Below, piece after piece: positions 1 to 52,503 of a DNA stretch of 52,503 nucleotides. The position numbers were made by a program, and so were the translations under genes. The stretch is from IMG/VR virus record IMGVR_UViG_3300027859_000025, positions 1 through 52,503 of that record; one strand, given 5' to 3'. Origin of the DNA: a virus. The notes under the pieces were generated by a model. That model saw only the letters and a list, made by a program, of their open reading frames with translations, made no database searches and was not told the origin of the DNA. The stretch's first letter is position 1, and each line of letters begins with the position of its first letter.

Positions 1-106
1 CTTCTTGATCTAACCCAGGTGTTTGCTGAGCGTACATGCGTAGTACATAGTGTACAAAAATGCAGTCGTTTTCTGTTAGTTTAAGTGTTTTCATATTATT
101 TTGCAT
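1..106 (-). CDS. Hypothetical protein, 3' end outside window
   Basis: Reads leftward off the window edge; 35 codons are visible. The start at 106 sits in the context AACTATGCA, which recurs at other genes of this block. An in-frame ATG at 94 is the alternative. It overlaps the end of the next upstream gene by 11 bases, as is usual in this compact operon. The visible part is too short to assign a function. Confidence 0.55.
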   Translation of the reverse strand, partial: MQNNMKTLKLTENDCIFVHYVLRMYAQQTPGLDQE

Positions 107-533
107 AGTTTTTAAGGTAATACTTTAGCATAAAGTTTAATCTTGTTATTGGTGAATATATAAGAGCTCTAGCTCTAATCATACCTTTTGATGTATACAA
201 CTCACCATTGTCTCTCTGCCATACGCATCTATAATTCTGCTCGTATGTAGGATTTAGCTGATATGCTCTGTCTCCACCGTTTTGCTTACGTACATAACCT
301 GATTTGAAACAAGCTAGCCTTAGTCTTGGTAAGTCTTTCCACCAAGTACTACCTTTTTTTTCTTCAAACCACTTAAGTCTTTGTTTAGTATATGCAGGTA
401 CAGGAAACTCAAATTCACGAGTACCATTTTTAGCCTGTTTCTGTGTTGTTACTTCTCTGATTCCGTAGTCGATAAGCAGACGCTTTACGAACTGTTCTTC
501 GAGCATAAACTGCTCTTTTTGCCAATTTGTCAT
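96..533 (-). CDS. Hypothetical protein, 145 aa
   Basis: I do not recognise this protein. It is basic and rich in Tyr, Arg and Trp, with no signal peptide or membrane segment. The middle (about residues 35-100) has many aromatic and basic residues, compatible with nucleic-acid binding, but no named motif is visible. Its start overlaps the stop of the 83-aa gene upstream as ATGA, so the two are probably translationally coupled. It lies in the presumed early block. Confidence 0.7.
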   Translation of the reverse strand: MTNWQKEQFMLEEQFVKRLLIDYGIREVTTQKQAKNGTREFEFPVPAYTKQRLKWFEEKKGSTWWKDLPRLRLACFKSGYVRKQNGGDRAYQLNPTYEQNYRCVWQRDNGELYTSKGMIRARALIYSPITRLNFMLKYYLKNYAK

Positions 534-781
534 AGGGTTTTTATTAATTTTAGTTGTTCTACTGTAAATTTCTTTGTATCATCTCGCCACATACGGTTGT
601 GAGTGAACTTTCTAGCCTTCGGAAAGGTAGATTTCTGTCTAACTCGTACTCGATTGTACTCGACATTTGTAAGTCCACTGCATAACCCGTCATGTGAGTG
701 CCTGCGCCTATGCTCGCTTGCACGTAATTTTTTCTGTTGTATAGAGTAATTGCATAGCTCTTTCATAGTCATTACGCCCAT
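530..781 (-). CDS. Hypothetical basic protein, 83 aa
   Basis: Strongly basic: an RRRHSH stretch near residues 25-30 and many later Arg and Lys residues. This suggests binding to nucleic acid, but no domain is recognised. Met4 and Met6 are alternative starts; Met1 at 781 overlaps the stop of the upstream gene by 10 bases. It is linked to the downstream gene by an ATGA overlap. Confidence 0.65.
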   Translation of the reverse strand: MGVMTMKELCNYSIQQKKLRASEHRRRHSHDGLCSGLTNVEYNRVRVRQKSTFPKARKFTHNRMWRDDTKKFTVEQLKLIKTL

Positions 782-975
782 GGATTGTCTGATTTAGGTA
801 CGTAAGTTAAACCTTTATAGTTGAACCACTCTGTGATACCTTCTTTATCTTCATCTTCATTGTAGATGAAAGCAAATTTAGCGGGTAAGTTGCCGACAGT
901 GTAGCCTTTGTAGTCTTGACCGCCAAATCTTATAAATGAATGGCCGTCTTTTTTATAGAATTTTATTTGTTGCAT
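772..975 (-). CDS. Hypothetical protein, 67 aa
   Basis: The ATG at 975 is chosen over an upstream in-frame TTG at 999, because that TTG lies inside the conserved second box of the promoter-like element. The chosen start has the recurrent AACTATGCA context. The protein is small, acidic in the middle (EDEDKEG) and aromatic. Function unknown. Confidence 0.7.
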   Translation of the reverse strand: MQQIKFYKKDGHSFIRFGGQDYKGYTVGNLPAKFAFIYNEDEDKEGITEWFNYKGLTYVPKSDNPWA

Positions 976-989
976 AGTTTTGTTTATTA

Positions 990-1022
990 TATTATCCAAT
1001 AGTTATTGTATTTTGTTTGTAA
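990..1022 (-). promoter_or_regulatory. Bipartite promoter-like element, copy 1
   Basis: Read on the minus strand: box TTACAAACAAAATACA, 7 variable bases, then box TTGGATAATA, followed by AT-rich DNA. The ATG of the 67-aa gene is 14 bases beyond the second box. Four copies with identical boxes and the same 7-base spacing occur in this block, all facing leftward. The variable spacer here gives the short inverted repeat CAATA/TATTG. It begins directly after the stop of the upstream 79-aa gene. Promoter is the favoured reading; a repeated RNA-processing or protein-binding site is possible. Confidence 0.75.
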
Positions 1023-1262
1023 CTAGAGACCTTCTTCATCATCATAATAACCTTCTAAGATCTCTTCCACGTCTTGTGATGTGAAATAACCTTCGCCATA
1101 CTGATTAATGTCTTCAGCTCTTTGCTTGATCTCATTGTATTTAGCCATTTTCCCTGCTTCGAATGATGATGCAGCGATCTCTTGCGCTATATTATTACTT
1201 ATTGTGTAGGAAGTAGCGCATGCACCTACTATTATTATGGTTTTAATTATATTTTTCTTCAT
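1023..1262 (-). CDS. Small membrane-anchored or lipoprotein-like protein, 79 aa
   Basis: The N-terminus is MKKN followed by a hydrophobic run to about residue 14, then Cys15 in the context VGAC, which resembles a lipobox. The rest is hydrophilic and ends in an acidic tail. It may be a lipoprotein or a single-pass membrane protein; no family is recognised. Its ATG overlaps the stop of the 48-aa gene upstream as ATGA. Confidence 0.65.
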   Translation of the reverse strand: MKKNIIKTIIIVGACATSYTISNNIAQEIAASSFEAGKMAKYNEIKQRAEDINQYGEGYFTSQDVEEILEGYYDDEEGL

Positions 1263-1405
1263 ATTCTTTGAAAACTAATGTTATTACACTTAAAAGCGAT
1301 CCTGTATTCTTTTACAAGATTTAGAGCTTCCACTCTATTTTCTGCTTCATCTATTATTTCTGGTTCATAGGAGCCATTACTCCAATATATTATATTATAT
1401 CTCAT
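1259..1405 (-). CDS. Hypothetical protein, 48 aa
   Basis: A short ORF supported by context. It overlaps the 46-aa gene upstream by 11 bases and the 79-aa gene downstream by ATGA, leaving no gaps in the operon. The sequence is mixed hydrophilic with a single Cys near residue 40. No function can be given. Confidence 0.6.
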   Translation of the reverse strand: MRYNIIYWSNGSYEPEIIDEAENRVEALNLVKEYRIAFKCNNISFQRI

Positions 1406-1535
1406 CTGAATTTTTTACTATATTATCATTGATTACCTGCAAGACTTCATCTCTAGTGATTTCACCTTGTAGTTGTTTTAGTATAAGAGAAGTCATATCT
1501 ATCTCTTTATTGTTAGTTATTTGTATAAATTGCAT
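1395..1535 (-). CDS. Hypothetical protein, 46 aa
   Basis: The start at 1535 has the same TATGCA context as neighbouring genes. The product is likely mostly helical, with an acidic C-terminal half. Its 3' end overlaps the next gene. Unknown function. Confidence 0.6.
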   Translation of the reverse strand: MQFIQITNNKEIDMTSLILKQLQGEITRDEVLQVINDNIVKNSDEI

Positions 1536-1551
1536 AGTATTATATTTTTAA

Positions 1552-1776
1552 TTAGTCACCTGTATAGTTATTAAATGTTGATTTAGATTTGTAGTATTGT
1601 CTACACCCTTCATCATGAAGTTGTTGTAACTCTTTGTAGTAATCAGAGTTATTTAGCCTGTCATCTCTAAATTCAGTGACATTTTGTAAGTCACCATATT
1701 GGGTGATATTGTCTATAGTACACTTGTAGATATCTTTGTCTGGAAAGTGTGGATTGAAGTGTTTAATTATTCGCAT
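1552..1776 (-). CDS. Hypothetical protein, 74 aa
   Basis: A hydrophilic protein with two Cys residues and many Asp, Asn and Tyr. No domain is recognised. It begins 17 bases downstream (on the minus strand) of the tRNA-like element, so it is probably on the same transcript from promoter copy 2. Confidence 0.65.
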   Translation of the reverse strand: MRIIKHFNPHFPDKDIYKCTIDNITQYGDLQNVTEFRDDRLNNSDYYKELQQLHDEGCRQYYKSKSTFNNYTGD

Positions 1777-1792
1777 AGTTATTTAGTATTAG

Positions 1793-1907
1793 TGGAGTGT
1801 AGAAGAATCGAACTTCTCTCACACACGTGCGCGATTTACCTACTAACGCTATAGAGTTTTTCATCTATATTAAGTACGCCACGATTTACTGCCGAGCCAT
1901 TCACTCC
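1793..1907 (-). ncRNA. tRNA-like structured RNA, 115 nt, identity unresolved
   Basis: The minus strand shows a canonical T arm: 5-bp stem AGAAG/CTTCT closing loop TTCGATT. It is followed by ACACTCC and a discriminator A. The 5' end GGAGTGA pairs with this for 6 of 7 positions. The interior is not a normal tRNA: total length is 115 nt, no clean D arm is found, and the central hairpin TATAGA/TCTATA has an 8-nt loop containing TGAA. A CGTG/CACG pairing may enclose that hairpin. No CCA is encoded. It could be a degenerate or insertion-bearing tRNA or a tRNA mimic. It starts about 25 bases after promoter copy 2. Confidence 0.4.
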
Positions 1908-1931
1908 GAATGTTATTTATTTAGTTTATTA

Positions 1932-1964
1932 TATTATCCAACTATAGTTGTATTTTGTTTGTAA
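1932..1964 (-). promoter_or_regulatory. Bipartite promoter-like element, copy 2
   Basis: The same two boxes as the other copies (TTACAAACAAAATACA and TTGGATAATA), 7 bases apart. Here the spacer and box edges form a perfect 12-bp palindrome, CAACTATAGTTG. The first thing downstream is the tRNA-like RNA rather than a start codon. Confidence 0.75.
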
Positions 1965-2145
1965 CTACCATCTTGTTACATCAGTGGACCCACCAATTTC
2001 TATTGGTAATGACTTGATTTTAAGTATAATAGTGTGTATGAATTTTCTCATATAAGTATTATTTATAAGTGTATAATTGTTTATTAGTTTAATTTATAGT
2101 TATAGTGCTGCACTGATTATCTCAGTGAGTAATAAAGAAGTAGTA
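1965..2145. other. Gene-free stretch with a small hairpin
   Basis: No ORF I would accept. At 2111-2127 there is an inverted repeat CACTGA-TTATC-TCAGTG, just after the stop of the 75-aa gene. It could act as a weak terminator or a 3'-end stabiliser, but no U-run follows it on the minus strand. The rest is AT-rich with no recognisable signal. Confidence 0.4.
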
Positions 2146-2373
2146 TTAAACTACCTCTTTATCTCTTAGTATAACTGGTACACTAGTTGAAGAAGTGTAT
2201 GACTTATACTTTTCAAAACAATTCATAGAAGTTAATTTATCTTTCATGATTTCATATACTTTATCATGATTGTAAGTGAATGACTTACCATTTTTGAAAG
2301 TTACTTCAATGATTTGATTTTTACCTATTAAAGATTTTCTGATAACAAATCTTTTTGATTTTAAATTTTGCAT
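2146..2373 (-). CDS. Hypothetical basic protein, 75 aa
   Basis: The start at 2373 is in the context TACTATGCA. The protein is Lys-rich with a strand-turn-strand pattern near residues 20-35. No family is recognised. It is preceded by promoter-like copy 3. Confidence 0.65.
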   Translation of the reverse strand: MQNLKSKRFVIRKSLIGKNQIIEVTFKNGKSFTYNHDKVYEIMKDKLTSMNCFEKYKSYTSSTSVPVILRDKEVV

Positions 2374-2422
2374 AGTATTATTTATTTATTAAGTTATTAT
2401 TATTATTATTTAGTTACATTAT

Positions 2423-2455
2423 TATTATCCAATTTGTAATGTATTTTGTTTGTAA
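2423..2455 (-). promoter_or_regulatory. Bipartite promoter-like element, copy 3
   Basis: Identical boxes and 7-base spacing. The spacer TTACAAA does not make a convincing hairpin, which argues against an RNA structure being the conserved feature. About 50 AT-rich bases with TTA repeats separate it from the start codon of the 75-aa gene. Confidence 0.75.
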
Positions 2456-2460
2456 TTTAA

Positions 2461-2628
2461 TTATATTATTTTATAAGTTATATTATTTTTTGTAAGTAAT
2501 TTATTTATATTAATGTTTGAAGGATTATGTAATATAAATAATTTGTTATTTATAAATTGTAAAGAAATATAATTGTTTGTTAGTATTTTAGTAGTTAATT
2601 GTATTTGATATTTATTTATAAGTAACAT
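2461..2628 (-). CDS. Hypothetical protein, 55 aa
   Basis: The ATG at 2628, in the context AAACTATG, is preferred. Upstream in-frame near-starts fall inside promoter copy 4. The composition is extreme (Ile, Asn, Leu, Lys), reflecting very AT-rich DNA. A real gene is supported mainly by the promoter and start context. Confidence 0.5.
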   Translation of the reverse strand: MLLINKYQIQLTTKILTNNYISLQFINNKLFILHNPSNININKLLTKNNITYKII

Positions 2629-2642
2629 AGTTTGTTTTATAT

Positions 2643-2675
2643 TATTATCCAAAACATTCTGTATTTTGTTTGTAA
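2643..2675 (-). promoter_or_regulatory. Bipartite promoter-like element, copy 4
   Basis: The outermost copy, at the head of the leftward block. Same boxes, same spacing; spacer GAATGTT. The second box lies 14 bases before the ATG of the 55-aa gene, the same distance as in copy 1. Confidence 0.75.
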
Positions 2676-2929
2676 AAAAAGTCAAAATAATTTCAATGAA
2701 AAATTCAAATATATAACAAAAAAAACTGTAAAAAACAGCCGGGGCTGGTAAATTTCAATCAATTTTACAATTCTGTAGGAAAAAAATCAGGAAAATACAA
2801 CACTAACTCTCGATATACGCTATGGGGCCTAGTTTTATATAGTGACATTAGCCTTATAAGGTATATAAGTAAGGGGCTTATGTCCTACTTTGTAAGTTTT
2901 CGCCTTTATCTGTAAGTATATATAGATAT
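2676..2929. other. Divergent intergenic region
   Basis: Separates the leftward early-type genes from the rightward late-type genes, so it should hold a rightward promoter; none is certain. Visible elements are a small inverted repeat, CAGC-CGGG-GCTG, near 2738, a 10-bp palindrome CCTTATAAGG at 2852-2861, and a TACTTTG resembling a shortened Bacteroidetes -7 element near 2884. No ORF is convincing. Confidence 0.5.
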
Positions 2930-3175
2930 ATGAGCACACTACAGTTTATGGGTCGTGGCGAGCTTGTTCCAAGATTGATTGCTCAGGTTGGAGACGAAGC
3001 ATTTGCAATGAACCTACTTAAGAAACGCGGACATATGAATCCAGACGGTACATTAACAGCAGAAGGTGAGAAAAGAAACCAAATGACAGCTGAAGAACGT
3101 GCATTTGATAGAGCTGGTGAAAGCGTACACACTCATGACTACAACCCAGAAACAAATAGATTAGAAAAAATTTAA
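2930..3175 (+). CDS. Hypothetical protein, 81 aa
   Basis: First gene of the rightward block. It is hydrophilic, with a motif resembling a small loop (NPDGTLTAEGEKR) followed by a charged helix. No family is recognised. The next gene follows 6 bases later. Confidence 0.65.
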   Translation: MSTLQFMGRGELVPRLIAQVGDEAFAMNLLKKRGHMNPDGTLTAEGEKRNQMTAEERAFDRAGESVHTHDYNPETNRLEKI

Positions 3176-3181
3176 ACAAAC

Positions 3182-3991
3182 ATGGCAACAATAAACAGTT
3201 ATCCAACAACGACACCTACAGGTAGTGATCTTATTATAGGTACAGATGTATCTACCACGCCTAATTCCACCAAGACGTTTACAATAGATAGTATCAATGC
3301 ATTGTCAACTGGAACACCAGCGGCTGGAACAGCAAACACTGTAGCACTATTTACTGGCGCTGTAGCAGTAGGTGATTCAACAATAGTAAGATCAGGCGCT
3401 GGCGCTACGTCTCTTTACACTTTTGGAGGAGGTACAGCTATAAACAATACATCTATAACAACAGATGATTTGACTACAACTGGTAATACAATACTAGGTA
3501 ATGCTGGCACAGATACCTTAACGGTTAACGCGGCAACAACTTTTGCAGATAACGTAACTATAAACGGAAGTTCTAAAAGCTTATCAATGGGGCAAGTTAG
3601 CCCTCTGGTGTTTCTTGATGGTGCAGGTGTCGCCAGATTAACAATTGGAGGAAATATAACAACTAATTCCATTATAAATGAATCAGGAGCTGGAGATCTT
3701 ATTTTAGTCTCTAATACTGAATTAGAAATTAAATCCGGTGAACTTGGAGAAAACTTCGCTAAATTCACAAAAGACGGACCTATTGAACTTTATTATGACA
3801 ACGCTAAAAAGTTTGAAACAACAACCACAGGTACTCTTGTAACAGGTCAGATGGATATTGCCGCACTAAACACAGCTCCAGTATCTGCTGTAGCAGCGGG
3901 AACTTTAGGAGAAATAAGATTTACAGCGGATCACATTTATGTGTGTACAGCAACAAATACATGGAAGAGAGTTGCTATATCAACGTTCTAG
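3182..3991 (+). CDS. Tail fibre-like protein, 269 aa
   Basis: Ser/Thr/Gly/Ala-rich, with strand-like repeats and, at about residues 195-218, the pattern ELYYDNAKKFETTTTG, which is frequent in tail fibre and fibre-appendage proteins of marine phages. The C-terminus (GEIRFTADHIYVCTATNTWKR) resembles a fibre tip. Probably a virion surface protein for host binding. No chaperone or peptidase tail domain is visible. Confidence 0.6.
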   Translation: MATINSYPTTTPTGSDLIIGTDVSTTPNSTKTFTIDSINALSTGTPAAGTANTVALFTGAVAVGDSTIVRSGAGATSLYTFGGGTAINNTSITTDDLTTTGNTILGNAGTDTLTVNAATTFADNVTINGSSKSLSMGQVSPLVFLDGAGVARLTIGGNITTNSIINESGAGDLILVSNTELEIKSGELGENFAKFTKDGPIELYYDNAKKFETTTTGTLVTGQMDIAALNTAPVSAVAAGTLGEIRFTADHIYVCTATNTWKRVAISTF

Positions 3992-4047
3992 TAAAATTCG
4001 CCAAAACCAAGTGAGTATATAAATATAAAGAATTTAAAAATAAAAAT

Positions 4048-5232
4048 ATGAATTTCGGCTACGTAAAAGACACAGCTGGTATAACCAAGCCAATAAATCT
4101 AGATGACATAAAAATTATAAATGTCACCGCAGATAGTATAATAATAAGATATAATTTAACTGGAACATCAAATATTTTTGATGAATTAGCTTTCTTTATA
4201 TCTTTTAATAACACAGGCTCAATATCAACAACTCAAATAGAATCTCAATTCTATAGTTGGTTACAAAATGCATTAATTTCCACTTCTCCATTAAAAACTA
4301 GTTTAAACTCAGCGATGCCTCAACTAGAGATTGTTACAGCAGGTTTAATTAATGCGGCTGGTTATAGAGATGGTACTTTTGGTGCTGCTGTAGATGAAGC
4401 TGCGGCTTGCGCATCCACTCCAGCAACAAACTGTATAGTTGAATCCAAAGTTGGAACTCCAGCGGTTGGTACTTTAGTTTTGTCTAAACCTTCAGCCACG
4501 GATTTAGATCCTATTGCAGATGGCACATATGCATTGAGCGTAGGTGGTTCTAAATATTTTATTAGTCTTAAAGGATCTAGATTAACAAGCATCGTTGTTT
4601 GTCCTTTAGTACTAGATTTTGTGTTTGATCCTAATCAAAACGCTTCTGGTAGTGCTTCTGCTGCAAATTATGTCACTTTATCTACCACCAACAATGCCAC
4701 TTTCACTAATAGTTATTATGGAGCATTTGCTATGTCGCCTGCTTTTGGTAGTGGTAGCTTTGGAAGTTGCTCTTTTTTACAAGGATCTAATGATAGAACT
4801 TGGCCATGTGGATATATAATAAATGGCTTTTTAGACGCAGCTAAAGGATTAGGTCAATTACCTGCTTTCGGTGTTAAACTAGCAGATCCTGCTGTATCTA
4901 GTTACAATAATGCCGAGTTATATGTATCTGATGACTATTATGTCACTGGCAATAAAGATTTAGCTACATGGGTGGCTTTTAATGAAGATTATTGGCTTCA
5001 AGGGTTTAGTTATTTTGGAACTGGAGCTAATCCTCCAGCGCCTCCAGCTCTAAATACGGTTTATAGCATGCTAATCAACAACTCAATTGCAACCGACCCA
5101 AGTACATTAGCAGCAAGAGGTAGAATATTTTTACCACCCGCAACTTCATTTAGTGGTGGCGCAACTTTTGCAACTACTACTTACTTGAATTTAAGCACAA
5201 CTGGAATACTAGATCAAGCTTCAAGCTGTTAA
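4048..5232 (+). CDS. Putative virion structural protein, 394 aa
   Basis: Not recognised at family level. It is rich in Ser, Ala, Asn and aromatic residues, apparently mostly beta, with several Cys residues (for example near residues 120-128). Its place between a fibre-like gene and other small structural-type genes suggests a fibre or decoration protein; this is inference. No signal peptide. Confidence 0.5.
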   Translation: MNFGYVKDTAGITKPINLDDIKIINVTADSIIIRYNLTGTSNIFDELAFFISFNNTGSISTTQIESQFYSWLQNALISTSPLKTSLNSAMPQLEIVTAGLINAAGYRDGTFGAAVDEAAACASTPATNCIVESKVGTPAVGTLVLSKPSATDLDPIADGTYALSVGGSKYFISLKGSRLTSIVVCPLVLDFVFDPNQNASGSASAANYVTLSTTNNATFTNSYYGAFAMSPAFGSGSFGSCSFLQGSNDRTWPCGYIINGFLDAAKGLGQLPAFGVKLADPAVSSYNNAELYVSDDYYVTGNKDLATWVAFNEDYWLQGFSYFGTGANPPAPPALNTVYSMLINNSIATDPSTLAARGRIFLPPATSFSGGATFATTTYLNLSTTGILDQASSC

Positions 5233-5263
5233 ACGCGTCACTAATTATACTTAAAATAAAAAA

Positions 5264-5602
5264 ATGGATAAATATATATTAATAAACAAAGAAGCCAAAG
5301 GCGTACTCAGTAAAGATGAGATAGTTGGATTAGTAGGAACTCATACTTTAATAGATTATGATGTAGAGCTTGTAGGCGCTATACCTGGTTTTAGAACTTA
5401 TCTACTTGATGATTACGCGGGAACAGGTGCTTTAAATGCAAACCTTATTCTATCTGCAGGACTCGCGGCAGATCAACCTAAAGCTAAAAAACTTTTTTTA
5501 GATTACTTTGTAAAAGCATTTGAAGAATTATCTATTACTTCAAATTCCACGGTGGTATTTTATCCACCAACGGGAATAAGTATAGGTACTGTATCAGGAT
5601 AA
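5264..5602 (+). CDS. Hypothetical protein, 112 aa
   Basis: Begins after an A-rich leader without a Shine-Dalgarno sequence. It has a Gly/Ala-rich middle and an amphipathic C-terminal half, and looks like a small globular protein. Function unknown. A weak hairpin (GCAC/GTGC) lies just downstream near 5611. Confidence 0.55.
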   Translation: MDKYILINKEAKGVLSKDEIVGLVGTHTLIDYDVELVGAIPGFRTYLLDDYAGTGALNANLILSAGLAADQPKAKKLFLDYFVKAFEELSITSNSTVVFYPPTGISIGTVSG

Positions 5603-5655
5603 CATACCCGGCACGGGAAAGTGCAAACCAAATAATAACATAAAAACCAAAACCA

Positions 5656-5946
5656 ATGACGTTTTTTTACGAGACTAATTCGTGGACTAGTCAACCACAA
5701 CCAACTAAAGACCGAATCAAACTATGGAACCATATAGCTGATAAAGCAAACTGGCGCATAGTTCAATTACCAAACGGTTATTACCAAACAGAATATCAAG
5801 ATCTTCAAGATGAAGAAAAATGGATTGACGTCACAAGACGTGAAACTATGGAAGCGGCAGAAACTGCAATTAATAAGACTGTTGAACACTACGCAAAGAA
5901 AGTTGAATTTTTAAACGGACCGAAAGTAGTTAAAACCTTTAAATGA
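5656..5946 (+). CDS. Hypothetical protein, 96 aa
   Basis: A hydrophilic alpha/beta-type sequence with several Trp and Tyr in the first half and a helix near the C-terminus. No named family is recognised. Its stop overlaps the ATG of the membrane peptide that follows (ATGA). Confidence 0.65.
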   Translation: MTFFYETNSWTSQPQPTKDRIKLWNHIADKANWRIVQLPNGYYQTEYQDLQDEEKWIDVTRRETMEAAETAINKTVEHYAKKVEFLNGPKVVKTFK

Positions 5947-6053
5947 AAAAGTTAAAAACACCAGCAATAGTTTTAATAGCAGTTGCTGGAACTTTTCTAA
6001 CCATTATGGCTTATTTTCTTGCAATAGTAGGAATTATAAGTCTTTTTAAATAA
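5943..6053 (+). CDS. Single-pass membrane peptide, 36 aa
   Basis: MKKLK is followed by an almost continuous hydrophobic segment from residue 7 to 35. It is translationally coupled to the previous gene by ATGA and ends 18 bases before groEL. It might be a small holin-like or membrane-modifying peptide, but the sequence shows only a membrane helix. Confidence 0.55.
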   Translation: MKKLKTPAIVLIAVAGTFLTIMAYFLAIVGIISLFK

Positions 6054-6071
6054 AATCTAATTTAATCTAAT

Positions 6072-7628
6072 ATGTCAGACGCAATAGTCAAAAACCTAAA
6101 CTTTGGTGATGATGCCAGGGTTAATGTATTTAAAGGAATTGAAAAACTAACGCAAGCTGTTAGTTCCACGCTTGGAGCTAGCGGCAAATGCGTTATGTTA
6201 GAGGATCACACTGGAAGACCAATCATAACTAAAGATGGTGTAACAGTTGCAGATTCTATAATACTGCGAGACCCAGTGGAAAACATGGGTGCTACGCTTT
6301 TAAAAGAAGCAGCTCGTAAAACAGTGCAAGAAGCCGGCGACGGAACCACTACGGCTACAGTACTTGCTCATGCGATACTTGAAGAAGCTTACAAAGTAGC
6401 TAACAAAACAAACTCAAGAGAGTTAAAAGACGGTATTAATTCAGCTATTGAAAAAGTGGTTAAGTATTTAAAACTACTTACAGTAGATGTTAAAGGTAGT
6501 ATGATAGATCAAATAGCTACTATATCTACAAACAATGATCCTGCGCTTGGAAAAATTATTGCAGATGCTTTTAGATCTGTAGATAACACAGGTGTAGTTA
6601 TGATGGAAACGGCTTCAGATGGTAAAACACATGTAGAAGTTGTTGATGGTGTTCAATACGACAAAGGTCTTAAGAACTCACACTTTGTAACTAACCAAGC
6701 AACAAAGACTGCTGAACTAGAAAATCCACTAGTGCTTTTACTAGAATCACCAGTTGATACAATACGACAGATTCAATCTGTGCTAGAGTACGTAATAAAA
6801 AACAACAAACCTTTGCTTATTATAGGCGATTTAGAACAAGGTGTTTTATCCGCTCTAGCTATGAATAAAATGAAAGGCAACATTAAAGTGAATGTTATTG
6901 ATGCTCCAACGTTTGGAATAAACAAGCAACAAATGCTTCAGGACCTTTCATTACTTACTGGTGCTACTATTATAAATGAAGACTTAGGTGATGACATGGA
7001 AATGATACAGCCTGAGCATTTAGGTAGTTGTGTTAAGAGTGTTACATCACACGAAGATACAATACTACAAGTAGAAGAATCACCAAAAGAAGTTATAGAC
7101 GTTATAAATGAAATTAAGTCTAAGCTTTTGAAAGAAAAAAATCCTAATAAGCTTATAAAGCTTGAAAAAAGATTAGCCATGCTGTCTGCTAAAATAGCAA
7201 TAGTTAAAGTAGGTGCTAATTCAGAAATAGAATTAAAAGAAAAAACAGATAGGGTAGAAGATGCTATCTGTGCTACTAAAGCTGCTATCAAAGAAGGGAT
7301 TGTTCCTGGTGGTGGTATTGCTCTATTAAACGCTGCAACAAATATAACAGCTAAGTCACTAGGTGAAGCGGTTTTATTAGAAGCTATTAAAGCGCCTTTT
7401 GAAACTATACTTGAAAACGCAGGTGTTCAGGATGTTGAAACACCTACTAGAAAAGGACAAGGCTACAATGTGGTTACAGGAAAAATGGTAAATATGATTA
7501 AGTCGGGTATTATAGATCCACTACTAGTCACCAAGAGCGCTCTTCAAAATGCAGCTTCTGTAGCAACAACAATATTATCTACTGATTGTGTAATTAATAA
7601 TTTAAGAATTGATGAAAGCAATAGGTAG
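6072..7628 (+). CDS. groEL: Phage-encoded chaperonin GroEL (Hsp60)
   Basis: A full-length group I chaperonin of 518 aa (bacterial homologues about 545). Visible landmarks are the ATP-binding loop GDGTTT at 89-94, with Asp90 matching E. coli Asp87, the equatorial [12 protein letters not shown] segment with catalytic Asp397 (E. coli Asp398), the [11 protein letters not shown] loop after it, and the C-terminal [11 protein letters not shown] segment. The flexible GGM tail is missing and the end (about 15 residues) is short and charged. The role would be ATP-driven folding of phage or host proteins. The gene overlaps groES by 17 bases, in the reverse of the usual bacterial order. Confidence 0.95.
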
Positions 7629-7872
7629 AAACTTAATAATAAACAAAGCAAAAGAAGGGACTACTAAAACAACTGGTGGTCTTTTACTTGCTGAGAGCCA
7701 AAGAGACGATATACGTTATGTTCAGGCTACAGTAGTTTCTGCAGGAGACGAAGTAGCAGGTGTCAAACCAAATGATATAATATACTTTGATCGTCACGCT
7801 GGCCACAAAATAGAAGTTGATAAAGAATCTTATCACGTTATAAAATCAGGTGACATAGTCGTTGTATTATGA
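7612..7872 (+). CDS. groES: Co-chaperonin GroES (Hsp10)
   Basis: 86 aa (bacterial GroES about 97). The ATG at 7612 is preferred to a TTG one codon earlier. The mobile-loop region is recognisable: TTGGLLLAES, aligning with the GGIVL motif that binds GroEL. The C-terminal half shows the expected GDxV..D pattern (PNDIIYFDRHAG and SGDIVVVL). It should cap the phage GroEL made from the overlapping upstream gene, though binding to host GroEL is also possible. Its stop overlaps the next ATG as ATGA. Confidence 0.9.
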   Translation: MKAIGRNLIINKAKEGTTKTTGGLLLAESQRDDIRYVQATVVSAGDEVAGVKPNDIIYFDRHAGHKIEVDKESYHVIKSGDIVVVL

Positions 7873-8309
7873 GATTAGACGCTAGTGACATTAGAGAGCT
7901 AAACCTCTTGAAACACTACCGCATTATAAGAAAATGGGCTTGTCGTAACAATGATTTAAACGATGCAGATCTAGAACTTCTTATATACCTTGATTGTATG
8001 GAGTTTTTTACTAAGAAAGACTTTGAGATGGGTGTTTATTCTTATAGCTGGGATAATCGCAGATGGAATAGACTATTGAAGCAAGACTGGATTAAAGTCT
8101 GGAGACATAGAAACAGAACCACTCAAAAATACCATATATATAAAGTATCATTTAAGGGCAAGCAACTTATAAGTAGAATATACAGAATAATGCTTGGTGA
8201 AGAAGATATAAACACAGGTAGACGAAACAAGATAATTAATGGCAAGACATATACTGACAAGGTTATGACTAAAGCTATTTATAACGTAAATAAAGATAAA
8301 AATAGATGA
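7869..8309 (+). CDS. Winged-helix-like protein, 146 aa
   Basis: A basic protein with helix-rich residues 1-55 followed by a pattern like a recognition helix and a wing (WNRLLKQDWIKVWRHRNRTTQKYHIYKVS, split here only as a region at about 64-95), resembling MarR-type winged helices. It could be a DNA-binding regulator. The family is not certain. It is coupled to groES upstream and to the 188-aa gene downstream by ATGA overlaps. Confidence 0.5.
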   Translation: MRLDASDIRELNLLKHYRIIRKWACRNNDLNDADLELLIYLDCMEFFTKKDFEMGVYSYSWDNRRWNRLLKQDWIKVWRHRNRTTQKYHIYKVSFKGKQLISRIYRIMLGEEDINTGRRNKIINGKTYTDKVMTKAIYNVNKDKNR

Positions 8310-8872
8310 GTAATAGTCCGGTAAATTTTGGAGGTGCTATAGCAAGAGCGTCGGGTGTTTTAGGTTCTAGAACAAGTGGAGGTAGGCTAAATGCACTGCA
8401 GGGTCTAATTGGTAGTAGTAGAAATGCTAACAATATAGACGAATACATGAGCTCGTTTAGTCAAAAAAACCCAATGCCAAAAAGCAGTATTGAGACTTCA
8501 AGTGTTACTGAACAATTAAACCCTGGCACTATACAAGCACCAAGACCCATTATAAACACGGGCTATAGACAAGACTTTGAGAAACTACAAAATAAATTAA
8601 CAAATACTGTTCCATCTAACTCTTTAGTTCAACCTGAAGCTAAGGTGCCAGCGGTGGCAAGTTTAGAAACAAAACAACCCGCTATAAACACAGGTTATAG
8701 ACAAGATTTTGATAATTTACAAAATGAATTAACAAATGTGCCACCGCAACCTAGTTCCTTAGTTCAACCTTTTACTCAACCAGTACAACAAAGTGCTAAT
8801 CAAATATTCGGTGATTTATTTGCAAGACAAAATGCAGTAGGAGCACCAATGATGTTTAAAATAAATAAATAA
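8306..8872 (+). CDS. Repeat-containing hypothetical protein, 188 aa
   Basis: Begins MSNSPVNFGG and has a low-complexity Pro/Gln/Ser/Asn composition. An internal duplication of about 32 residues is clear: INTGYRQDFEKLQNKLTN and INTGYRQDFDNLQNELTN, each followed by SLVQP. The encoding repeats lie near 8540-8645 and 8680-8775. Probably a disordered virion-associated or adaptor protein; no family is recognised. Confidence 0.6.
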   Translation: MSNSPVNFGGAIARASGVLGSRTSGGRLNALQGLIGSSRNANNIDEYMSSFSQKNPMPKSSIETSSVTEQLNPGTIQAPRPIINTGYRQDFEKLQNKLTNTVPSNSLVQPEAKVPAVASLETKQPAINTGYRQDFDNLQNELTNVPPQPSSLVQPFTQPVQQSANQIFGDLFARQNAVGAPMMFKINK

Positions 8873-8882
8873 ATAAATAAAT
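8858..8882 (+). repeat. AAAT microsatellite
   Basis: About six tandem tetranucleotides covering the stop codon of the 188-aa gene and the leader of the next gene. Slippage would change the spacing before the next ATG. An A/T-rich leader is itself normal for translation starts in this genome. Confidence 0.8.
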
Positions 8883-8883
8883 T

Positions 8884-9099
8884 ATGCATAAAACAGATCC
8901 AAATTACGATAAAACAATGGCATCTAAAAACACCCACGGTGTTGTTGGAGAAAATGCTATTTGGGACGGACCATTAGATCAGACTGGAAGACCTCACGGA
9001 GTTGGTTCTAGTTCTGGCATAAAAGGCATGCAAGTGCTTAAAGCTAAAAGCTACTACAAAGGAATGCCAATTACTGAATGCGCTAAAGGATATAAATAA
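8884..9099 (+). CDS. Small hypothetical protein, 71 aa
   Basis: Gly- and Lys-rich, lacking membrane segments. First of a run of small basic proteins that share the same kind of composition. Its stop codon overlaps the next ATG (TAATG). Function unknown. Confidence 0.65.
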   Translation: MHKTDPNYDKTMASKNTHGVVGENAIWDGPLDQTGRPHGVGSSSGIKGMQVLKAKSYYKGMPITECAKGYK

Positions 9100-9305
9100 T
9101 GTATACATCACCATTTTTAAAAAAAGACGATTTTCCTGAAATAAAGGAAAAAAATAAAGGAAAATTTACAGCTTGGGCTAAAAAGAACGGTTTTAAAGAC
9201 GCTTGTTCTGCTGCTGATGCCGTAATGTCAAAAAAAGACAAATACAGCGAAGAAGTTGTTAAAATGGCTAACTATGCCAAAAACTTTGGTTGTTCAAGAA
9301 AATAA
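9099..9305 (+). CDS. Small basic protein with SPF motif, 68 aa
   Basis: Starts MYTSPFLKKDD, then a compact alpha-helical, Lys-rich body with two Cys residues (about 35 and 65). The architecture (short tail with SPF, helical body, basic C-terminus) resembles small conserved phage proteins of unknown function. Probably packaged in or associated with the virion; this is inference. Confidence 0.65.
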   Translation: MYTSPFLKKDDFPEIKEKNKGKFTAWAKKNGFKDACSAADAVMSKKDKYSEEVVKMANYAKNFGCSRK

Positions 9306-9308
9306 GTT

Positions 9309-10067
9309 ATGACACGGTTTAGAGACGGATTTATGAAAGCTTCACCTGTAAAACAAATAGCAGGAGACAGAGCTGAAAGATTAAGAAAAAGAGCTCAACG
9401 CAAATCAGAAAGATCAGGTGAAACAGGCGGTTATAATTATTCAGATCCTAAAGTAGTAAAGTTACTAGATAAAGCTAAAAAAATAGAAAATAAAAACTTT
9501 ATTAAATCAACAGGGGCAAAAAAAGGTTCAAAAAGAAAAGGATCTAGATACGGCGAAGATGCTAGAGTGTCTGCTTCATACGATAGACCCGACACAGATA
9601 CCAGTCCCTTGAATGCTGTAACAGCTACTCAAGATATATCATCTGATATGTATTATCAACCTAGAAAGGAAATGGATTATTCAACAATGGTTGAAGCAGC
9701 CGGAAAACTTGGTGCAAAGAAAAAAGCTTCTAGCACCACATCGTCATCAGACCCAGCACAAGATCATTCAAAAAAAATAATAAATGAAATGAATCAAATA
9801 AGTGCTACAAATGATAAAAACGAAAAGTGGTTCAAGGATAATACTAAAAAAGTGTGGGATAGAGAACACGGCTACGTAAGGGTTGATGCAAATGGAAATA
9901 TTTATAATCCATTTGGTCAAGGAGAAGCGTTTAGCGTAAGAACATACCCTATTATTGGAAATACAAATAAAGATCTTAAGGATTTTGATCCAACAAAAAC
10001 ACTTTCAATAATGGATATTAAAGATTTAAAAGATAATAAAGAAAAACCAACATTTAAAGGAAGTTAA
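9309..10067 (+). CDS. Lys/Arg-rich hypothetical protein, 252 aa
   Basis: A strongly basic N-terminal half (KRAQRKSERS near residue 30) and a more neutral C-terminal half. The SP motif appears twice, as ASPVK near residue 13 and TSPLN near residue 99. It looks largely disordered. No domain is recognised. It is followed at once by the His-rich 154-aa gene. Confidence 0.6.
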   Translation: MTRFRDGFMKASPVKQIAGDRAERLRKRAQRKSERSGETGGYNYSDPKVVKLLDKAKKIENKNFIKSTGAKKGSKRKGSRYGEDARVSASYDRPDTDTSPLNAVTATQDISSDMYYQPRKEMDYSTMVEAAGKLGAKKKASSTTSSSDPAQDHSKKIINEMNQISATNDKNEKWFKDNTKKVWDREHGYVRVDANGNIYNPFGQGEAFSVRTYPIIGNTNKDLKDFDPTKTLSIMDIKDLKDNKEKPTFKGS

Positions 10068-10068
10068 A

Positions 10069-10533
10069 ATGGGATATCAAAAAGGACATTGGGGTGAATA
10101 TAGCGGAAACGCAAAATGGTCAAGAGACCACGCCCACACAAGAGTTACAAGCAAAAATTATGATGATGCGGTAAAAGATGATGCTGCACATATTGACTAT
10201 TTAAAGCGAGACGTGCTTTATGATGATCACCACGGTCATAGTGACGAAAAAATGACTGCAGATGAAAAACATATTTCTAAATTGGCAGGTGATATGAAAT
10301 ATGATAAAAAGCATCACGGTTCACCAATGCATACACATCACCCTGATCCACCAAGAAAAAAAGTAATATCTTTAGCTGAAAAAGAATACGAACAAGAACT
10401 AAGAAGAGAAAAAAGAATGCCAGGTTTTGCTGAAAAACCAGAAGGAGGCATAAAAACTGTAGCAGCGGAAAATAGAAGAAAAGCTATAGACAAAATATCT
10501 AAACCAAAAGCAAAAGTTAAAATTAAAAAATAA
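10069..10533 (+). CDS. His-rich hypothetical protein, 154 aa
   Basis: Numerous His residues, clustered at about 49-58 (DDHHGHS) and 81-93 (KKHHGSPMHTHHPD), mixed with Lys and Asp. This suggests metal binding or a disordered scaffold. It carries the SPM form of the recurring motif. No family is known to me. Confidence 0.6.
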   Translation: MGYQKGHWGEYSGNAKWSRDHAHTRVTSKNYDDAVKDDAAHIDYLKRDVLYDDHHGHSDEKMTADEKHISKLAGDMKYDKKHHGSPMHTHHPDPPRKKVISLAEKEYEQELRREKRMPGFAEKPEGGIKTVAAENRRKAIDKISKPKAKVKIKK

Positions 10534-10566
10534 AAAACACCACAGTTAAACTTAAAAAATAATATT

Positions 10567-11190
10567 ATGCCAGGTAAAAGAAAAAAAGTAACTTTCGTAA
10601 AATCAGAACCGGCTGGACCTGATGGATTCAGAAAAGTGACAAAAGTAAAAAAAATGAGTGAAAAAAGAGCTAAAAAGAAAGAAGCTAAAGGTCAAGGAAA
10701 AATGTTTAAAAACTATTCAACTGATGTTGTAAGAGCAATTGTTTCAGCAAGCGATAGTAGTCTTAACATGGGATATGGAAAAGGTCCTCACATGGAATCT
10801 GCAAAACAAGAAAAATACAACTTAATGCATGACAACCCAGTGGCTAAACACGCTAGTGGAGGATCATGGATGTCAAAGCATTCAAAGTCTGCTTTACATA
10901 TGGGACATAGTCCTTTAGAAAAACATAAAGAAGGACATACAGAACCAACAACACTGCAAAAAATTAGAAACTTTGTAGAACCAGGTTTATCTAAAAACCA
11001 GAGCGGCAACAGCAGACAACAAATGTTTGATTATGACGGAGATGGTGACACTGTGTTTAACGACAGTAATAGAGATGGTACAATGCTTAGTAGAGGTCTT
11101 AAAAAAGTAGGCAAGGCAATTTATAATGATATATTTGCAGGAGGATCTGAAGAAAAAAGAAAAACTCGCGCAGACAGAGGCGGGGAATAA
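10567..11190 (+). CDS. Basic protein with EF-hand-like loop, 207 aa
   Basis: A Lys-rich N-terminus (MPGKRKKVTF), the motif MGHSPLEKHKEGH near residue 118, and at about 155-172 an acidic loop, DYDGDGDTVFNDSNRDG, that fits EF-hand or dockerin-type calcium binding. A short basic tail follows. It may be a virion protein stabilised by calcium. Only the calcium-loop pattern is seen directly. Confidence 0.6.
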   Translation: MPGKRKKVTFVKSEPAGPDGFRKVTKVKKMSEKRAKKKEAKGQGKMFKNYSTDVVRAIVSASDSSLNMGYGKGPHMESAKQEKYNLMHDNPVAKHASGGSWMSKHSKSALHMGHSPLEKHKEGHTEPTTLQKIRNFVEPGLSKNQSGNSRQQMFDYDGDGDTVFNDSNRDGTMLSRGLKKVGKAIYNDIFAGGSEEKRKTRADRGGE

Positions 11191-11244
11191 CTAGAAGTAA
11201 CCTTAGGATAAAACAAACAGTAGGGATCTGTAAAACCCAGCCAA

Positions 11245-11276
11245 ACACTAACACTAACACTAACACTAACACTAAC
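11245..11276 (+). repeat. ACACTA hexamer tandem repeat in leader
   Basis: Five exact ACACTA units plus AC, ending six bases before the ATG of the 134-aa gene. It lies wholly in the untranslated leader. It could tune translation by slippage, or simply be an unstructured leader free of G. Confidence 0.9.
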
Positions 11277-11281
11277 AAAAA

Positions 11282-11686
11282 ATGGCAAATTTTTTAAAAG
11301 TAAATGCAGGACCTGTAGCGTCTGATGGCATTGAAACATTAATACCGATCAATAAAATAGCAGCTCTTGAGTCTGTGACTAATGCAGTAAACGTTACGAC
11401 TGCAGTTATAAAGACGGATTCTTCCGCTACTTCATTGTATACAATCAAAGTACCTGGAGTAACAGGTGGAGCAGGAGGCGGAGCTACGTCAGCATCAAGA
11501 GAAAAAGATTTTAGAGACGTGTTTAATGCAGCTTTAACAGCAAATCCAGGAGGCGTAGTATCTACATTAGGTGCTGTACCCGCTTTATTGCAAGTACCAG
11601 CTGCTCAATCAGGAGAGCAAGGAAAAATCCTTATTACTCAACCTGCAACTTGGGCTGAATACACAACTTGTATTTACACTCCGTAA
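11282..11686 (+). CDS. Putative minor structural protein, 134 aa
   Basis: An Ala/Thr/Gly/Val-rich, beta-type sequence with no charged clusters, unlike its basic neighbours. The composition resembles small virion or fibre-associated proteins. A Gly-rich linker (GGAGGGATS) lies near residue 62. Family unknown. Confidence 0.55.
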   Translation: MANFLKVNAGPVASDGIETLIPINKIAALESVTNAVNVTTAVIKTDSSATSLYTIKVPGVTGGAGGGATSASREKDFRDVFNAALTANPGGVVSTLGAVPALLQVPAAQSGEQGKILITQPATWAEYTTCIYTP

Positions 11687-11689
11687 ATT

Positions 11690-11845
11690 ATGAAATCAAC
11701 AGGTTTAGGAGACAGCGTAGAGAAGTTTACTAAAGCTACTGGTATCAAAAAAGTAGTAGACACAATGAGCAAGGGACTAAACATCCCTTGCGGTTGTGCT
11801 GCTAGAAAAGGAGCATTAAATAAAATGTTTCCATATAAAAAATAA
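11690..11845 (+). CDS. Small Cys-containing phage protein, 51 aa
   Basis: The C-terminal half reads IPCGCAARKGALNK and then ends FPYKK. Proteins with this PCGC-x-AR pattern are common small phage proteins of unknown function. The N-terminal half is a charged helix. It has a good ATG with no Shine-Dalgarno sequence and lies 2 bases before the next gene. Confidence 0.65.
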   Translation: MKSTGLGDSVEKFTKATGIKKVVDTMSKGLNIPCGCAARKGALNKMFPYKK

Positions 11846-11847
11846 CT

Positions 11848-12156
11848 ATGGCTTTTAAACTCAATAATCCTCCGTATAAAATAAATAATACTCCAATATA
11901 TAGTGTAGATATGGAAGACGGGGTTATGGGCAAAGCTAATAATAATGGTACCATTATTATAAATAAAGATGTAGATCCTTCAAAAACTCAAGACGTTATA
12001 GACCATGAAATGGTTCATATAGATCAAATGAAACGTGGTGATCTTGATTATGATAATGAAAACGTTTACTGGAAAGGCAAAAAATACCCTAGAAGTAAAA
12101 TGAAAGAAGGAGCAAAAAACCTACCTTGGGAAGCCGAGGCTTATAGAAATGCCTAA
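11848..12156 (+). CDS. Minimal HExxH metallopeptidase-like protein, 102 aa
   Basis: The zinc-binding helix is VIDHEMVHIDQ, with His53, Glu54 and His57. A later PWEAEAY segment (Glu95 or Glu97) could supply the third zinc ligand, giving a gluzincin-type core. At 102 aa it is close to a bare catalytic domain, with no signal peptide. It might process virion or host proteins or be inactive. It lies directly before, and overlaps, the holin gene. Confidence 0.7.
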   Translation: MAFKLNNPPYKINNTPIYSVDMEDGVMGKANNNGTIIINKDVDPSKTQDVIDHEMVHIDQMKRGDLDYDNENVYWKGKKYPRSKMKEGAKNLPWEAEAYRNA

Positions 12157-12604
12157 AAAGAAATTTAAAGATACAACTGTTGGAAAGCTTTTATTCGGAG
12201 CTGCATCAGTTATAAATCCTACACTGGGGAATGTACTCCAAGGTGTGATGTCACCACAAGAAGCAATTGCTGAAATAACTAAAGCAGATGTTTCTAATGA
12301 TGACAAAATAAAATTACAACAATTAATATACGAACAGCAGAATAAAGAAATAGAAGCCATAACAACTCGTTGGCAAGCAGATTCAATGTCTGACTCTTGG
12401 CTTTCAAAAAATGTACGACCACTAGTTTTAGTGTGGTGTATTACTATTTTCTCGCTAGCTGGTATATTAGACAGTGTTGAAACTATACCATTTGAAATAA
12501 ATTCACTATGGAACGACACTTTTGAAAAAGTAATGATGGCTGTGGTCTTAGCTTATTTCGGCGGACGCACAACAGAAAAAGCAACAAATATATTTAAAAA
12601 ATAA
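12149..12604 (+). CDS. Holin, GTA-type 3-TM family
   Basis: 151 aa. Residues 1-60 hold a hydrophobic segment and a charged helix. The signature region RWQADSMSDSWLSKNVRP leads into a membrane helix (about 88-108), and a second (about 126-140) ends in YFGGRTTEK. This matches the holin family first described in gene-transfer-agent release (three predicted transmembrane segments). It would make inner-membrane lesions for lysis. It is not next to the M15 endolysin, which lies about 33 kb away. Confidence 0.8.
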   Translation: MPKKKFKDTTVGKLLFGAASVINPTLGNVLQGVMSPQEAIAEITKADVSNDDKIKLQQLIYEQQNKEIEAITTRWQADSMSDSWLSKNVRPLVLVWCITIFSLAGILDSVETIPFEINSLWNDTFEKVMMAVVLAYFGGRTTEKATNIFKK

Positions 12605-12615
12605 AAAATAAAAAA

Positions 12616-13278
12616 ATGGGAAGTTATATATCAAGTTTAAATAATTTTGCTACTCAAGGAATAGCATTCGTTACGAGCGTAATACAAGACGGGGTGGGTT
12701 TAACTAAAACTACTGATACATCTGCTGGTCTTACTCCAGGTTTAGCAGCAAATGATACTACAGTTTTTCCAAGCGGTGGAAGTTTACTTACTGCAATGCA
12801 AGGTGCTGGTATAGCAACTTATGATACTCCAACAGCAACTTGGCATCAAGATGTATATGCTTTTCATATGTCAACTACAGGTGGCGGGGCTGTAAATAAG
12901 GTTTCTGCAATAGTTTTAGATTCTTCTAAGGCCGCAAAAATTAATCAAGATATAACAGGGCTTACCATTCAATTTGACACTGATGCCTTGGTAGCAGGTA
13001 TAGGTGAACCCGGAGGAGCTGGCACCGCAAGCGGAGCGGTGACGCTGACGCTGCAAGCAGCCCCCCAAGTTGTATATCCTGATTCTACTAAATTCTGGAA
13101 CAATGAATGTGTTTCTGTTTACGCAGGAGGCGCTGCTGGAAACCTAGTAGGAGTATTAGCTAATGATGTTGGACCTATAACAATATCTACTAGTGGCGGA
13201 GCAGGTTTTTTAGAATTTGCTTTTAAATCTATAGATTCAACCTCAACAACATCAGCAAACTTAATACTAATTCAATAG
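12616..13278 (+). CDS. Putative structural protein, 220 aa
   Basis: A beta-type sequence rich in Thr, Gly, Ala and Ser with no charged clusters, like a fibre or decoration protein. No family is recognised. A 50-base stretch at 13021-13070, encoding about residues 136-152, is 70% G+C by hand count, far above its surroundings. Confidence 0.55.
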   Translation: MGSYISSLNNFATQGIAFVTSVIQDGVGLTKTTDTSAGLTPGLAANDTTVFPSGGSLLTAMQGAGIATYDTPTATWHQDVYAFHMSTTGGGAVNKVSAIVLDSSKAAKINQDITGLTIQFDTDALVAGIGEPGGAGTASGAVTLTLQAAPQVVYPDSTKFWNNECVSVYAGGAAGNLVGVLANDVGPITISTSGGAGFLEFAFKSIDSTSTTSANLILIQ

Positions 13279-13343
13279 CAAGTAGATTTCAAAAAACAAG
13301 TGTAACTATATAACTATAAAACAATTAAATTAAATTAAATCAA

Positions 13344-13577
13344 ATGGCAAAAATTACAGAAGAACAACTTGAAAAAGTTGTAGAACAAAATAAAGAACTA
13401 GAAGACACTGTTCTTGAAATAGGTATTTTAGAAAGCAAAAAACACGCGCTACTTCACAAAGTGGCTGACGTTAATAAAGTTTTAGAAGAATCTAAAAAAG
13501 AACTTGAAGAACAATACGGTAAAATATCTATAGATCTTAAAACCGGTGAATATACTGAAATAACTGAAGAGGCGTAA
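13344..13577 (+). CDS. Coiled-coil protein, 77 aa
   Basis: A nearly continuous amphipathic, Glu/Lys-rich helix from residue 5 to 62 with heptad-like Leu and Val spacing. It resembles small phage proteins that assist head or tail assembly, but no specific family is seen. Its stop overlaps the ATG of the 75-aa gene (TAATG). Confidence 0.6.
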   Translation: MAKITEEQLEKVVEQNKELEDTVLEIGILESKKHALLHKVADVNKVLEESKKELEEQYGKISIDLKTGEYTEITEEA

Positions 13578-13804
13578 TGGATTCAGTTATAAGAAAAATC
13601 AGTATAGGTTCTGATTACAAAAACGACGCTATGCACTACTCTGTAGGGCAGCAAGTTTATGGAGGTCACGAAATAGCTTATATTTTATTTGATGAAACTG
13701 ATGGATCTTATAATATTCATATAAAGAAAAACAACGAGGTATTGCCGTGGAAGAAGTTTAATTCTAATATGGCTGTATCTGTTGAGTATGATTTAGAATA
13801 TTAA
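13577..13804 (+). CDS. Hypothetical protein, 75 aa
   Basis: A compact, beta-rich sequence with alternating hydrophobic residues (VYGGHEIAYILFDETDGSYNIHI). Function unknown. It overlaps its neighbours by one base on each side, so the three genes form a coupled set leading to the GroES-like gene. Confidence 0.6.
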   Translation: MDSVIRKISIGSDYKNDAMHYSVGQQVYGGHEIAYILFDETDGSYNIHIKKNNEVLPWKKFNSNMAVSVEYDLEY

Positions 13805-14409
13805 TGAAAAGCTTATATGATTTTATTGTCAAACCTGTTGGTGATAAATATAAAAACACAATTAAAATAGCGGGTAAAGACGTTGTTATCAATACTAAAA
13901 TTGAAAACTGGAAGTTTGTAAACCGCTTAGCTGAAGTCATTGAAACGCCATTAGCCTTTAAATCAGGCATTAAAAAAGGTGATACAGTAGTTATACACCA
14001 GAACGTATTTAGAACCTTTTATGACATGAAAGGTAAAAAAAAGAAAAGCAGATCTTATTTTGAAAATGATTTGTATTTTTGTAGCCTTGACCAGGTTTAT
14101 TTATATAAAAATAAAAACGGTTGGAACACTGTTGGTGACAGATGTTTTATAACACCTATAAAAAGTAATGATTCTCTAACGCTTGATAAAGAGCGTAAGC
14201 TTGTTGGTATATTAAAATATGGCAATAAGTCCTTAGAAGCACTAGAAATAAACCCAGGAGACCTAGTTGGCTATACGCCTAATGGTGAATGGGAATTTTT
14301 AGTTGAAGGAAAAAGACTTTACTGTATGAAATCTAATGATATTGTAATTAAGTATGAACACCAAGGAAACGAAGAAGAATATAATCCAAGCTGGGCAGCG
14401 AGCAGTTGA
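13804..14409 (+). CDS. GroES-like fold protein, probable tandem duplication, 201 aa
   Basis: Both halves show a GroES-like pattern by eye. The first (about 1-105) has FIVKPVGDKYKN, then GIKKGDTVVIHQNVFR and SLDQVYLYK. The second (about 106-190) has RCFITPIKSND, KLVGILKYGN, INPGDLVGYTPNGEWEF and LYCMKSNDIVIKY, matching the GDxV...M.xxDI end of GroES. The GGI/VL mobile loop is not evident in either half. It could be a co-chaperonin variant, as T4 gp31 is for T4, or a virion protein using the fold. The gene lies two genes before the large terminase. Confidence 0.5.
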   Translation: MKSLYDFIVKPVGDKYKNTIKIAGKDVVINTKIENWKFVNRLAEVIETPLAFKSGIKKGDTVVIHQNVFRTFYDMKGKKKKSRSYFENDLYFCSLDQVYLYKNKNGWNTVGDRCFITPIKSNDSLTLDKERKLVGILKYGNKSLEALEINPGDLVGYTPNGEWEFLVEGKRLYCMKSNDIVIKYEHQGNEEEYNPSWAASS

Positions 14410-14632
14410 GGAGTTAATCAAAGTAGCTAAAGAAGCTATTGTTGATTCAGATGATGATATATCGGCTGACAGACTCAAGAACGCAGCGGCCACAAAAAAG
14501 CTAGCCATATTCGATGCCTTTGAAATACTTAATCGCATTGAAGAAGAAGAAAACTTATTAAACGAAAAACCTAAAGAAGTTAAAGAAGAGAGAACTTTTA
14601 AAGGTTTTGCTGAAGGTAGATCTAAGAAATAA
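14354..14632 (+). CDS. terS: Terminase small subunit (TerS), predicted
   Basis: A 92-aa helical protein immediately upstream of terL (TAATG overlap). Position, size and helix content (AGQRAVEELIKVAKEA, then a second helix near 50-68) fit a small terminase that recognises packaging sites. The first 56 bases overlap the GroES-like gene in another frame. There is no later Met, so the overlap is probably real. Confidence 0.6.
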   Translation: MNTKETKKNIIQAGQRAVEELIKVAKEAIVDSDDDISADRLKNAAATKKLAIFDAFEILNRIEEEENLLNEKPKEVKEERTFKGFAEGRSKK

Positions 14633-16842
14633 TGTACAAACAAACGTTATACAAAATATTAAAAGATCATATAAAGCCTAAAGTTTTAAAACGTATGAAC
14701 CGCTACAAAAAATGGGAGTACGGTTATAAAAAAGAGCATGATATTGTAGTGATAAGTAAAGACGGTACAATAGGTGATATATACGAAATACAAAACTTAA
14801 AAATAGCTTTACCTAAAGTTAAAGAAGTACATAAGTTCGAAACGGATAAATGGGAATATACAGAATATCCTAAAGTGTTAAAAAAAATAAAGTCTGTATT
14901 TGATTGGGAAGAATATCCTTTAGACTTTAAAGAAAAATGGTATGATTACATCGATAATGAATTTACTAGAAGAGAAAAAGGCTTTTGGTTTTATAACAAA
15001 GGCATTTCTACTTATATCACTGGCACTCATTATATGTACTTGCAGTGGAGTAAAATTGATGTCGGTCAACCAGACTTTCGCGAAGCAAACAGGTTATTTT
15101 ACATCTTTTGGGAGGCTTGTAAGGCCGATGCCCGTTGTTATGGATTGTGCTACCTTAAGAATAGACGATCTGGATTTTCATTTATGGCATCAGGCGAGGT
15201 GGTTAACCTGGCAACCATATCCTCTGACTCTAGATATGGAATACTATCGAAGAGTGGACCAGATGCGAAGAAGATGTTCACGGATAAGGTTGTACCGATA
15301 TCAGTTAATTACCCCTTCTTTTTCAAGCCGATTCAGGACGGAATGGATCGTCCCAAGACCGAGCTCGCGTATAGAGTACCCGCGACCAAGTACACCCGTA
15401 AGAAGCTCGAGACCAACGAGACACTCAGAGAACTCGATGGACTTGACACCACGATCGACTGGAAGAATACCGGTGACAACTCGTACGACGGTGAAAAACT
15501 CAAACTACTCGTCCACGACGAGAGCGGCAAGTGGGAACGCCCGACGAACATCCTCAACAACTGGAGGGTTACGAAAACTTGTCTACGATTAGGTAGTAGA
15601 ATTATCGGAAAGTGTATGATGGGTTCAACTAGTAACTCATTAGATAAAGGTGGAGACAATTTTAAAAAACTATACAATGACTCAGACGTCACTCAACGAA
15701 ATGCGAATGGACAAACTCGCTCTGGACTATATAGCTTGTTTATACCTATGGAGTGGAATTACGAAGGATACATTGATTCTCATGGATTACCTGTCTTCGA
15801 CACACCGAAAAAAGCAAAGCAAGGACCTCAGGGTGAAATAATAGATTTAGGTGTAATAGAGTATTGGGACAACGAAGTTGAAGGTCTTAAGCAAGATCAA
15901 GATGCTTTAAATGAATTCTATAGACAATTTCCTCGAACTACTAAGCACGCTTTTAGAGATGAGTCAAAAGAATCTTTATTTAATCTAACTAAAATTTATG
16001 AACAGATAGATTTTAATGAAGATCTTAAAAATTCTATAAATATTACAAAAGGTAATTTTATGTGGAAGGATGGTGTGCAAGACAGTCAGGTTTTATTTAT
16101 GCCAAATACTAATGGCAGATTTTTAATAACCTGGGTTCCACCTGTTAATATGCAAAATGCAGTAATAACAAAAGGAGGTATTAAATATCCTTTAAATGAA
16201 AATTTAGGAGCTTTTGGTTGTGACCCTTATGATATATCAGGCACAGTAGATAAAAGAGGATCAAAAGGATCTTTACATGGTCTTACTAAATTTTCAATGA
16301 CAGACACGCCTCCAAACCATTTCTTCTTGGAATACATAGCTAGACCTCAAACAGCTGAAATATTTTTTGAAGACGTGCTCATGGCTTGTGTTTTTTATGG
16401 TATGCCAATACTTGCAGAAAATAATAAACCTAGATTATTGTATCATTTTAAAAGAAGAGGTTATAGAGGTTTTTCAATGAATAGACCTGACAGAAAAAGA
16501 AATAAACTTTCCATTACGGAAAGAGAGTTGGGTGGCATACCTAATTCAAGTGAAGATATTAAGCAAGCTCACGCCGCGGCTATTGAGTCTTATATAGAAG
16601 ATTTTGTTGGTTTAAAAGAAACTGGATACGGTGATATTTATTTTCAAAGAACATTAGAAGATTGGGCAAAGTTTAATATAAACAATAGAACAAAACATGA
16701 TGCTTCTATAAGTTCTGGATTAGCGTTAATGGCATGTAACAAGCATCGATATGCTCCAAGTGCACCTCGTAAGTTACAGTCTGTTGATTTAGGTATAAAA
16801 AAATACGATAACAAAGGAGTTACATCAAAAATAATAAATTAA
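14632..16842 (+). CDS. terL: Terminase large subunit (TerL)
   Basis: 736 aa, ATPase plus nuclease that packages DNA into the prohead. The N-terminal 170 residues precede an unusual Walker A-like motif, KNRRSGFS (176-183). Walker B is LLVHDE with Asp296 and Glu297. The C-terminal nuclease starts near FGCDPYDISG with Asp531 as the likely metal ligand. It abuts the portal gene. The DNA encoding the ATPase core (about 15060-15600) differs sharply in base and codon use from the rest of the gene while keeping one reading frame. Confidence 0.9.
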   Translation: MYKQTLYKILKDHIKPKVLKRMNRYKKWEYGYKKEHDIVVISKDGTIGDIYEIQNLKIALPKVKEVHKFETDKWEYTEYPKVLKKIKSVFDWEEYPLDFKEKWYDYIDNEFTRREKGFWFYNKGISTYITGTHYMYLQWSKIDVGQPDFREANRLFYIFWEACKADARCYGLCYLKNRRSGFSFMASGEVVNLATISSDSRYGILSKSGPDAKKMFTDKVVPISVNYPFFFKPIQDGMDRPKTELAYRVPATKYTRKKLETNETLRELDGLDTTIDWKNTGDNSYDGEKLKLLVHDESGKWERPTNILNNWRVTKTCLRLGSRIIGKCMMGSTSNSLDKGGDNFKKLYNDSDVTQRNANGQTRSGLYSLFIPMEWNYEGYIDSHGLPVFDTPKKAKQGPQGEIIDLGVIEYWDNEVEGLKQDQDALNEFYRQFPRTTKHAFRDESKESLFNLTKIYEQIDFNEDLKNSINITKGNFMWKDGVQDSQVLFMPNTNGRFLITWVPPVNMQNAVITKGGIKYPLNENLGAFGCDPYDISGTVDKRGSKGSLHGLTKFSMTDTPPNHFFLEYIARPQTAEIFFEDVLMACVFYGMPILAENNKPRLLYHFKRRGYRGFSMNRPDRKRNKLSITERELGGIPNSSEDIKQAHAAAIESYIEDFVGLKETGYGDIYFQRTLEDWAKFNINNRTKHDASISSGLALMACNKHRYAPSAPRKLQSVDLGIKKYDNKGVTSKIIN
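15060..15600 (+). other. GC-rich, codon-shifted patch inside terL
   Basis: Hand count for 15301-15600 is 152 G+C in 300 bases (51%), against 19/60 at 14701-14760 and 16/60 at 16021-16080. Lysine is mostly AAG, with GAC, GAG, CTC and CCG preferred, unlike the AAA/GAA/TTA use elsewhere. The patch encodes the Walker A to Walker B region. Edges are gradual; intermediate composition runs to about 15830. It suggests gene conversion from a distant phage. Confidence 0.75.
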
Positions 16843-19230
16843 ATGGGTATATACACCAATACTAGAAGTGCATTTCCTAGCCAAGTAGTTAGTGATCAAG
16901 AAAAAGCTAGCATTGAATATGGTAAGCAAGTAGCACAAGCTATAGAAGGAGAGTGGTTCTCGCAAGGTAGAACTACAGGAAATAGGTATATAACTAATTG
17001 GAATAATTTTAATCAATTAAGACTTTACGCGAGAGGCGAACAAAGTGTTCAAAAATATAAAGATGAATTATCTATTAATGGTGATTTGTCTTATCTTAAT
17101 TTAGATTGGACCCCTGTTCCTATCTTATCTAAGTTTGTAGATATAGTTGTAAATGGTATATCTCAAAAATCTTATGATGTAAAAGCTTATGCTCAAGATC
17201 CTGAATCTGTTAGAAAAAGAACTAACTATGCGACTAAGTTATATGAAGATATGATATCTAAAGAGTATCTTTTAAACTTAGAGCAAACGTTGGGTATTGA
17301 TGCATATCAATCTCCAAGTAAAGACGTAATACCTGAAACTCCAGAAGATTTAGAATTGCACATGCAATTAAGCTATAAGCAGTCTATAGAAATAGCTCAA
17401 GAAGAAGCTATATCCTCTGTGATGGCTCAAAATAAATATGATCTTACTAGAAGAAGGTTAAATATGGATTTAGCGGTTTGTGGTATAGCGGCTGTTAAAA
17501 CTGATTTTAATACTGCTAATGGAGTTACTATTGATTATGTTGATCCAGCTTATATGGTTTATTCGTATACAGAAGATCCAAATTTTGAAGATATTTACTA
17601 CGTTGGAGAAGTTAAATCTTTAACAATACCAGAGTTAAAAAAAGAGTTTCCGGGAATACCTGAAGATGAATTAAAAATTATTCAAAATACACCGGGTAAT
17701 AAATCTTATATAACTGGTTACGGTAATTATGATAACAATACTGTTCAAGTTCTTTATTTTGATTATAAAACATATCACAACCAAGTTTTTAAAATAAAAC
17801 AAACGGATCAAGGATTAATGAAAGCTATTGAAAAGCCTGATACATTTAATCCGCCAGAAAATGATAATTTTGAAAGAGTATCAAGATCAATAGAAGTTTT
17901 ATACAGTGGGGCCAAGGTTTTAGGAACTAATATAATGCTTAATTGGGAACTGTGTGAAAACATGACCAGACCTTATGCTGACACTACTAAGGTTAAAATG
18001 AATTATGCTATTTGTGCGCCTAGAATATACAAAGGTAGAATAGAATCTTTAGTAAGTAGATGCACTGGTTTTGCTGACATGATACAGTTAACTCATTTAA
18101 AACTGCAACAAGTAATATCTCGCATGGTTCCAGATGGTGTATATTTAGATATGGACGGTCTTGCTGAGGTTGATTTAGGAAATGGAACAAATTATAATCC
18201 AGCTGAAGCGCTAAATATGTATTTTCAGACTGGTTCTGTTGTAGGTAGATCACTTACTCAAGACGGCGAGATGAATGCTGGTAAAGTTCCAGTTCAAGAA
18301 CTACAAAGCGGAAGCGGTAATGCTAAAATAGCTAGTTTAATTCAAACGTATCAATATTACTTGCAAATGATACGCGATGTAACAGGGCTTAACGAGGCTA
18401 GAGATGGTAGTTTACCTGATAGAAACACATTGGTTGGATTACAAAAACTAGCGGCTAATGCATCTAATACGGCTACTAAACATATATTACAATCTAGTCT
18501 TTATTTAACTCTTAGAATATCAGAAAATGTAGCACTTAGAGTTGCCGATGCTTTAGAGTTTCCTCTTACTAAAAGCTCATTGCAAAATTCTATATCAACT
18601 TATAATATAAAAACATTAGAAGAGATAGTTAATTTAAATCTTCATGATTTTGGTATATTTTTAGAATTAGAACCTGATGAAGAAGAACAGGCTCAGTTGG
18701 AGCAGAACATACAAGCCGCTATCCAACAAGGCGGTATTAACCTTGAAGATGCTATAGATCTTAGACAGATTAAAAATCTTAAACTTGCTAATCAAATGCT
18801 TAAAGTTAAACGTAAAGCTAAGCAGAAGCAAGACATGGAGATACAGCAGTCTAATATACAAGCTCAAGCAGATGCTCAGGCTTCTACTGCTGAAAAAACC
18901 GCGATGGCAGAGGTGCAGAAACAAGAGGCTGTCACTAATACTAAAGTACAATTTGAACAATCAAAAAATCAAATGGAAATAGAAAGAATGCAAATTCAAA
19001 ATGAATTAGAAATTCAAAAAATGCAAAGAAGATTTGAGTTTGATCTTCAACTAAAGCAAATGGATATGCAAGCTGTTGGAGAAAAAGAAAAAATGATTGA
19101 AGATAGAAAAGACAAGCGTATAAAAATGGAAGGTACGCAACAAAGTGAAATGATTACGCAAAGAAACGTAGATGGACCTCCAATTAATTTTGAACAAGAC
19201 GTAGAGGTTGACATGAACGCCTTTATGTAG
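16843..19230 (+). CDS. Portal protein
   Basis: 795 aa, forming the DNA-entry ring of the head. Recognised by position directly after terL, by length, and by the portal-like segment ending VTGLNEARDGSLPDRNTLVG, followed by a stretch of helices. The last 150 residues (about 620-770) are a long Gln/Lys/Glu/Met-rich coiled coil, longer than in typical portals and likely to extend into the head or contact the scaffold. No frameshift. Confidence 0.85.
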   Translation: MGIYTNTRSAFPSQVVSDQEKASIEYGKQVAQAIEGEWFSQGRTTGNRYITNWNNFNQLRLYARGEQSVQKYKDELSINGDLSYLNLDWTPVPILSKFVDIVVNGISQKSYDVKAYAQDPESVRKRTNYATKLYEDMISKEYLLNLEQTLGIDAYQSPSKDVIPETPEDLELHMQLSYKQSIEIAQEEAISSVMAQNKYDLTRRRLNMDLAVCGIAAVKTDFNTANGVTIDYVDPAYMVYSYTEDPNFEDIYYVGEVKSLTIPELKKEFPGIPEDELKIIQNTPGNKSYITGYGNYDNNTVQVLYFDYKTYHNQVFKIKQTDQGLMKAIEKPDTFNPPENDNFERVSRSIEVLYSGAKVLGTNIMLNWELCENMTRPYADTTKVKMNYAICAPRIYKGRIESLVSRCTGFADMIQLTHLKLQQVISRMVPDGVYLDMDGLAEVDLGNGTNYNPAEALNMYFQTGSVVGRSLTQDGEMNAGKVPVQELQSGSGNAKIASLIQTYQYYLQMIRDVTGLNEARDGSLPDRNTLVGLQKLAANASNTATKHILQSSLYLTLRISENVALRVADALEFPLTKSSLQNSISTYNIKTLEEIVNLNLHDFGIFLELEPDEEEQAQLEQNIQAAIQQGGINLEDAIDLRQIKNLKLANQMLKVKRKAKQKQDMEIQQSNIQAQADAQASTAEKTAMAEVQKQEAVTNTKVQFEQSKNQMEIERMQIQNELEIQKMQRRFEFDLQLKQMDMQAVGEKEKMIEDRKDKRIKMEGTQQSEMITQRNVDGPPINFEQDVEVDMNAFM

Positions 19231-19256
19231 TTTTAATTATTTAATTATATTATATT

Positions 19257-20465
19257 ATGTCAGAAGTAAAAACAAATGAACCTGTTAAACAGGAAGGTGA
19301 GTTTAAATTAAAAACAAAAAAGAAAACACCTAAAAAATTAACCGAAACAAAGAATAACATTACAAAAGTAAATGTTAATCCAAAAGAACCTTTGGTTGAA
19401 TTAGAACCAGATGTTAAAAAAGTAACAATTCCAAAACAAAAAGAAGATGCCATTCAAATCGGAGAAACAAAGGAGGTATCTGTGGAAAAACCATCCGGAG
19501 ATAGCGCAACGGTGGGAGAACCTATACAAGAGTCCAACAAGACTACTGAAGGGTTTTCTCCAATCCAAGAAGTAACAGAAGCTGAAGTTAAACAAGTTGA
19601 AGCAGAAGTTAAAGAAGCTATAAGAGATGAAAAAATATTAGGTAAATCATTACCGGAAAATATTGAAAAGCTAGTTTCGTTTATGGAAGAAACGGGTGGG
19701 ACAATAGAAGATTATACTCGTTTAAATGCTGATTACAGCAGTGTAGACGATAAAACTCTCATTAAAGAGTATTACAAAAAAAATAAACCTTATTTGGATT
19801 CTGAAGATCTTGATCTTTTGTTAGAAGATTTTGACTATGATGAAGACTTAGATGAAGAAAGGGATATACGCAAAAAGAAACTTGCGTTTAAAGAAGAAGT
19901 TGCAAAAGCCAAGAACTTTTTAGAGGAAACTAAGAGTAAATATTACGACGAAATCAAGTTGAGACCCGGCGTTACTCAAGACCAACAAAAAGCTATGGAT
20001 TTTTTCAATAGATATAACAAGGAGCAAGAACAAGCTGAGCAACAGCATCAATTGTTTAAAGATAATACAAAAAAGCTTTTTAGCAATGATTTCAAAGGTT
20101 TTGATATCAGTGTTGGTGAAAAGAAATATAAGTATAATATTCAAAACAAAGATAAAGTTGCAGAAAGCCAGTCTAATATAACAAACCTCGTTGGGAAGTT
20201 CCTAGACGAATCTGGTAATGTTAAAGACGTTAATGGTTATCACAAGGCTATTTATGCTGCTGAAAATGTAGATAAGATTGCCGCTCATTTTTATGAGCAA
20301 GGAAAAGCAGACGCTGTAAAAGACGTTGTAAACAAATCAAAAAACTTGAGTGACACTAAAGCTAGGACTTCTCAAGGTGACGTGTATATTGATGGATTTA
20401 AAGTTAGAGCAATTTCAGGCGCTGATTCTACAAAACTAAAAATAAAAACAAGAAAATTTAACTAA
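19257..20465 (+). CDS. Scaffold-like head assembly protein
   Basis: 402 aa between portal and major capsid protein, the usual place of a scaffold. Very hydrophilic: a Lys/Pro/Thr-rich N-terminus, an acidic middle (DLLLEDFDYDEDLDEERD near residue 185) and helical, charged remaining parts. No protease motif is seen. Assignment rests on position and composition. Confidence 0.6.
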   Translation: MSEVKTNEPVKQEGEFKLKTKKKTPKKLTETKNNITKVNVNPKEPLVELEPDVKKVTIPKQKEDAIQIGETKEVSVEKPSGDSATVGEPIQESNKTTEGFSPIQEVTEAEVKQVEAEVKEAIRDEKILGKSLPENIEKLVSFMEETGGTIEDYTRLNADYSSVDDKTLIKEYYKKNKPYLDSEDLDLLLEDFDYDEDLDEERDIRKKKLAFKEEVAKAKNFLEETKSKYYDEIKLRPGVTQDQQKAMDFFNRYNKEQEQAEQQHQLFKDNTKKLFSNDFKGFDISVGEKKYKYNIQNKDKVAESQSNITNLVGKFLDESGNVKDVNGYHKAIYAAENVDKIAAHFYEQGKADAVKDVVNKSKNLSDTKARTSQGDVYIDGFKVRAISGADSTKLKIKTRKFN

Positions 20466-20478
20466 AAAATTTAAAATT

Positions 20479-21948
20479 ATGAGTTTAACTCCTCAATTTG
20501 GGTCTTTAATCCCATCTCAAACCCAGGAGCTATTGAATAGTAACTACCTACAGTTTAATGGTGGTACTTTAACCGGTGATTCTAATTCATTCGCCCAACA
20601 ATATCTTCCTGAAATTTATGAACAAGAAGTAGAGCGTTATGGAAACAGAACGTTATCTGGATTCTTGCGAATGGTTGGCGCTGAAATGCCAATGACATCT
20701 GATCAAGTAATTTGGTCTGAACAAAATAGATTACACATATCTTATGATAACTGTACTTTTGCCGCTGGTGTAATTACAGTTGCTCCTTTAGCTGGATTTC
20801 CAGGCACACAAAACGTTATATCAGTAAATGATACTGTTGTTCTTTTAGACACCGCTACAGGTGCTGAAGAAAAAGGTATTGTTACTGCTAGCGTATTAGG
20901 TGATGCTGCTACGGATGGAACAATTACTGTCGCTGGATTTGGTGGAGCTGCCGTAGTAGGTGGAGCTGCTTTAACAAGTGGTAGCATTAAGGTGTTTGTA
21001 TATGGTTCTTCTTACGCAAAAGGAACTAGCATGTTAGCTGGTGGTACTGTTGCTGCTGGAACTCAGCCTAGAAACTCTGTGCAACCTCAACTTACTCAAT
21101 TTTCTAACTCACCAATTATCCTAAGAAACCAATACATAGTATCTGGTTCTGATATGGCTCAAATCGGTTGGGTAGAAGTTGCTACTGAAGATGGCGCTTC
21201 TGGATACCTATGGTATTTAAAAGCTGAATCTGAAACTCGTTTACGTTTTGAAGATTACTTAGAAATGAGTATGATTGAAAGTGAGTATAACCAAGCCGCT
21301 GTAGGACCTGGTGTAGGATTTGGTGTTGTACCAGGATCTGAAGGTTTATTTGCTGCTATTCAAGCTCGTGGTAATGTAAACGTTGGATTTACTGCTGCTG
21401 CAGGAATTGGTGACTTTGATGACATTTTGAAAAACTTAGATACTCAAGGTGCTATTGAAGAAAACATGTTATTCTTGCAAAGACAAACTGCTTTAGATTT
21501 TGATGATATGCTAGCTGGTATTTCTGCTGGATCTGCCGGTGGTACTGCATTCGGTTTATTTGAAAATTCTGAGGAAATGGCATTAAATCTTGGATTTAGT
21601 GGTTTCCGTAGAGGATCTTATGATTTCTACAAAACTGATTGGAAATACTTAAATGATGCTTCTACTCGTGGAGGTGTTACAGGTGTTAATTCCATTGAAG
21701 GTGTATTAATACCTGCTGGAACATCAACTGTTTATGACCAAGTTTTAGGAACTAACATCCGTAGACCTTTCTTGCACGTACGATACAGAGCTTCACAAGC
21801 TGATGATCGTCGCATGAAGTCTTGGTTGACTGGTTCTGCTGGTGGTGCATTTACATCTACTTTAGATGCTATGGAAGTAAACTTCCTATCTGAGAGATGT
21901 TTAGTAACACAAGCTGCTAACAACTTTGTATTATTCAAAGGAGTGTAA
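20479..21948 (+). CDS. Major capsid protein
   Basis: 489 aa, HK97-fold expected. It has a helical N-terminal arm (about 45-70), a beta-rich region, a Gly/Ala/Thr-rich insertion (about 95-200) and a long conserved-looking C-terminal half with Arg-rich contacts (RRPFLHVRYRASQADDRRM). It lies after the scaffold-like gene and immediately before a strong terminator, as expected for the most abundant virion protein. No signal for prohead-protease cleavage is obvious. Confidence 0.85.
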   Translation: MSLTPQFGSLIPSQTQELLNSNYLQFNGGTLTGDSNSFAQQYLPEIYEQEVERYGNRTLSGFLRMVGAEMPMTSDQVIWSEQNRLHISYDNCTFAAGVITVAPLAGFPGTQNVISVNDTVVLLDTATGAEEKGIVTASVLGDAATDGTITVAGFGGAAVVGGAALTSGSIKVFVYGSSYAKGTSMLAGGTVAAGTQPRNSVQPQLTQFSNSPIILRNQYIVSGSDMAQIGWVEVATEDGASGYLWYLKAESETRLRFEDYLEMSMIESEYNQAAVGPGVGFGVVPGSEGLFAAIQARGNVNVGFTAAAGIGDFDDILKNLDTQGAIEENMLFLQRQTALDFDDMLAGISAGSAGGTAFGLFENSEEMALNLGFSGFRRGSYDFYKTDWKYLNDASTRGGVTGVNSIEGVLIPAGTSTVYDQVLGTNIRRPFLHVRYRASQADDRRMKSWLTGSAGGAFTSTLDAMEVNFLSERCLVTQAANNFVLFKGV

Positions 21949-21964
21949 TTACTTCTTAAAACTA

Positions 21965-22007
21965 AACCCCATGGGGCTACATAGTGAGCGTAGCCCTGGG
22001 GTTTTTT
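21965..22007 (+). terminator. Rho-independent terminator after the capsid gene
   Basis: Stem AACCCCA, a 2-base bulge and GGGCTAC, pairing with GTAGCCC and TGGGGTT around a 9-base loop, followed by TTTTTT. It begins 16 bases after the capsid stop. Partial read-through would give capsid more transcript than downstream genes. Confidence 0.9.
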
Positions 22008-22032
22008 ATTAACTATTTAATCTTATTATATT

Positions 22033-22851
22033 ATGGCTAAAAAAGCTACAGCAGTAGAAACTGTTGAGGTTGCACCTCAAGAAGTGGTTACAAAAACCCC
22101 ACTTAAACCCACAAAACCAGCGTGGGAAATTAAAGATAGAGTTTATTATTTAAAAGGAAATAAATCTCCTTTAACTCTTACTATACCAGGAAAGCATACT
22201 AAAAAACATGCTTTATTATATTTTGATGAAAAAACTGGTAAACAAAGAGAAATTAGATATGCTACAAATCAAGATTCTCCTCTTGTTGATGAACAAAAAG
22301 GTGAGTGTACAATGGGTCATATTAGATTTCATGACGGTTCTTTAACTGTAAAAAAAGAAAAACAAAACTTACAGAAACTACTTTCATTATATCACCCTTT
22401 AAAAGGTAAATTATATGAAGAGTTTAATGCTAAGGCAGAAGCTACAGATGAGTTAGGTCTTTTAGATCTTCAAATAGACGCGATGAATGCTGCTAGAGCT
22501 ATAGATATAGATCAAGCTGAAGCAATTCTTAGAGTAGAGTTAGGATCTAAAGTTAATTCTATGAGCTCTAAAGAGTTAAAAAGAGATTTGCTTTTATTCG
22601 CAAGATCTAATCCACAGTTGTTTATTAGCTTAGCTAATGACGAGAATGTTCAATTAAGAAATCTAGCTATTAGAGCTCGTGAAGCTGGTATTATTAATTT
22701 ATCACCAGATCAAAGAACATTTACGTGGGGATCAAACGGTAGAAAATTAATGAACGTACCTTTTGATGAAAACCCTTACTCAGCATTTGCTGCTTTCTTG
22801 AAAACAGACGAAGGTGTTGAGATCTATAAGTCTATAGATAAAAAACTATAA
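22033..22851 (+). CDS. Head-associated hypothetical protein, 272 aa
   Basis: Directly downstream of the capsid terminator. The N-terminal 40 residues are Lys/Pro/Thr-rich. A beta-type domain follows to about residue 110, then helices (ALHPLKGKLYEEF-like region and DLQIDAMNAARAID). It is probably a head or neck protein by position. The family is not known to me. Confidence 0.6.
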   Translation: MAKKATAVETVEVAPQEVVTKTPLKPTKPAWEIKDRVYYLKGNKSPLTLTIPGKHTKKHALLYFDEKTGKQREIRYATNQDSPLVDEQKGECTMGHIRFHDGSLTVKKEKQNLQKLLSLYHPLKGKLYEEFNAKAEATDELGLLDLQIDAMNAARAIDIDQAEAILRVELGSKVNSMSSKELKRDLLLFARSNPQLFISLANDENVQLRNLAIRAREAGIINLSPDQRTFTWGSNGRKLMNVPFDENPYSAFAAFLKTDEGVEIYKSIDKKL

Positions 22852-22860
22852 AAACAAGTG

Positions 22861-22899
22861 ATACTATAACATGGGCGGTTTCGGCCGCCTTTATAGTAT
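22861..22899. terminator. Long hairpin after the 272-aa gene
   Basis: Outer stem ATACTATAA/TTATAGTAT, inner stem GGCGG/CCGCC, loop TTTCGG. There is no U-run on the plus strand (AT-rich DNA follows), so it may be an RNA-processing or stability element, or a terminator of another class. It ends 14 bases before the next ATG. Confidence 0.6.
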
Positions 22900-22913
22900 A
22901 TAAAAAATATAAA

Positions 22914-23909
22914 ATGGCAGTAAACGTAAATACAGTATATCAAACAGTCTTGTATATATTAAACAAAGAACAAAGAGGTTACGTAACTCCTTCGGAGTTT
23001 AACAGTATTGCTGATTTAGTACAAAAAGAAATATTTCAATCTTACTTTCCAGACGGTAATCAAGTAAATCGTCAAAACCAAAATAACACTCAAAACGATA
23101 CAGAGTTTTTTAACATGTATAAAGATATAGCTTATAAGTTGTATCCTTTTGAAAAAGAAATTGCTTTCACGTATAATTCAAATAATAATTGCTTTTATAA
23201 TAATACTAACTCTATAGTATATAAAATAGGTGAAGTTATAACTACCTATAATGGTCAACCTCAATATGACTCTATAACGCAGTTAGTTAGTAAGAAAGAT
23301 TTTGATAAAATAACAAGATCTAAACTAACCGCTCCCACAAAACAATATCCTTTATTTTACACAACAAACGCTTCTATTAACACTGGAACCAACTCCTTGC
23401 TAAGTGCTGGCACAGGTTATGATGCAATGCCTGCAACAGGAGCCACCACAGGTAGCGCCACGGGAACTGGACTTACTGTTAATGTTACACAATCAGCTGG
23501 TGCAATACAAACTATTTTTATAACAAACTTTGGTAGTGGTTATAATTCTGGTGATATTCTAACTATAGTTGGAGGTAATAATAATGCTACTTTTACTATA
23601 CAACCTTCAAATCAATTAGCTTTAAAAATATTTCCATCACCTACAATTAATGACGCAGTTAAAGTTAATTGTGTAACAAATCCTAGTAGTCCTTTTTGGG
23701 ATTTTACTATAGGTACTGTAGGTCAATATGTTTTCTTACCAGTAGGATTTACATCATCATCTTCTTTAGATTTTCAATTAGATATTTCAGAACAAGCAAA
23801 TATAATTATAAATATATTAAAGTATTTTGGTGTAGTCATAAATGATCCCAATATTATAGATGTGGCGGCTCAAGAGGCTCAAGCAACTGAAATAAATTTA
23901 AAATCTTAA
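22914..23909 (+). CDS. Head-tail adaptor-like protein with inserted beta module
   Basis: 331 aa. The N-terminal helices (1-60) and C-terminal helical region flank an insert at about residues 160-232. The insert has the pattern AGTGYD...GTGLTVNV...GSGYNSGDILTI, the same module found three times in the 1681-aa tail protein. Position after the capsid suggests a neck or adaptor role, which is inference. Confidence 0.55.
   Translation: MAVNVNTVYQTVLYILNKEQRGYVTPSEFNSIADLVQKEIFQSYFPDGNQVNRQNQNNTQNDTEFFNMYKDIAYKLYPFEKEIAFTYNSNNNCFYNNTNSIVYKIGEVITTYNGQPQYDSITQLVSKKDFDKITRSKLTAPTKQYPLFYTTNASINTGTNSLLSAGTGYDAMPATGATTGSATGTGLTVNVTQSAGAIQTIFITNFGSGYNSGDILTIVGGNNNATFTIQPSNQLALKIFPSPTINDAVKVNCVTNPSSPFWDFTIGTVGQYVFLPVGFTSSSSLDFQLDISEQANIIINILKYFGVVINDPNIIDVAAQEAQATEINLKS
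23392..23610 (+). repeat. GxGY beta module, single copy
   Basis: Encodes a repeat of about 70 residues: GTGY, a Gly/Thr-rich turn, GLTV, then GSGYNSGDILTIVGG. Shared with the modules at 25507-26589 in another gene. Similarity is at protein level; the DNA copies have diverged. Confidence 0.75.
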
Positions 23910-23913
23910 ATAA

Positions 23914-25143
23914 ATGAGTCAAGAAACAAACCAACAGTATTATCAAGGCGCTCAACCTTTTTTAATACCATCTACTGGAATTAATCAGGAGTTTACTACA
24001 ACTTTTGATACAGATTTAGTTTTTGGTCATTTTGATCCAAACAACGTAGACTATGCTTTAAACAACTTTAAAGTTTATACAAGTTCCTCTGGTTCACCAG
24101 GTAGTTTTACAGAATATACTAGTTCTTATACAGTAACAAATAATGTTATAAAAATAGTTGGTTCTTTAACAATAAATCATTATTTAGTTGTTCAGCTAAA
24201 AACATTAGATGGTGGAAAATATGGGGATTCTGTTGCTGGAACCGGTTTTGATGCTTTTGGTGACACTGTAGAAGAAAACTATGGAGGATATGAATATATA
24301 ACTTTAAATGATGCTATAGATAACTTTATGGTTGGCTACGTAGGAGACGGAAAAATACTACAAAGAGCAGATAAATCTGATGTATTGTTTTTTGCTAAAC
24401 GATCTTTACAAGAGTTTAGTTATGATACATTAAAAAGTATACATTCACAAGAACTCACAGTACCGGCATCGTTAAGCTTGGCATTACCCCAAGACTATGT
24501 TAATTATGTTCGAGTGTCTAGAATAGACTCTTTAGGTATAAAAAGAATTATATATCCTGTAAATAATCTTACAATAAATCCATATAATAATCCAGTTCAA
24601 GACGCATCTGGGGTTCCTACTCAAGACAACTTTGGCGAAAACATAGAAGGTACTTCTATTACAGAAAAAAGATGGGATAAAGCAAACTTAAATTTACTTA
24701 ATTTTAACTTATTAAACAATTTTGATGATTTCGCTTACTGGTGGAATTTATACGGTTTTGATGGTAATTTTAATACAGGTAGATTATACGGCTTGGATCC
24801 ACAGACTTCTCAAATAAATGGTTGGTTTAGTATTAATCACAGAGAAGGTAAAATATCTTTTTCAAATGGATTAGCAAATAAGCTAATTGTATTAGAGTAC
24901 ATATCTGATGGTTTAGGAACTGATTTAGATACTAAAGTTCCTAAGCTTGCAGAGGATGCTTTATACGCGTCTATACTGTACAATATAGTATCTGTTAGAG
25001 CAAATCAAGATCCTAACAATGTAATGCGACTTAAAAGAGACAGGAGCGCTAAATTAAGAAATGCTAAAATAAGATTATCTAATATTAAACTTGATGAAAT
25101 AGTACAAGTTATGCGAGGTAAATCTAAATGGATAAAACACTAA
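23914..25143 (+). CDS. Tail adaptor with T7-fibre-like N-terminus
   Basis: 409 aa. Residues 1-100 resemble the N-terminal domain of T7 gp17-type fibres (FTTTFDTDLVFGHFDPNNVDY followed by strands). The C-terminal 250 residues look like a tail tubular protein A/gp11-type adaptor: many helices, ending RDRSAKLRNAKIRLSN. Fusing the two functions would let an adaptor carry fibre-attachment sites. It lies 6 bases before the tail tube gene. Confidence 0.55.
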   Translation: MSQETNQQYYQGAQPFLIPSTGINQEFTTTFDTDLVFGHFDPNNVDYALNNFKVYTSSSGSPGSFTEYTSSYTVTNNVIKIVGSLTINHYLVVQLKTLDGGKYGDSVAGTGFDAFGDTVEENYGGYEYITLNDAIDNFMVGYVGDGKILQRADKSDVLFFAKRSLQEFSYDTLKSIHSQELTVPASLSLALPQDYVNYVRVSRIDSLGIKRIIYPVNNLTINPYNNPVQDASGVPTQDNFGENIEGTSITEKRWDKANLNLLNFNLLNNFDDFAYWWNLYGFDGNFNTGRLYGLDPQTSQINGWFSINHREGKISFSNGLANKLIVLEYISDGLGTDLDTKVPKLAEDALYASILYNIVSVRANQDPNNVMRLKRDRSAKLRNAKIRLSNIKLDEIVQVMRGKSKWIKH

Positions 25144-25149
25144 AATTTA

Positions 25150-28100
25150 ATGGCAGAAGTTAAAAACAGCTTTTTGAGATCTAAAATGAATAAAGATCTC
25201 GATGATAGGTTAATGCCTGAGGGTGAATATAGAGATGCAAAAAATATTTCTATAAATAAATCACAAGGAGATGGTAGTTCTGAAGGCAATGTTGGAACTG
25301 CACAAACTGTTCTAGGTAACACATTACTTATAGATTTTAATTCATCTATATCTAGTAGTCCAGTTAATCTAGAAGTTATAGGTTTATTGCCTAGTGACGC
25401 TCAAGATAAAGTTTTTGCTTTTTTGACAAACAACACGATACAACCTTATGTCCCTGAAGGAGCAGTGGGTTTAAGTTATTTATATCCTGAAAACCAAAGC
25501 ACTACTTCTAGCGCTTTAACTTTAGTTGACGGGGGTGAAGGATACTCGGTATCTACAGCTACATCTTCTGGAGGATCTGGTACTGGTATGACTTTTAACG
25601 TGACTAGTGTGGTTGCTGGAAAAATAGTTTCTATTTCTATCAATAATGACGGAACTGGTTATAGAGTTGGAGATGTAGTTAACGTAATTCAAGCAGGTGG
25701 ATCTAATGCTTACGTAGAATTAACAAGTGTTGTGGGGCCTTTAGTGCTGGCGACTGGTGGAACTGGTTATACCGCGGGTACTAAAACTACAACTGGAGGT
25801 TCAGGCTCTGGGCTTACTGTATCTATAACGGTAGATGGTCTTGGTGCAGTTACAGCTGCTGATATAGTTTCATTTGGCGGTGGTTATCAATTTGGGGATG
25901 TTATTACAATAGTAGACGCTGGTAGTACATCACCAGCTACATTAAAAGTTTTATCTTTACTACAATCTTATTCAGCTATAGTCTCTTATAACCCTGTTTT
26001 AAATACTGATTTTAAAATAATAGTTGAAGGATCTTGGCTTAATTTTTCTACTTTAGCACCTTTTTATGCTTTAAATCTTATAGAAGAATTATTGTTTTTT
26101 ACAGACAATAGAAATCAACCTAGAAAAGTAAACATAAACAACCCCAGTGGTTATTATTCTAATGAAGACCAAATATCTGTAGCTAAATATTATCCTTACG
26201 AAGCTATGGAAGTTTACCAGCCATGTCCAATACCTGGAACAATCGGTACTAGCGTAAACCCGGTGCACGAAGCAGATTCATTTTTAACTACAAATAGCAC
26301 AACGTTAAATTTTGATCCAGCCACTTTTACTAACCCAGCAGATCCTACTAACTTGGGAGTAGTTGGAAGTTTAGCTTCAAGTATAGTTGGAGGAACAGGT
26401 TATACCGCAGGCTCTGGAATATTAACGTCTGGAAGTTTAGGTAGAGGATTAACAGTTACAATAGTTGTAGCTGCAGGAGTTGTTACAGGGGTTACTATTG
26501 ACAATTTAGGAAACGGCTATACCAATGGTGAAACTATAACTATATTAAGTGGAAATAACGATGCTACTTTTGTTTTAAACTTTATTTTACCTCAAACCTT
26601 CGTTGTTAATGGGTCTAATTTTGCGGCTGGAGACGTTGTAGTTAATCAAAACCAAACTGTTCCAGCTAATATGGCTCTTGATTTTGTAGAAGCTGAAACA
26701 ACACTGCAGGATGCTGTAGCTGAGTACTTATCTCCAACAGCGACTTCATTAGTAGGAGCAACTGCTGCACCTACTACAACCTCTTTTGATTTAACAGTGG
26801 CTGATTATCAAGGTTATTTTGATGACGGTGGCGCTAATTCTTCGATGTTTGGTTACACGGTGTTTTTGGAAATCAGCCCAGGTGTTTTTGAGTCTAAAAA
26901 TTCACAAGTAACAGCATTAGCCAAAACTGCACCTGGAACAATTAGTGTTACGTGCTCTCCCGCTTTAGCCGCGCCCTTTGTGGTGGGTGATAAGGTTTTA
27001 TTAGCCATACCAAACCCTTATTTTGATTCTAATTTTAAAAGCAATGCTAATATAGAATATCTGTCAGATAAATTTGTTAGATTTTCTTATAGATATAGAT
27101 TCGACGATGGTGAGTATTCTTTAATTGCTCCTTTTACTCAACCTTGTTTTATACCTGAGCAAGATGGTTATTTTACTTCAAATATAGAAGGAAGCTTTAG
27201 TGGTGGTACTGAAAATATAGTATCAGATGAAGAACAAGCTTATAGAAGTACGGAAGTTGCTTTTATGGAAAATAAAGTTAATAAAATACTTTTAAATATT
27301 CCTCTTCCTTCTACAGCAGGAAACTTGTTTACAAATTTTAAAGTTTCTGAAATAGATATATTATATAAAGAATCTGATCAAACAACCATAAAAGTAGTTG
27401 AAACCATACCGACCACCAACAATGTAAGTGGTAGTTCTAATTTTTATAAATATGAATATGGTTCAAAACAACCTTTTAAAGTTTTACCACAAGTCGAAAC
27501 AACAAGAGTTTATGATAAAGTACCTGTTAAAGCTTTAAGTCAAGAAGTAGCTAGCAATAGAATTATATATGGAAATTATCAAGACAAGCATACTCCACCG
27601 TCTTTTCTAGACTATACACTAAATGTAGATATAAAAGGTGGTACTAACCAGCAATTTAGTGTATCTAAAAACAAGGTTGACTCTAAAACAAGTGTTGTTG
27701 AATACCCTAATGCAACATTAAAACAAAATAGAAACTATGAAGTAGGTGTAGTGTTGGCTGATAGGTTTGGAAGACAGTCTACTGTTATATTCTCAAAACA
27801 GTCTAAATTTGCTTCATTAGGAGAATTTTTAGCATCGTCTATTTATTCACCTTATAGAGGTCCAAATGAAGCTTCTCCTACAGCTGGTATACAAGATTTT
27901 GATGGCAATGCTTTAAACATACAGTTTAATGATTTAATAAGAAGTCAAAAAGATCCAAACAATCCGGGTATTCCAGGGCTTTATAACTCAGATCAAACTT
28001 CACCCGATTATAATCCACTAGGATGGTATAGCTTTAAAATAGTTGTTAAACAAACAGAGCAAGATTACTACAACGTGTATATTCCAGCTGCAATGGCTTC

Positions 28101-30195
28101 GTATCCACTAAATAGAGAACTAGAATTAGGATCTACATCTCATATTATATTGACAAACGACAACGTAAATAAAATACCTAGAGATCTTTCTGAAGTTGGA
28201 CCGACGCAAAGAGAGTTTCCTAGTAGCGTAAGATTGTTTGGTAGAGTTAACACGGGTGGTACTAATTCTATCACAGTAAACTTAAATGAAGCTTATTTCC
28301 CAAGTAGAGTCGCCGATTTAAGTACAAGCGTAGGTACAATACAAGACTTGTTTAACTATAAGGAGTTTCCAATTTTAGCAGCAGGCAATTTTGTTTTTTA
28401 TAACTATGAATATGTTTCAGATCCAGCTGGAGCGTCTTCTGGTGATACCACTTCTTTCCCTGATTCAAGCTCATTAGTAGCTAGAATAAACACACAGTCA
28501 CAGTTTGGAATACAAGTTCCCACCCCTAATGGAAAATTCACACAACTTCCAGCATTAAATGTATTTGAAACAGCCCCAACAGTTTCTTTATTAGATATAT
28601 ATTATGAAACAACAACAGCTGGAAGAATAGATCTACTAAACACAGCTATAGACGAAGGACCAGCGCCTAGTCAATTCGGGCGAATAAGTGATTTTGAATT
28701 CTTCGCTACTGAAGGAACTCTTGCCGGTTCAGATGTTTCAGGACCTTTTAAACCTTTAAGGTTAGACGGTACTGACTTTCCTAATCCAGCAGCTAATCAA
28801 ATGATACTTTTAAGTGTTGTTGACGGACTGGGATCTTCAGCAAACCCAGCAGATCTAGGAACTCCACCATCAATACCAATACCTTATTTTGATTCTGACA
28901 ACCCAGCAAATGGTATATTCAATATAGTAGCTGGTGGTATAGCGGGAACTTTTAAATTAGTATTATCTAGACCGGCTGGCAATGAATCTCCGGGATTAGT
29001 TTTTAGAGCTCCACTAGCTTCACAAACAGGTGAAAGTGTTACAGCTCAAAATGAATTTACATTTACATTTGAATGCTCTAATCCAGGAGCAGGTGCCGAC
29101 GCTGAACCAACAATTATAAGTGTTACTAAAACTTTAGAAAATGTGATACCACCGAAACCAGGAGTAACGTCTTTTCGAACCTTAACAAATTTATGTTATC
29201 CAAATGAACAATTCCCTAATGTAGGTCAAACCGTTCCTGCTGCCTATCAATTGGATCCAGCTACTATAACCTCCATAACCCCAAATATAGCTAGAGTTAC
29301 ATTTGAAAATGGATCTGAAACTAGTGATTTACATTATATAGATTCTTTCCCAGAAATACAAGAAATATACATAAAAGTAGGACCTAATTTTACGCCAGGA
29401 ACAACAAACGGCTGGATGGCTCTTGCTGATGCTGCTGATTATTTAGGTGTAAGCCCATTCGCGGATGACCACGTGCGTTTATCTTCGGAAGTAAGTAACC
29501 CTCCAGACGGGGTTGGAACTTATTATCTTGTAGCGGGCTTTAATGTTTATGAGCCAATGAGCAATTCTTATGGATATCCTTATATGGTTAATATTGTAAC
29601 AAGAGATGCCGGCGCTTTTCCAAGCCCCGCTTGTTACACTTTATTTCAAATAACTGAAACCCAAAATATATCTTTTACACCAGGTGGTGGCGGTCGTGGT
29701 TTACCTGATTGCGCGGTAGGTTCAGAAAGTCTTACTTTTGCACTAAATAATAATAATGGATTATTTATAAATAGAAACACCACTGAGCGCATGGGCATTC
29801 AATTTCCAGCATATTTTAGTATAGAGGGATCAGGACCAGTTACAGTTGAAGCTTCATTAACAATTTTCAATATTGACGGTTCAAATCCAGGTCCATTTTC
29901 AGCTACAGCAAATATCGATACCCCAATTTATGGAAATTCAATTAACTTGGCGGCAGGTGGTGAAACACTACCTAGTGGTGCTCCAGGAGCAACAAACTCA
30001 ATAGTACCATTTACAATACAAAGCACGGGCGGTTTAGGGTGGTCTGGTACAGTTACATTATCTCTTTTCTCAAATGCAGGATCAGATGCTTTTGTAAGTG
30101 CTCCATTGCCTGCCTCTGTTGGGTGCTTGCTTACGATATCATTTTGTGCTTGTGATGGCTCTGATCTAAACAATCCGACTTGTATATCGACCTAG
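25150..30195 (+). CDS. Tail tubular protein B-like giant tail protein, 1681 aa
   Basis: The N-terminus (MNKDLDDRLMPEGEYRDAKN) strongly resembles the start of gp12-type tail tube/nozzle proteins of podoviruses. Residues about 120-480 carry three GxGY beta modules. The remaining 1200 residues are beta-rich with several Cys near the C-terminus (CLLTISFCACDGSD). It is roughly twice the size of T7 gp12. It should form the short tail tube and nozzle; a host-contact role for the C-terminus is inference. Confidence 0.75.
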   Translation: MAEVKNSFLRSKMNKDLDDRLMPEGEYRDAKNISINKSQGDGSSEGNVGTAQTVLGNTLLIDFNSSISSSPVNLEVIGLLPSDAQDKVFAFLTNNTIQPYVPEGAVGLSYLYPENQSTTSSALTLVDGGEGYSVSTATSSGGSGTGMTFNVTSVVAGKIVSISINNDGTGYRVGDVVNVIQAGGSNAYVELTSVVGPLVLATGGTGYTAGTKTTTGGSGSGLTVSITVDGLGAVTAADIVSFGGGYQFGDVITIVDAGSTSPATLKVLSLLQSYSAIVSYNPVLNTDFKIIVEGSWLNFSTLAPFYALNLIEELLFFTDNRNQPRKVNINNPSGYYSNEDQISVAKYYPYEAMEVYQPCPIPGTIGTSVNPVHEADSFLTTNSTTLNFDPATFTNPADPTNLGVVGSLASSIVGGTGYTAGSGILTSGSLGRGLTVTIVVAAGVVTGVTIDNLGNGYTNGETITILSGNNDATFVLNFILPQTFVVNGSNFAAGDVVVNQNQTVPANMALDFVEAETTLQDAVAEYLSPTATSLVGATAAPTTTSFDLTVADYQGYFDDGGANSSMFGYTVFLEISPGVFESKNSQVTALAKTAPGTISVTCSPALAAPFVVGDKVLLAIPNPYFDSNFKSNANIEYLSDKFVRFSYRYRFDDGEYSLIAPFTQPCFIPEQDGYFTSNIEGSFSGGTENIVSDEEQAYRSTEVAFMENKVNKILLNIPLPSTAGNLFTNFKVSEIDILYKESDQTTIKVVETIPTTNNVSGSSNFYKYEYGSKQPFKVLPQVETTRVYDKVPVKALSQEVASNRIIYGNYQDKHTPPSFLDYTLNVDIKGGTNQQFSVSKNKVDSKTSVVEYPNATLKQNRNYEVGVVLADRFGRQSTVIFSKQSKFASLGEFLASSIYSPYRGPNEASPTAGIQDFDGNALNIQFNDLIRSQKDPNNPGIPGLYNSDQTSPDYNPLGWYSFKIVVKQTEQDYYNVYIPAAMASYPLNRELELGSTSHIILTNDNVNKIPRDLSEVGPTQREFPSSVRLFGRVNTGGTNSITVNLNEAYFPSRVADLSTSVGTIQDLFNYKEFPILAAGNFVFYNYEYVSDPAGASSGDTTSFPDSSSLVARINTQSQFGIQVPTPNGKFTQLPALNVFETAPTVSLLDIYYETTTAGRIDLLNTAIDEGPAPSQFGRISDFEFFATEGTLAGSDVSGPFKPLRLDGTDFPNPAANQMILLSVVDGLGSSANPADLGTPPSIPIPYFDSDNPANGIFNIVAGGIAGTFKLVLSRPAGNESPGLVFRAPLASQTGESVTAQNEFTFTFECSNPGAGADAEPTIISVTKTLENVIPPKPGVTSFRTLTNLCYPNEQFPNVGQTVPAAYQLDPATITSITPNIARVTFENGSETSDLHYIDSFPEIQEIYIKVGPNFTPGTTNGWMALADAADYLGVSPFADDHVRLSSEVSNPPDGVGTYYLVAGFNVYEPMSNSYGYPYMVNIVTRDAGAFPSPACYTLFQITETQNISFTPGGGGRGLPDCAVGSESLTFALNNNNGLFINRNTTERMGIQFPAYFSIEGSGPVTVEASLTIFNIDGSNPGPFSATANIDTPIYGNSINLAAGGETLPSGAPGATNSIVPFTIQSTGGLGWSGTVTLSLFSNAGSDAFVSAPLPASVGCLLTISFCACDGSDLNNPTCIST
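25507..26589 (+). repeat. Three GxGY beta modules within the tail tube gene
   Basis: Modules near 25507-25740, 25741-25965 and 26356-26589. Each has a GxGY, a Gly/Ser turn, a strand with Thr/Val and a second GxGYxxGD/E element. The first two are in tandem and the third is separated by about 130 residues. The same module occurs at 23392-23610. Confidence 0.75.
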
Positions 30196-30236
30196 CTTAA
30201 TAGAGTAAAACTAAATTAAAAAAAGTAATAATATAA

Positions 30237-31661
30237 ATGGCAACTACACTAGAAATAAAATACTTTAATAGTTTTGTGTTAAAAAAATCACTTAACACTA
30301 ATACTGATACACCACTTTGGAATGGGTCTTTTGGTATACCTAAGGCTATTGGAGGCTTTAATAGAGGTGTATTAATTGACAATAATAAAAGTTGGATTAT
30401 AGAAGAATCTAGAATAAGAGGTGGTTATAACAATACTTCCACAGACTATGGTGCTAGAGCTTATTTAGTTGAAGAAGAGCCGAACGCTAGTATTAGATTT
30501 AACTCTATGATATACTCTGGTATATACAACTCTAGAACAGGTATAAATCAAACTAATGTGTTTAGTGTAGCTGAAGATATAACTAAAAGTTTAGATCCTA
30601 TAAATGGTTCTATACAAAAATTATACGCTGAAGACACTAATTTAATTATATTTCAAGAAAGCAAAGTAAGTAAAGCTCTTATAGATAAAGATGCTATATA
30701 CAGCGCTGAAGGCGGTGGCTTACCTGTAAGTTCTTTTACTACTGTTGTGGGTCAAATAGTTCCTTTTCCAGGAAACTATGGAATAGGTAATCACCCAGAA
30801 AGCTTCGCTGTTTATGGCTATAGCAAATATTTTGTTGATTCTTATCAAAATGCTGTAATGAGACTAGATAATAATGGACTTGTAGAAATATCAGCTACAG
30901 GTATGCGTAGTTATTTTAGAAATAAAATAATAAACGTAGACGTTTTAAGTCAAAGAGGTAAATTACTAGGTGCTTATGATATATATAATAAAGATTACGT
31001 AATATCTATACAACCTTCTTTAGGTAGTTCTGAAACCCTTTCTTATGACGAGAAAGCCGAGGGTTGGATTAGTTTTTATGATTATATACCCAGTCAATCT
31101 TTTAGTTTAAAAAACCAACACTATACAACCACGGGATCTCAACTTTGGATACACAATGCAGTAAGTGCGGATTATAATAATTTTTATGGAGTAGCATATC
31201 CTTCGCAAGTTACTTTTATATTTAATCCTAAAGTTAGCTCAGCAAAAGTGTTTAAAACAATAAACTATGAAGGCACTAGTGGATGGCAAGTTGATAGTTT
31301 TGTTTCAGATGAAACGGGGCCAAATATAAATGGAGAGCTTTTTAGTTTTGATACTACTAACAGAGTTTTAAGCTACGTCGAAGGAGCTTATGACTCAGCA
31401 AATCCACCTAACACTGGAGCTGCAGTTGTAACTCCACCCATATTTAGAGCAGGTTTTGATAGAAAAGAAAACAAATATTACGCTAATTTAATAAATAGTT
31501 CTTTAGTTTCACCAGGAGAAATTCATTTTGGAAATGAAGTTTCAGGAATAAAAGGTTTTTTCACTAAAGTTGTTATGTCTACAGACAGGGTAACAGACAC
31601 CGGTCAGTACAAAGAATTATTTGCAGTATCTGCAATTTATAATTTTGCCAGTGGATATTAA
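30237..31661 (+). CDS. Tail protein, propeller-like, 474 aa
   Basis: A Tyr/Asn/Ser-rich beta sequence with repeating short strands throughout, ending in an NFASGY-type C-terminus. Similar proteins sit beside the gp12-like gene in Bacteroidetes podoviruses and are probably part of the tail hub. Assignment rests on position and strand pattern. Confidence 0.55.
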   Translation: MATTLEIKYFNSFVLKKSLNTNTDTPLWNGSFGIPKAIGGFNRGVLIDNNKSWIIEESRIRGGYNNTSTDYGARAYLVEEEPNASIRFNSMIYSGIYNSRTGINQTNVFSVAEDITKSLDPINGSIQKLYAEDTNLIIFQESKVSKALIDKDAIYSAEGGGLPVSSFTTVVGQIVPFPGNYGIGNHPESFAVYGYSKYFVDSYQNAVMRLDNNGLVEISATGMRSYFRNKIINVDVLSQRGKLLGAYDIYNKDYVISIQPSLGSSETLSYDEKAEGWISFYDYIPSQSFSLKNQHYTTTGSQLWIHNAVSADYNNFYGVAYPSQVTFIFNPKVSSAKVFKTINYEGTSGWQVDSFVSDETGPNINGELFSFDTTNRVLSYVEGAYDSANPPNTGAAVVTPPIFRAGFDRKENKYYANLINSSLVSPGEIHFGNEVSGIKGFFTKVVMSTDRVTDTGQYKELFAVSAIYNFASGY

Positions 31662-31715
31662 AAAAAACAAATTAGCTAAAAAAACACAAGATATTAATAA
31701 TAAAAATAAAAAATT

Positions 31716-32438
31716 ATGTCAATAACAGCAATGGCAATTGGTGGCGGCCTTAAGATAGCAGGTGGAATATTTGGGTCTACTTCAGCTAAAAAAAGAGCCA
31801 GAGAATTAGCTAGACAAATAAAAGCTGAAACAAGAAAATTAAACTCTTTAGAAGGCTCTAGACAACAAATTACAAACCCATATAGTGGAGTTAGGGACAT
31901 GTCTTCTTTAGCTAAAGATCTTTCTAGTAAAGTAACAAATCCATTTGCAAACTTAAGTGTAGCCACCGGTGCGGCAGAAATACAAATGGAACAATCTGAT
32001 ATTGCTTTAGCAAATACACTAGATACTTTGAGAGCAACCGGTGCTAGCGCTGGTGGCGCAACAGCATTGGCTCAAGCGGCTCTGCAAAGCAAAAAAGGTG
32101 TTGCAGCAAGTATTGAAACTCAAGAAGCTCAAAATGAAAAAATGAGAGCTCAAGGACAGCAAGCTATGGAACAAGCTCAATTAGCTGATGCTCAAAGAAT
32201 ACAAGGGCTTCAAATATCTGAAGCCGGTAGAACCCAGCAGCTTATAGGGATGGGTGAAAACATTAAACTACAAATGAGAGAAAACAGAGAGTCTGACAAG
32301 ATAAACTATCAAAGAAATAAAATTTCAGCTTTGATGGGTGCTAGACAAGCTGCTAAAGCATCAGCTTCTAATATGATGATGGGCGCAATTAGTGGTCTTG
32401 GTGATGCGGCGGTTTCATACGGAGTAGCAAACGCTTAA
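31716..32438 (+). CDS. Internal virion protein, gp14-like
   Basis: 240 aa. A Gly-rich hydrophobic N-terminus (residues 1-20), long Ala/Gln/Met/Glu helices (about 85-190), and a second Gly/Ala/Met hydrophobic segment near the C-terminus. This matches small ejection proteins of T7-like phages. It would enter the cell envelope during DNA ejection, alongside the giant protein downstream. Confidence 0.65.
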   Translation: MSITAMAIGGGLKIAGGIFGSTSAKKRARELARQIKAETRKLNSLEGSRQQITNPYSGVRDMSSLAKDLSSKVTNPFANLSVATGAAEIQMEQSDIALANTLDTLRATGASAGGATALAQAALQSKKGVAASIETQEAQNEKMRAQGQQAMEQAQLADAQRIQGLQISEAGRTQQLIGMGENIKLQMRENRESDKINYQRNKISALMGARQAAKASASNMMMGAISGLGDAAVSYGVANA

Positions 32439-32448
32439 GATATAACAC

Positions 32449-33549
32449 ATGGAAAATAAAAACATACAAACAAACTTATATCTAAAACAATTCAACGAAA
32501 GTAACGCATTAGGTTTTGATAAAAGATTTATAGCAGCTAATTATAATGTAAATTTTGATCTACTAGGAAATGCTTTTAGACCTACAGCTAAAACATACGC
32601 TAAGTTGATGTCTAATATAGAGAACAACAAATGTGTTGAAAGCAACTGTGAATACGAGTATAAGCAATTGAAAATATTAAATCAAGCTCCTGAGGATGCT
32701 ATTGATTTTTTAAGTGAACTAGTTTCTCAACTAAGCATTACAGATGAATCTAATTTTGATCCTAATAATAATTTTAAATACACTGTAGCTAATTCTATAA
32801 TGAATACTAGGCCTGGTTTTTCTAAAGATCATGGGTATGATATGAAGTTATATATACTTGAAAATGGTTCATTAGAAATTATATTTATGGGTCCTATGTT
32901 TGAAGAGCCTCTTGTTATAAACAGTTCTTCATTAGATTTATTAGCTAAAGCTGGAACTAGTATTGTAACATCAACTCCCAATATTCAAAAACTAATGATG
33001 GCTTTGATGCCTCAAACTGGACTATTTGAAGGTAACTCAATACAATCAAATGGTGAGTTATCTCCAGTGGCTGTTATATCAGATGAGTTTGTATTAAAAA
33101 ACCCAGATGGTTCTTATGACTATGAAATCATAGATATTGGCGGAGGTAAAGGTAGAAACATATTAAAATTTGATACTGATAAGATTTTAAAAAAATCAAT
33201 GCCTTTTATAAATGCGGAGATTGCTGGTATATTATCTCAAGAGCAGGAAGTTATAGCTTTATGGAATGTTTATTTAGCCATGCAAACAAGTGTTGAAGAA
33301 GATGATCAAATGGTGCAAGATGCAAATGCAGCTAGTAAAAGCTGGAGTTATGAAGAAGATCTACCGCTATCACAAGATAAAAAAGTTTTATTTGAACAAA
33401 AATTTATAGAATATTTTATGAATAATTATTTAAAGCAATTTATAACAGATAGACTACCAACTGTAGAAGAAGACGCTGCTGTTTTTGATTTATCAGAAGC
33501 AAGATCGGCTAAGGCTCAAAAATTTTTACAAGATAATAAATTAAGTTAA
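32449..33549 (+). CDS. Hypothetical virion-associated protein, 366 aa
   Basis: A mixed alpha/beta sequence with acidic helices in the second half (about 275-315). No family is recognised. It lies between the gp14-like gene and the giant internal protein, so it is likely part of the internal virion core or ejectosome (inference). Confidence 0.55.
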   Translation: MENKNIQTNLYLKQFNESNALGFDKRFIAANYNVNFDLLGNAFRPTAKTYAKLMSNIENNKCVESNCEYEYKQLKILNQAPEDAIDFLSELVSQLSITDESNFDPNNNFKYTVANSIMNTRPGFSKDHGYDMKLYILENGSLEIIFMGPMFEEPLVINSSSLDLLAKAGTSIVTSTPNIQKLMMALMPQTGLFEGNSIQSNGELSPVAVISDEFVLKNPDGSYDYEIIDIGGGKGRNILKFDTDKILKKSMPFINAEIAGILSQEQEVIALWNVYLAMQTSVEEDDQMVQDANAASKSWSYEEDLPLSQDKKVLFEQKFIEYFMNNYLKQFITDRLPTVEEDAAVFDLSEARSAKAQKFLQDNKLS

Positions 33550-33554
33550 ATTAA

Positions 33555-36500
33555 ATGACAATAGAAGAAAAAACTATAGAACTTCAATCGGTTAGTCCAC
33601 CATTGACAACGCCTGAGATTATTGCTGAGCTTGGAAAATGGCAAGCCGCTCAATCTATTCAAGCTCTTCAAGAAGATAACTCCCCTACTAACCCGGGTAG
33701 GTCTGCTACTTTTAAGGAAGAAAAAGAAGAAGTAATTGAAACTCCAGAAGTTGATGATGAAGAGATTATTAATGAAGAAGAAGAGGGAAATCAAGAAGTT
33801 GTTGCGGAGGAACAGGATGCGACTGTAACAACTACACCGGACAATGCATCCGAGGAAGAAGATACGGAATCTCCATCGGAAGATGGTTCATTGGAATCAC
33901 AAGAACCTGAAGAAGAAGAGAGTTACGAAGTAATTCGTAAAAGATTTTTTGATACAGTTCAGAAACAAAAAAACGAAACTGGCAGAAGAAACGCTATAGA
34001 TACTGCTGTAAAAGACGCATACAAAGATGTAAACTCTGATGTTGAAATAGTAAATTCAGGTGAAGAAGTTGTAGATGGTGATTTTACTTACAAATATGTG
34101 TCAGATGTAGACAAAGAAGGTAATTTAGATTTACAAGTTTTTTACAAAGGCAAAGATGATGAAGAGTTTATCAACGCTTCAGAACGCGCTAAAAACAATC
34201 CTAAAAATGTAGCTTTACAGAATCAAGAAGCAGCTATACAATCTCAACTAGGGTTTTTGCCAGCTGAAGTAAAAGAGCAAGCTAATGCTATTTTAAACTA
34301 TACTCCTCCACCTAAGCCACAAGATTTTGATCCAAATAGAGAAGGTACGCAATCTTTCGATGATATGCTTATTTATAATTATCAAGAACAAGATATTGTA
34401 AATCAAATGTCAGAGGCTGATAGGTTAGTTTATGATTCTCAAAAAAAATTAGAGGCTGCTAAAAATAATTTTAATGAAATATTAGAATCCGATCCAAAAA
34501 TAAAAGCTTGGTACGAAGATTTAAAGAAAAAAATGGGTGATTATGATACCCAAAAAGCTGAAATACAAAAAAAAATAGATGCTCTTCCCGTGGGAGAAAC
34601 TGGCAAATTAGCTGAGCTTGAGCAAGAGCTAGAAAATTTAGATGAAAAATTTAAAGATATAAATATATTAAAAGGAGAATCTATGCGAGTTGCTCTAGAC
34701 GAAGAGCTTAATGCTATGATGCCTGATATTAAAGCTAAAGCATATGAATCAACTATAATAAAACCTACCGAAGAACCATCTATGTTTAATATAGTTGGTA
34801 AAGTTTTTAGAGGAGCTGGGCAAAGAAAATTAAGTAAAGGTCAAGCTGCTATTTCAACTGTAATGGGAGATATTTTAGACCCTGTAGATACAGATCTTTT
34901 ACAACAACAAGAATTTTACGAGCAAGCTAAGAAAGAATATGCTAAGAAAAACAAAGTAGACTTAAACACTGTCACAGACGCAGATGTTAGAAGTATTGTA
35001 GAGGATAAATACGTACAATTTTATACAGAACAAGAAACTAATAGATTATATAGAAACTACTCTGAAAGCCTAATAGAGGATATAGAAAAAGATTTTTTTG
35101 CAAAATATGTTGTTAGTAATATACCTGGAGTTGGTAAAACTTTAGCTAGCTTTACACCTACTTTTGCTAAAATGTTTGGTTTTAAAAATATAGAAGATAT
35201 TTTTGGAGACACAACTCAAGAAAAAAAAGAACAATTAATTAAAGCCGCTGACAATCTAGATCTAAACCAAAAAATAGTAATAGATAAATTAGCTCAACAA
35301 ACAGTTGCAGCAGAAACGTTTAAAAATCTAGGTCGATATAATACTACTTATTTAACTGAAGAAGATGCCGCAAAAGCAAGAGAAGAAATAAGATTGTCAA
35401 ATTTAACAATAAGATCTAACATAGATATTATTGAAAAAGGATTTGATGAAATGGTAGAAAGAGTTGATAGTGTACAAAAATCAGAATTGTTTGACCAGTA
35501 TTATGCTAAGAATTATGGTTTTGTAACTGAACTTGGTGGTAGAGCCGCGGCGATGGGTCTAGATTTGTTTGTAAATGGTTTAGCAGAATACTCTGAAAGA
35601 ATGGGTATTAACGTAGCAAGTCTTGGAGCCACTGGTATAGCTCTAGAAGGACTATACAATAAATTAACTGGAGAAGATTTAAGTAAAAAACTAACAGATA
35701 AATTTACCGGCGGTGTTGATTCTTTAATAGAGTATTTAAATAATGAAATGGCGCCACCTACTACTCTTAGTGACATTGAATCTGGAATGGACGTAGCTAG
35801 ATGGGCTGCGGGTAGCTTAGGTCAACAACTACCTATTTACGGCGCGATATACTTATCAGGCGGTACATATGCTCCTATACTTATTGGTGCCGCGGTGGCA
35901 GGTAATAAGTTTAGAGAAATGCAAAAAGAAATAGATCTTGGAACTGCTGATTATAATTGGTGGCAAATGTATGGAACTGCTAATTTAACAGGAATTTCCG
36001 CTGCAGCTACAGAATACGTTACTCAAGGTATGCTAAATAGGTTAAAATTTTCTTATCAAAATATACCTGGTTTTAAAGTAAGTTTTAACGAAACAATGAA
36101 AGGCTTTTTATCTTCTACAGGTAGATGGGCACGAGACATGGGTGAAGAAATACCTAGTGAAATGTTAGATGAACTAATAGGTAACATTGGTGATAAATAC
36201 ATACTTGGTAAAAAAGATGTAAATCTTTTTGATAATCTAGGCGAGACAGCTTTGAGTACGCTTTGGACTGCTGGTGTTGCGATAAGAGCTCCATTAATTG
36301 GTCATCAAATTTTAGCTCCTTTTAGAAGCAAACAGTCATATCAGACAATAGGGGAAGGAGTTGCTAGAATAAGCGAGCTTAACGAGCAATTAGCTACCAA
36401 TAAAGATCTGAGTGTTGAGGCTGTTCAAAAAATAAAAGATGAGATTAGCGCTATAACCGTTAATAACATGAAAGCTTTAAAAATAGATATTAATAGACTA

Positions 36501-39500
36501 GATGATCTTACTGCTGATGAGAAAAAGATTTTATTAAACAACAAGGCTAAAGAGTATGAGATAATAAGATCAATACAAGAAATTAATAACGATAATACTA
36601 TTGATCAAAAAACTAAACAAACTTTAATAAGTTTGAAAAATCAAGAGTTACAAAGCATATCTACTAATTCTACTCAAATACTAGCTCCATATATAATAGC
36701 AGAAAATAAAGCCAAAAACGAGCCTATTATAGATGAAGCAATTAAAAACGTAGAGCAAGTAACTAAAAAAGTTTTAGGTGAAGGTATTAATGTTATAGAT
36801 GACATGAATAACCTGCCAGAAGGTATACCTAAATTTGTTGATGCTTATGTAGATCCTAAAACAAATCAAATATACATAAACAAAGAGTGGGCGGCTTCAG
36901 TCGGGGCGGTCACGGCGGCCGAGCACGAGTTGTTGCACAAGATACAAAAATCAATGTTTGACTCTACTGATCCAAAAGTTAGAGCAAAAGCTCTTGAACT
37001 TGTAGAAGATTTTAAAAAGACTTTAAGTAAAAAAGAAAGAAATTTAGTACAACAAAGAATTGATGCAAACTATCGTTATGAAATGAACGATGATGGTAGT
37101 TTTGTGTTAGACGATCAAGGTAATAAAATAGAAAAAGACCCGGCTGCATATGCAGAAGAATATTTTAATGTTTTCTCTGATCTTGTGGGTAAAAATCAAA
37201 TAGGTTTTACTGATAACTTAGGTGAAAACCTGCTTAGATTTTTAAACAAATTAAAAGAATCTGTTTTTGGACCAGCTGGTTTTACAAACTTAGAATATCA
37301 AAATGGTAGAGACGCGTACAACTTTATAAAAGATTACAACAAAAGTATAAAAGAAGGTAAAGTATCTGAAAGAGCAGAGGCTTTAATTAGAAAAGGTGCT
37401 TTAACAACTAGTGATAGAACATCGTCGTCTATAACTGTAAATCCAGCAGAACAAGCAGCCGGTTATCAAGTAACAAAACAAGCATCAGATCTTGCCGCTG
37501 ATGTAAAATCTGGTGAAAAAACTAATGAACAACTAATTGTAGACGCTGCTCCAAAGAACGAGGCAGACCCACAGGTTAGAATAGCATCACAGGATGCATT
37601 AGTAGAAGCTAATTGGCCCGTTATAAGAAAAGCATTAAATATTGATCCTACTGGCAAGATTCCACAACCTTTTATAAAACTAGCTGTTCAAGAAATGTTT
37701 AGAGATACATTTCCGGGCAGAGGTGTTGAAGCTAAGTTTTTTGATAAGTTTAATCCTAAGTTAAAAAACAAGGTTACTACGTTTCTTGAAGGTCAGTTAA
37801 ACATGAGAACTGGAGATATATTAGAAAGAGCTAAGGCTTTAGAATCAGAAAAACAAGATTTAGGAATTGAAAAAGCAGGTGGGGTAGTAGACACTAGTAC
37901 AACTAAGACTGTAACAACTAAACGTTCTAGAACGCCTAAAACACCAACTGAAACAGTTAAATATTCTGATACAATTATAGAAAAAGCAGGTGTTAAAGAC
38001 AAAGTAGAGCTTGAAGCTAAAATAACAGAAGAAACTAGAAAAGGATTTGAAGACGTAGAAGTAGAAAGGTTTGGTCAAACAAAAGACGTTCCGCGAGGCG
38101 TAGCCGATATATATGGTGATATGCTTGGTTTGAATCCAGAAACAATTACTGATAAAACTAGAACATATCAAAACTACGATGAAGCTGGTTTAAACGCTGC
38201 TCAAAGATTTTTATTAGCTAACGCGGCTAGTGATTATGCAAGGCTACCTAAAACTAAAGACGAGACTACTACACGTGGCAGAGGTACTTTCATACCTAAA
38301 AATATGAAAGATGCTCTGTATACTGATGGTAAACTTACAGGTACACTAAAAGACTATATGGATCTTCTTAGAAGCAAGCCTACAGGTAAGTTATATAGAG
38401 ATAGTAAATATGCTCAACTAATACGAGGTTTATTAAACACTCATATTAGAAATCGTATGTTTGAAACTTTAGTGCCTACAACACCTCAGCGATTACGTGG
38501 TGGTGCTAAGTTTAGTATTACCCAAGCGCAAAGACCTGGTTTATATAAGGTAGGTAGCGAAGATGGTCTTGTAGTAATGAGAGACTCTGCTATAAAGTTC
38601 GCTAAAGATAATAATATAAAAGTTGAGTTTGAAAATCCTGATGGTACATTCACAGAATTAAATGTAAATAACTTTAATGCATCAAATCCTAAAGCTGTAG
38701 AATATTTAAAAAGAAATATAGAAAACGAACTTTGGAAGCACGTTCCACTAGAATCTTTAACTAGAGGAACTATGGTAGATTATAGTTCTAAAGGCAATGC
38801 TATATTTTTTGACTCAAAACAATTTGATAAAATATTAGATAACGCTTATAGTAATAGAAAAAAATGGTTAGCTGAAGGTAATACTCTTTCATACGATCAA
38901 GCAGAGTTAAAACAAAGTATTAAAGTAGCGTTTGGAACTAAATCTCCGTCTTTAGTAACTGGAAATTACGCTAAAGAAAGTGCTAAAAGAAAAGTAGACG
39001 CAAATGCTAAAGGTGTTAAAATTATATTGCAAGGCGGAGCAAATGCTATAAAAGCAGACCCAGCTAATTATTTATCTTTACTAGCTATTTACGGAACACA
39101 ATCATCTTCTTCTTCTCATTTAGTTAGAAACATGGCGGTTGACATGGGTCTTAGTGAAGAATATCTGAAAGCTAAACGATCAAAAGATGGCAATACGGTA
39201 AAAGAGCATGTTTATCCAGCTAATGAAATGGCTTCTTTTATGTATCTAGCTCAGCTTTATGATGATGTAGATGCCATAATGCCTATTGTTAAAAAAGCTT
39301 ATTTTCAACTAGGTATAACAGAAATACAAGATAATAAGTTAATAGACACAGATGGCACGTATGGTGAAAAATATAATTACAAATCAACACAAACACAGCT
39401 TTTTTATGATGGTTTAAAAGAATATTTTAAAACTGGTGATGAAAGTAAAATAAAAAATGCATTAATTAGATATTTTAATCCTCAAGTAAATGAAAATTCT

Positions 39501-42500
39501 AGTGGAGACAATATACAAGGTATTAATAGTAATACTTTAGAGATAATGGGTAAAACCGTAGCTGAAACCTATACGCGTCAATTGCCTAAATCAGATCAAA
39601 ACTCTAATAATATATATGTTCAAAACGAACTTACATACCAAGTGATGACTGGTGAAATAACTCAAGCAGAAGCAGTTAAAAGACTTGATGCACAGATCAG
39701 CTCTGGTAATGCTAAAGTTAAACCTAGTATTACAAATAACAATATGCAACCCAATAGCTTGAAGTTTAGTGATAAAGCCGCTGGTAATAGCGTACTTGTT
39801 ACTGATGAGCTAAACACTCTTGACAAAGCTTTAGCTGAAGGTAGAAAAATAGATAAACCTGTTAAGAAAATAAGAGTATTTGACTTTGATGATACATTAG
39901 CTAGATCAAACAGTAAGGTTATTGTTATAAATCCTTTATCTAGCATTGATAGCGATATGCTTGATATTGTAGCTAGAAGAAAATTTAAAAAAGAATTTGA
40001 AAATCTACCAAGCTTTAAACAAAACTTCAACAGCTTAAACGAGCAACAAAAACTAGAAGTTTTAAAAGAAGTACCAGGTGGGACTAAAGAAATAAACGCA
40101 ACTCAATTTGCTGAACAAGCTGCCACACTTGAAGAGCAAGGCGCTACGTTTGATTTTAGTCAATTTGAGCAAGTTATTGATGGCAAGAAAGGACCGTTAT
40201 TTGATGTTGCTAAAAAAATAGCAGACGCTAGAGGAACAGAAGATTTATTTATATTAACAGCTAGACCACAAAGTGCAGCTGGTCCTATAAAAGCTTTTAT
40301 GAAAGCTTTAGGTATTAATATACCTTTAGGTAACATAACAGGCTTAGCCGATGGTACCGCTGCTGCAAAAGGTAGATGGATCGCTGGTAAAGCAGCTGAA
40401 GGTTATAATGACTTTTATTTTGCAGATGATGCTAGTAAAAATGTTAAAGCAGTTAAAGACGTATTAGATCAAATAGATGTTAAGTCTAGAGTGCAGCAAG
40501 CCAAGTTTAGTAAGTCAGCTACATTTAATACTATAGTAAATCAAATGATTGAAGACTCTTCAGGTATTGAATCATTCAAAACTTTTTCTGCTGCTAAAGC
40601 TAAAACAATAGGTAAAGATAAAGGGAGATTTGATTGGTTAACAATGGCTTCATCAGCTGAAGATTTTAAAGGTTTATTATATAGCTTATTAGGTGATGGT
40701 AAAAAAGGTGAAGCTCAATATGAGTTTTTGAAAACAAACCTTATGGATCCGTATAACAGAGCGGAAGATTCTATAACTCAAGCTAAAATAGCAGCTGCTA
40801 ACGACTTTATGGCATTGAAAGAGCAGTTTCCAGGTTTACCTACAACATTAGAAACAGAAACAGGTGTTGGGAAGTTTACATATCAGCACGCGCTTCGTAC
40901 TTATATGTGGACTCAACAAGGTATGTCAATACCTGGGCTTTCAAAAGCTGATGCAAGAAAACTTAATAAGTTTATAACTGATGACGCTAAGTTACAAAGT
41001 TTTGCAGATCAATTAATGTCAATACAAAAAGGTAAACCATATCCTAAACCTGGTAAAGATTGGTTAGGTGGTAATCTAACTACAGATATTATTGGTGGTA
41101 TAAACAAAGTAAACAGAGCAGAGTACCAGCAAGAGTGGAGAGAAAATGTAGATATTATATTTTCACCTGAGAACTTAAACAAAATGGAAGCGGCTTATGG
41201 TACCCGCTGGCGAAAAGCTTTAGAAAATAGTTTAGCTCGTATGAAAGCTGGCACAAATAGGCTTGGTTACAACGATCAGACAAGTGCTGTACTTGACTGG
41301 GTTAACAACTCCGTTGGTGCAGTAATGTTCTTAAATACTAAATCTGCGCTACTTCAAACTATATCTGCTGTAAACTTTATAAATTGGGGTGATAATAATA
41401 TTATAGCCGCAGGTAAAGCGTTTGCAAATCAAAAGCAATTCTGGGGAGATTTTATGACTCTTATGAACTCTGATTACTTAGTACAGCGTCGTAATGGTCT
41501 TAAAATAAATGTAAGTGAATCTGAAATAGCAGACGCTGTAAAAGATTCTAAAAACAAAGTTAATGCAGCTATATCGTATTTACTGAGTAAAGGTTTTGTA
41601 CTTACTCGTTATGCAGATAGTTTTGCTATTGCTTCAGGTGGCGCTACGTTCTATAGAAATAGAATGAATAAGTATATTAAAGAAGGTATGAGCAAGGAAT
41701 TAGCTGCAGAAAAAGCTTTTCAAGACTTTAGACGTATCGCGGAAGAAAGCCAACAGTCTAGTTCACCTGATAAAATCAGTATGCAGCAAGCATCAGCCGC
41801 TGGTCGTGTTATACTTAACTGGGCTAATACACCGATGCAATATATTAGAATACAAAAGCGTGACATACAGGACTTAATAGCAGGTCGCGGTGATCCAAAA
41901 GTTAAAATGGCTAGAATAGCTTATTACGGTGTTATTCAAAACTTAATATTTAACGCTATGCAACAAGCTTTATTTGCTATAGGTTTTGGTGACGACGAAG
42001 ATGATGAGGAGAAAAGTGCGGCAAAGAAAAAGCAAGATGAAAAGAGAATAGCTAGAGTTGCAAACGGTATGATTGACTCTCAGTTAAAAGGTTTAGGTAT
42101 TGCAGGTATGGCTATGGTTGCTGTTAAAAATACTTTAATGAAAATATACGAAGAGTCTGGTAAGAAAAGACCTGAGTATGAAGCCGCGGCAATAGAGGCA
42201 TTAAGCTTCTCGCCAGCTATTAGTTCTAAATATAGAAAAATAGTAGGCGGTTTAAAAAGCTTTAGTTGGAACATGAAAGAAATGAAACAAAAAGGTTTTA
42301 GTCTTGATAATCCAGCTTATCTAGCAGGAGCTCAAATTATAACAGCAACTACAAACATACCTATTGATCGTGTTATTAAGAAAGCAAATAATATAAGAGG
42401 CATATTGAGTGAGCAATCACAAAAGTGGCAGAAAGTTCTTTTGTTTGGTGGTTGGAGCACTTGGGACGTTGGCTTGCCTTACTATGGCGGTTGGGATAAA

Positions 42501-42692
42501 CCAGTTGAGCCTACAGAGGCAGAGCGTAAGAAACAAGAGATTGATATAATGAAGCGTGATACTAGCACGGTTGAGCAAACACAGATGTTATTAGATCTAG
42601 GTCTTACTAAAAAACAAATTAAAGCATTGCGCTATGAAGACGCTAGGGTTAAAAAAATAATTGAATTACAAAAAAAGAAAAAAGATGAGTAG
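33555..42692 (+). CDS. Giant internal virion/polyvalent-type protein, 3045 aa
   Basis: The largest gene in the window. The N-terminus (1-140) is acidic and Ser/Thr/Glu-rich. A zinc metallopeptidase motif HELLH is at 1124-1128. A HAD-like domain follows: DFDDT at 2110-2114, then FILTARPQS, and later AAAKGRWIAGKAAEGYNDFYFADDASKN. Between and after these are long helical regions. The C-terminal 500 residues have hydrophobic and Lys/Glu-rich stretches (KMARIAYYGVIQNLIFNAMQQ). It fits a T7 gp16-like or large polyvalent protein delivered with the DNA. Substrates of the two putative enzymes are unknown. Confidence 0.75.
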   Translation: MTIEEKTIELQSVSPPLTTPEIIAELGKWQAAQSIQALQEDNSPTNPGRSATFKEEKEEVIETPEVDDEEIINEEEEGNQEVVAEEQDATVTTTPDNASEEEDTESPSEDGSLESQEPEEEESYEVIRKRFFDTVQKQKNETGRRNAIDTAVKDAYKDVNSDVEIVNSGEEVVDGDFTYKYVSDVDKEGNLDLQVFYKGKDDEEFINASERAKNNPKNVALQNQEAAIQSQLGFLPAEVKEQANAILNYTPPPKPQDFDPNREGTQSFDDMLIYNYQEQDIVNQMSEADRLVYDSQKKLEAAKNNFNEILESDPKIKAWYEDLKKKMGDYDTQKAEIQKKIDALPVGETGKLAELEQELENLDEKFKDINILKGESMRVALDEELNAMMPDIKAKAYESTIIKPTEEPSMFNIVGKVFRGAGQRKLSKGQAAISTVMGDILDPVDTDLLQQQEFYEQAKKEYAKKNKVDLNTVTDADVRSIVEDKYVQFYTEQETNRLYRNYSESLIEDIEKDFFAKYVVSNIPGVGKTLASFTPTFAKMFGFKNIEDIFGDTTQEKKEQLIKAADNLDLNQKIVIDKLAQQTVAAETFKNLGRYNTTYLTEEDAAKAREEIRLSNLTIRSNIDIIEKGFDEMVERVDSVQKSELFDQYYAKNYGFVTELGGRAAAMGLDLFVNGLAEYSERMGINVASLGATGIALEGLYNKLTGEDLSKKLTDKFTGGVDSLIEYLNNEMAPPTTLSDIESGMDVARWAAGSLGQQLPIYGAIYLSGGTYAPILIGAAVAGNKFREMQKEIDLGTADYNWWQMYGTANLTGISAAATEYVTQGMLNRLKFSYQNIPGFKVSFNETMKGFLSSTGRWARDMGEEIPSEMLDELIGNIGDKYILGKKDVNLFDNLGETALSTLWTAGVAIRAPLIGHQILAPFRSKQSYQTIGEGVARISELNEQLATNKDLSVEAVQKIKDEISAITVNNMKALKIDINRLDDLTADEKKILLNNKAKEYEIIRSIQEINNDNTIDQKTKQTLISLKNQELQSISTNSTQILAPYIIAENKAKNEPIIDEAIKNVEQVTKKVLGEGINVIDDMNNLPEGIPKFVDAYVDPKTNQIYINKEWAASVGAVTAAEHELLHKIQKSMFDSTDPKVRAKALELVEDFKKTLSKKERNLVQQRIDANYRYEMNDDGSFVLDDQGNKIEKDPAAYAEEYFNVFSDLVGKNQIGFTDNLGENLLRFLNKLKESVFGPAGFTNLEYQNGRDAYNFIKDYNKSIKEGKVSERAEALIRKGALTTSDRTSSSITVNPAEQAAGYQVTKQASDLAADVKSGEKTNEQLIVDAAPKNEADPQVRIASQDALVEANWPVIRKALNIDPTGKIPQPFIKLAVQEMFRDTFPGRGVEAKFFDKFNPKLKNKVTTFLEGQLNMRTGDILERAKALESEKQDLGIEKAGGVVDTSTTKTVTTKRSRTPKTPTETVKYSDTIIEKAGVKDKVELEAKITEETRKGFEDVEVERFGQTKDVPRGVADIYGDMLGLNPETITDKTRTYQNYDEAGLNAAQRFLLANAASDYARLPKTKDETTTRGRGTFIPKNMKDALYTDGKLTGTLKDYMDLLRSKPTGKLYRDSKYAQLIRGLLNTHIRNRMFETLVPTTPQRLRGGAKFSITQAQRPGLYKVGSEDGLVVMRDSAIKFAKDNNIKVEFENPDGTFTELNVNNFNASNPKAVEYLKRNIENELWKHVPLESLTRGTMVDYSSKGNAIFFDSKQFDKILDNAYSNRKKWLAEGNTLSYDQAELKQSIKVAFGTKSPSLVTGNYAKESAKRKVDANAKGVKIILQGGANAIKADPANYLSLLAIYGTQSSSSSHLVRNMAVDMGLSEEYLKAKRSKDGNTVKEHVYPANEMASFMYLAQLYDDVDAIMPIVKKAYFQLGITEIQDNKLIDTDGTYGEKYNYKSTQTQLFYDGLKEYFKTGDESKIKNALIRYFNPQVNENSSGDNIQGINSNTLEIMGKTVAETYTRQLPKSDQNSNNIYVQNELTYQVMTGEITQAEAVKRLDAQISSGNAKVKPSITNNNMQPNSLKFSDKAAGNSVLVTDELNTLDKALAEGRKIDKPVKKIRVFDFDDTLARSNSKVIVINPLSSIDSDMLDIVARRKFKKEFENLPSFKQNFNSLNEQQKLEVLKEVPGGTKEINATQFAEQAATLEEQGATFDFSQFEQVIDGKKGPLFDVAKKIADARGTEDLFILTARPQSAAGPIKAFMKALGINIPLGNITGLADGTAAAKGRWIAGKAAEGYNDFYFADDASKNVKAVKDVLDQIDVKSRVQQAKFSKSATFNTIVNQMIEDSSGIESFKTFSAAKAKTIGKDKGRFDWLTMASSAEDFKGLLYSLLGDGKKGEAQYEFLKTNLMDPYNRAEDSITQAKIAAANDFMALKEQFPGLPTTLETETGVGKFTYQHALRTYMWTQQGMSIPGLSKADARKLNKFITDDAKLQSFADQLMSIQKGKPYPKPGKDWLGGNLTTDIIGGINKVNRAEYQQEWRENVDIIFSPENLNKMEAAYGTRWRKALENSLARMKAGTNRLGYNDQTSAVLDWVNNSVGAVMFLNTKSALLQTISAVNFINWGDNNIIAAGKAFANQKQFWGDFMTLMNSDYLVQRRNGLKINVSESEIADAVKDSKNKVNAAISYLLSKGFVLTRYADSFAIASGGATFYRNRMNKYIKEGMSKELAAEKAFQDFRRIAEESQQSSSPDKISMQQASAAGRVILNWANTPMQYIRIQKRDIQDLIAGRGDPKVKMARIAYYGVIQNLIFNAMQQALFAIGFGDDEDDEEKSAAKKKQDEKRIARVANGMIDSQLKGLGIAGMAMVAVKNTLMKIYEESGKKRPEYEAAAIEALSFSPAISSKYRKIVGGLKSFSWNMKEMKQKGFSLDNPAYLAGAQIITATTNIPIDRVIKKANNIRGILSEQSQKWQKVLLFGGWSTWDVGLPYYGGWDKPVEPTEAERKKQEIDIMKRDTSTVEQTQMLLDLGLTKKQIKALRYEDARVKKIIELQKKKKDE
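36891..36940 (+). other. GC-rich island over the HELLH motif
   Basis: 34 of 50 bases are G or C (hand count), against 14 of 50 immediately upstream. Codons GCG, GTC, ACG, GCC, CAC and GAG are used where neighbours use AT-ending codons. It encodes the segment leading into HELLH. Recombination, or selection on the DNA itself, could explain it. Confidence 0.7.
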
Positions 42693-42840
42693 TCCTTTAT
42701 ACGGTAAAATAAGTGGCGCTTGTAAAGCCGCAGCAAAAAAGAAATTTAAGGTTTGGCCTAGTGCTTATGCTTCAGGTTGGGGCGTAAGATGTACTAAAGC
42801 TGGTGGACCTAGTAACTTTGGAGGTAAAAAGAAAAAGTAA
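42685..42840 (+). CDS. Small basic protein, SPL motif, 51 aa
   Basis: Starts MSSPLYGKISGACK and continues KKKFKVWPSAYASGWGVRC, a pattern (KVWPSAYAS..VRC) found in small conserved phage proteins of unknown function. Its first bases overlap the stop of the giant gene; its stop overlaps the next ATG. Confidence 0.7.
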   Translation: MSSPLYGKISGACKAAAKKKFKVWPSAYASGWGVRCTKAGGPSNFGGKKKK

Positions 42841-43244
42841 TGGATTATAAACAAGGAACACCGTTTAAGCACTGTTGGGCTACAGTCATGCACTCTAAGC
42901 CGTGGAACAAGATGCGTAATAGAACTGCTGCTGTATCAGGCAGAGGTAAAGGTAATGATCCTAGTTTAGCAGCTGCCGAAGAAAAAAGATCTCCACTTAA
43001 CAAACAAAAAGGCGGTGGTACAACTAAAACTTGTTTACCCGCTTCTAAAATAAGAAGCATGAGTAAAGAAGAAAGACAGAAGCTAGTTAACTCTAAAAAA
43101 TCAGCTGGCGCTAAAGGTAAATATAAAAGATCATCTAAGACTAATGTCAAAGGTGCTCGTAAAAAAGGAGCTACACTTAGAGACTGGTTTGAAAAAGAAG
43201 ACTGGAGAAGAGTAGATGATCCATCTAAAAAATGCGGAGAATAA
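42840..43244 (+). CDS. Basic protein, DUF5872-like, 134 aa
   Basis: Contains the SPLN motif (EKRSPLNKQKGGG), then a Lys-rich region, and ends with GATLRDWFEKEDWRRVDDP. The C-terminal pattern resembles small phage proteins grouped as DUF5872; I am not certain of the family number. Probable DNA or virion binding by composition. Confidence 0.55.
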   Translation: MDYKQGTPFKHCWATVMHSKPWNKMRNRTAAVSGRGKGNDPSLAAAEEKRSPLNKQKGGGTTKTCLPASKIRSMSKEERQKLVNSKKSAGAKGKYKRSSKTNVKGARKKGATLRDWFEKEDWRRVDDPSKKCGE

Positions 43245-43245
43245 T

Positions 43246-44427
43246 ATGAAAAAAATACTATGCCTATTGTTGTTATTAATTACATTTAATAGTAACGCTC
43301 AGTTTTTTAAAAAAATATATGATAATGTATTTAAGTATTCTAGTTTATATGCCGCTGGTAATACTTCTAATTCATTTGAAACGCCTCGTAAAAATTACTT
43401 TGTAAGACCTCCAGCTGATGGTAACTTATATGATATACCACAGGTTATAGATAATACAGAGTATTTTCCAAACGATTATAGATTAGGTGTTGGTATACGT
43501 AAACTGGCTAGATTTGGTTATGAAAACAAACCCAACTTTTATAACGGTACAGAAAACAATATAGCTTTATCAGCTCCAACAGCGGCGGTACAAGGCTTAG
43601 AGTATTTGTTTCATTATGAAAAAGAACGTCAGCGTGGTGATGAGTTTGAAAACTCTAGATATTTTATACGTCACACCGGCAAGTATCATATTATAAAAGC
43701 TGAACAAAGACAAGCTGGTAACGTAGGATTTAAATATCAGTCTGCTGAAGTTAGGCTTAGAGCACCTATAGGTAATAAGTTTAGTGTATCAGCTGGCGCA
43801 ATATATAGAACACATGAGCAAGCTTTTGGATATAATCCTATAGAGATATGGCTTAATGAAACTGAAATAATAAATGGCGAAGAGTTCCCTGCAAACTACT
43901 GGTATGAATTAGGATTTTTATATGGCTACGACGATATATTTTATTCAGCAGAAGACGAGTTAGGAAACGAAGTATATGACTGGTATTGGATTGATCCAGA
44001 AGGTAATCAAGTTGCAAATACAGATTTGGATTTTAGAAATACAGTTTTTGGTGATTTAATGATGCGCTACAATAACGAGCAGTGGGATTTATTAGATGAC
44101 TTTGGCGAGATAGCACCGATTGTTGGATTTGATTTTTACCACTATCAAAATAATTTTTGGATGCACATGTATGGTAATTTAATATTAGGTCACCACAAAT
44201 ATATAAAAGGCGATGTTGACTTTAGTTACTTAAATAGAAACAACTGGGGTAAAGGTGGTCTTCGTGAAGATGCAGAACTTGAACAGTGGCAAGATATGCA
44301 AGGCGGTATTATGTTTGGATGGAAAATATGGAAAACAGTAGGATTATTTGCTGAAGCTGAATACGTGAAGTTTTGGGATCGTGAAATATTTAATACTAAC
44401 TTTGGAATAAACGTAACACTAAGATAA
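43246..44427 (+). CDS. Exported barrel-like protein, 393 aa
   Basis: The ATG at 43246 is preferred over an upstream in-frame TTG-like start at 43216, because it yields a clean signal peptide MKKILCLLLLLITFNSNAQ, cleaved around AQ as in Bacteroidetes. The mature protein is Tyr/Phe/Asn/Gly-rich with alternating strands, compatible with an outer-membrane or periplasmic beta structure. It could alter the host surface (for instance superinfection exclusion) or help lysis. Both are inference. Confidence 0.65.
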   Translation: MKKILCLLLLLITFNSNAQFFKKIYDNVFKYSSLYAAGNTSNSFETPRKNYFVRPPADGNLYDIPQVIDNTEYFPNDYRLGVGIRKLARFGYENKPNFYNGTENNIALSAPTAAVQGLEYLFHYEKERQRGDEFENSRYFIRHTGKYHIIKAEQRQAGNVGFKYQSAEVRLRAPIGNKFSVSAGAIYRTHEQAFGYNPIEIWLNETEIINGEEFPANYWYELGFLYGYDDIFYSAEDELGNEVYDWYWIDPEGNQVANTDLDFRNTVFGDLMMRYNNEQWDLLDDFGEIAPIVGFDFYHYQNNFWMHMYGNLILGHHKYIKGDVDFSYLNRNNWGKGGLREDAELEQWQDMQGGIMFGWKIWKTVGLFAEAEYVKFWDREIFNTNFGINVTLR

Positions 44428-44720
44428 TGGCCAAAACACCACCACAAATAGGGGAAGACACTAAAATAACATTAGATTTTAAAACAATAGGCATGATAGT
44501 AGGTTTTGTTGTAACTTTATCAGGCATGTGGTATACATTGCAGGCTGATATAGCAGAAGCCATGAAACAGCCTGAACCTGTTATAGATCGTGTTGAGTAT
44601 GATTTAAAAGATGAACTTATACGTCAAACTATTATGGACACTCAAGATGATGTAGAAGAAATTAAAGAAACTATTGGAAAAATTGATCAACGTTTATACG
44701 AAATACAAAGAGGAAGATGA
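44427..44720 (+). CDS. Membrane-anchored coiled coil, spanin-like, 97 aa
   Basis: A cytoplasmic N-terminus, one membrane helix (about residues 20-42), then a charged coiled coil to the end. The topology is like an inner-membrane spanin or a small holin partner. It starts at the stop codon of the exported protein and overlaps the next gene by ATGA. Not assignable with certainty. Confidence 0.55.
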   Translation: MAKTPPQIGEDTKITLDFKTIGMIVGFVVTLSGMWYTLQADIAEAMKQPEPVIDRVEYDLKDELIRQTIMDTQDDVEEIKETIGKIDQRLYEIQRGR

Positions 44721-45127
44721 AGAATTTAATTTTACTTTTATTTAGCACAATAGCTTTTGGTCAAGTAAGTGTACCTGAAGATAAATGGATAGACGACGCT
44801 AGCTTTGAAAACGTTATAGCTCAAGTGTCATCTTTTGGTGAAAATAATTTTGAAACAATAGTTGTAGAATTCTGGGCAGATTTTAATAAAGAAAACTGTT
44901 TTAGTGAGTGGGAGAAAATAAAAGATGCTACATACTATAGAATAGATATAGCTAAAGCTCCTAAAGCAAAAAAGAAACATAGAGTACGTATGGCTCCAAC
45001 TTTACTTATATTTAAAAACGGTATCAAAGAAGCTACATTTAAAGCTGGATTAGATTTATTACTACCTACAGATCTTGAAGAGGTTCAAGCAACTATAGAT
45101 GAAATAAATCAAGCTGATAAATTCTAA
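44717..45127 (+). CDS. Exported thioredoxin-fold protein lacking CxxC
   Basis: 136 aa. Signal peptide MKNLILLLFSTIAFGQ. The thioredoxin fold is shown by EFWADFNKENCF in the active-site place and the cis-Pro segment RMAPTLLIFKNG (Pro94). The active site is degenerate: FWA-D-F-N-K-E-N-C has Asn57 and Asn60 where the two Cys should be, with one Cys at 61. So classic disulfide exchange is unlikely. It could act in the periplasm as a chaperone or binding protein. Confidence 0.7.
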   Translation: MKNLILLLFSTIAFGQVSVPEDKWIDDASFENVIAQVSSFGENNFETIVVEFWADFNKENCFSEWEKIKDATYYRIDIAKAPKAKKKHRVRMAPTLLIFKNGIKEATFKAGLDLLLPTDLEEVQATIDEINQADKF

Positions 45128-45130
45128 TTT

Positions 45131-45592
45131 ATGGAAAAAATAAGTGATCATATAACATATGCAGAAGCTATACACTCAAGTACAGCTAAACGTAAAAATA
45201 TAGACAATACACCTAATCCTACTCAAGTAGAAACAATGGGTTTAACCGCTAGAAAAATATTTGAACCACTACGCAAATGGGTCGGTGGAGCAATTAAAGT
45301 TACATCATTTTTTAGATCAGCTGCTTTAAACGAAGCCATAGGAGGATCAGCAAGTTCTCAGCATTGTAAAGGCCAAGCAATTGATTTAGATGATGTATAT
45401 GGACATAAGAGCAATGCAGAGATGTACCAATGGATAAAAGAAAACCTAAACTTTGATCAACTTATATGGGAGTTTGGTACAGATATGAATCCTAACTGGA
45501 TACATGTGTCTTATGTTAACGATGAAGATAATAGAAATAAATGCTTGAAAGCATATAAAGAAAACGGTAAAACAAAATATAAAGTAATATGA
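45131..45592 (+). CDS. Endolysin-like M15 family peptidase
   Basis: 153 aa, M15-type D,D-carboxypeptidase or L-alanyl-D-glutamate endopeptidase fold. Zinc ligands are apparent: His78 and Asp85 in SSQHCKGQAIDLDD and His125 in NWIHVSY. No signal peptide is evident, so release through the holin is expected. It cuts peptidoglycan cross-links or stem peptides. Confidence 0.8.
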   Translation: MEKISDHITYAEAIHSSTAKRKNIDNTPNPTQVETMGLTARKIFEPLRKWVGGAIKVTSFFRSAALNEAIGGSASSQHCKGQAIDLDDVYGHKSNAEMYQWIKENLNFDQLIWEFGTDMNPNWIHVSYVNDEDNRNKCLKAYKENGKTKYKVI

Positions 45593-45924
45593 ATTCGCCA
45601 TTTAAAATTTCACCGTTTTTTACTGATCATATAGATCCTGAAAAAATTAGATCTGCTAGACAAAATAAAACTATTTACGTTACAGGTGATCAAGGTAAAT
45701 ATAACTTTCACGATTCTCCTCAATATGAGGGTCATGAGCCATCTAGTCATTTAATGGCTGATGATGGTAGAAGAGAAGCTTGGCCTTCTATATATAGAGA
45801 TAGTATTACAGGTTCTTGGTCTAATCAAAGTAGAGATCAAGCTATTAAAAGAAACGAATTATATAGTTTTAAAGATCAAGATCAAATGATAGATTTTGCT
45901 AGAAAAGGTAATTGGAAAAAATAA
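45589..45924 (+). CDS. Hypothetical protein with SPF motifs, 111 aa
   Basis: Starts MNSPFKISPFFTDH, two copies of the short SPF motif. Hydrophilic, with many Asp, Arg and Trp. Coupled by ATGA to the endolysin gene. Function unknown. Confidence 0.6.
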   Translation: MNSPFKISPFFTDHIDPEKIRSARQNKTIYVTGDQGKYNFHDSPQYEGHEPSSHLMADDGRREAWPSIYRDSITGSWSNQSRDQAIKRNELYSFKDQDQMIDFARKGNWKK

Positions 45925-45929
45925 ATAAT

Positions 45930-46211
45930 ATGAAATCACCTGTAAAAATAAAAGAAAAAGCTTACGAAAAACAGAATAGAAAAATGCGGTCAGAGTATAC
46001 ATCTGAAACCGGTAAGAAGTTGGGTAAAAGACTTACAAAAGGAAGCAACAAGCGAAGAGTGTCATTTGCTTGTAGGTTTGCTGGTATGGCTGGAGCAATG
46101 AAAGATGCTAAAGGCGAACCAACTAAGAAAGCAATGGCACTAAAAAAGTGGGGTTTCGGTAGCGTAGAAGCGGCTAGAAACTTTTGTAACAAACATAAAT
46201 CTAAAAAATAA
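45930..46211 (+). CDS. DUF6321-like small basic protein, 93 aa
   Basis: The ATG at 45930 is chosen over a TTG at 45912. It starts MKSPVKIKEK, with a conserved-looking core of RRVSFACRFAGMAGAMKD and KKWGFGSVEAARNF, typical of the phage family DUF6321. Lys-rich with two Cys residues. Confidence 0.65.
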   Translation: MKSPVKIKEKAYEKQNRKMRSEYTSETGKKLGKRLTKGSNKRRVSFACRFAGMAGAMKDAKGEPTKKAMALKKWGFGSVEAARNFCNKHKSKK

Positions 46212-46444
46212 TGAAAAGTAATTCACCGTTCTATCAAGATAAATGTGCAGAAGCAAGAGCGAAAAAGAAAGCTGAGTACATGAAAAGGAAATCAAAAACA
46301 TCAATGAAGAGAGTTGATGGTAAAATGCAAAAATACGAAAAGCCTATTAGTCAAGAGCAAAACTTAAAAGAGTTTAACGCAGAGATACAAGAGTATGAAT
46401 GTGTTAATGGGCAACTTAAATTAAGACAAATAGAAAACGATTAA
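46211..46444 (+). CDS. Small Lys-rich protein with SPF motif, 77 aa
   Basis: Starts MKSNSPFYQDKCAEARAKKK. Helical and strongly basic for the first half. Unknown function; it shares the N-terminal SPF motif with its neighbours. Overlaps the preceding stop by one base (TAATG). Confidence 0.6.
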   Translation: MKSNSPFYQDKCAEARAKKKAEYMKRKSKTSMKRVDGKMQKYEKPISQEQNLKEFNAEIQEYECVNGQLKLRQIEND

Positions 46445-46447
46445 ATT

Positions 46448-46588
46448 ATGGGAAAATTATTAGTAAAATTAGGATTATGGATGCAAGCTTGCTGGTGTAA
46501 GCTAATGTGTAAATGGAACTGGTTAGTATCTAAATTGATTGTAGATGTTAAAGATTGTCCAGTAGCACAGTGTGTATGTAAAAAATAA
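46448..46588 (+). CDS. Tiny Cys-rich protein, 46 aa
   Basis: MGKLLVKLGLWMQACWCKLM followed by Cys residues at 21, 37, 42 and 44; six Cys in 46 residues, with several Trp. It might bind metal or form disulfides, or be membrane-associated through the N-terminal hydrophobic segment. Last plus-strand gene before the terminator. Confidence 0.5.
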   Translation: MGKLLVKLGLWMQACWCKLMCKWNWLVSKLIVDVKDCPVAQCVCKK

Positions 46589-46634
46589 GGAACAAAGATA
46601 ACTGGGCGTACCATACCCAAAAGTTCCTGTAACC

Positions 46635-46671
46635 GAAGGGGATCTCAATCGAGGTCCCCTTCATTGTTTTT
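46635..46671 (+). terminator. Terminator hairpin between convergent operons
   Basis: Stem GAAGGGGA/TCCCCTTC with an inner CTC/GAG pair around loop AATC, then a T-run from 46666. It serves the plus-strand late genes. On the minus strand it lies right after the nrdA stop but lacks a downstream U-run. Confidence 0.85.
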
Positions 46672-48391
46672 ATCCGTCACAGGCAATACAATCTTCACTC
46701 ATAGCTTGTTGTGCTATATCACCACGTAGCACTGATTCAGTTCTAGTATAGTACAGGGTTTTAATACCTTTTTTCCATGCTGACATATGAACCTGATTAA
46801 TCCATTTAGGTGTAGCCACGCTAGGAAATGCTAGGTTTAAACTAACAGACTGATCTATATATTGCTGTCGTATACCAGCTTGATTTACTAGTTCGAGTTG
46901 ATTGATCTCTTTAAACGTTTTAAAAACGTCTTTAGCCGGTACATCGTGTGGTCCAACCACAACCCCGTCAAGCTCAGATAGACCTTGAACACTACCACCA
47001 TCTGCCAGTATTTTATCCCAAGTTTCATTTGTATTTATTTTAAGTTTTCTTAATAATTTTAAAAGTGTAGGGTTTTTTCTTATAAACGTACCTTTAGCTG
47101 ATTGCTCTGTAAATACATTTGCAGCCCAAGGTTCTATTCCCGGCGAAATGTTTCCGCTAAGCTTTGAATTACTAACAGTGGGAGCAATAGCGCGCAAGTG
47201 AGTATTACGCATGCCAGTGCCAACGCACCACAAAGGTTCACCATAAACCTCAGCAAGATCTCTACTAGCGCGTTCAGACTCGATTTTAATTTGCGAAAAT
47301 ATTTTCCTAGTTTCAAACTGAGCAAGCAGACCCTCAAAAGGTATAGCCTTTTCTTGGAGATATGTGTGCCATCCCAGTACACCCAACCCAAGTGCTCGTC
47401 CTTTCGTAGCAGAACGAATGGCATTTTCAAAACCTCTAAGTCCTTTTGCTCTTTGAATAAATTCCTCCATAACGCCATCAAGAAACCACGTGGCGTGATA
47501 TATAAGGTTGCTTCCTTTCCATTCATCATATTTAGCTAAGTTTAAAGACGACAAGCAACATACAAAGCTATGGTTCTCGTCTGTGTGTAATGTAATCTCT
47601 GAACATATGTTTGTCATATGTACCTTTAAGCCGTTGTCTTTGTAGGCTCGTGGGTTATTCTTATTTGTATTCCCCTTAAAAAGGATGTAAGGTTCGCCAG
47701 TAGCTTTACGCTTTTGAAGTAATTTTCCCCAACGTTTTCTAGCGTCTCTATCTCCTTGTTCAATTCGTCGCATGAACTTATCGCCAACCACAGCGCACTG
47801 GTGCATGTTAAGTGATTGTCTGTTGACATCACCTTTAGGTTCACGTATTTCGAGCCACTCATCGAAATCGGGGTGATCAATATTAATATTAACTGATGCA
47901 GCTCCTCGTCTGACAGATCCTTGATTAGTGGCAAGTATTGTCGAGTCGTATATTTTACAAAACGGCACAACGCCATCACTTGTTCCATTACCTGTTATTT
48001 TAGCGCCAGCGGGTCTTATTTGATTTATACCGATACCAACTCCACCGCCGTGCTTAGCGAGTAGCATCATCTCTAGGTTTTTACTTCCTATGTCTTGAAT
48101 CGAGTCTGCAACATCAATGCCAAAGCAAGATATAGGTAGACCGCGATCAGTCCCTGTGTTTGATAGCACAGGACTAGCCAGACACAACCAACCATTCCAA
48201 ATATAATCAAAAAACGTGTTGGCCAGTTCAGGTTTGTAAAGTCTACGCGCAACTGTTTTAGCAACACGCATGTATGCTTCACGAGGTGTTTCATCTTGAA
48301 GCAGGTAACCACCTGCGATAGTTTTTTTGTATACGTCTGTATCACCCCACTTAGGGTAATCTTCTCCTTTTTTCCATTCATTGTTCCACAT
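46670..48391 (-). CDS. nrdA: Ribonucleotide reductase large subunit, class I
   Basis: 573 aa, converting ribonucleoside to deoxyribonucleoside diphosphates together with NrdB. Catalytic residues are present: Cys89 and Cys278 (redox pair), the Asn261-x-Cys263-x-Glu265 motif in MTNICSEI, a C-terminal YYTRT pair of tyrosines, and the tail Cys568/Cys571 (CIAC). The N-terminal ATP-cone regulatory domain of bacterial NrdA is absent, so the usual dATP inhibition through it would be lost. It ends beside the terminator. Confidence 0.95.
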   Translation of the reverse strand: MWNNEWKKGEDYPKWGDTDVYKKTIAGGYLLQDETPREAYMRVAKTVARRLYKPELANTFFDYIWNGWLCLASPVLSNTGTDRGLPISCFGIDVADSIQDIGSKNLEMMLLAKHGGGVGIGINQIRPAGAKITGNGTSDGVVPFCKIYDSTILATNQGSVRRGAASVNINIDHPDFDEWLEIREPKGDVNRQSLNMHQCAVVGDKFMRRIEQGDRDARKRWGKLLQKRKATGEPYILFKGNTNKNNPRAYKDNGLKVHMTNICSEITLHTDENHSFVCCLSSLNLAKYDEWKGSNLIYHATWFLDGVMEEFIQRAKGLRGFENAIRSATKGRALGLGVLGWHTYLQEKAIPFEGLLAQFETRKIFSQIKIESERASRDLAEVYGEPLWCVGTGMRNTHLRAIAPTVSNSKLSGNISPGIEPWAANVFTEQSAKGTFIRKNPTLLKLLRKLKINTNETWDKILADGGSVQGLSELDGVVVGPHDVPAKDVFKTFKEINQLELVNQAGIRQQYIDQSVSLNLAFPSVATPKWINQVHMSAWKKGIKTLYYTRTESVLRGDIAQQAMSEDCIACDG

Positions 48392-48392
48392 T

Positions 48393-48662
48393 TTATACTC
48401 CGTTTATTAAGTGTATTATCCATGCTATTAAACCGTTAATGTTTAAAGCAACTAAGTTCCATTGTTTACGTGATGACGTCTGGACAATGATACATACAAA
48501 ACCTATAATAAACAATATAGGATTAATAGTCCATTGCCCAGCTATCACAAAGCCTGCGCCCATGTATCCAACACGCGACGCAAACTTCTGCCAAGATGTG
48601 AGTTTATTAGTATAGCGTAAGGCTTTAATCAGCCTGTACTTCCATCTTCTTTTTCTCTGCAT
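48393..48662 (-). CDS. Small membrane protein, 89 aa
   Basis: A basic N-terminus (MQRKRRWKYR) and two or three hydrophobic segments (about 33-65 and 72-87). It overlaps the 75-aa gene upstream by 38 bases and lies directly before nrdA. Not recognised; it could be a membrane anchor or holin-like, but its place inside the nrd operon argues against a lysis role. Confidence 0.6.
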   Translation of the reverse strand: MQRKRRWKYRLIKALRYTNKLTSWQKFASRVGYMGAGFVIAGQWTINPILFIIGFVCIIVQTSSRKQWNLVALNINGLIAWIIHLINGV

Positions 48663-48852
48663 TTTCTTTTAATTTAGTTTTCAACTGCTCTATTGCTTCG
48701 TCATAACCTGGCATTAGCTTTACAGTTTCCAGCGTACCTACAGACAAGTCTTTTAAATAAGCGTTTTCATCTAACAACTGTTGTACAACTTTAATTAAAG
48801 CTTGTATCTTTTTTTCTAGCAGATCTGTTCTGCTTTGTTTACTTCCCTTCAT
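48625..48852 (-). CDS. Coiled-coil protein, 75 aa
   Basis: A basic head, then a helix with heptad-like Leu/Ile spacing from residue 10 to 45, and a Lys/Glu-rich end. It lies 32 bases after the nrdB stop. No known family. Confidence 0.6.
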   Translation of the reverse strand: MKGSKQSRTDLLEKKIQALIKVVQQLLDENAYLKDLSVGTLETVKLMPGYDEAIEQLKTKLKENAEKKKMEVQAD

Positions 48853-48884
48853 ATAAATCTTTGTATATATCTTTTTCTGTTATG

Positions 48885-49853
48885 TTACCAAATGTCCTCG
48901 AAGTCTTCCCCTTCATTAGCTTTGCTATAATCCGTCGGCCGTATTGCGAAAAAATCAGTATGAGTGACCCCGCCGGTAAGATGATAGAACCAATCAAGAT
49001 TAGACGCTGCGCCCTTGTCATACGCGAAATAGTTCCCAAGGTCAACGTAACCCAGTTCAACAAGTTTTTCATTTGCTCTCTTTTTTATAAAATGTGTAAG
49101 ATCATTAGCTGATATACCTTCTATATCCCCCATCTCAAACATCTTGTTAATATATTTAGTTTCTAGATCAACCATGGTTTCTGCAGCTTTTACTATATCT
49201 TCTCGACATAAATTCAGTAATTGATTGTTTTCGCTGCACATATCGCGGAAAAGCTTACAGCCCATTTTACTATGTAAGCTCTCATCTCGCACTGACCACT
49301 TCATTTGCTGCCCAATACCTTTAAGTAAATTTCTTAGCTGAAAAGAATAAAGTACAGCAAAAGCAGAATAGAGGCTAACGCCTTCCGCAAAAGCACTAAA
49401 CACAGCAAGAGACTTACCAATACCAACGGCATTGGATCCATCATACGCAACCAAGTTATCAAACCTTTCAGCCGTTGCAGGCTCGTGTAAAAATGCTTCA
49501 TAATCTTCTAATCCTAATGTTTCATTTAAATAACTATATGCTACTGCGTGTATCGTCTCTTGCGATCCAAACATCATAGCCATTTGCTGTATCTCGTACT
49601 TTGGAAACCAGCTTACTACTTTTTGGGTCCAGTAATCAGAAACCGCGCACTCCGTCTGTGCGAAGCCCAGTAATATATTACCGACCAGGTTCTTTTCTTT
49701 ATCATTTAATTTTTCGTTCCAGTCTTTAACATCACCACTCATTGGTATTTCAGTATGTAACCAAAATGCCTGAGCCTGCTTTAGCCAACCTTCTGTGTAA
49801 TACTCTGGGTACTCAAAAGGTTTATACGGTATTCTTTTATCAAATAATCCCAT
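48885..49853 (-). CDS. nrdB: Ribonucleotide reductase small subunit, class I
   Basis: 322 aa. Metal ligands align with E. coli NrdB: Glu68 (in place of Asp84), Glu99 and His102 (ETIH), Glu157 (FAEGV), Glu191 and His194 (DESLH). The radical tyrosine is kept as Tyr106, four residues after His102. The C-terminal tail (EDFEDIW) is the expected NrdA contact. Glu at the first ligand position is known from class Ic enzymes, which however lack the Tyr, so the mixture is notable. Its ATG overlaps the previous gene's stop (TAATG). Confidence 0.95.
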   Translation of the reverse strand: MGLFDKRIPYKPFEYPEYYTEGWLKQAQAFWLHTEIPMSGDVKDWNEKLNDKEKNLVGNILLGFAQTECAVSDYWTQKVVSWFPKYEIQQMAMMFGSQETIHAVAYSYLNETLGLEDYEAFLHEPATAERFDNLVAYDGSNAVGIGKSLAVFSAFAEGVSLYSAFAVLYSFQLRNLLKGIGQQMKWSVRDESLHSKMGCKLFRDMCSENNQLLNLCREDIVKAAETMVDLETKYINKMFEMGDIEGISANDLTHFIKKRANEKLVELGYVDLGNYFAYDKGAASNLDWFYHLTGGVTHTDFFAIRPTDYSKANEGEDFEDIW

Positions 49854-49999
49854 TAGTTATATACTTCTAATGCTATATCAATTAGCGGTAAATAAAAAAC
49901 GTGCGTTGTTTGCCCTTGTTCTTCGTATGATCTCATGCCAAATAATATACCGGGATAAGTACCTATTGACAAGCTCCATTGCTTCTTTTCTTTACTCAT
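49853..49999 (-). CDS. Small conserved-looking protein, 48 aa
   Basis: The segment WSLSIGTYPGILFGMRSYEE has the look of a small conserved phage protein. Its stop overlaps the nrdB start. It overlaps the upstream 48-aa gene by ATGA, making the operon continuous. Confidence 0.65.
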   Translation of the reverse strand: MSKEKKQWSLSIGTYPGILFGMRSYEEQGQTTHVFYLPLIDIALEVYN

Positions 50000-50142
50000 A
50001 TATTTTTACTTAATATTAAAGGTGATTCGTCTTTGTTTGTTGACACAAAATAACATGCATCATTTTCTTCTACTAATATTTCTTTATTTTTAAACGTCTT
50101 AGGATATTTTTCTAAAACATAATCAATAACATTTGATTCCAT
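49996..50142 (-). CDS. Hypothetical protein, 48 aa
   Basis: A hydrophilic Glu/Lys/Asn-rich ORF tied by ATGA to the downstream gene and overlapped by 20 bases with the 56-aa gene upstream. Function unknown. Confidence 0.55.
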   Translation of the reverse strand: MESNVIDYVLEKYPKTFKNKEILVEENDACYFVSTNKDESPLILSKNI

Positions 50143-50293
50143 ATCTATCTTGTATTTCTACTAGTTCTTTATATTTTATTTTACCTCGCGCTTCCCAACT
50201 CCATTGCCACCACTTATCGATCTGACGCTCAGCATACTTTTGTCTTGCTATCCTTTTCGCCTCGAAAGGATTAGCTTTATTGTCTCGTCGCAT
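50123..50293 (-). CDS. Small basic protein, 56 aa
   Basis: Arg/Lys/Trp-rich (KWWQWSWEARGK near residue 27-38), suggesting nucleic-acid contact. Overlaps the nuclease gene's 3' end by 46 bases. No family recognised. Confidence 0.6.
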   Translation of the reverse strand: MRRDNKANPFEAKRIARQKYAERQIDKWWQWSWEARGKIKYKELVEIQDRYGIKCY

Positions 50294-50706
50294 TCTTTTT
50301 GATTTTGTGGTTTGTATAGTGTTACGTTTGGAAACTGCGTCATAACAAGTCTTTTAAATAACTTCCAACGCATTGGAAATGATTCGTTAGCTCTACCTTT
50401 TGTTTCAATTATAAAGTCATCACCAATAAAATCAGGTGTATACTTAATAGGTAGTATACGTTTGCAGCCTCTGTTTTTGTAATCACCTTTGCCGTTAGCA
50501 CATCTCTCGTATACTTCATTATCAAAATGAAAGCCAGCGAGTAAAACAAAAGTCTCTCCTTCGTATTTAGCTTTGATTTTTTCTTTTTTCAAAGCCATAT
50601 ACATATAACGCTCAAGGCCAGATGCAAAGTTAATACCATCATATGATACTTTCTTCGACTGTACTGGCCCGCGTTTTTTCTTGCGTTTATAAGGTCTCCT
50701 CTTCAT
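50248..50706 (-). CDS. PD-(D/E)XK endonuclease
   Basis: 152 aa from the ATG at 50706. An upstream ATG at 50736 would add ten residues and overlap the previous gene more. A strongly basic N-terminus precedes the core: Glu32 in SGLERY, then TPDF with Asp92, and ETKG with Glu101 and Lys103. The family resembles phage endonuclease I/DUF1064-like enzymes. It may resolve branched DNA or degrade host DNA. It sits in the nucleotide-metabolism operon. Confidence 0.75.
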   Translation of the reverse strand: MKRRPYKRKKKRGPVQSKKVSYDGINFASGLERYMYMALKKEKIKAKYEGETFVLLAGFHFDNEVYERCANGKGDYKNRGCKRILPIKYTPDFIGDDFIIETKGRANESFPMRWKLFKRLVMTQFPNVTLYKPQNQKECDETIKLILSRRKG

Positions 50707-51001
50707 TGATTTCAATGTCATGATAGTGTAAACCATCGTTACCGTTTTGACCTATAACATTAATACGATTGATCATTGCCTCTTCGATTTCATCAGTCAA
50801 ACAACGTTTAGCAGCTTCAATATAAAGCAAAGCATCCATTAATTCTTCTTGTACATCAACTAAGAAACGATTAAGATCTTTTTCTTGACCTTCTATTTCT
50901 TGCATCATTGTAGCTCCGTATTTCTTTTGACCTACTAAACTGCGTTCGTCCATTTTTCTAAGTACAGCTTGTACTATTGCGTCTTTAGTTCTTATCTTCA
51001 T
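50687..51001 (-). CDS. MazG-like nucleotide pyrophosphohydrolase, 104 aa
   Basis: RSLVGQKKYGATM in the first third and DVQEELMDALLYIEAAK in the middle match the all-alpha NTP pyrophosphatase pattern (EExxD). Phage members are often annotated as dATP/dGTP or general dNTP pyrophosphohydrolases. The ATG overlaps the upstream gene's stop (ATGA). Substrate not deducible; dCTP is an attractive possibility in view of its neighbour. Confidence 0.55.
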   Translation of the reverse strand: MKIRTKDAIVQAVLRKMDERSLVGQKKYGATMMQEIEGQEKDLNRFLVDVQEELMDALLYIEAAKRCLTDEIEEAMINRINVIGQNGNDGLHYHDIEINEEETL

Positions 51002-51786
51002 ACTGTTTCTTTTACAAATGTTCCATTAAGCATTTTACCTTTACGCATAGCTATTTCAGTGTAAGCTGAATCAATACAATCTTCAATTGTAAAGCCCTCT
51101 AAGTGTGCTAAGTTTGTAAGTACTACAACCATATCACCAATAGCATCTTGTATTTCAGGCTTATCTTGCTTTAGTATTGCTTGAGCTAGTTCACCAGCTT
51201 CTTCTTGTAGTTTAACGTATTGAGTATGTGAATTACCTTTATCGTACAAGCCCCTGTCTTTTGCCCAAAATCTTATAAGCTCAAAGCGACCTGGTATTTC
51301 ATCTACGCTAGTATCGTATTTAAGCTCAGTCTGAGGTTGATCGTGAGGATTAAAAAATGCTTCATAAAAAGCTTTATTGTATATATAACACCTTTTAGTA
51401 TTATACATTGACTCTTTAACGTTAGCCATTATCCACAGAATATTTCGTTTAGTTATTTCAAACTGGCCAAATTCTGTCTGCCAAGTAAGACCTATGTTAT
51501 CGTGCAATTGTCCTTTTAATTTATTAACTGGACAAGGGAAAGTTGAGGTTTGTTGTGTTGCGTTTATCTTCATATTATTAAATAAGTGTTTATATAGTTT
51601 TCTATCGACTTTATAGCCGTAAGACTTTTGAAGTTCTATTTCACGGTCTGATATATAATCTATATCGTCTGACTGTTCAAGAACTTCATACTCATTCTCC
51701 TTATAACCTTGCATAAGGGTAACTCTGGTATTAAGATCACGTGTAACACCGATCTTTTTACCAGGTATGTGGTATAAATAATACAT
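50998..51786 (-). CDS. GIY-YIG-like domain fused to MazG pyrophosphohydrolase
   Basis: 262 aa. Residues 1-65 resemble a degenerate GIY-YIG nuclease (YYLYHIPG, KKIGVTRDLNTRV, SDREIELQ). The C-terminal 90 residues are a MazG-type pyrophosphohydrolase: LQEEAGEL with Glu195, Glu196 and Glu199, and EIQDAIGD with Glu211, Asp214 and Asp218. The middle (70-180) is unassigned. The union of a nuclease-like and an NTP-hydrolysing domain is unusual. It lies two bases after the ThyA-fold enzyme gene. Confidence 0.7.
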   Translation of the reverse strand: MYYLYHIPGKKIGVTRDLNTRVTLMQGYKENEYEVLEQSDDIDYISDREIELQKSYGYKVDRKLYKHLFNNMKINATQQTSTFPCPVNKLKGQLHDNIGLTWQTEFGQFEITKRNILWIMANVKESMYNTKRCYIYNKAFYEAFFNPHDQPQTELKYDTSVDEIPGRFELIRFWAKDRGLYDKGNSHTQYVKLQEEAGELAQAILKQDKPEIQDAIGDMVVVLTNLAHLEGFTIEDCIDSAYTEIAMRKGKMLNGTFVKETV

Positions 51787-51788
51787 AA

Positions 51789-52430
51789 TTATAATTTATC
51801 GTTATATAAGTGCATGTTGTGCGCGTGGTGGTAATACCAACCAATTTCTAAATTCAGTCTGTCTGCAATCATTTTTTGCAATGATGAGAATTGATACTGA
51901 TCATTACAGAAACCGTACCAGATGTCATTAGAACGCATATAGACAGACATACACAACTGTTTATCTATAATTGTAAACTGAATTGCATAAGTACAAGGCG
52001 TGTCTTTCTTGTATTTATCGTATTCTTTACCGTCATATATACTAATTGCGGCGTGGCGTGTATTAGGATTTGTTTTAAGCTTTGCACAGACGTAATCTAT
52101 TTGAGCTTTACGCTTCCATTGGTAGCCATAGTTACTGTTTACCTCGCGATCACTGTTTGCCATACGTTCCCATATCGGTGGTATCTTACCATATAGCTCA
52201 CCAAGCTTGTCAATGCTAGGATCACCAGACAAATACCATTGCCATTCAGCTTCAGCATATTCTAAACTCCAGTTACGCTGTTTATTTTTAATGTGATTAT
52301 CTTGTGGGTTTACTATATAAAAGCCGCAGTTAAATATAGCCTGCGTACCATCAAACTCTATACCGTTTATAATAACCTCATCAAGCAAAGCTTCATATGC
52401 TTCATCTGCGTTGTGAAATGTGTTTTTCAT
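51789..52430 (-). CDS. ThyA-fold enzyme, probable dCMP hydroxymethylase
   Basis: 213 aa. Similar to the thymidylate synthase superfamily, and closest by eye to T4 gp42: PPIWERMANSDREVNSNYG and RSNDIWYGFCND share long patterns with it. Catalytic Cys146 (TPCTYAIQ) and Glu62 are present. Asp177 replaces the Asn177 of thymidylate synthase, a change that marks dCMP-specific enzymes. T4 has an Arg-Arg phosphate-binding pair where this protein has Arg125-His126. The C-terminus is shorter than T4's. It may make 5-hydroxymethyl-dCMP for modified DNA. The alternative is another dCMP/dUMP-modifying activity. Confidence 0.75.
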   Translation of the reverse strand: MKNTFHNADEAYEALLDEVIINGIEFDGTQAIFNCGFYIVNPQDNHIKNKQRNWSLEYAEAEWQWYLSGDPSIDKLGELYGKIPPIWERMANSDREVNSNYGYQWKRKAQIDYVCAKLKTNPNTRHAAISIYDGKEYDKYKKDTPCTYAIQFTIIDKQLCMSVYMRSNDIWYGFCNDQYQFSSLQKMIADRLNLEIGWYYHHAHNMHLYNDKL

Positions 52431-52503
52431 AATAGTATTTATAATATTCGTAAATCTTTTCCCATATTAAGCCTTTAATATAATGACTAGGATCTTCATG
52501 TGT
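52402..52503 (-). CDS. Partial gene, 5' end outside window, PSHY-containing
   Basis: An open frame continuing beyond the right edge, ending at 52402 and overlapping the ThyA-fold gene by 29 bases. The visible 33 residues contain HEDPSHYIKGLIWEKIYEYY, reminiscent of the PSHY..G segment of DUF3310 phage proteins, but the fragment is short. Confidence 0.4.
   Translation of the reverse strand, partial: THEDPSHYIKGLIWEKIYEYYKYYYEKHISQRR

Follow-up and report, generated by a model that had tools for sequence, protein, structure and literature searches.

Organization of the leftward early block

The window, by which we mean the whole stretch of 52,503 bases that was analysed, is an IMG/VR virus record classed as linear and, going by its relatives, is probably a fragment of a genome of ~61-66 kb. 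Positions 1-2675 (minus strand) are the left end of a leftward early block. In and next to this region lie the following features, with hexamers and start sites (+1) as predicted from the geometry described below:

772-975 (-): 67-aa early gene, placed behind copy 1, ATG at 975
990-1022 (-): candidate promoter element, copy 1; -35 at 1015-1020, -10 at 991-996, predicted +1 A at 984
1552-1776 (-): 74-aa early gene, downstream of copy 2, start at 1776
1794-1907 (-): tRNA-like sequence, first feature behind copy 2; GGAGUG/CACUCC paired ends, T-arm-like GAAGUUCGAUUCUUC, unusual long middle
1932-1964 (-): candidate promoter element, copy 2; -35 at 1957-1962, -10 at 1933-1938, predicted +1 A at 1926
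2146-2373 (-): 75-aa early gene, placed behind copy 3, start at 2373
2423-2455 (-): candidate promoter element, copy 3; -35 at 2448-2453, -10 at 2424-2429, predicted +1 G at 2417
2461-2628 (-): 55-aa ORF (MLLINKYQIQ...), behind copy 4, ATG at 2628
2643-2675 (-): candidate promoter element, copy 4, the most upstream; box 1 at 2660-2675, box 2 at 2643-2652; -35 ACAAAC at 2668-2673, -10 GATAAT at 2644-2649, predicted +1 A at 2637
2730-2747 (-): terminator-like hairpin CAGCCCCGGCTG-TTTTTT, read by eye, just upstream of copy 4

The 75-aa early gene is kept in eight of nine element-bearing genomes, and the 55-aa ORF also sits behind an element in a relative (L017/L023). The tRNA-like sequence at 1794-1907 gave no ARAGORN or Rfam match and its fold is unremarkable (z -0.8); tRNA-like 3' ends abut elements in several relatives, and the early block of one relative (L005, 4406-4487 and 5917-5989) holds an Rfam tmRNA match of only 82 nt near a tRNA-Gln. 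The early block of a sister clade (L306, L307, L309) contains three to four paralogs of the 75-aa gene, several of them behind an element of their own, and a MoxR-type ATPase adjoining a VWA-like protein. Beyond position 1 of the window, the missing ~9 kb should encode a DNA ligase, the protein P0003, a sigma factor, ERF, an exonuclease and a primase-helicase and, by synteny with genome G010, appears to rejoin the window at thymidylate synthase (51789-52430). Elsewhere in the window we noted a phage-encoded GroEL-type chaperonin (6072-7628; PF00118, E 8e-61), a GroES-like protein (13804-14409) and, just downstream of ribonucleotide reductase, the segment TTTGGGTATGGTACGCCCAGTTATCTTTG (46593-46621, minus strand), whose sequence hardly varies among five genomes; it conforms to TTTG-N-TAnnTTTG and may serve as a host-type promoter or as a terminator.

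A repeated bipartite element confined to the left block and shared among marine phages

The element has the form TTACAAACAAAATACA-N7-TTGGATAATA and is present in four minus-strand copies, with 26 of 26 conserved bases identical and a variable 7-base spacer. An earlier, sequence-only reading of this DNA had described exactly such copies, 7 bases between the boxes and all pointing left, and we confirmed them at the positions listed above. Its assertion that none occurs elsewhere was likewise borne out, as a search of the 52,503-base window with three mismatches allowed revealed no fifth copy, the next-best match scored far below the four copies and 100 dinucleotide shuffles of the window yielded no match. 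The idea that the left block constitutes a separate regulon is also supported.

A search of other viral contigs recovered the exact pattern in 15 further stretches and a looser pattern in at least 119, while 14 records carry 1-9 copies each (up to three mismatches), always on one strand, with zero matches in the control. Similarly, nine related genomes hold 50 sites with at most 5 of 26 mismatches, and the reversed control gave none with up to six. In all, over 100 stretches of marine phage contigs contain the element, at constant spacing, on a single strand and immediately ahead of small early genes, and its description as promoter-like and leftward is supported. Its information content is ~45 bits over 40 positions. 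By terminase, the named relatives are Flavobacterium elemo phages, Cellulophaga phi38:1 and phi18:3 and the uncultured ctfjg026, from which we infer that the phages infect Flavobacteriaceae; the element is absent from all four of these that were examined (ctfjg026, elemo, phi38:1 and phi18:3). The motif did not turn up in literature searches.

Sigma70-like geometry and a start-site footprint

Promoters of the sigma70 family have -35 and -10 hexamers that are 16-19 bp apart, an A at -11, a T at -7 and a purine start ~6-7 nt past the -10. With the first T of the element as base 0, ACRRAC (bases 2-7) and GATAAT (bases 26-31) are separated by a rigid 18 bp, and A27 and T31 are invariant by the definition of the sites. 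In the window's copies this geometry reads -35 ACAAAC, an 18-bp spacer and -10 GATAAT: the -35 region is TTACAAAC with its ACAAAC core at -36 to -31, and GATAAT occupies -12 to -7. When spacings of 8-29 between TTACAAA and GGATAATA were tallied, only 18 occurred (234 instances), a count taken on loci that were preselected with spacing 18, though with several sites per genome. An ATG-opened ORF of at least 30 aa is found within 400 nt downstream at 224 of 226 sites, at a median of 25 nt from the box, and no such tendency is seen on the antisense side of the same 226 sites.

Of 408 aligned sites, 99% have a purine at base 38, which lies six nt past GATAAT, and the use of start codons around this base changes abruptly: an ATG at base 36 is present at 137 sites and opens an ORF of at least 40 aa in only 4, whereas an ATG at base 38 is present at 37 sites and opens an ORF in 36. 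Since an RNA starting at base 38 would leave an ATG two bases earlier off the message, this footprint argues for an RNA start at base 38, and some of the mRNAs are predicted to be leaderless. The predicted leaders of copies 1, 2, 3 and 4 are 9, 150, 44 and 9 nt, respectively, and the predicted +1 positions (984, 1926, 2417 and 2637) fall within 4 nt of the starts that had been guessed at 980, 1922, 2413 and 2633. Few messages of Flavobacterium psychrophilum lack a leader (5.5%, PMC9723704), so the frequency of leaderless ones at these elements is a prediction in itself. Base 38 is a G in ~44% of the 408 sites; such elements frequently have an ATG at base 36, which would precede the predicted start and in many cases runs on into TAA (ATGTAAC), and two classes of initial sequence recur, TAATAAAC and ATAATGTAAC.

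The primary sigma factor of the host reads TAnnTTTG (PMC9723704, PMC6847099). Bacteroidetes promoters of this type resemble the elements in that transcription starts a few nt past the -7/-10 box and in their AT-rich leaders without a Shine-Dalgarno sequence, but they differ in the TAnnTTTG box (PMC9723704, PMC6847099), which is absent from all four window copies, in agreement with the sequence-only reading, and was seen near only 16 of 408 sites (lacking in 392). Nor does the element match any of the promoter classes reported in F. psychrophilum (sigmaA, sigma54, TAnnTTGY and ECF CGT; PMC9723704).

Label permutation revealed that subtype letters at bases 5, 7-9, 12, 14-17, 21, 24 and 25 agree more among the copies of one genome than between genomes, with no such sharing at spacer bases 18-20 and 22. 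Concerted within-genome change of this kind is expected when a reader evolves together with its sites. Six genomes have ..CAGATAATA in place of TTGGATAATA, and TTGATAATA and TCGATAATA types also occur. In the sister clade (G047, G048 and G049) the element is CACGGACTTA, then 15 nt, then GATAATA, and 22 of its 23 sites there have a purine at base 38. The upstream box of this clade, ACGGACTTA, stands in register with ACAAACAAA, and ACRRACWWA is common to both, so that the two boxes have diverged; a modular swap of the upstream box between clades had been considered and was dropped on these grounds.

A sigma70-family gene as candidate reader

Among the readers that the sequence-only reading had put forward (a phage RNA polymerase, a sigma factor or an activator), it is a sigma70-family gene that was found in related genomes. 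A search of 20 element-bearing or related genomes for sigma70 region 2 was positive in 18, above the curated cut-off of PF04542 in 13, and region 4 (PF04545) scored above cut-off in one of four proteins scanned and below it in two. The homologs are ~250 aa long, align between both clades over regions 2, 3 and 4 and match phrog_351 ('RNA polymerase sigma factor') at E 1e-14 to 1e-22, with values of 1.5e-18 to 3.4e-22 among them. Their PDB profile matches are all sigma factors (SigA/RpoD/FliA chains, about 1e-7 to 1e-8, best 1.9e-8), and the 50 structure matches at E <=0.001 obtained with a model of pLDDT 74 are annotated as sigma factors or as initiation complexes of RNA polymerase. The start of the sigma gene overlaps the end of the P0003 gene, followed by ERF, exonuclease and primase-helicase in the leftward block.

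When records of at least 50 kb were picked by the sigma protein alone (n=33), 25 of them carried ACRRAC-N2-A-N15-GATAATA, compared to 0 in the reversed control. Moreover, the recognition residues of region 4 are almost identical between the clades, in keeping with the ACRRAC core that the clades have in common. Against the sigma reading count the 8 of 33 sigma-bearing records from which the strict pattern is missing and the fact that the sigma gene is not in the window fragment; by synteny, the window's own phage would carry it in the missing stretch left of position 1. The element and the sigma gene also travel in one phage lineage, so that shared descent could explain their co-occurrence, and near-perfect copies in a few host chromosomes (see below) likewise speak against it. 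The strict pattern is present in 0 of the four relatives ctfjg026, elemo, phi38:1 and phi18:3, and no convincing sigma homolog was detected in the examined parts of these.

On the basis of the element, its geometry, the start footprint, the location before genes and the co-occurrence with a sigma gene, all of them read from sequence, we consider it likely (probability roughly 0.8) that the early-gene start signals are read by a phage-encoded sigma70-family factor that redirects host RNA polymerase. Each element would be a complete promoter for the multi-subunit RNA polymerase equipped with this factor, which presumably works with the host core enzyme and would draw it, away from the TAnnTTTG promoters of the primary sigma, to the small early or middle genes of the leftward block. 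Each short transcription unit would have a promoter of its own, with RNA starting at a purine 6 nt past the -10 and a leader that is often very short or absent.

The conserved box runs past the -35 hexamer to about -22, beyond the usual reach of sigma region 4, and because the conserved AAATACRA exceeds what region 4 normally reads, a helper is conceivable. It is possible that P0003, an HTH protein, helps to read AAATACRA inside the spacer. P0003 had been the first candidate for the reader itself and was rejected in that role (AlphaFold pLDDT 79, no PDB match better than E 0.76). With regard to the initial supply of the sigma factor, a weak TAnnTTTG lies ahead of the first element in only 3 of 15 genomes, and no consistent host-type promoter was seen ahead of the P0003-sigma pair; the first sigma molecules may arise by read-through, from an unrecognised host promoter or from sigma carried in the virion.

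Phage-encoded sigma factors such as SPO1 gp28/gp34 and T4 gp55 redirect the host core RNA polymerase to phage promoters and are essential there (PMC9429907). The system proposed here on sequence grounds would be alike in this respect and thus of a known kind, while it differs in its Flavobacteriaceae-infecting lineage (as inferred from relatives), in the consensus ACAAAC-N18-GATAAT, for neither of which we found a report, and in a region 2 that is recognisable, with region 4 above the Pfam cut-off in some members. In the sister phage ctfjg026 (MW202828), which has neither the element nor a detected sigma, most early genes are likewise directly preceded by a repeat, the perfect palindrome TGTGTCGTTAACGACACA (16 copies in L166, MW202828 40000-60850, e.g. 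4541-4558). It takes the place of the putative sigma promoters of the window's lineage, but lacks a GATAAT box and is more operator-like.

Alternative readers and copies in host chromosomes

A phage activator might instead occupy the 16-base box near -30 and recruit host RNA polymerase with its own sigma, as T4 MotA does at middle promoters, and we regard this as unlikely. The box is indeed phage-borne and centred near -30, close upstream of a -10-like element, as is the MotA box (PMC2988021), it contains two TACAA-like units 11 bp apart (as read in sequence), and P0003, HTH-containing and encoded directly ahead of and overlapping the sigma gene, is a candidate helper. However, the spacing is rigid here and 12 +/- 1 bp in MotA promoters, the box sequence differs by eye from the published MotA consensus and the -10 GATAATA is not the TAnnTTTG box of the host. 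The second TACAA-like unit is not retained in the sister clade, where the -35 hexamer register is kept, and P0003 has no significant structural match and an HTH helix that differs little from clade to clade. In addition, there is a sigma gene.

Near-perfect copies of the element also exist outside phages. A strict scan of GTDB genomes returned three stretches, all from Flavobacteriaceae assemblies (contigs of 28.8, 195 and 812 kb), and 8 of 397 genomes of the family have a match within three mismatches (9 places), compared to 2 in the reversed control. Genes of a small secreted-protein family start 25 nt downstream of the element in G134 and of its two copies in G052; searches of viral contigs and of Pfam gave no match to this family. 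G053 is arranged likewise, but its gene is frameshifted. Around the copies in G134 and G052, recombinase- and excisionase-like genes were recognised by eye; in G051, the copy is located close to the end of a contig, behind dnaE, trxA and a DUF58-like gene. The label 'phage-specific' given by the sequence-only reading is therefore too strong: phages do carry the element, but it also stands upstream of genes in a few Flavobacteriaceae chromosomes. As a separate observation, L341/L342 (G052) and L343 (G057) contain many secreted-protein genes with a near-identical signal peptide (MKKLLLLLLLVPMVSFGQ...), arranged like cassettes beside recombinase-like genes.

Given these copies, the reader could also be a host protein, either an alternative sigma factor or a regulator of marine Flavobacteriaceae, that is borrowed by the phages. 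Such a borrowed reader could account for the near-perfect elements that precede start codons by 15-25 nt, yet it appears quite improbable, as only one or two copies occur per host genome in 8 of 397 genomes, with no graded series of weaker sites around them and two hits in the reversed control of that set, the F. psychrophilum promoter classes do not match and the phage sigma gene would be left unexplained. The host copies could represent phage DNA that was captured, satellites, a small regulon of the host, or host genes that respond to the phage sigma. A more specific and rather doubtful proposal is that they mark host or satellite genes, several of them in integrase-bearing islands, that are silent until the sigma of an infecting phage activates them, as an infection sensor or a satellite timed by its helper.

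That a single-subunit (T7-like) or giant virion RNA polymerase reads the element and starts at the GG of box 2 is very improbable. T7-type promoters are also long, nearly invariant, confined to one strand and present once per small gene group, with information (here 45 bits) far above what uniqueness in the genome needs; GGATAATA is conserved and could be an initial transcribed sequence, and a 3045-aa virion-region protein exists. By contrast, the start-codon footprint begins at base 38, a sigma-like position, for which reason the GG start was dropped, the scanned proteins include no RNA polymerase family match and the giant protein has HExxH and HAD-like motifs and no D.D.D polymerase motif. 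A PF00940 search of 20 records gave no match, with control genomes also giving nothing. The 3045-aa protein itself (33555-42692; HAD-like motif DFDDT, conserved C-terminal part, no family match) is probably a large polyvalent virion protein. Finally, that the element acts at the RNA level, as part of the leader, or serves in replication or recombination, as its repetition and constant proximity to start codons might suggest, has next to no likelihood in view of the rigid bipartite spacing, the sigma-like geometry, the lack of ATG use before base 38 and copy 2, which precedes the tRNA-like sequence instead of a coding region.

Implications

For an abundant group of uncultured marine phages of flavobacteria, the element makes early genes and their start sites predictable from sequence. 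The probable sigma-promoter pair is unlike host promoters and would be a useful tool in a phylum in which standard promoters do not work. The copies in host chromosomes allow one to ask directly whether a phage sigma is exploited by bacteria or by satellites as a signal of infection, and if the infection-sensor reading were true, they might act as a trigger of defence or belong to a satellite synchronised to its helper phage.
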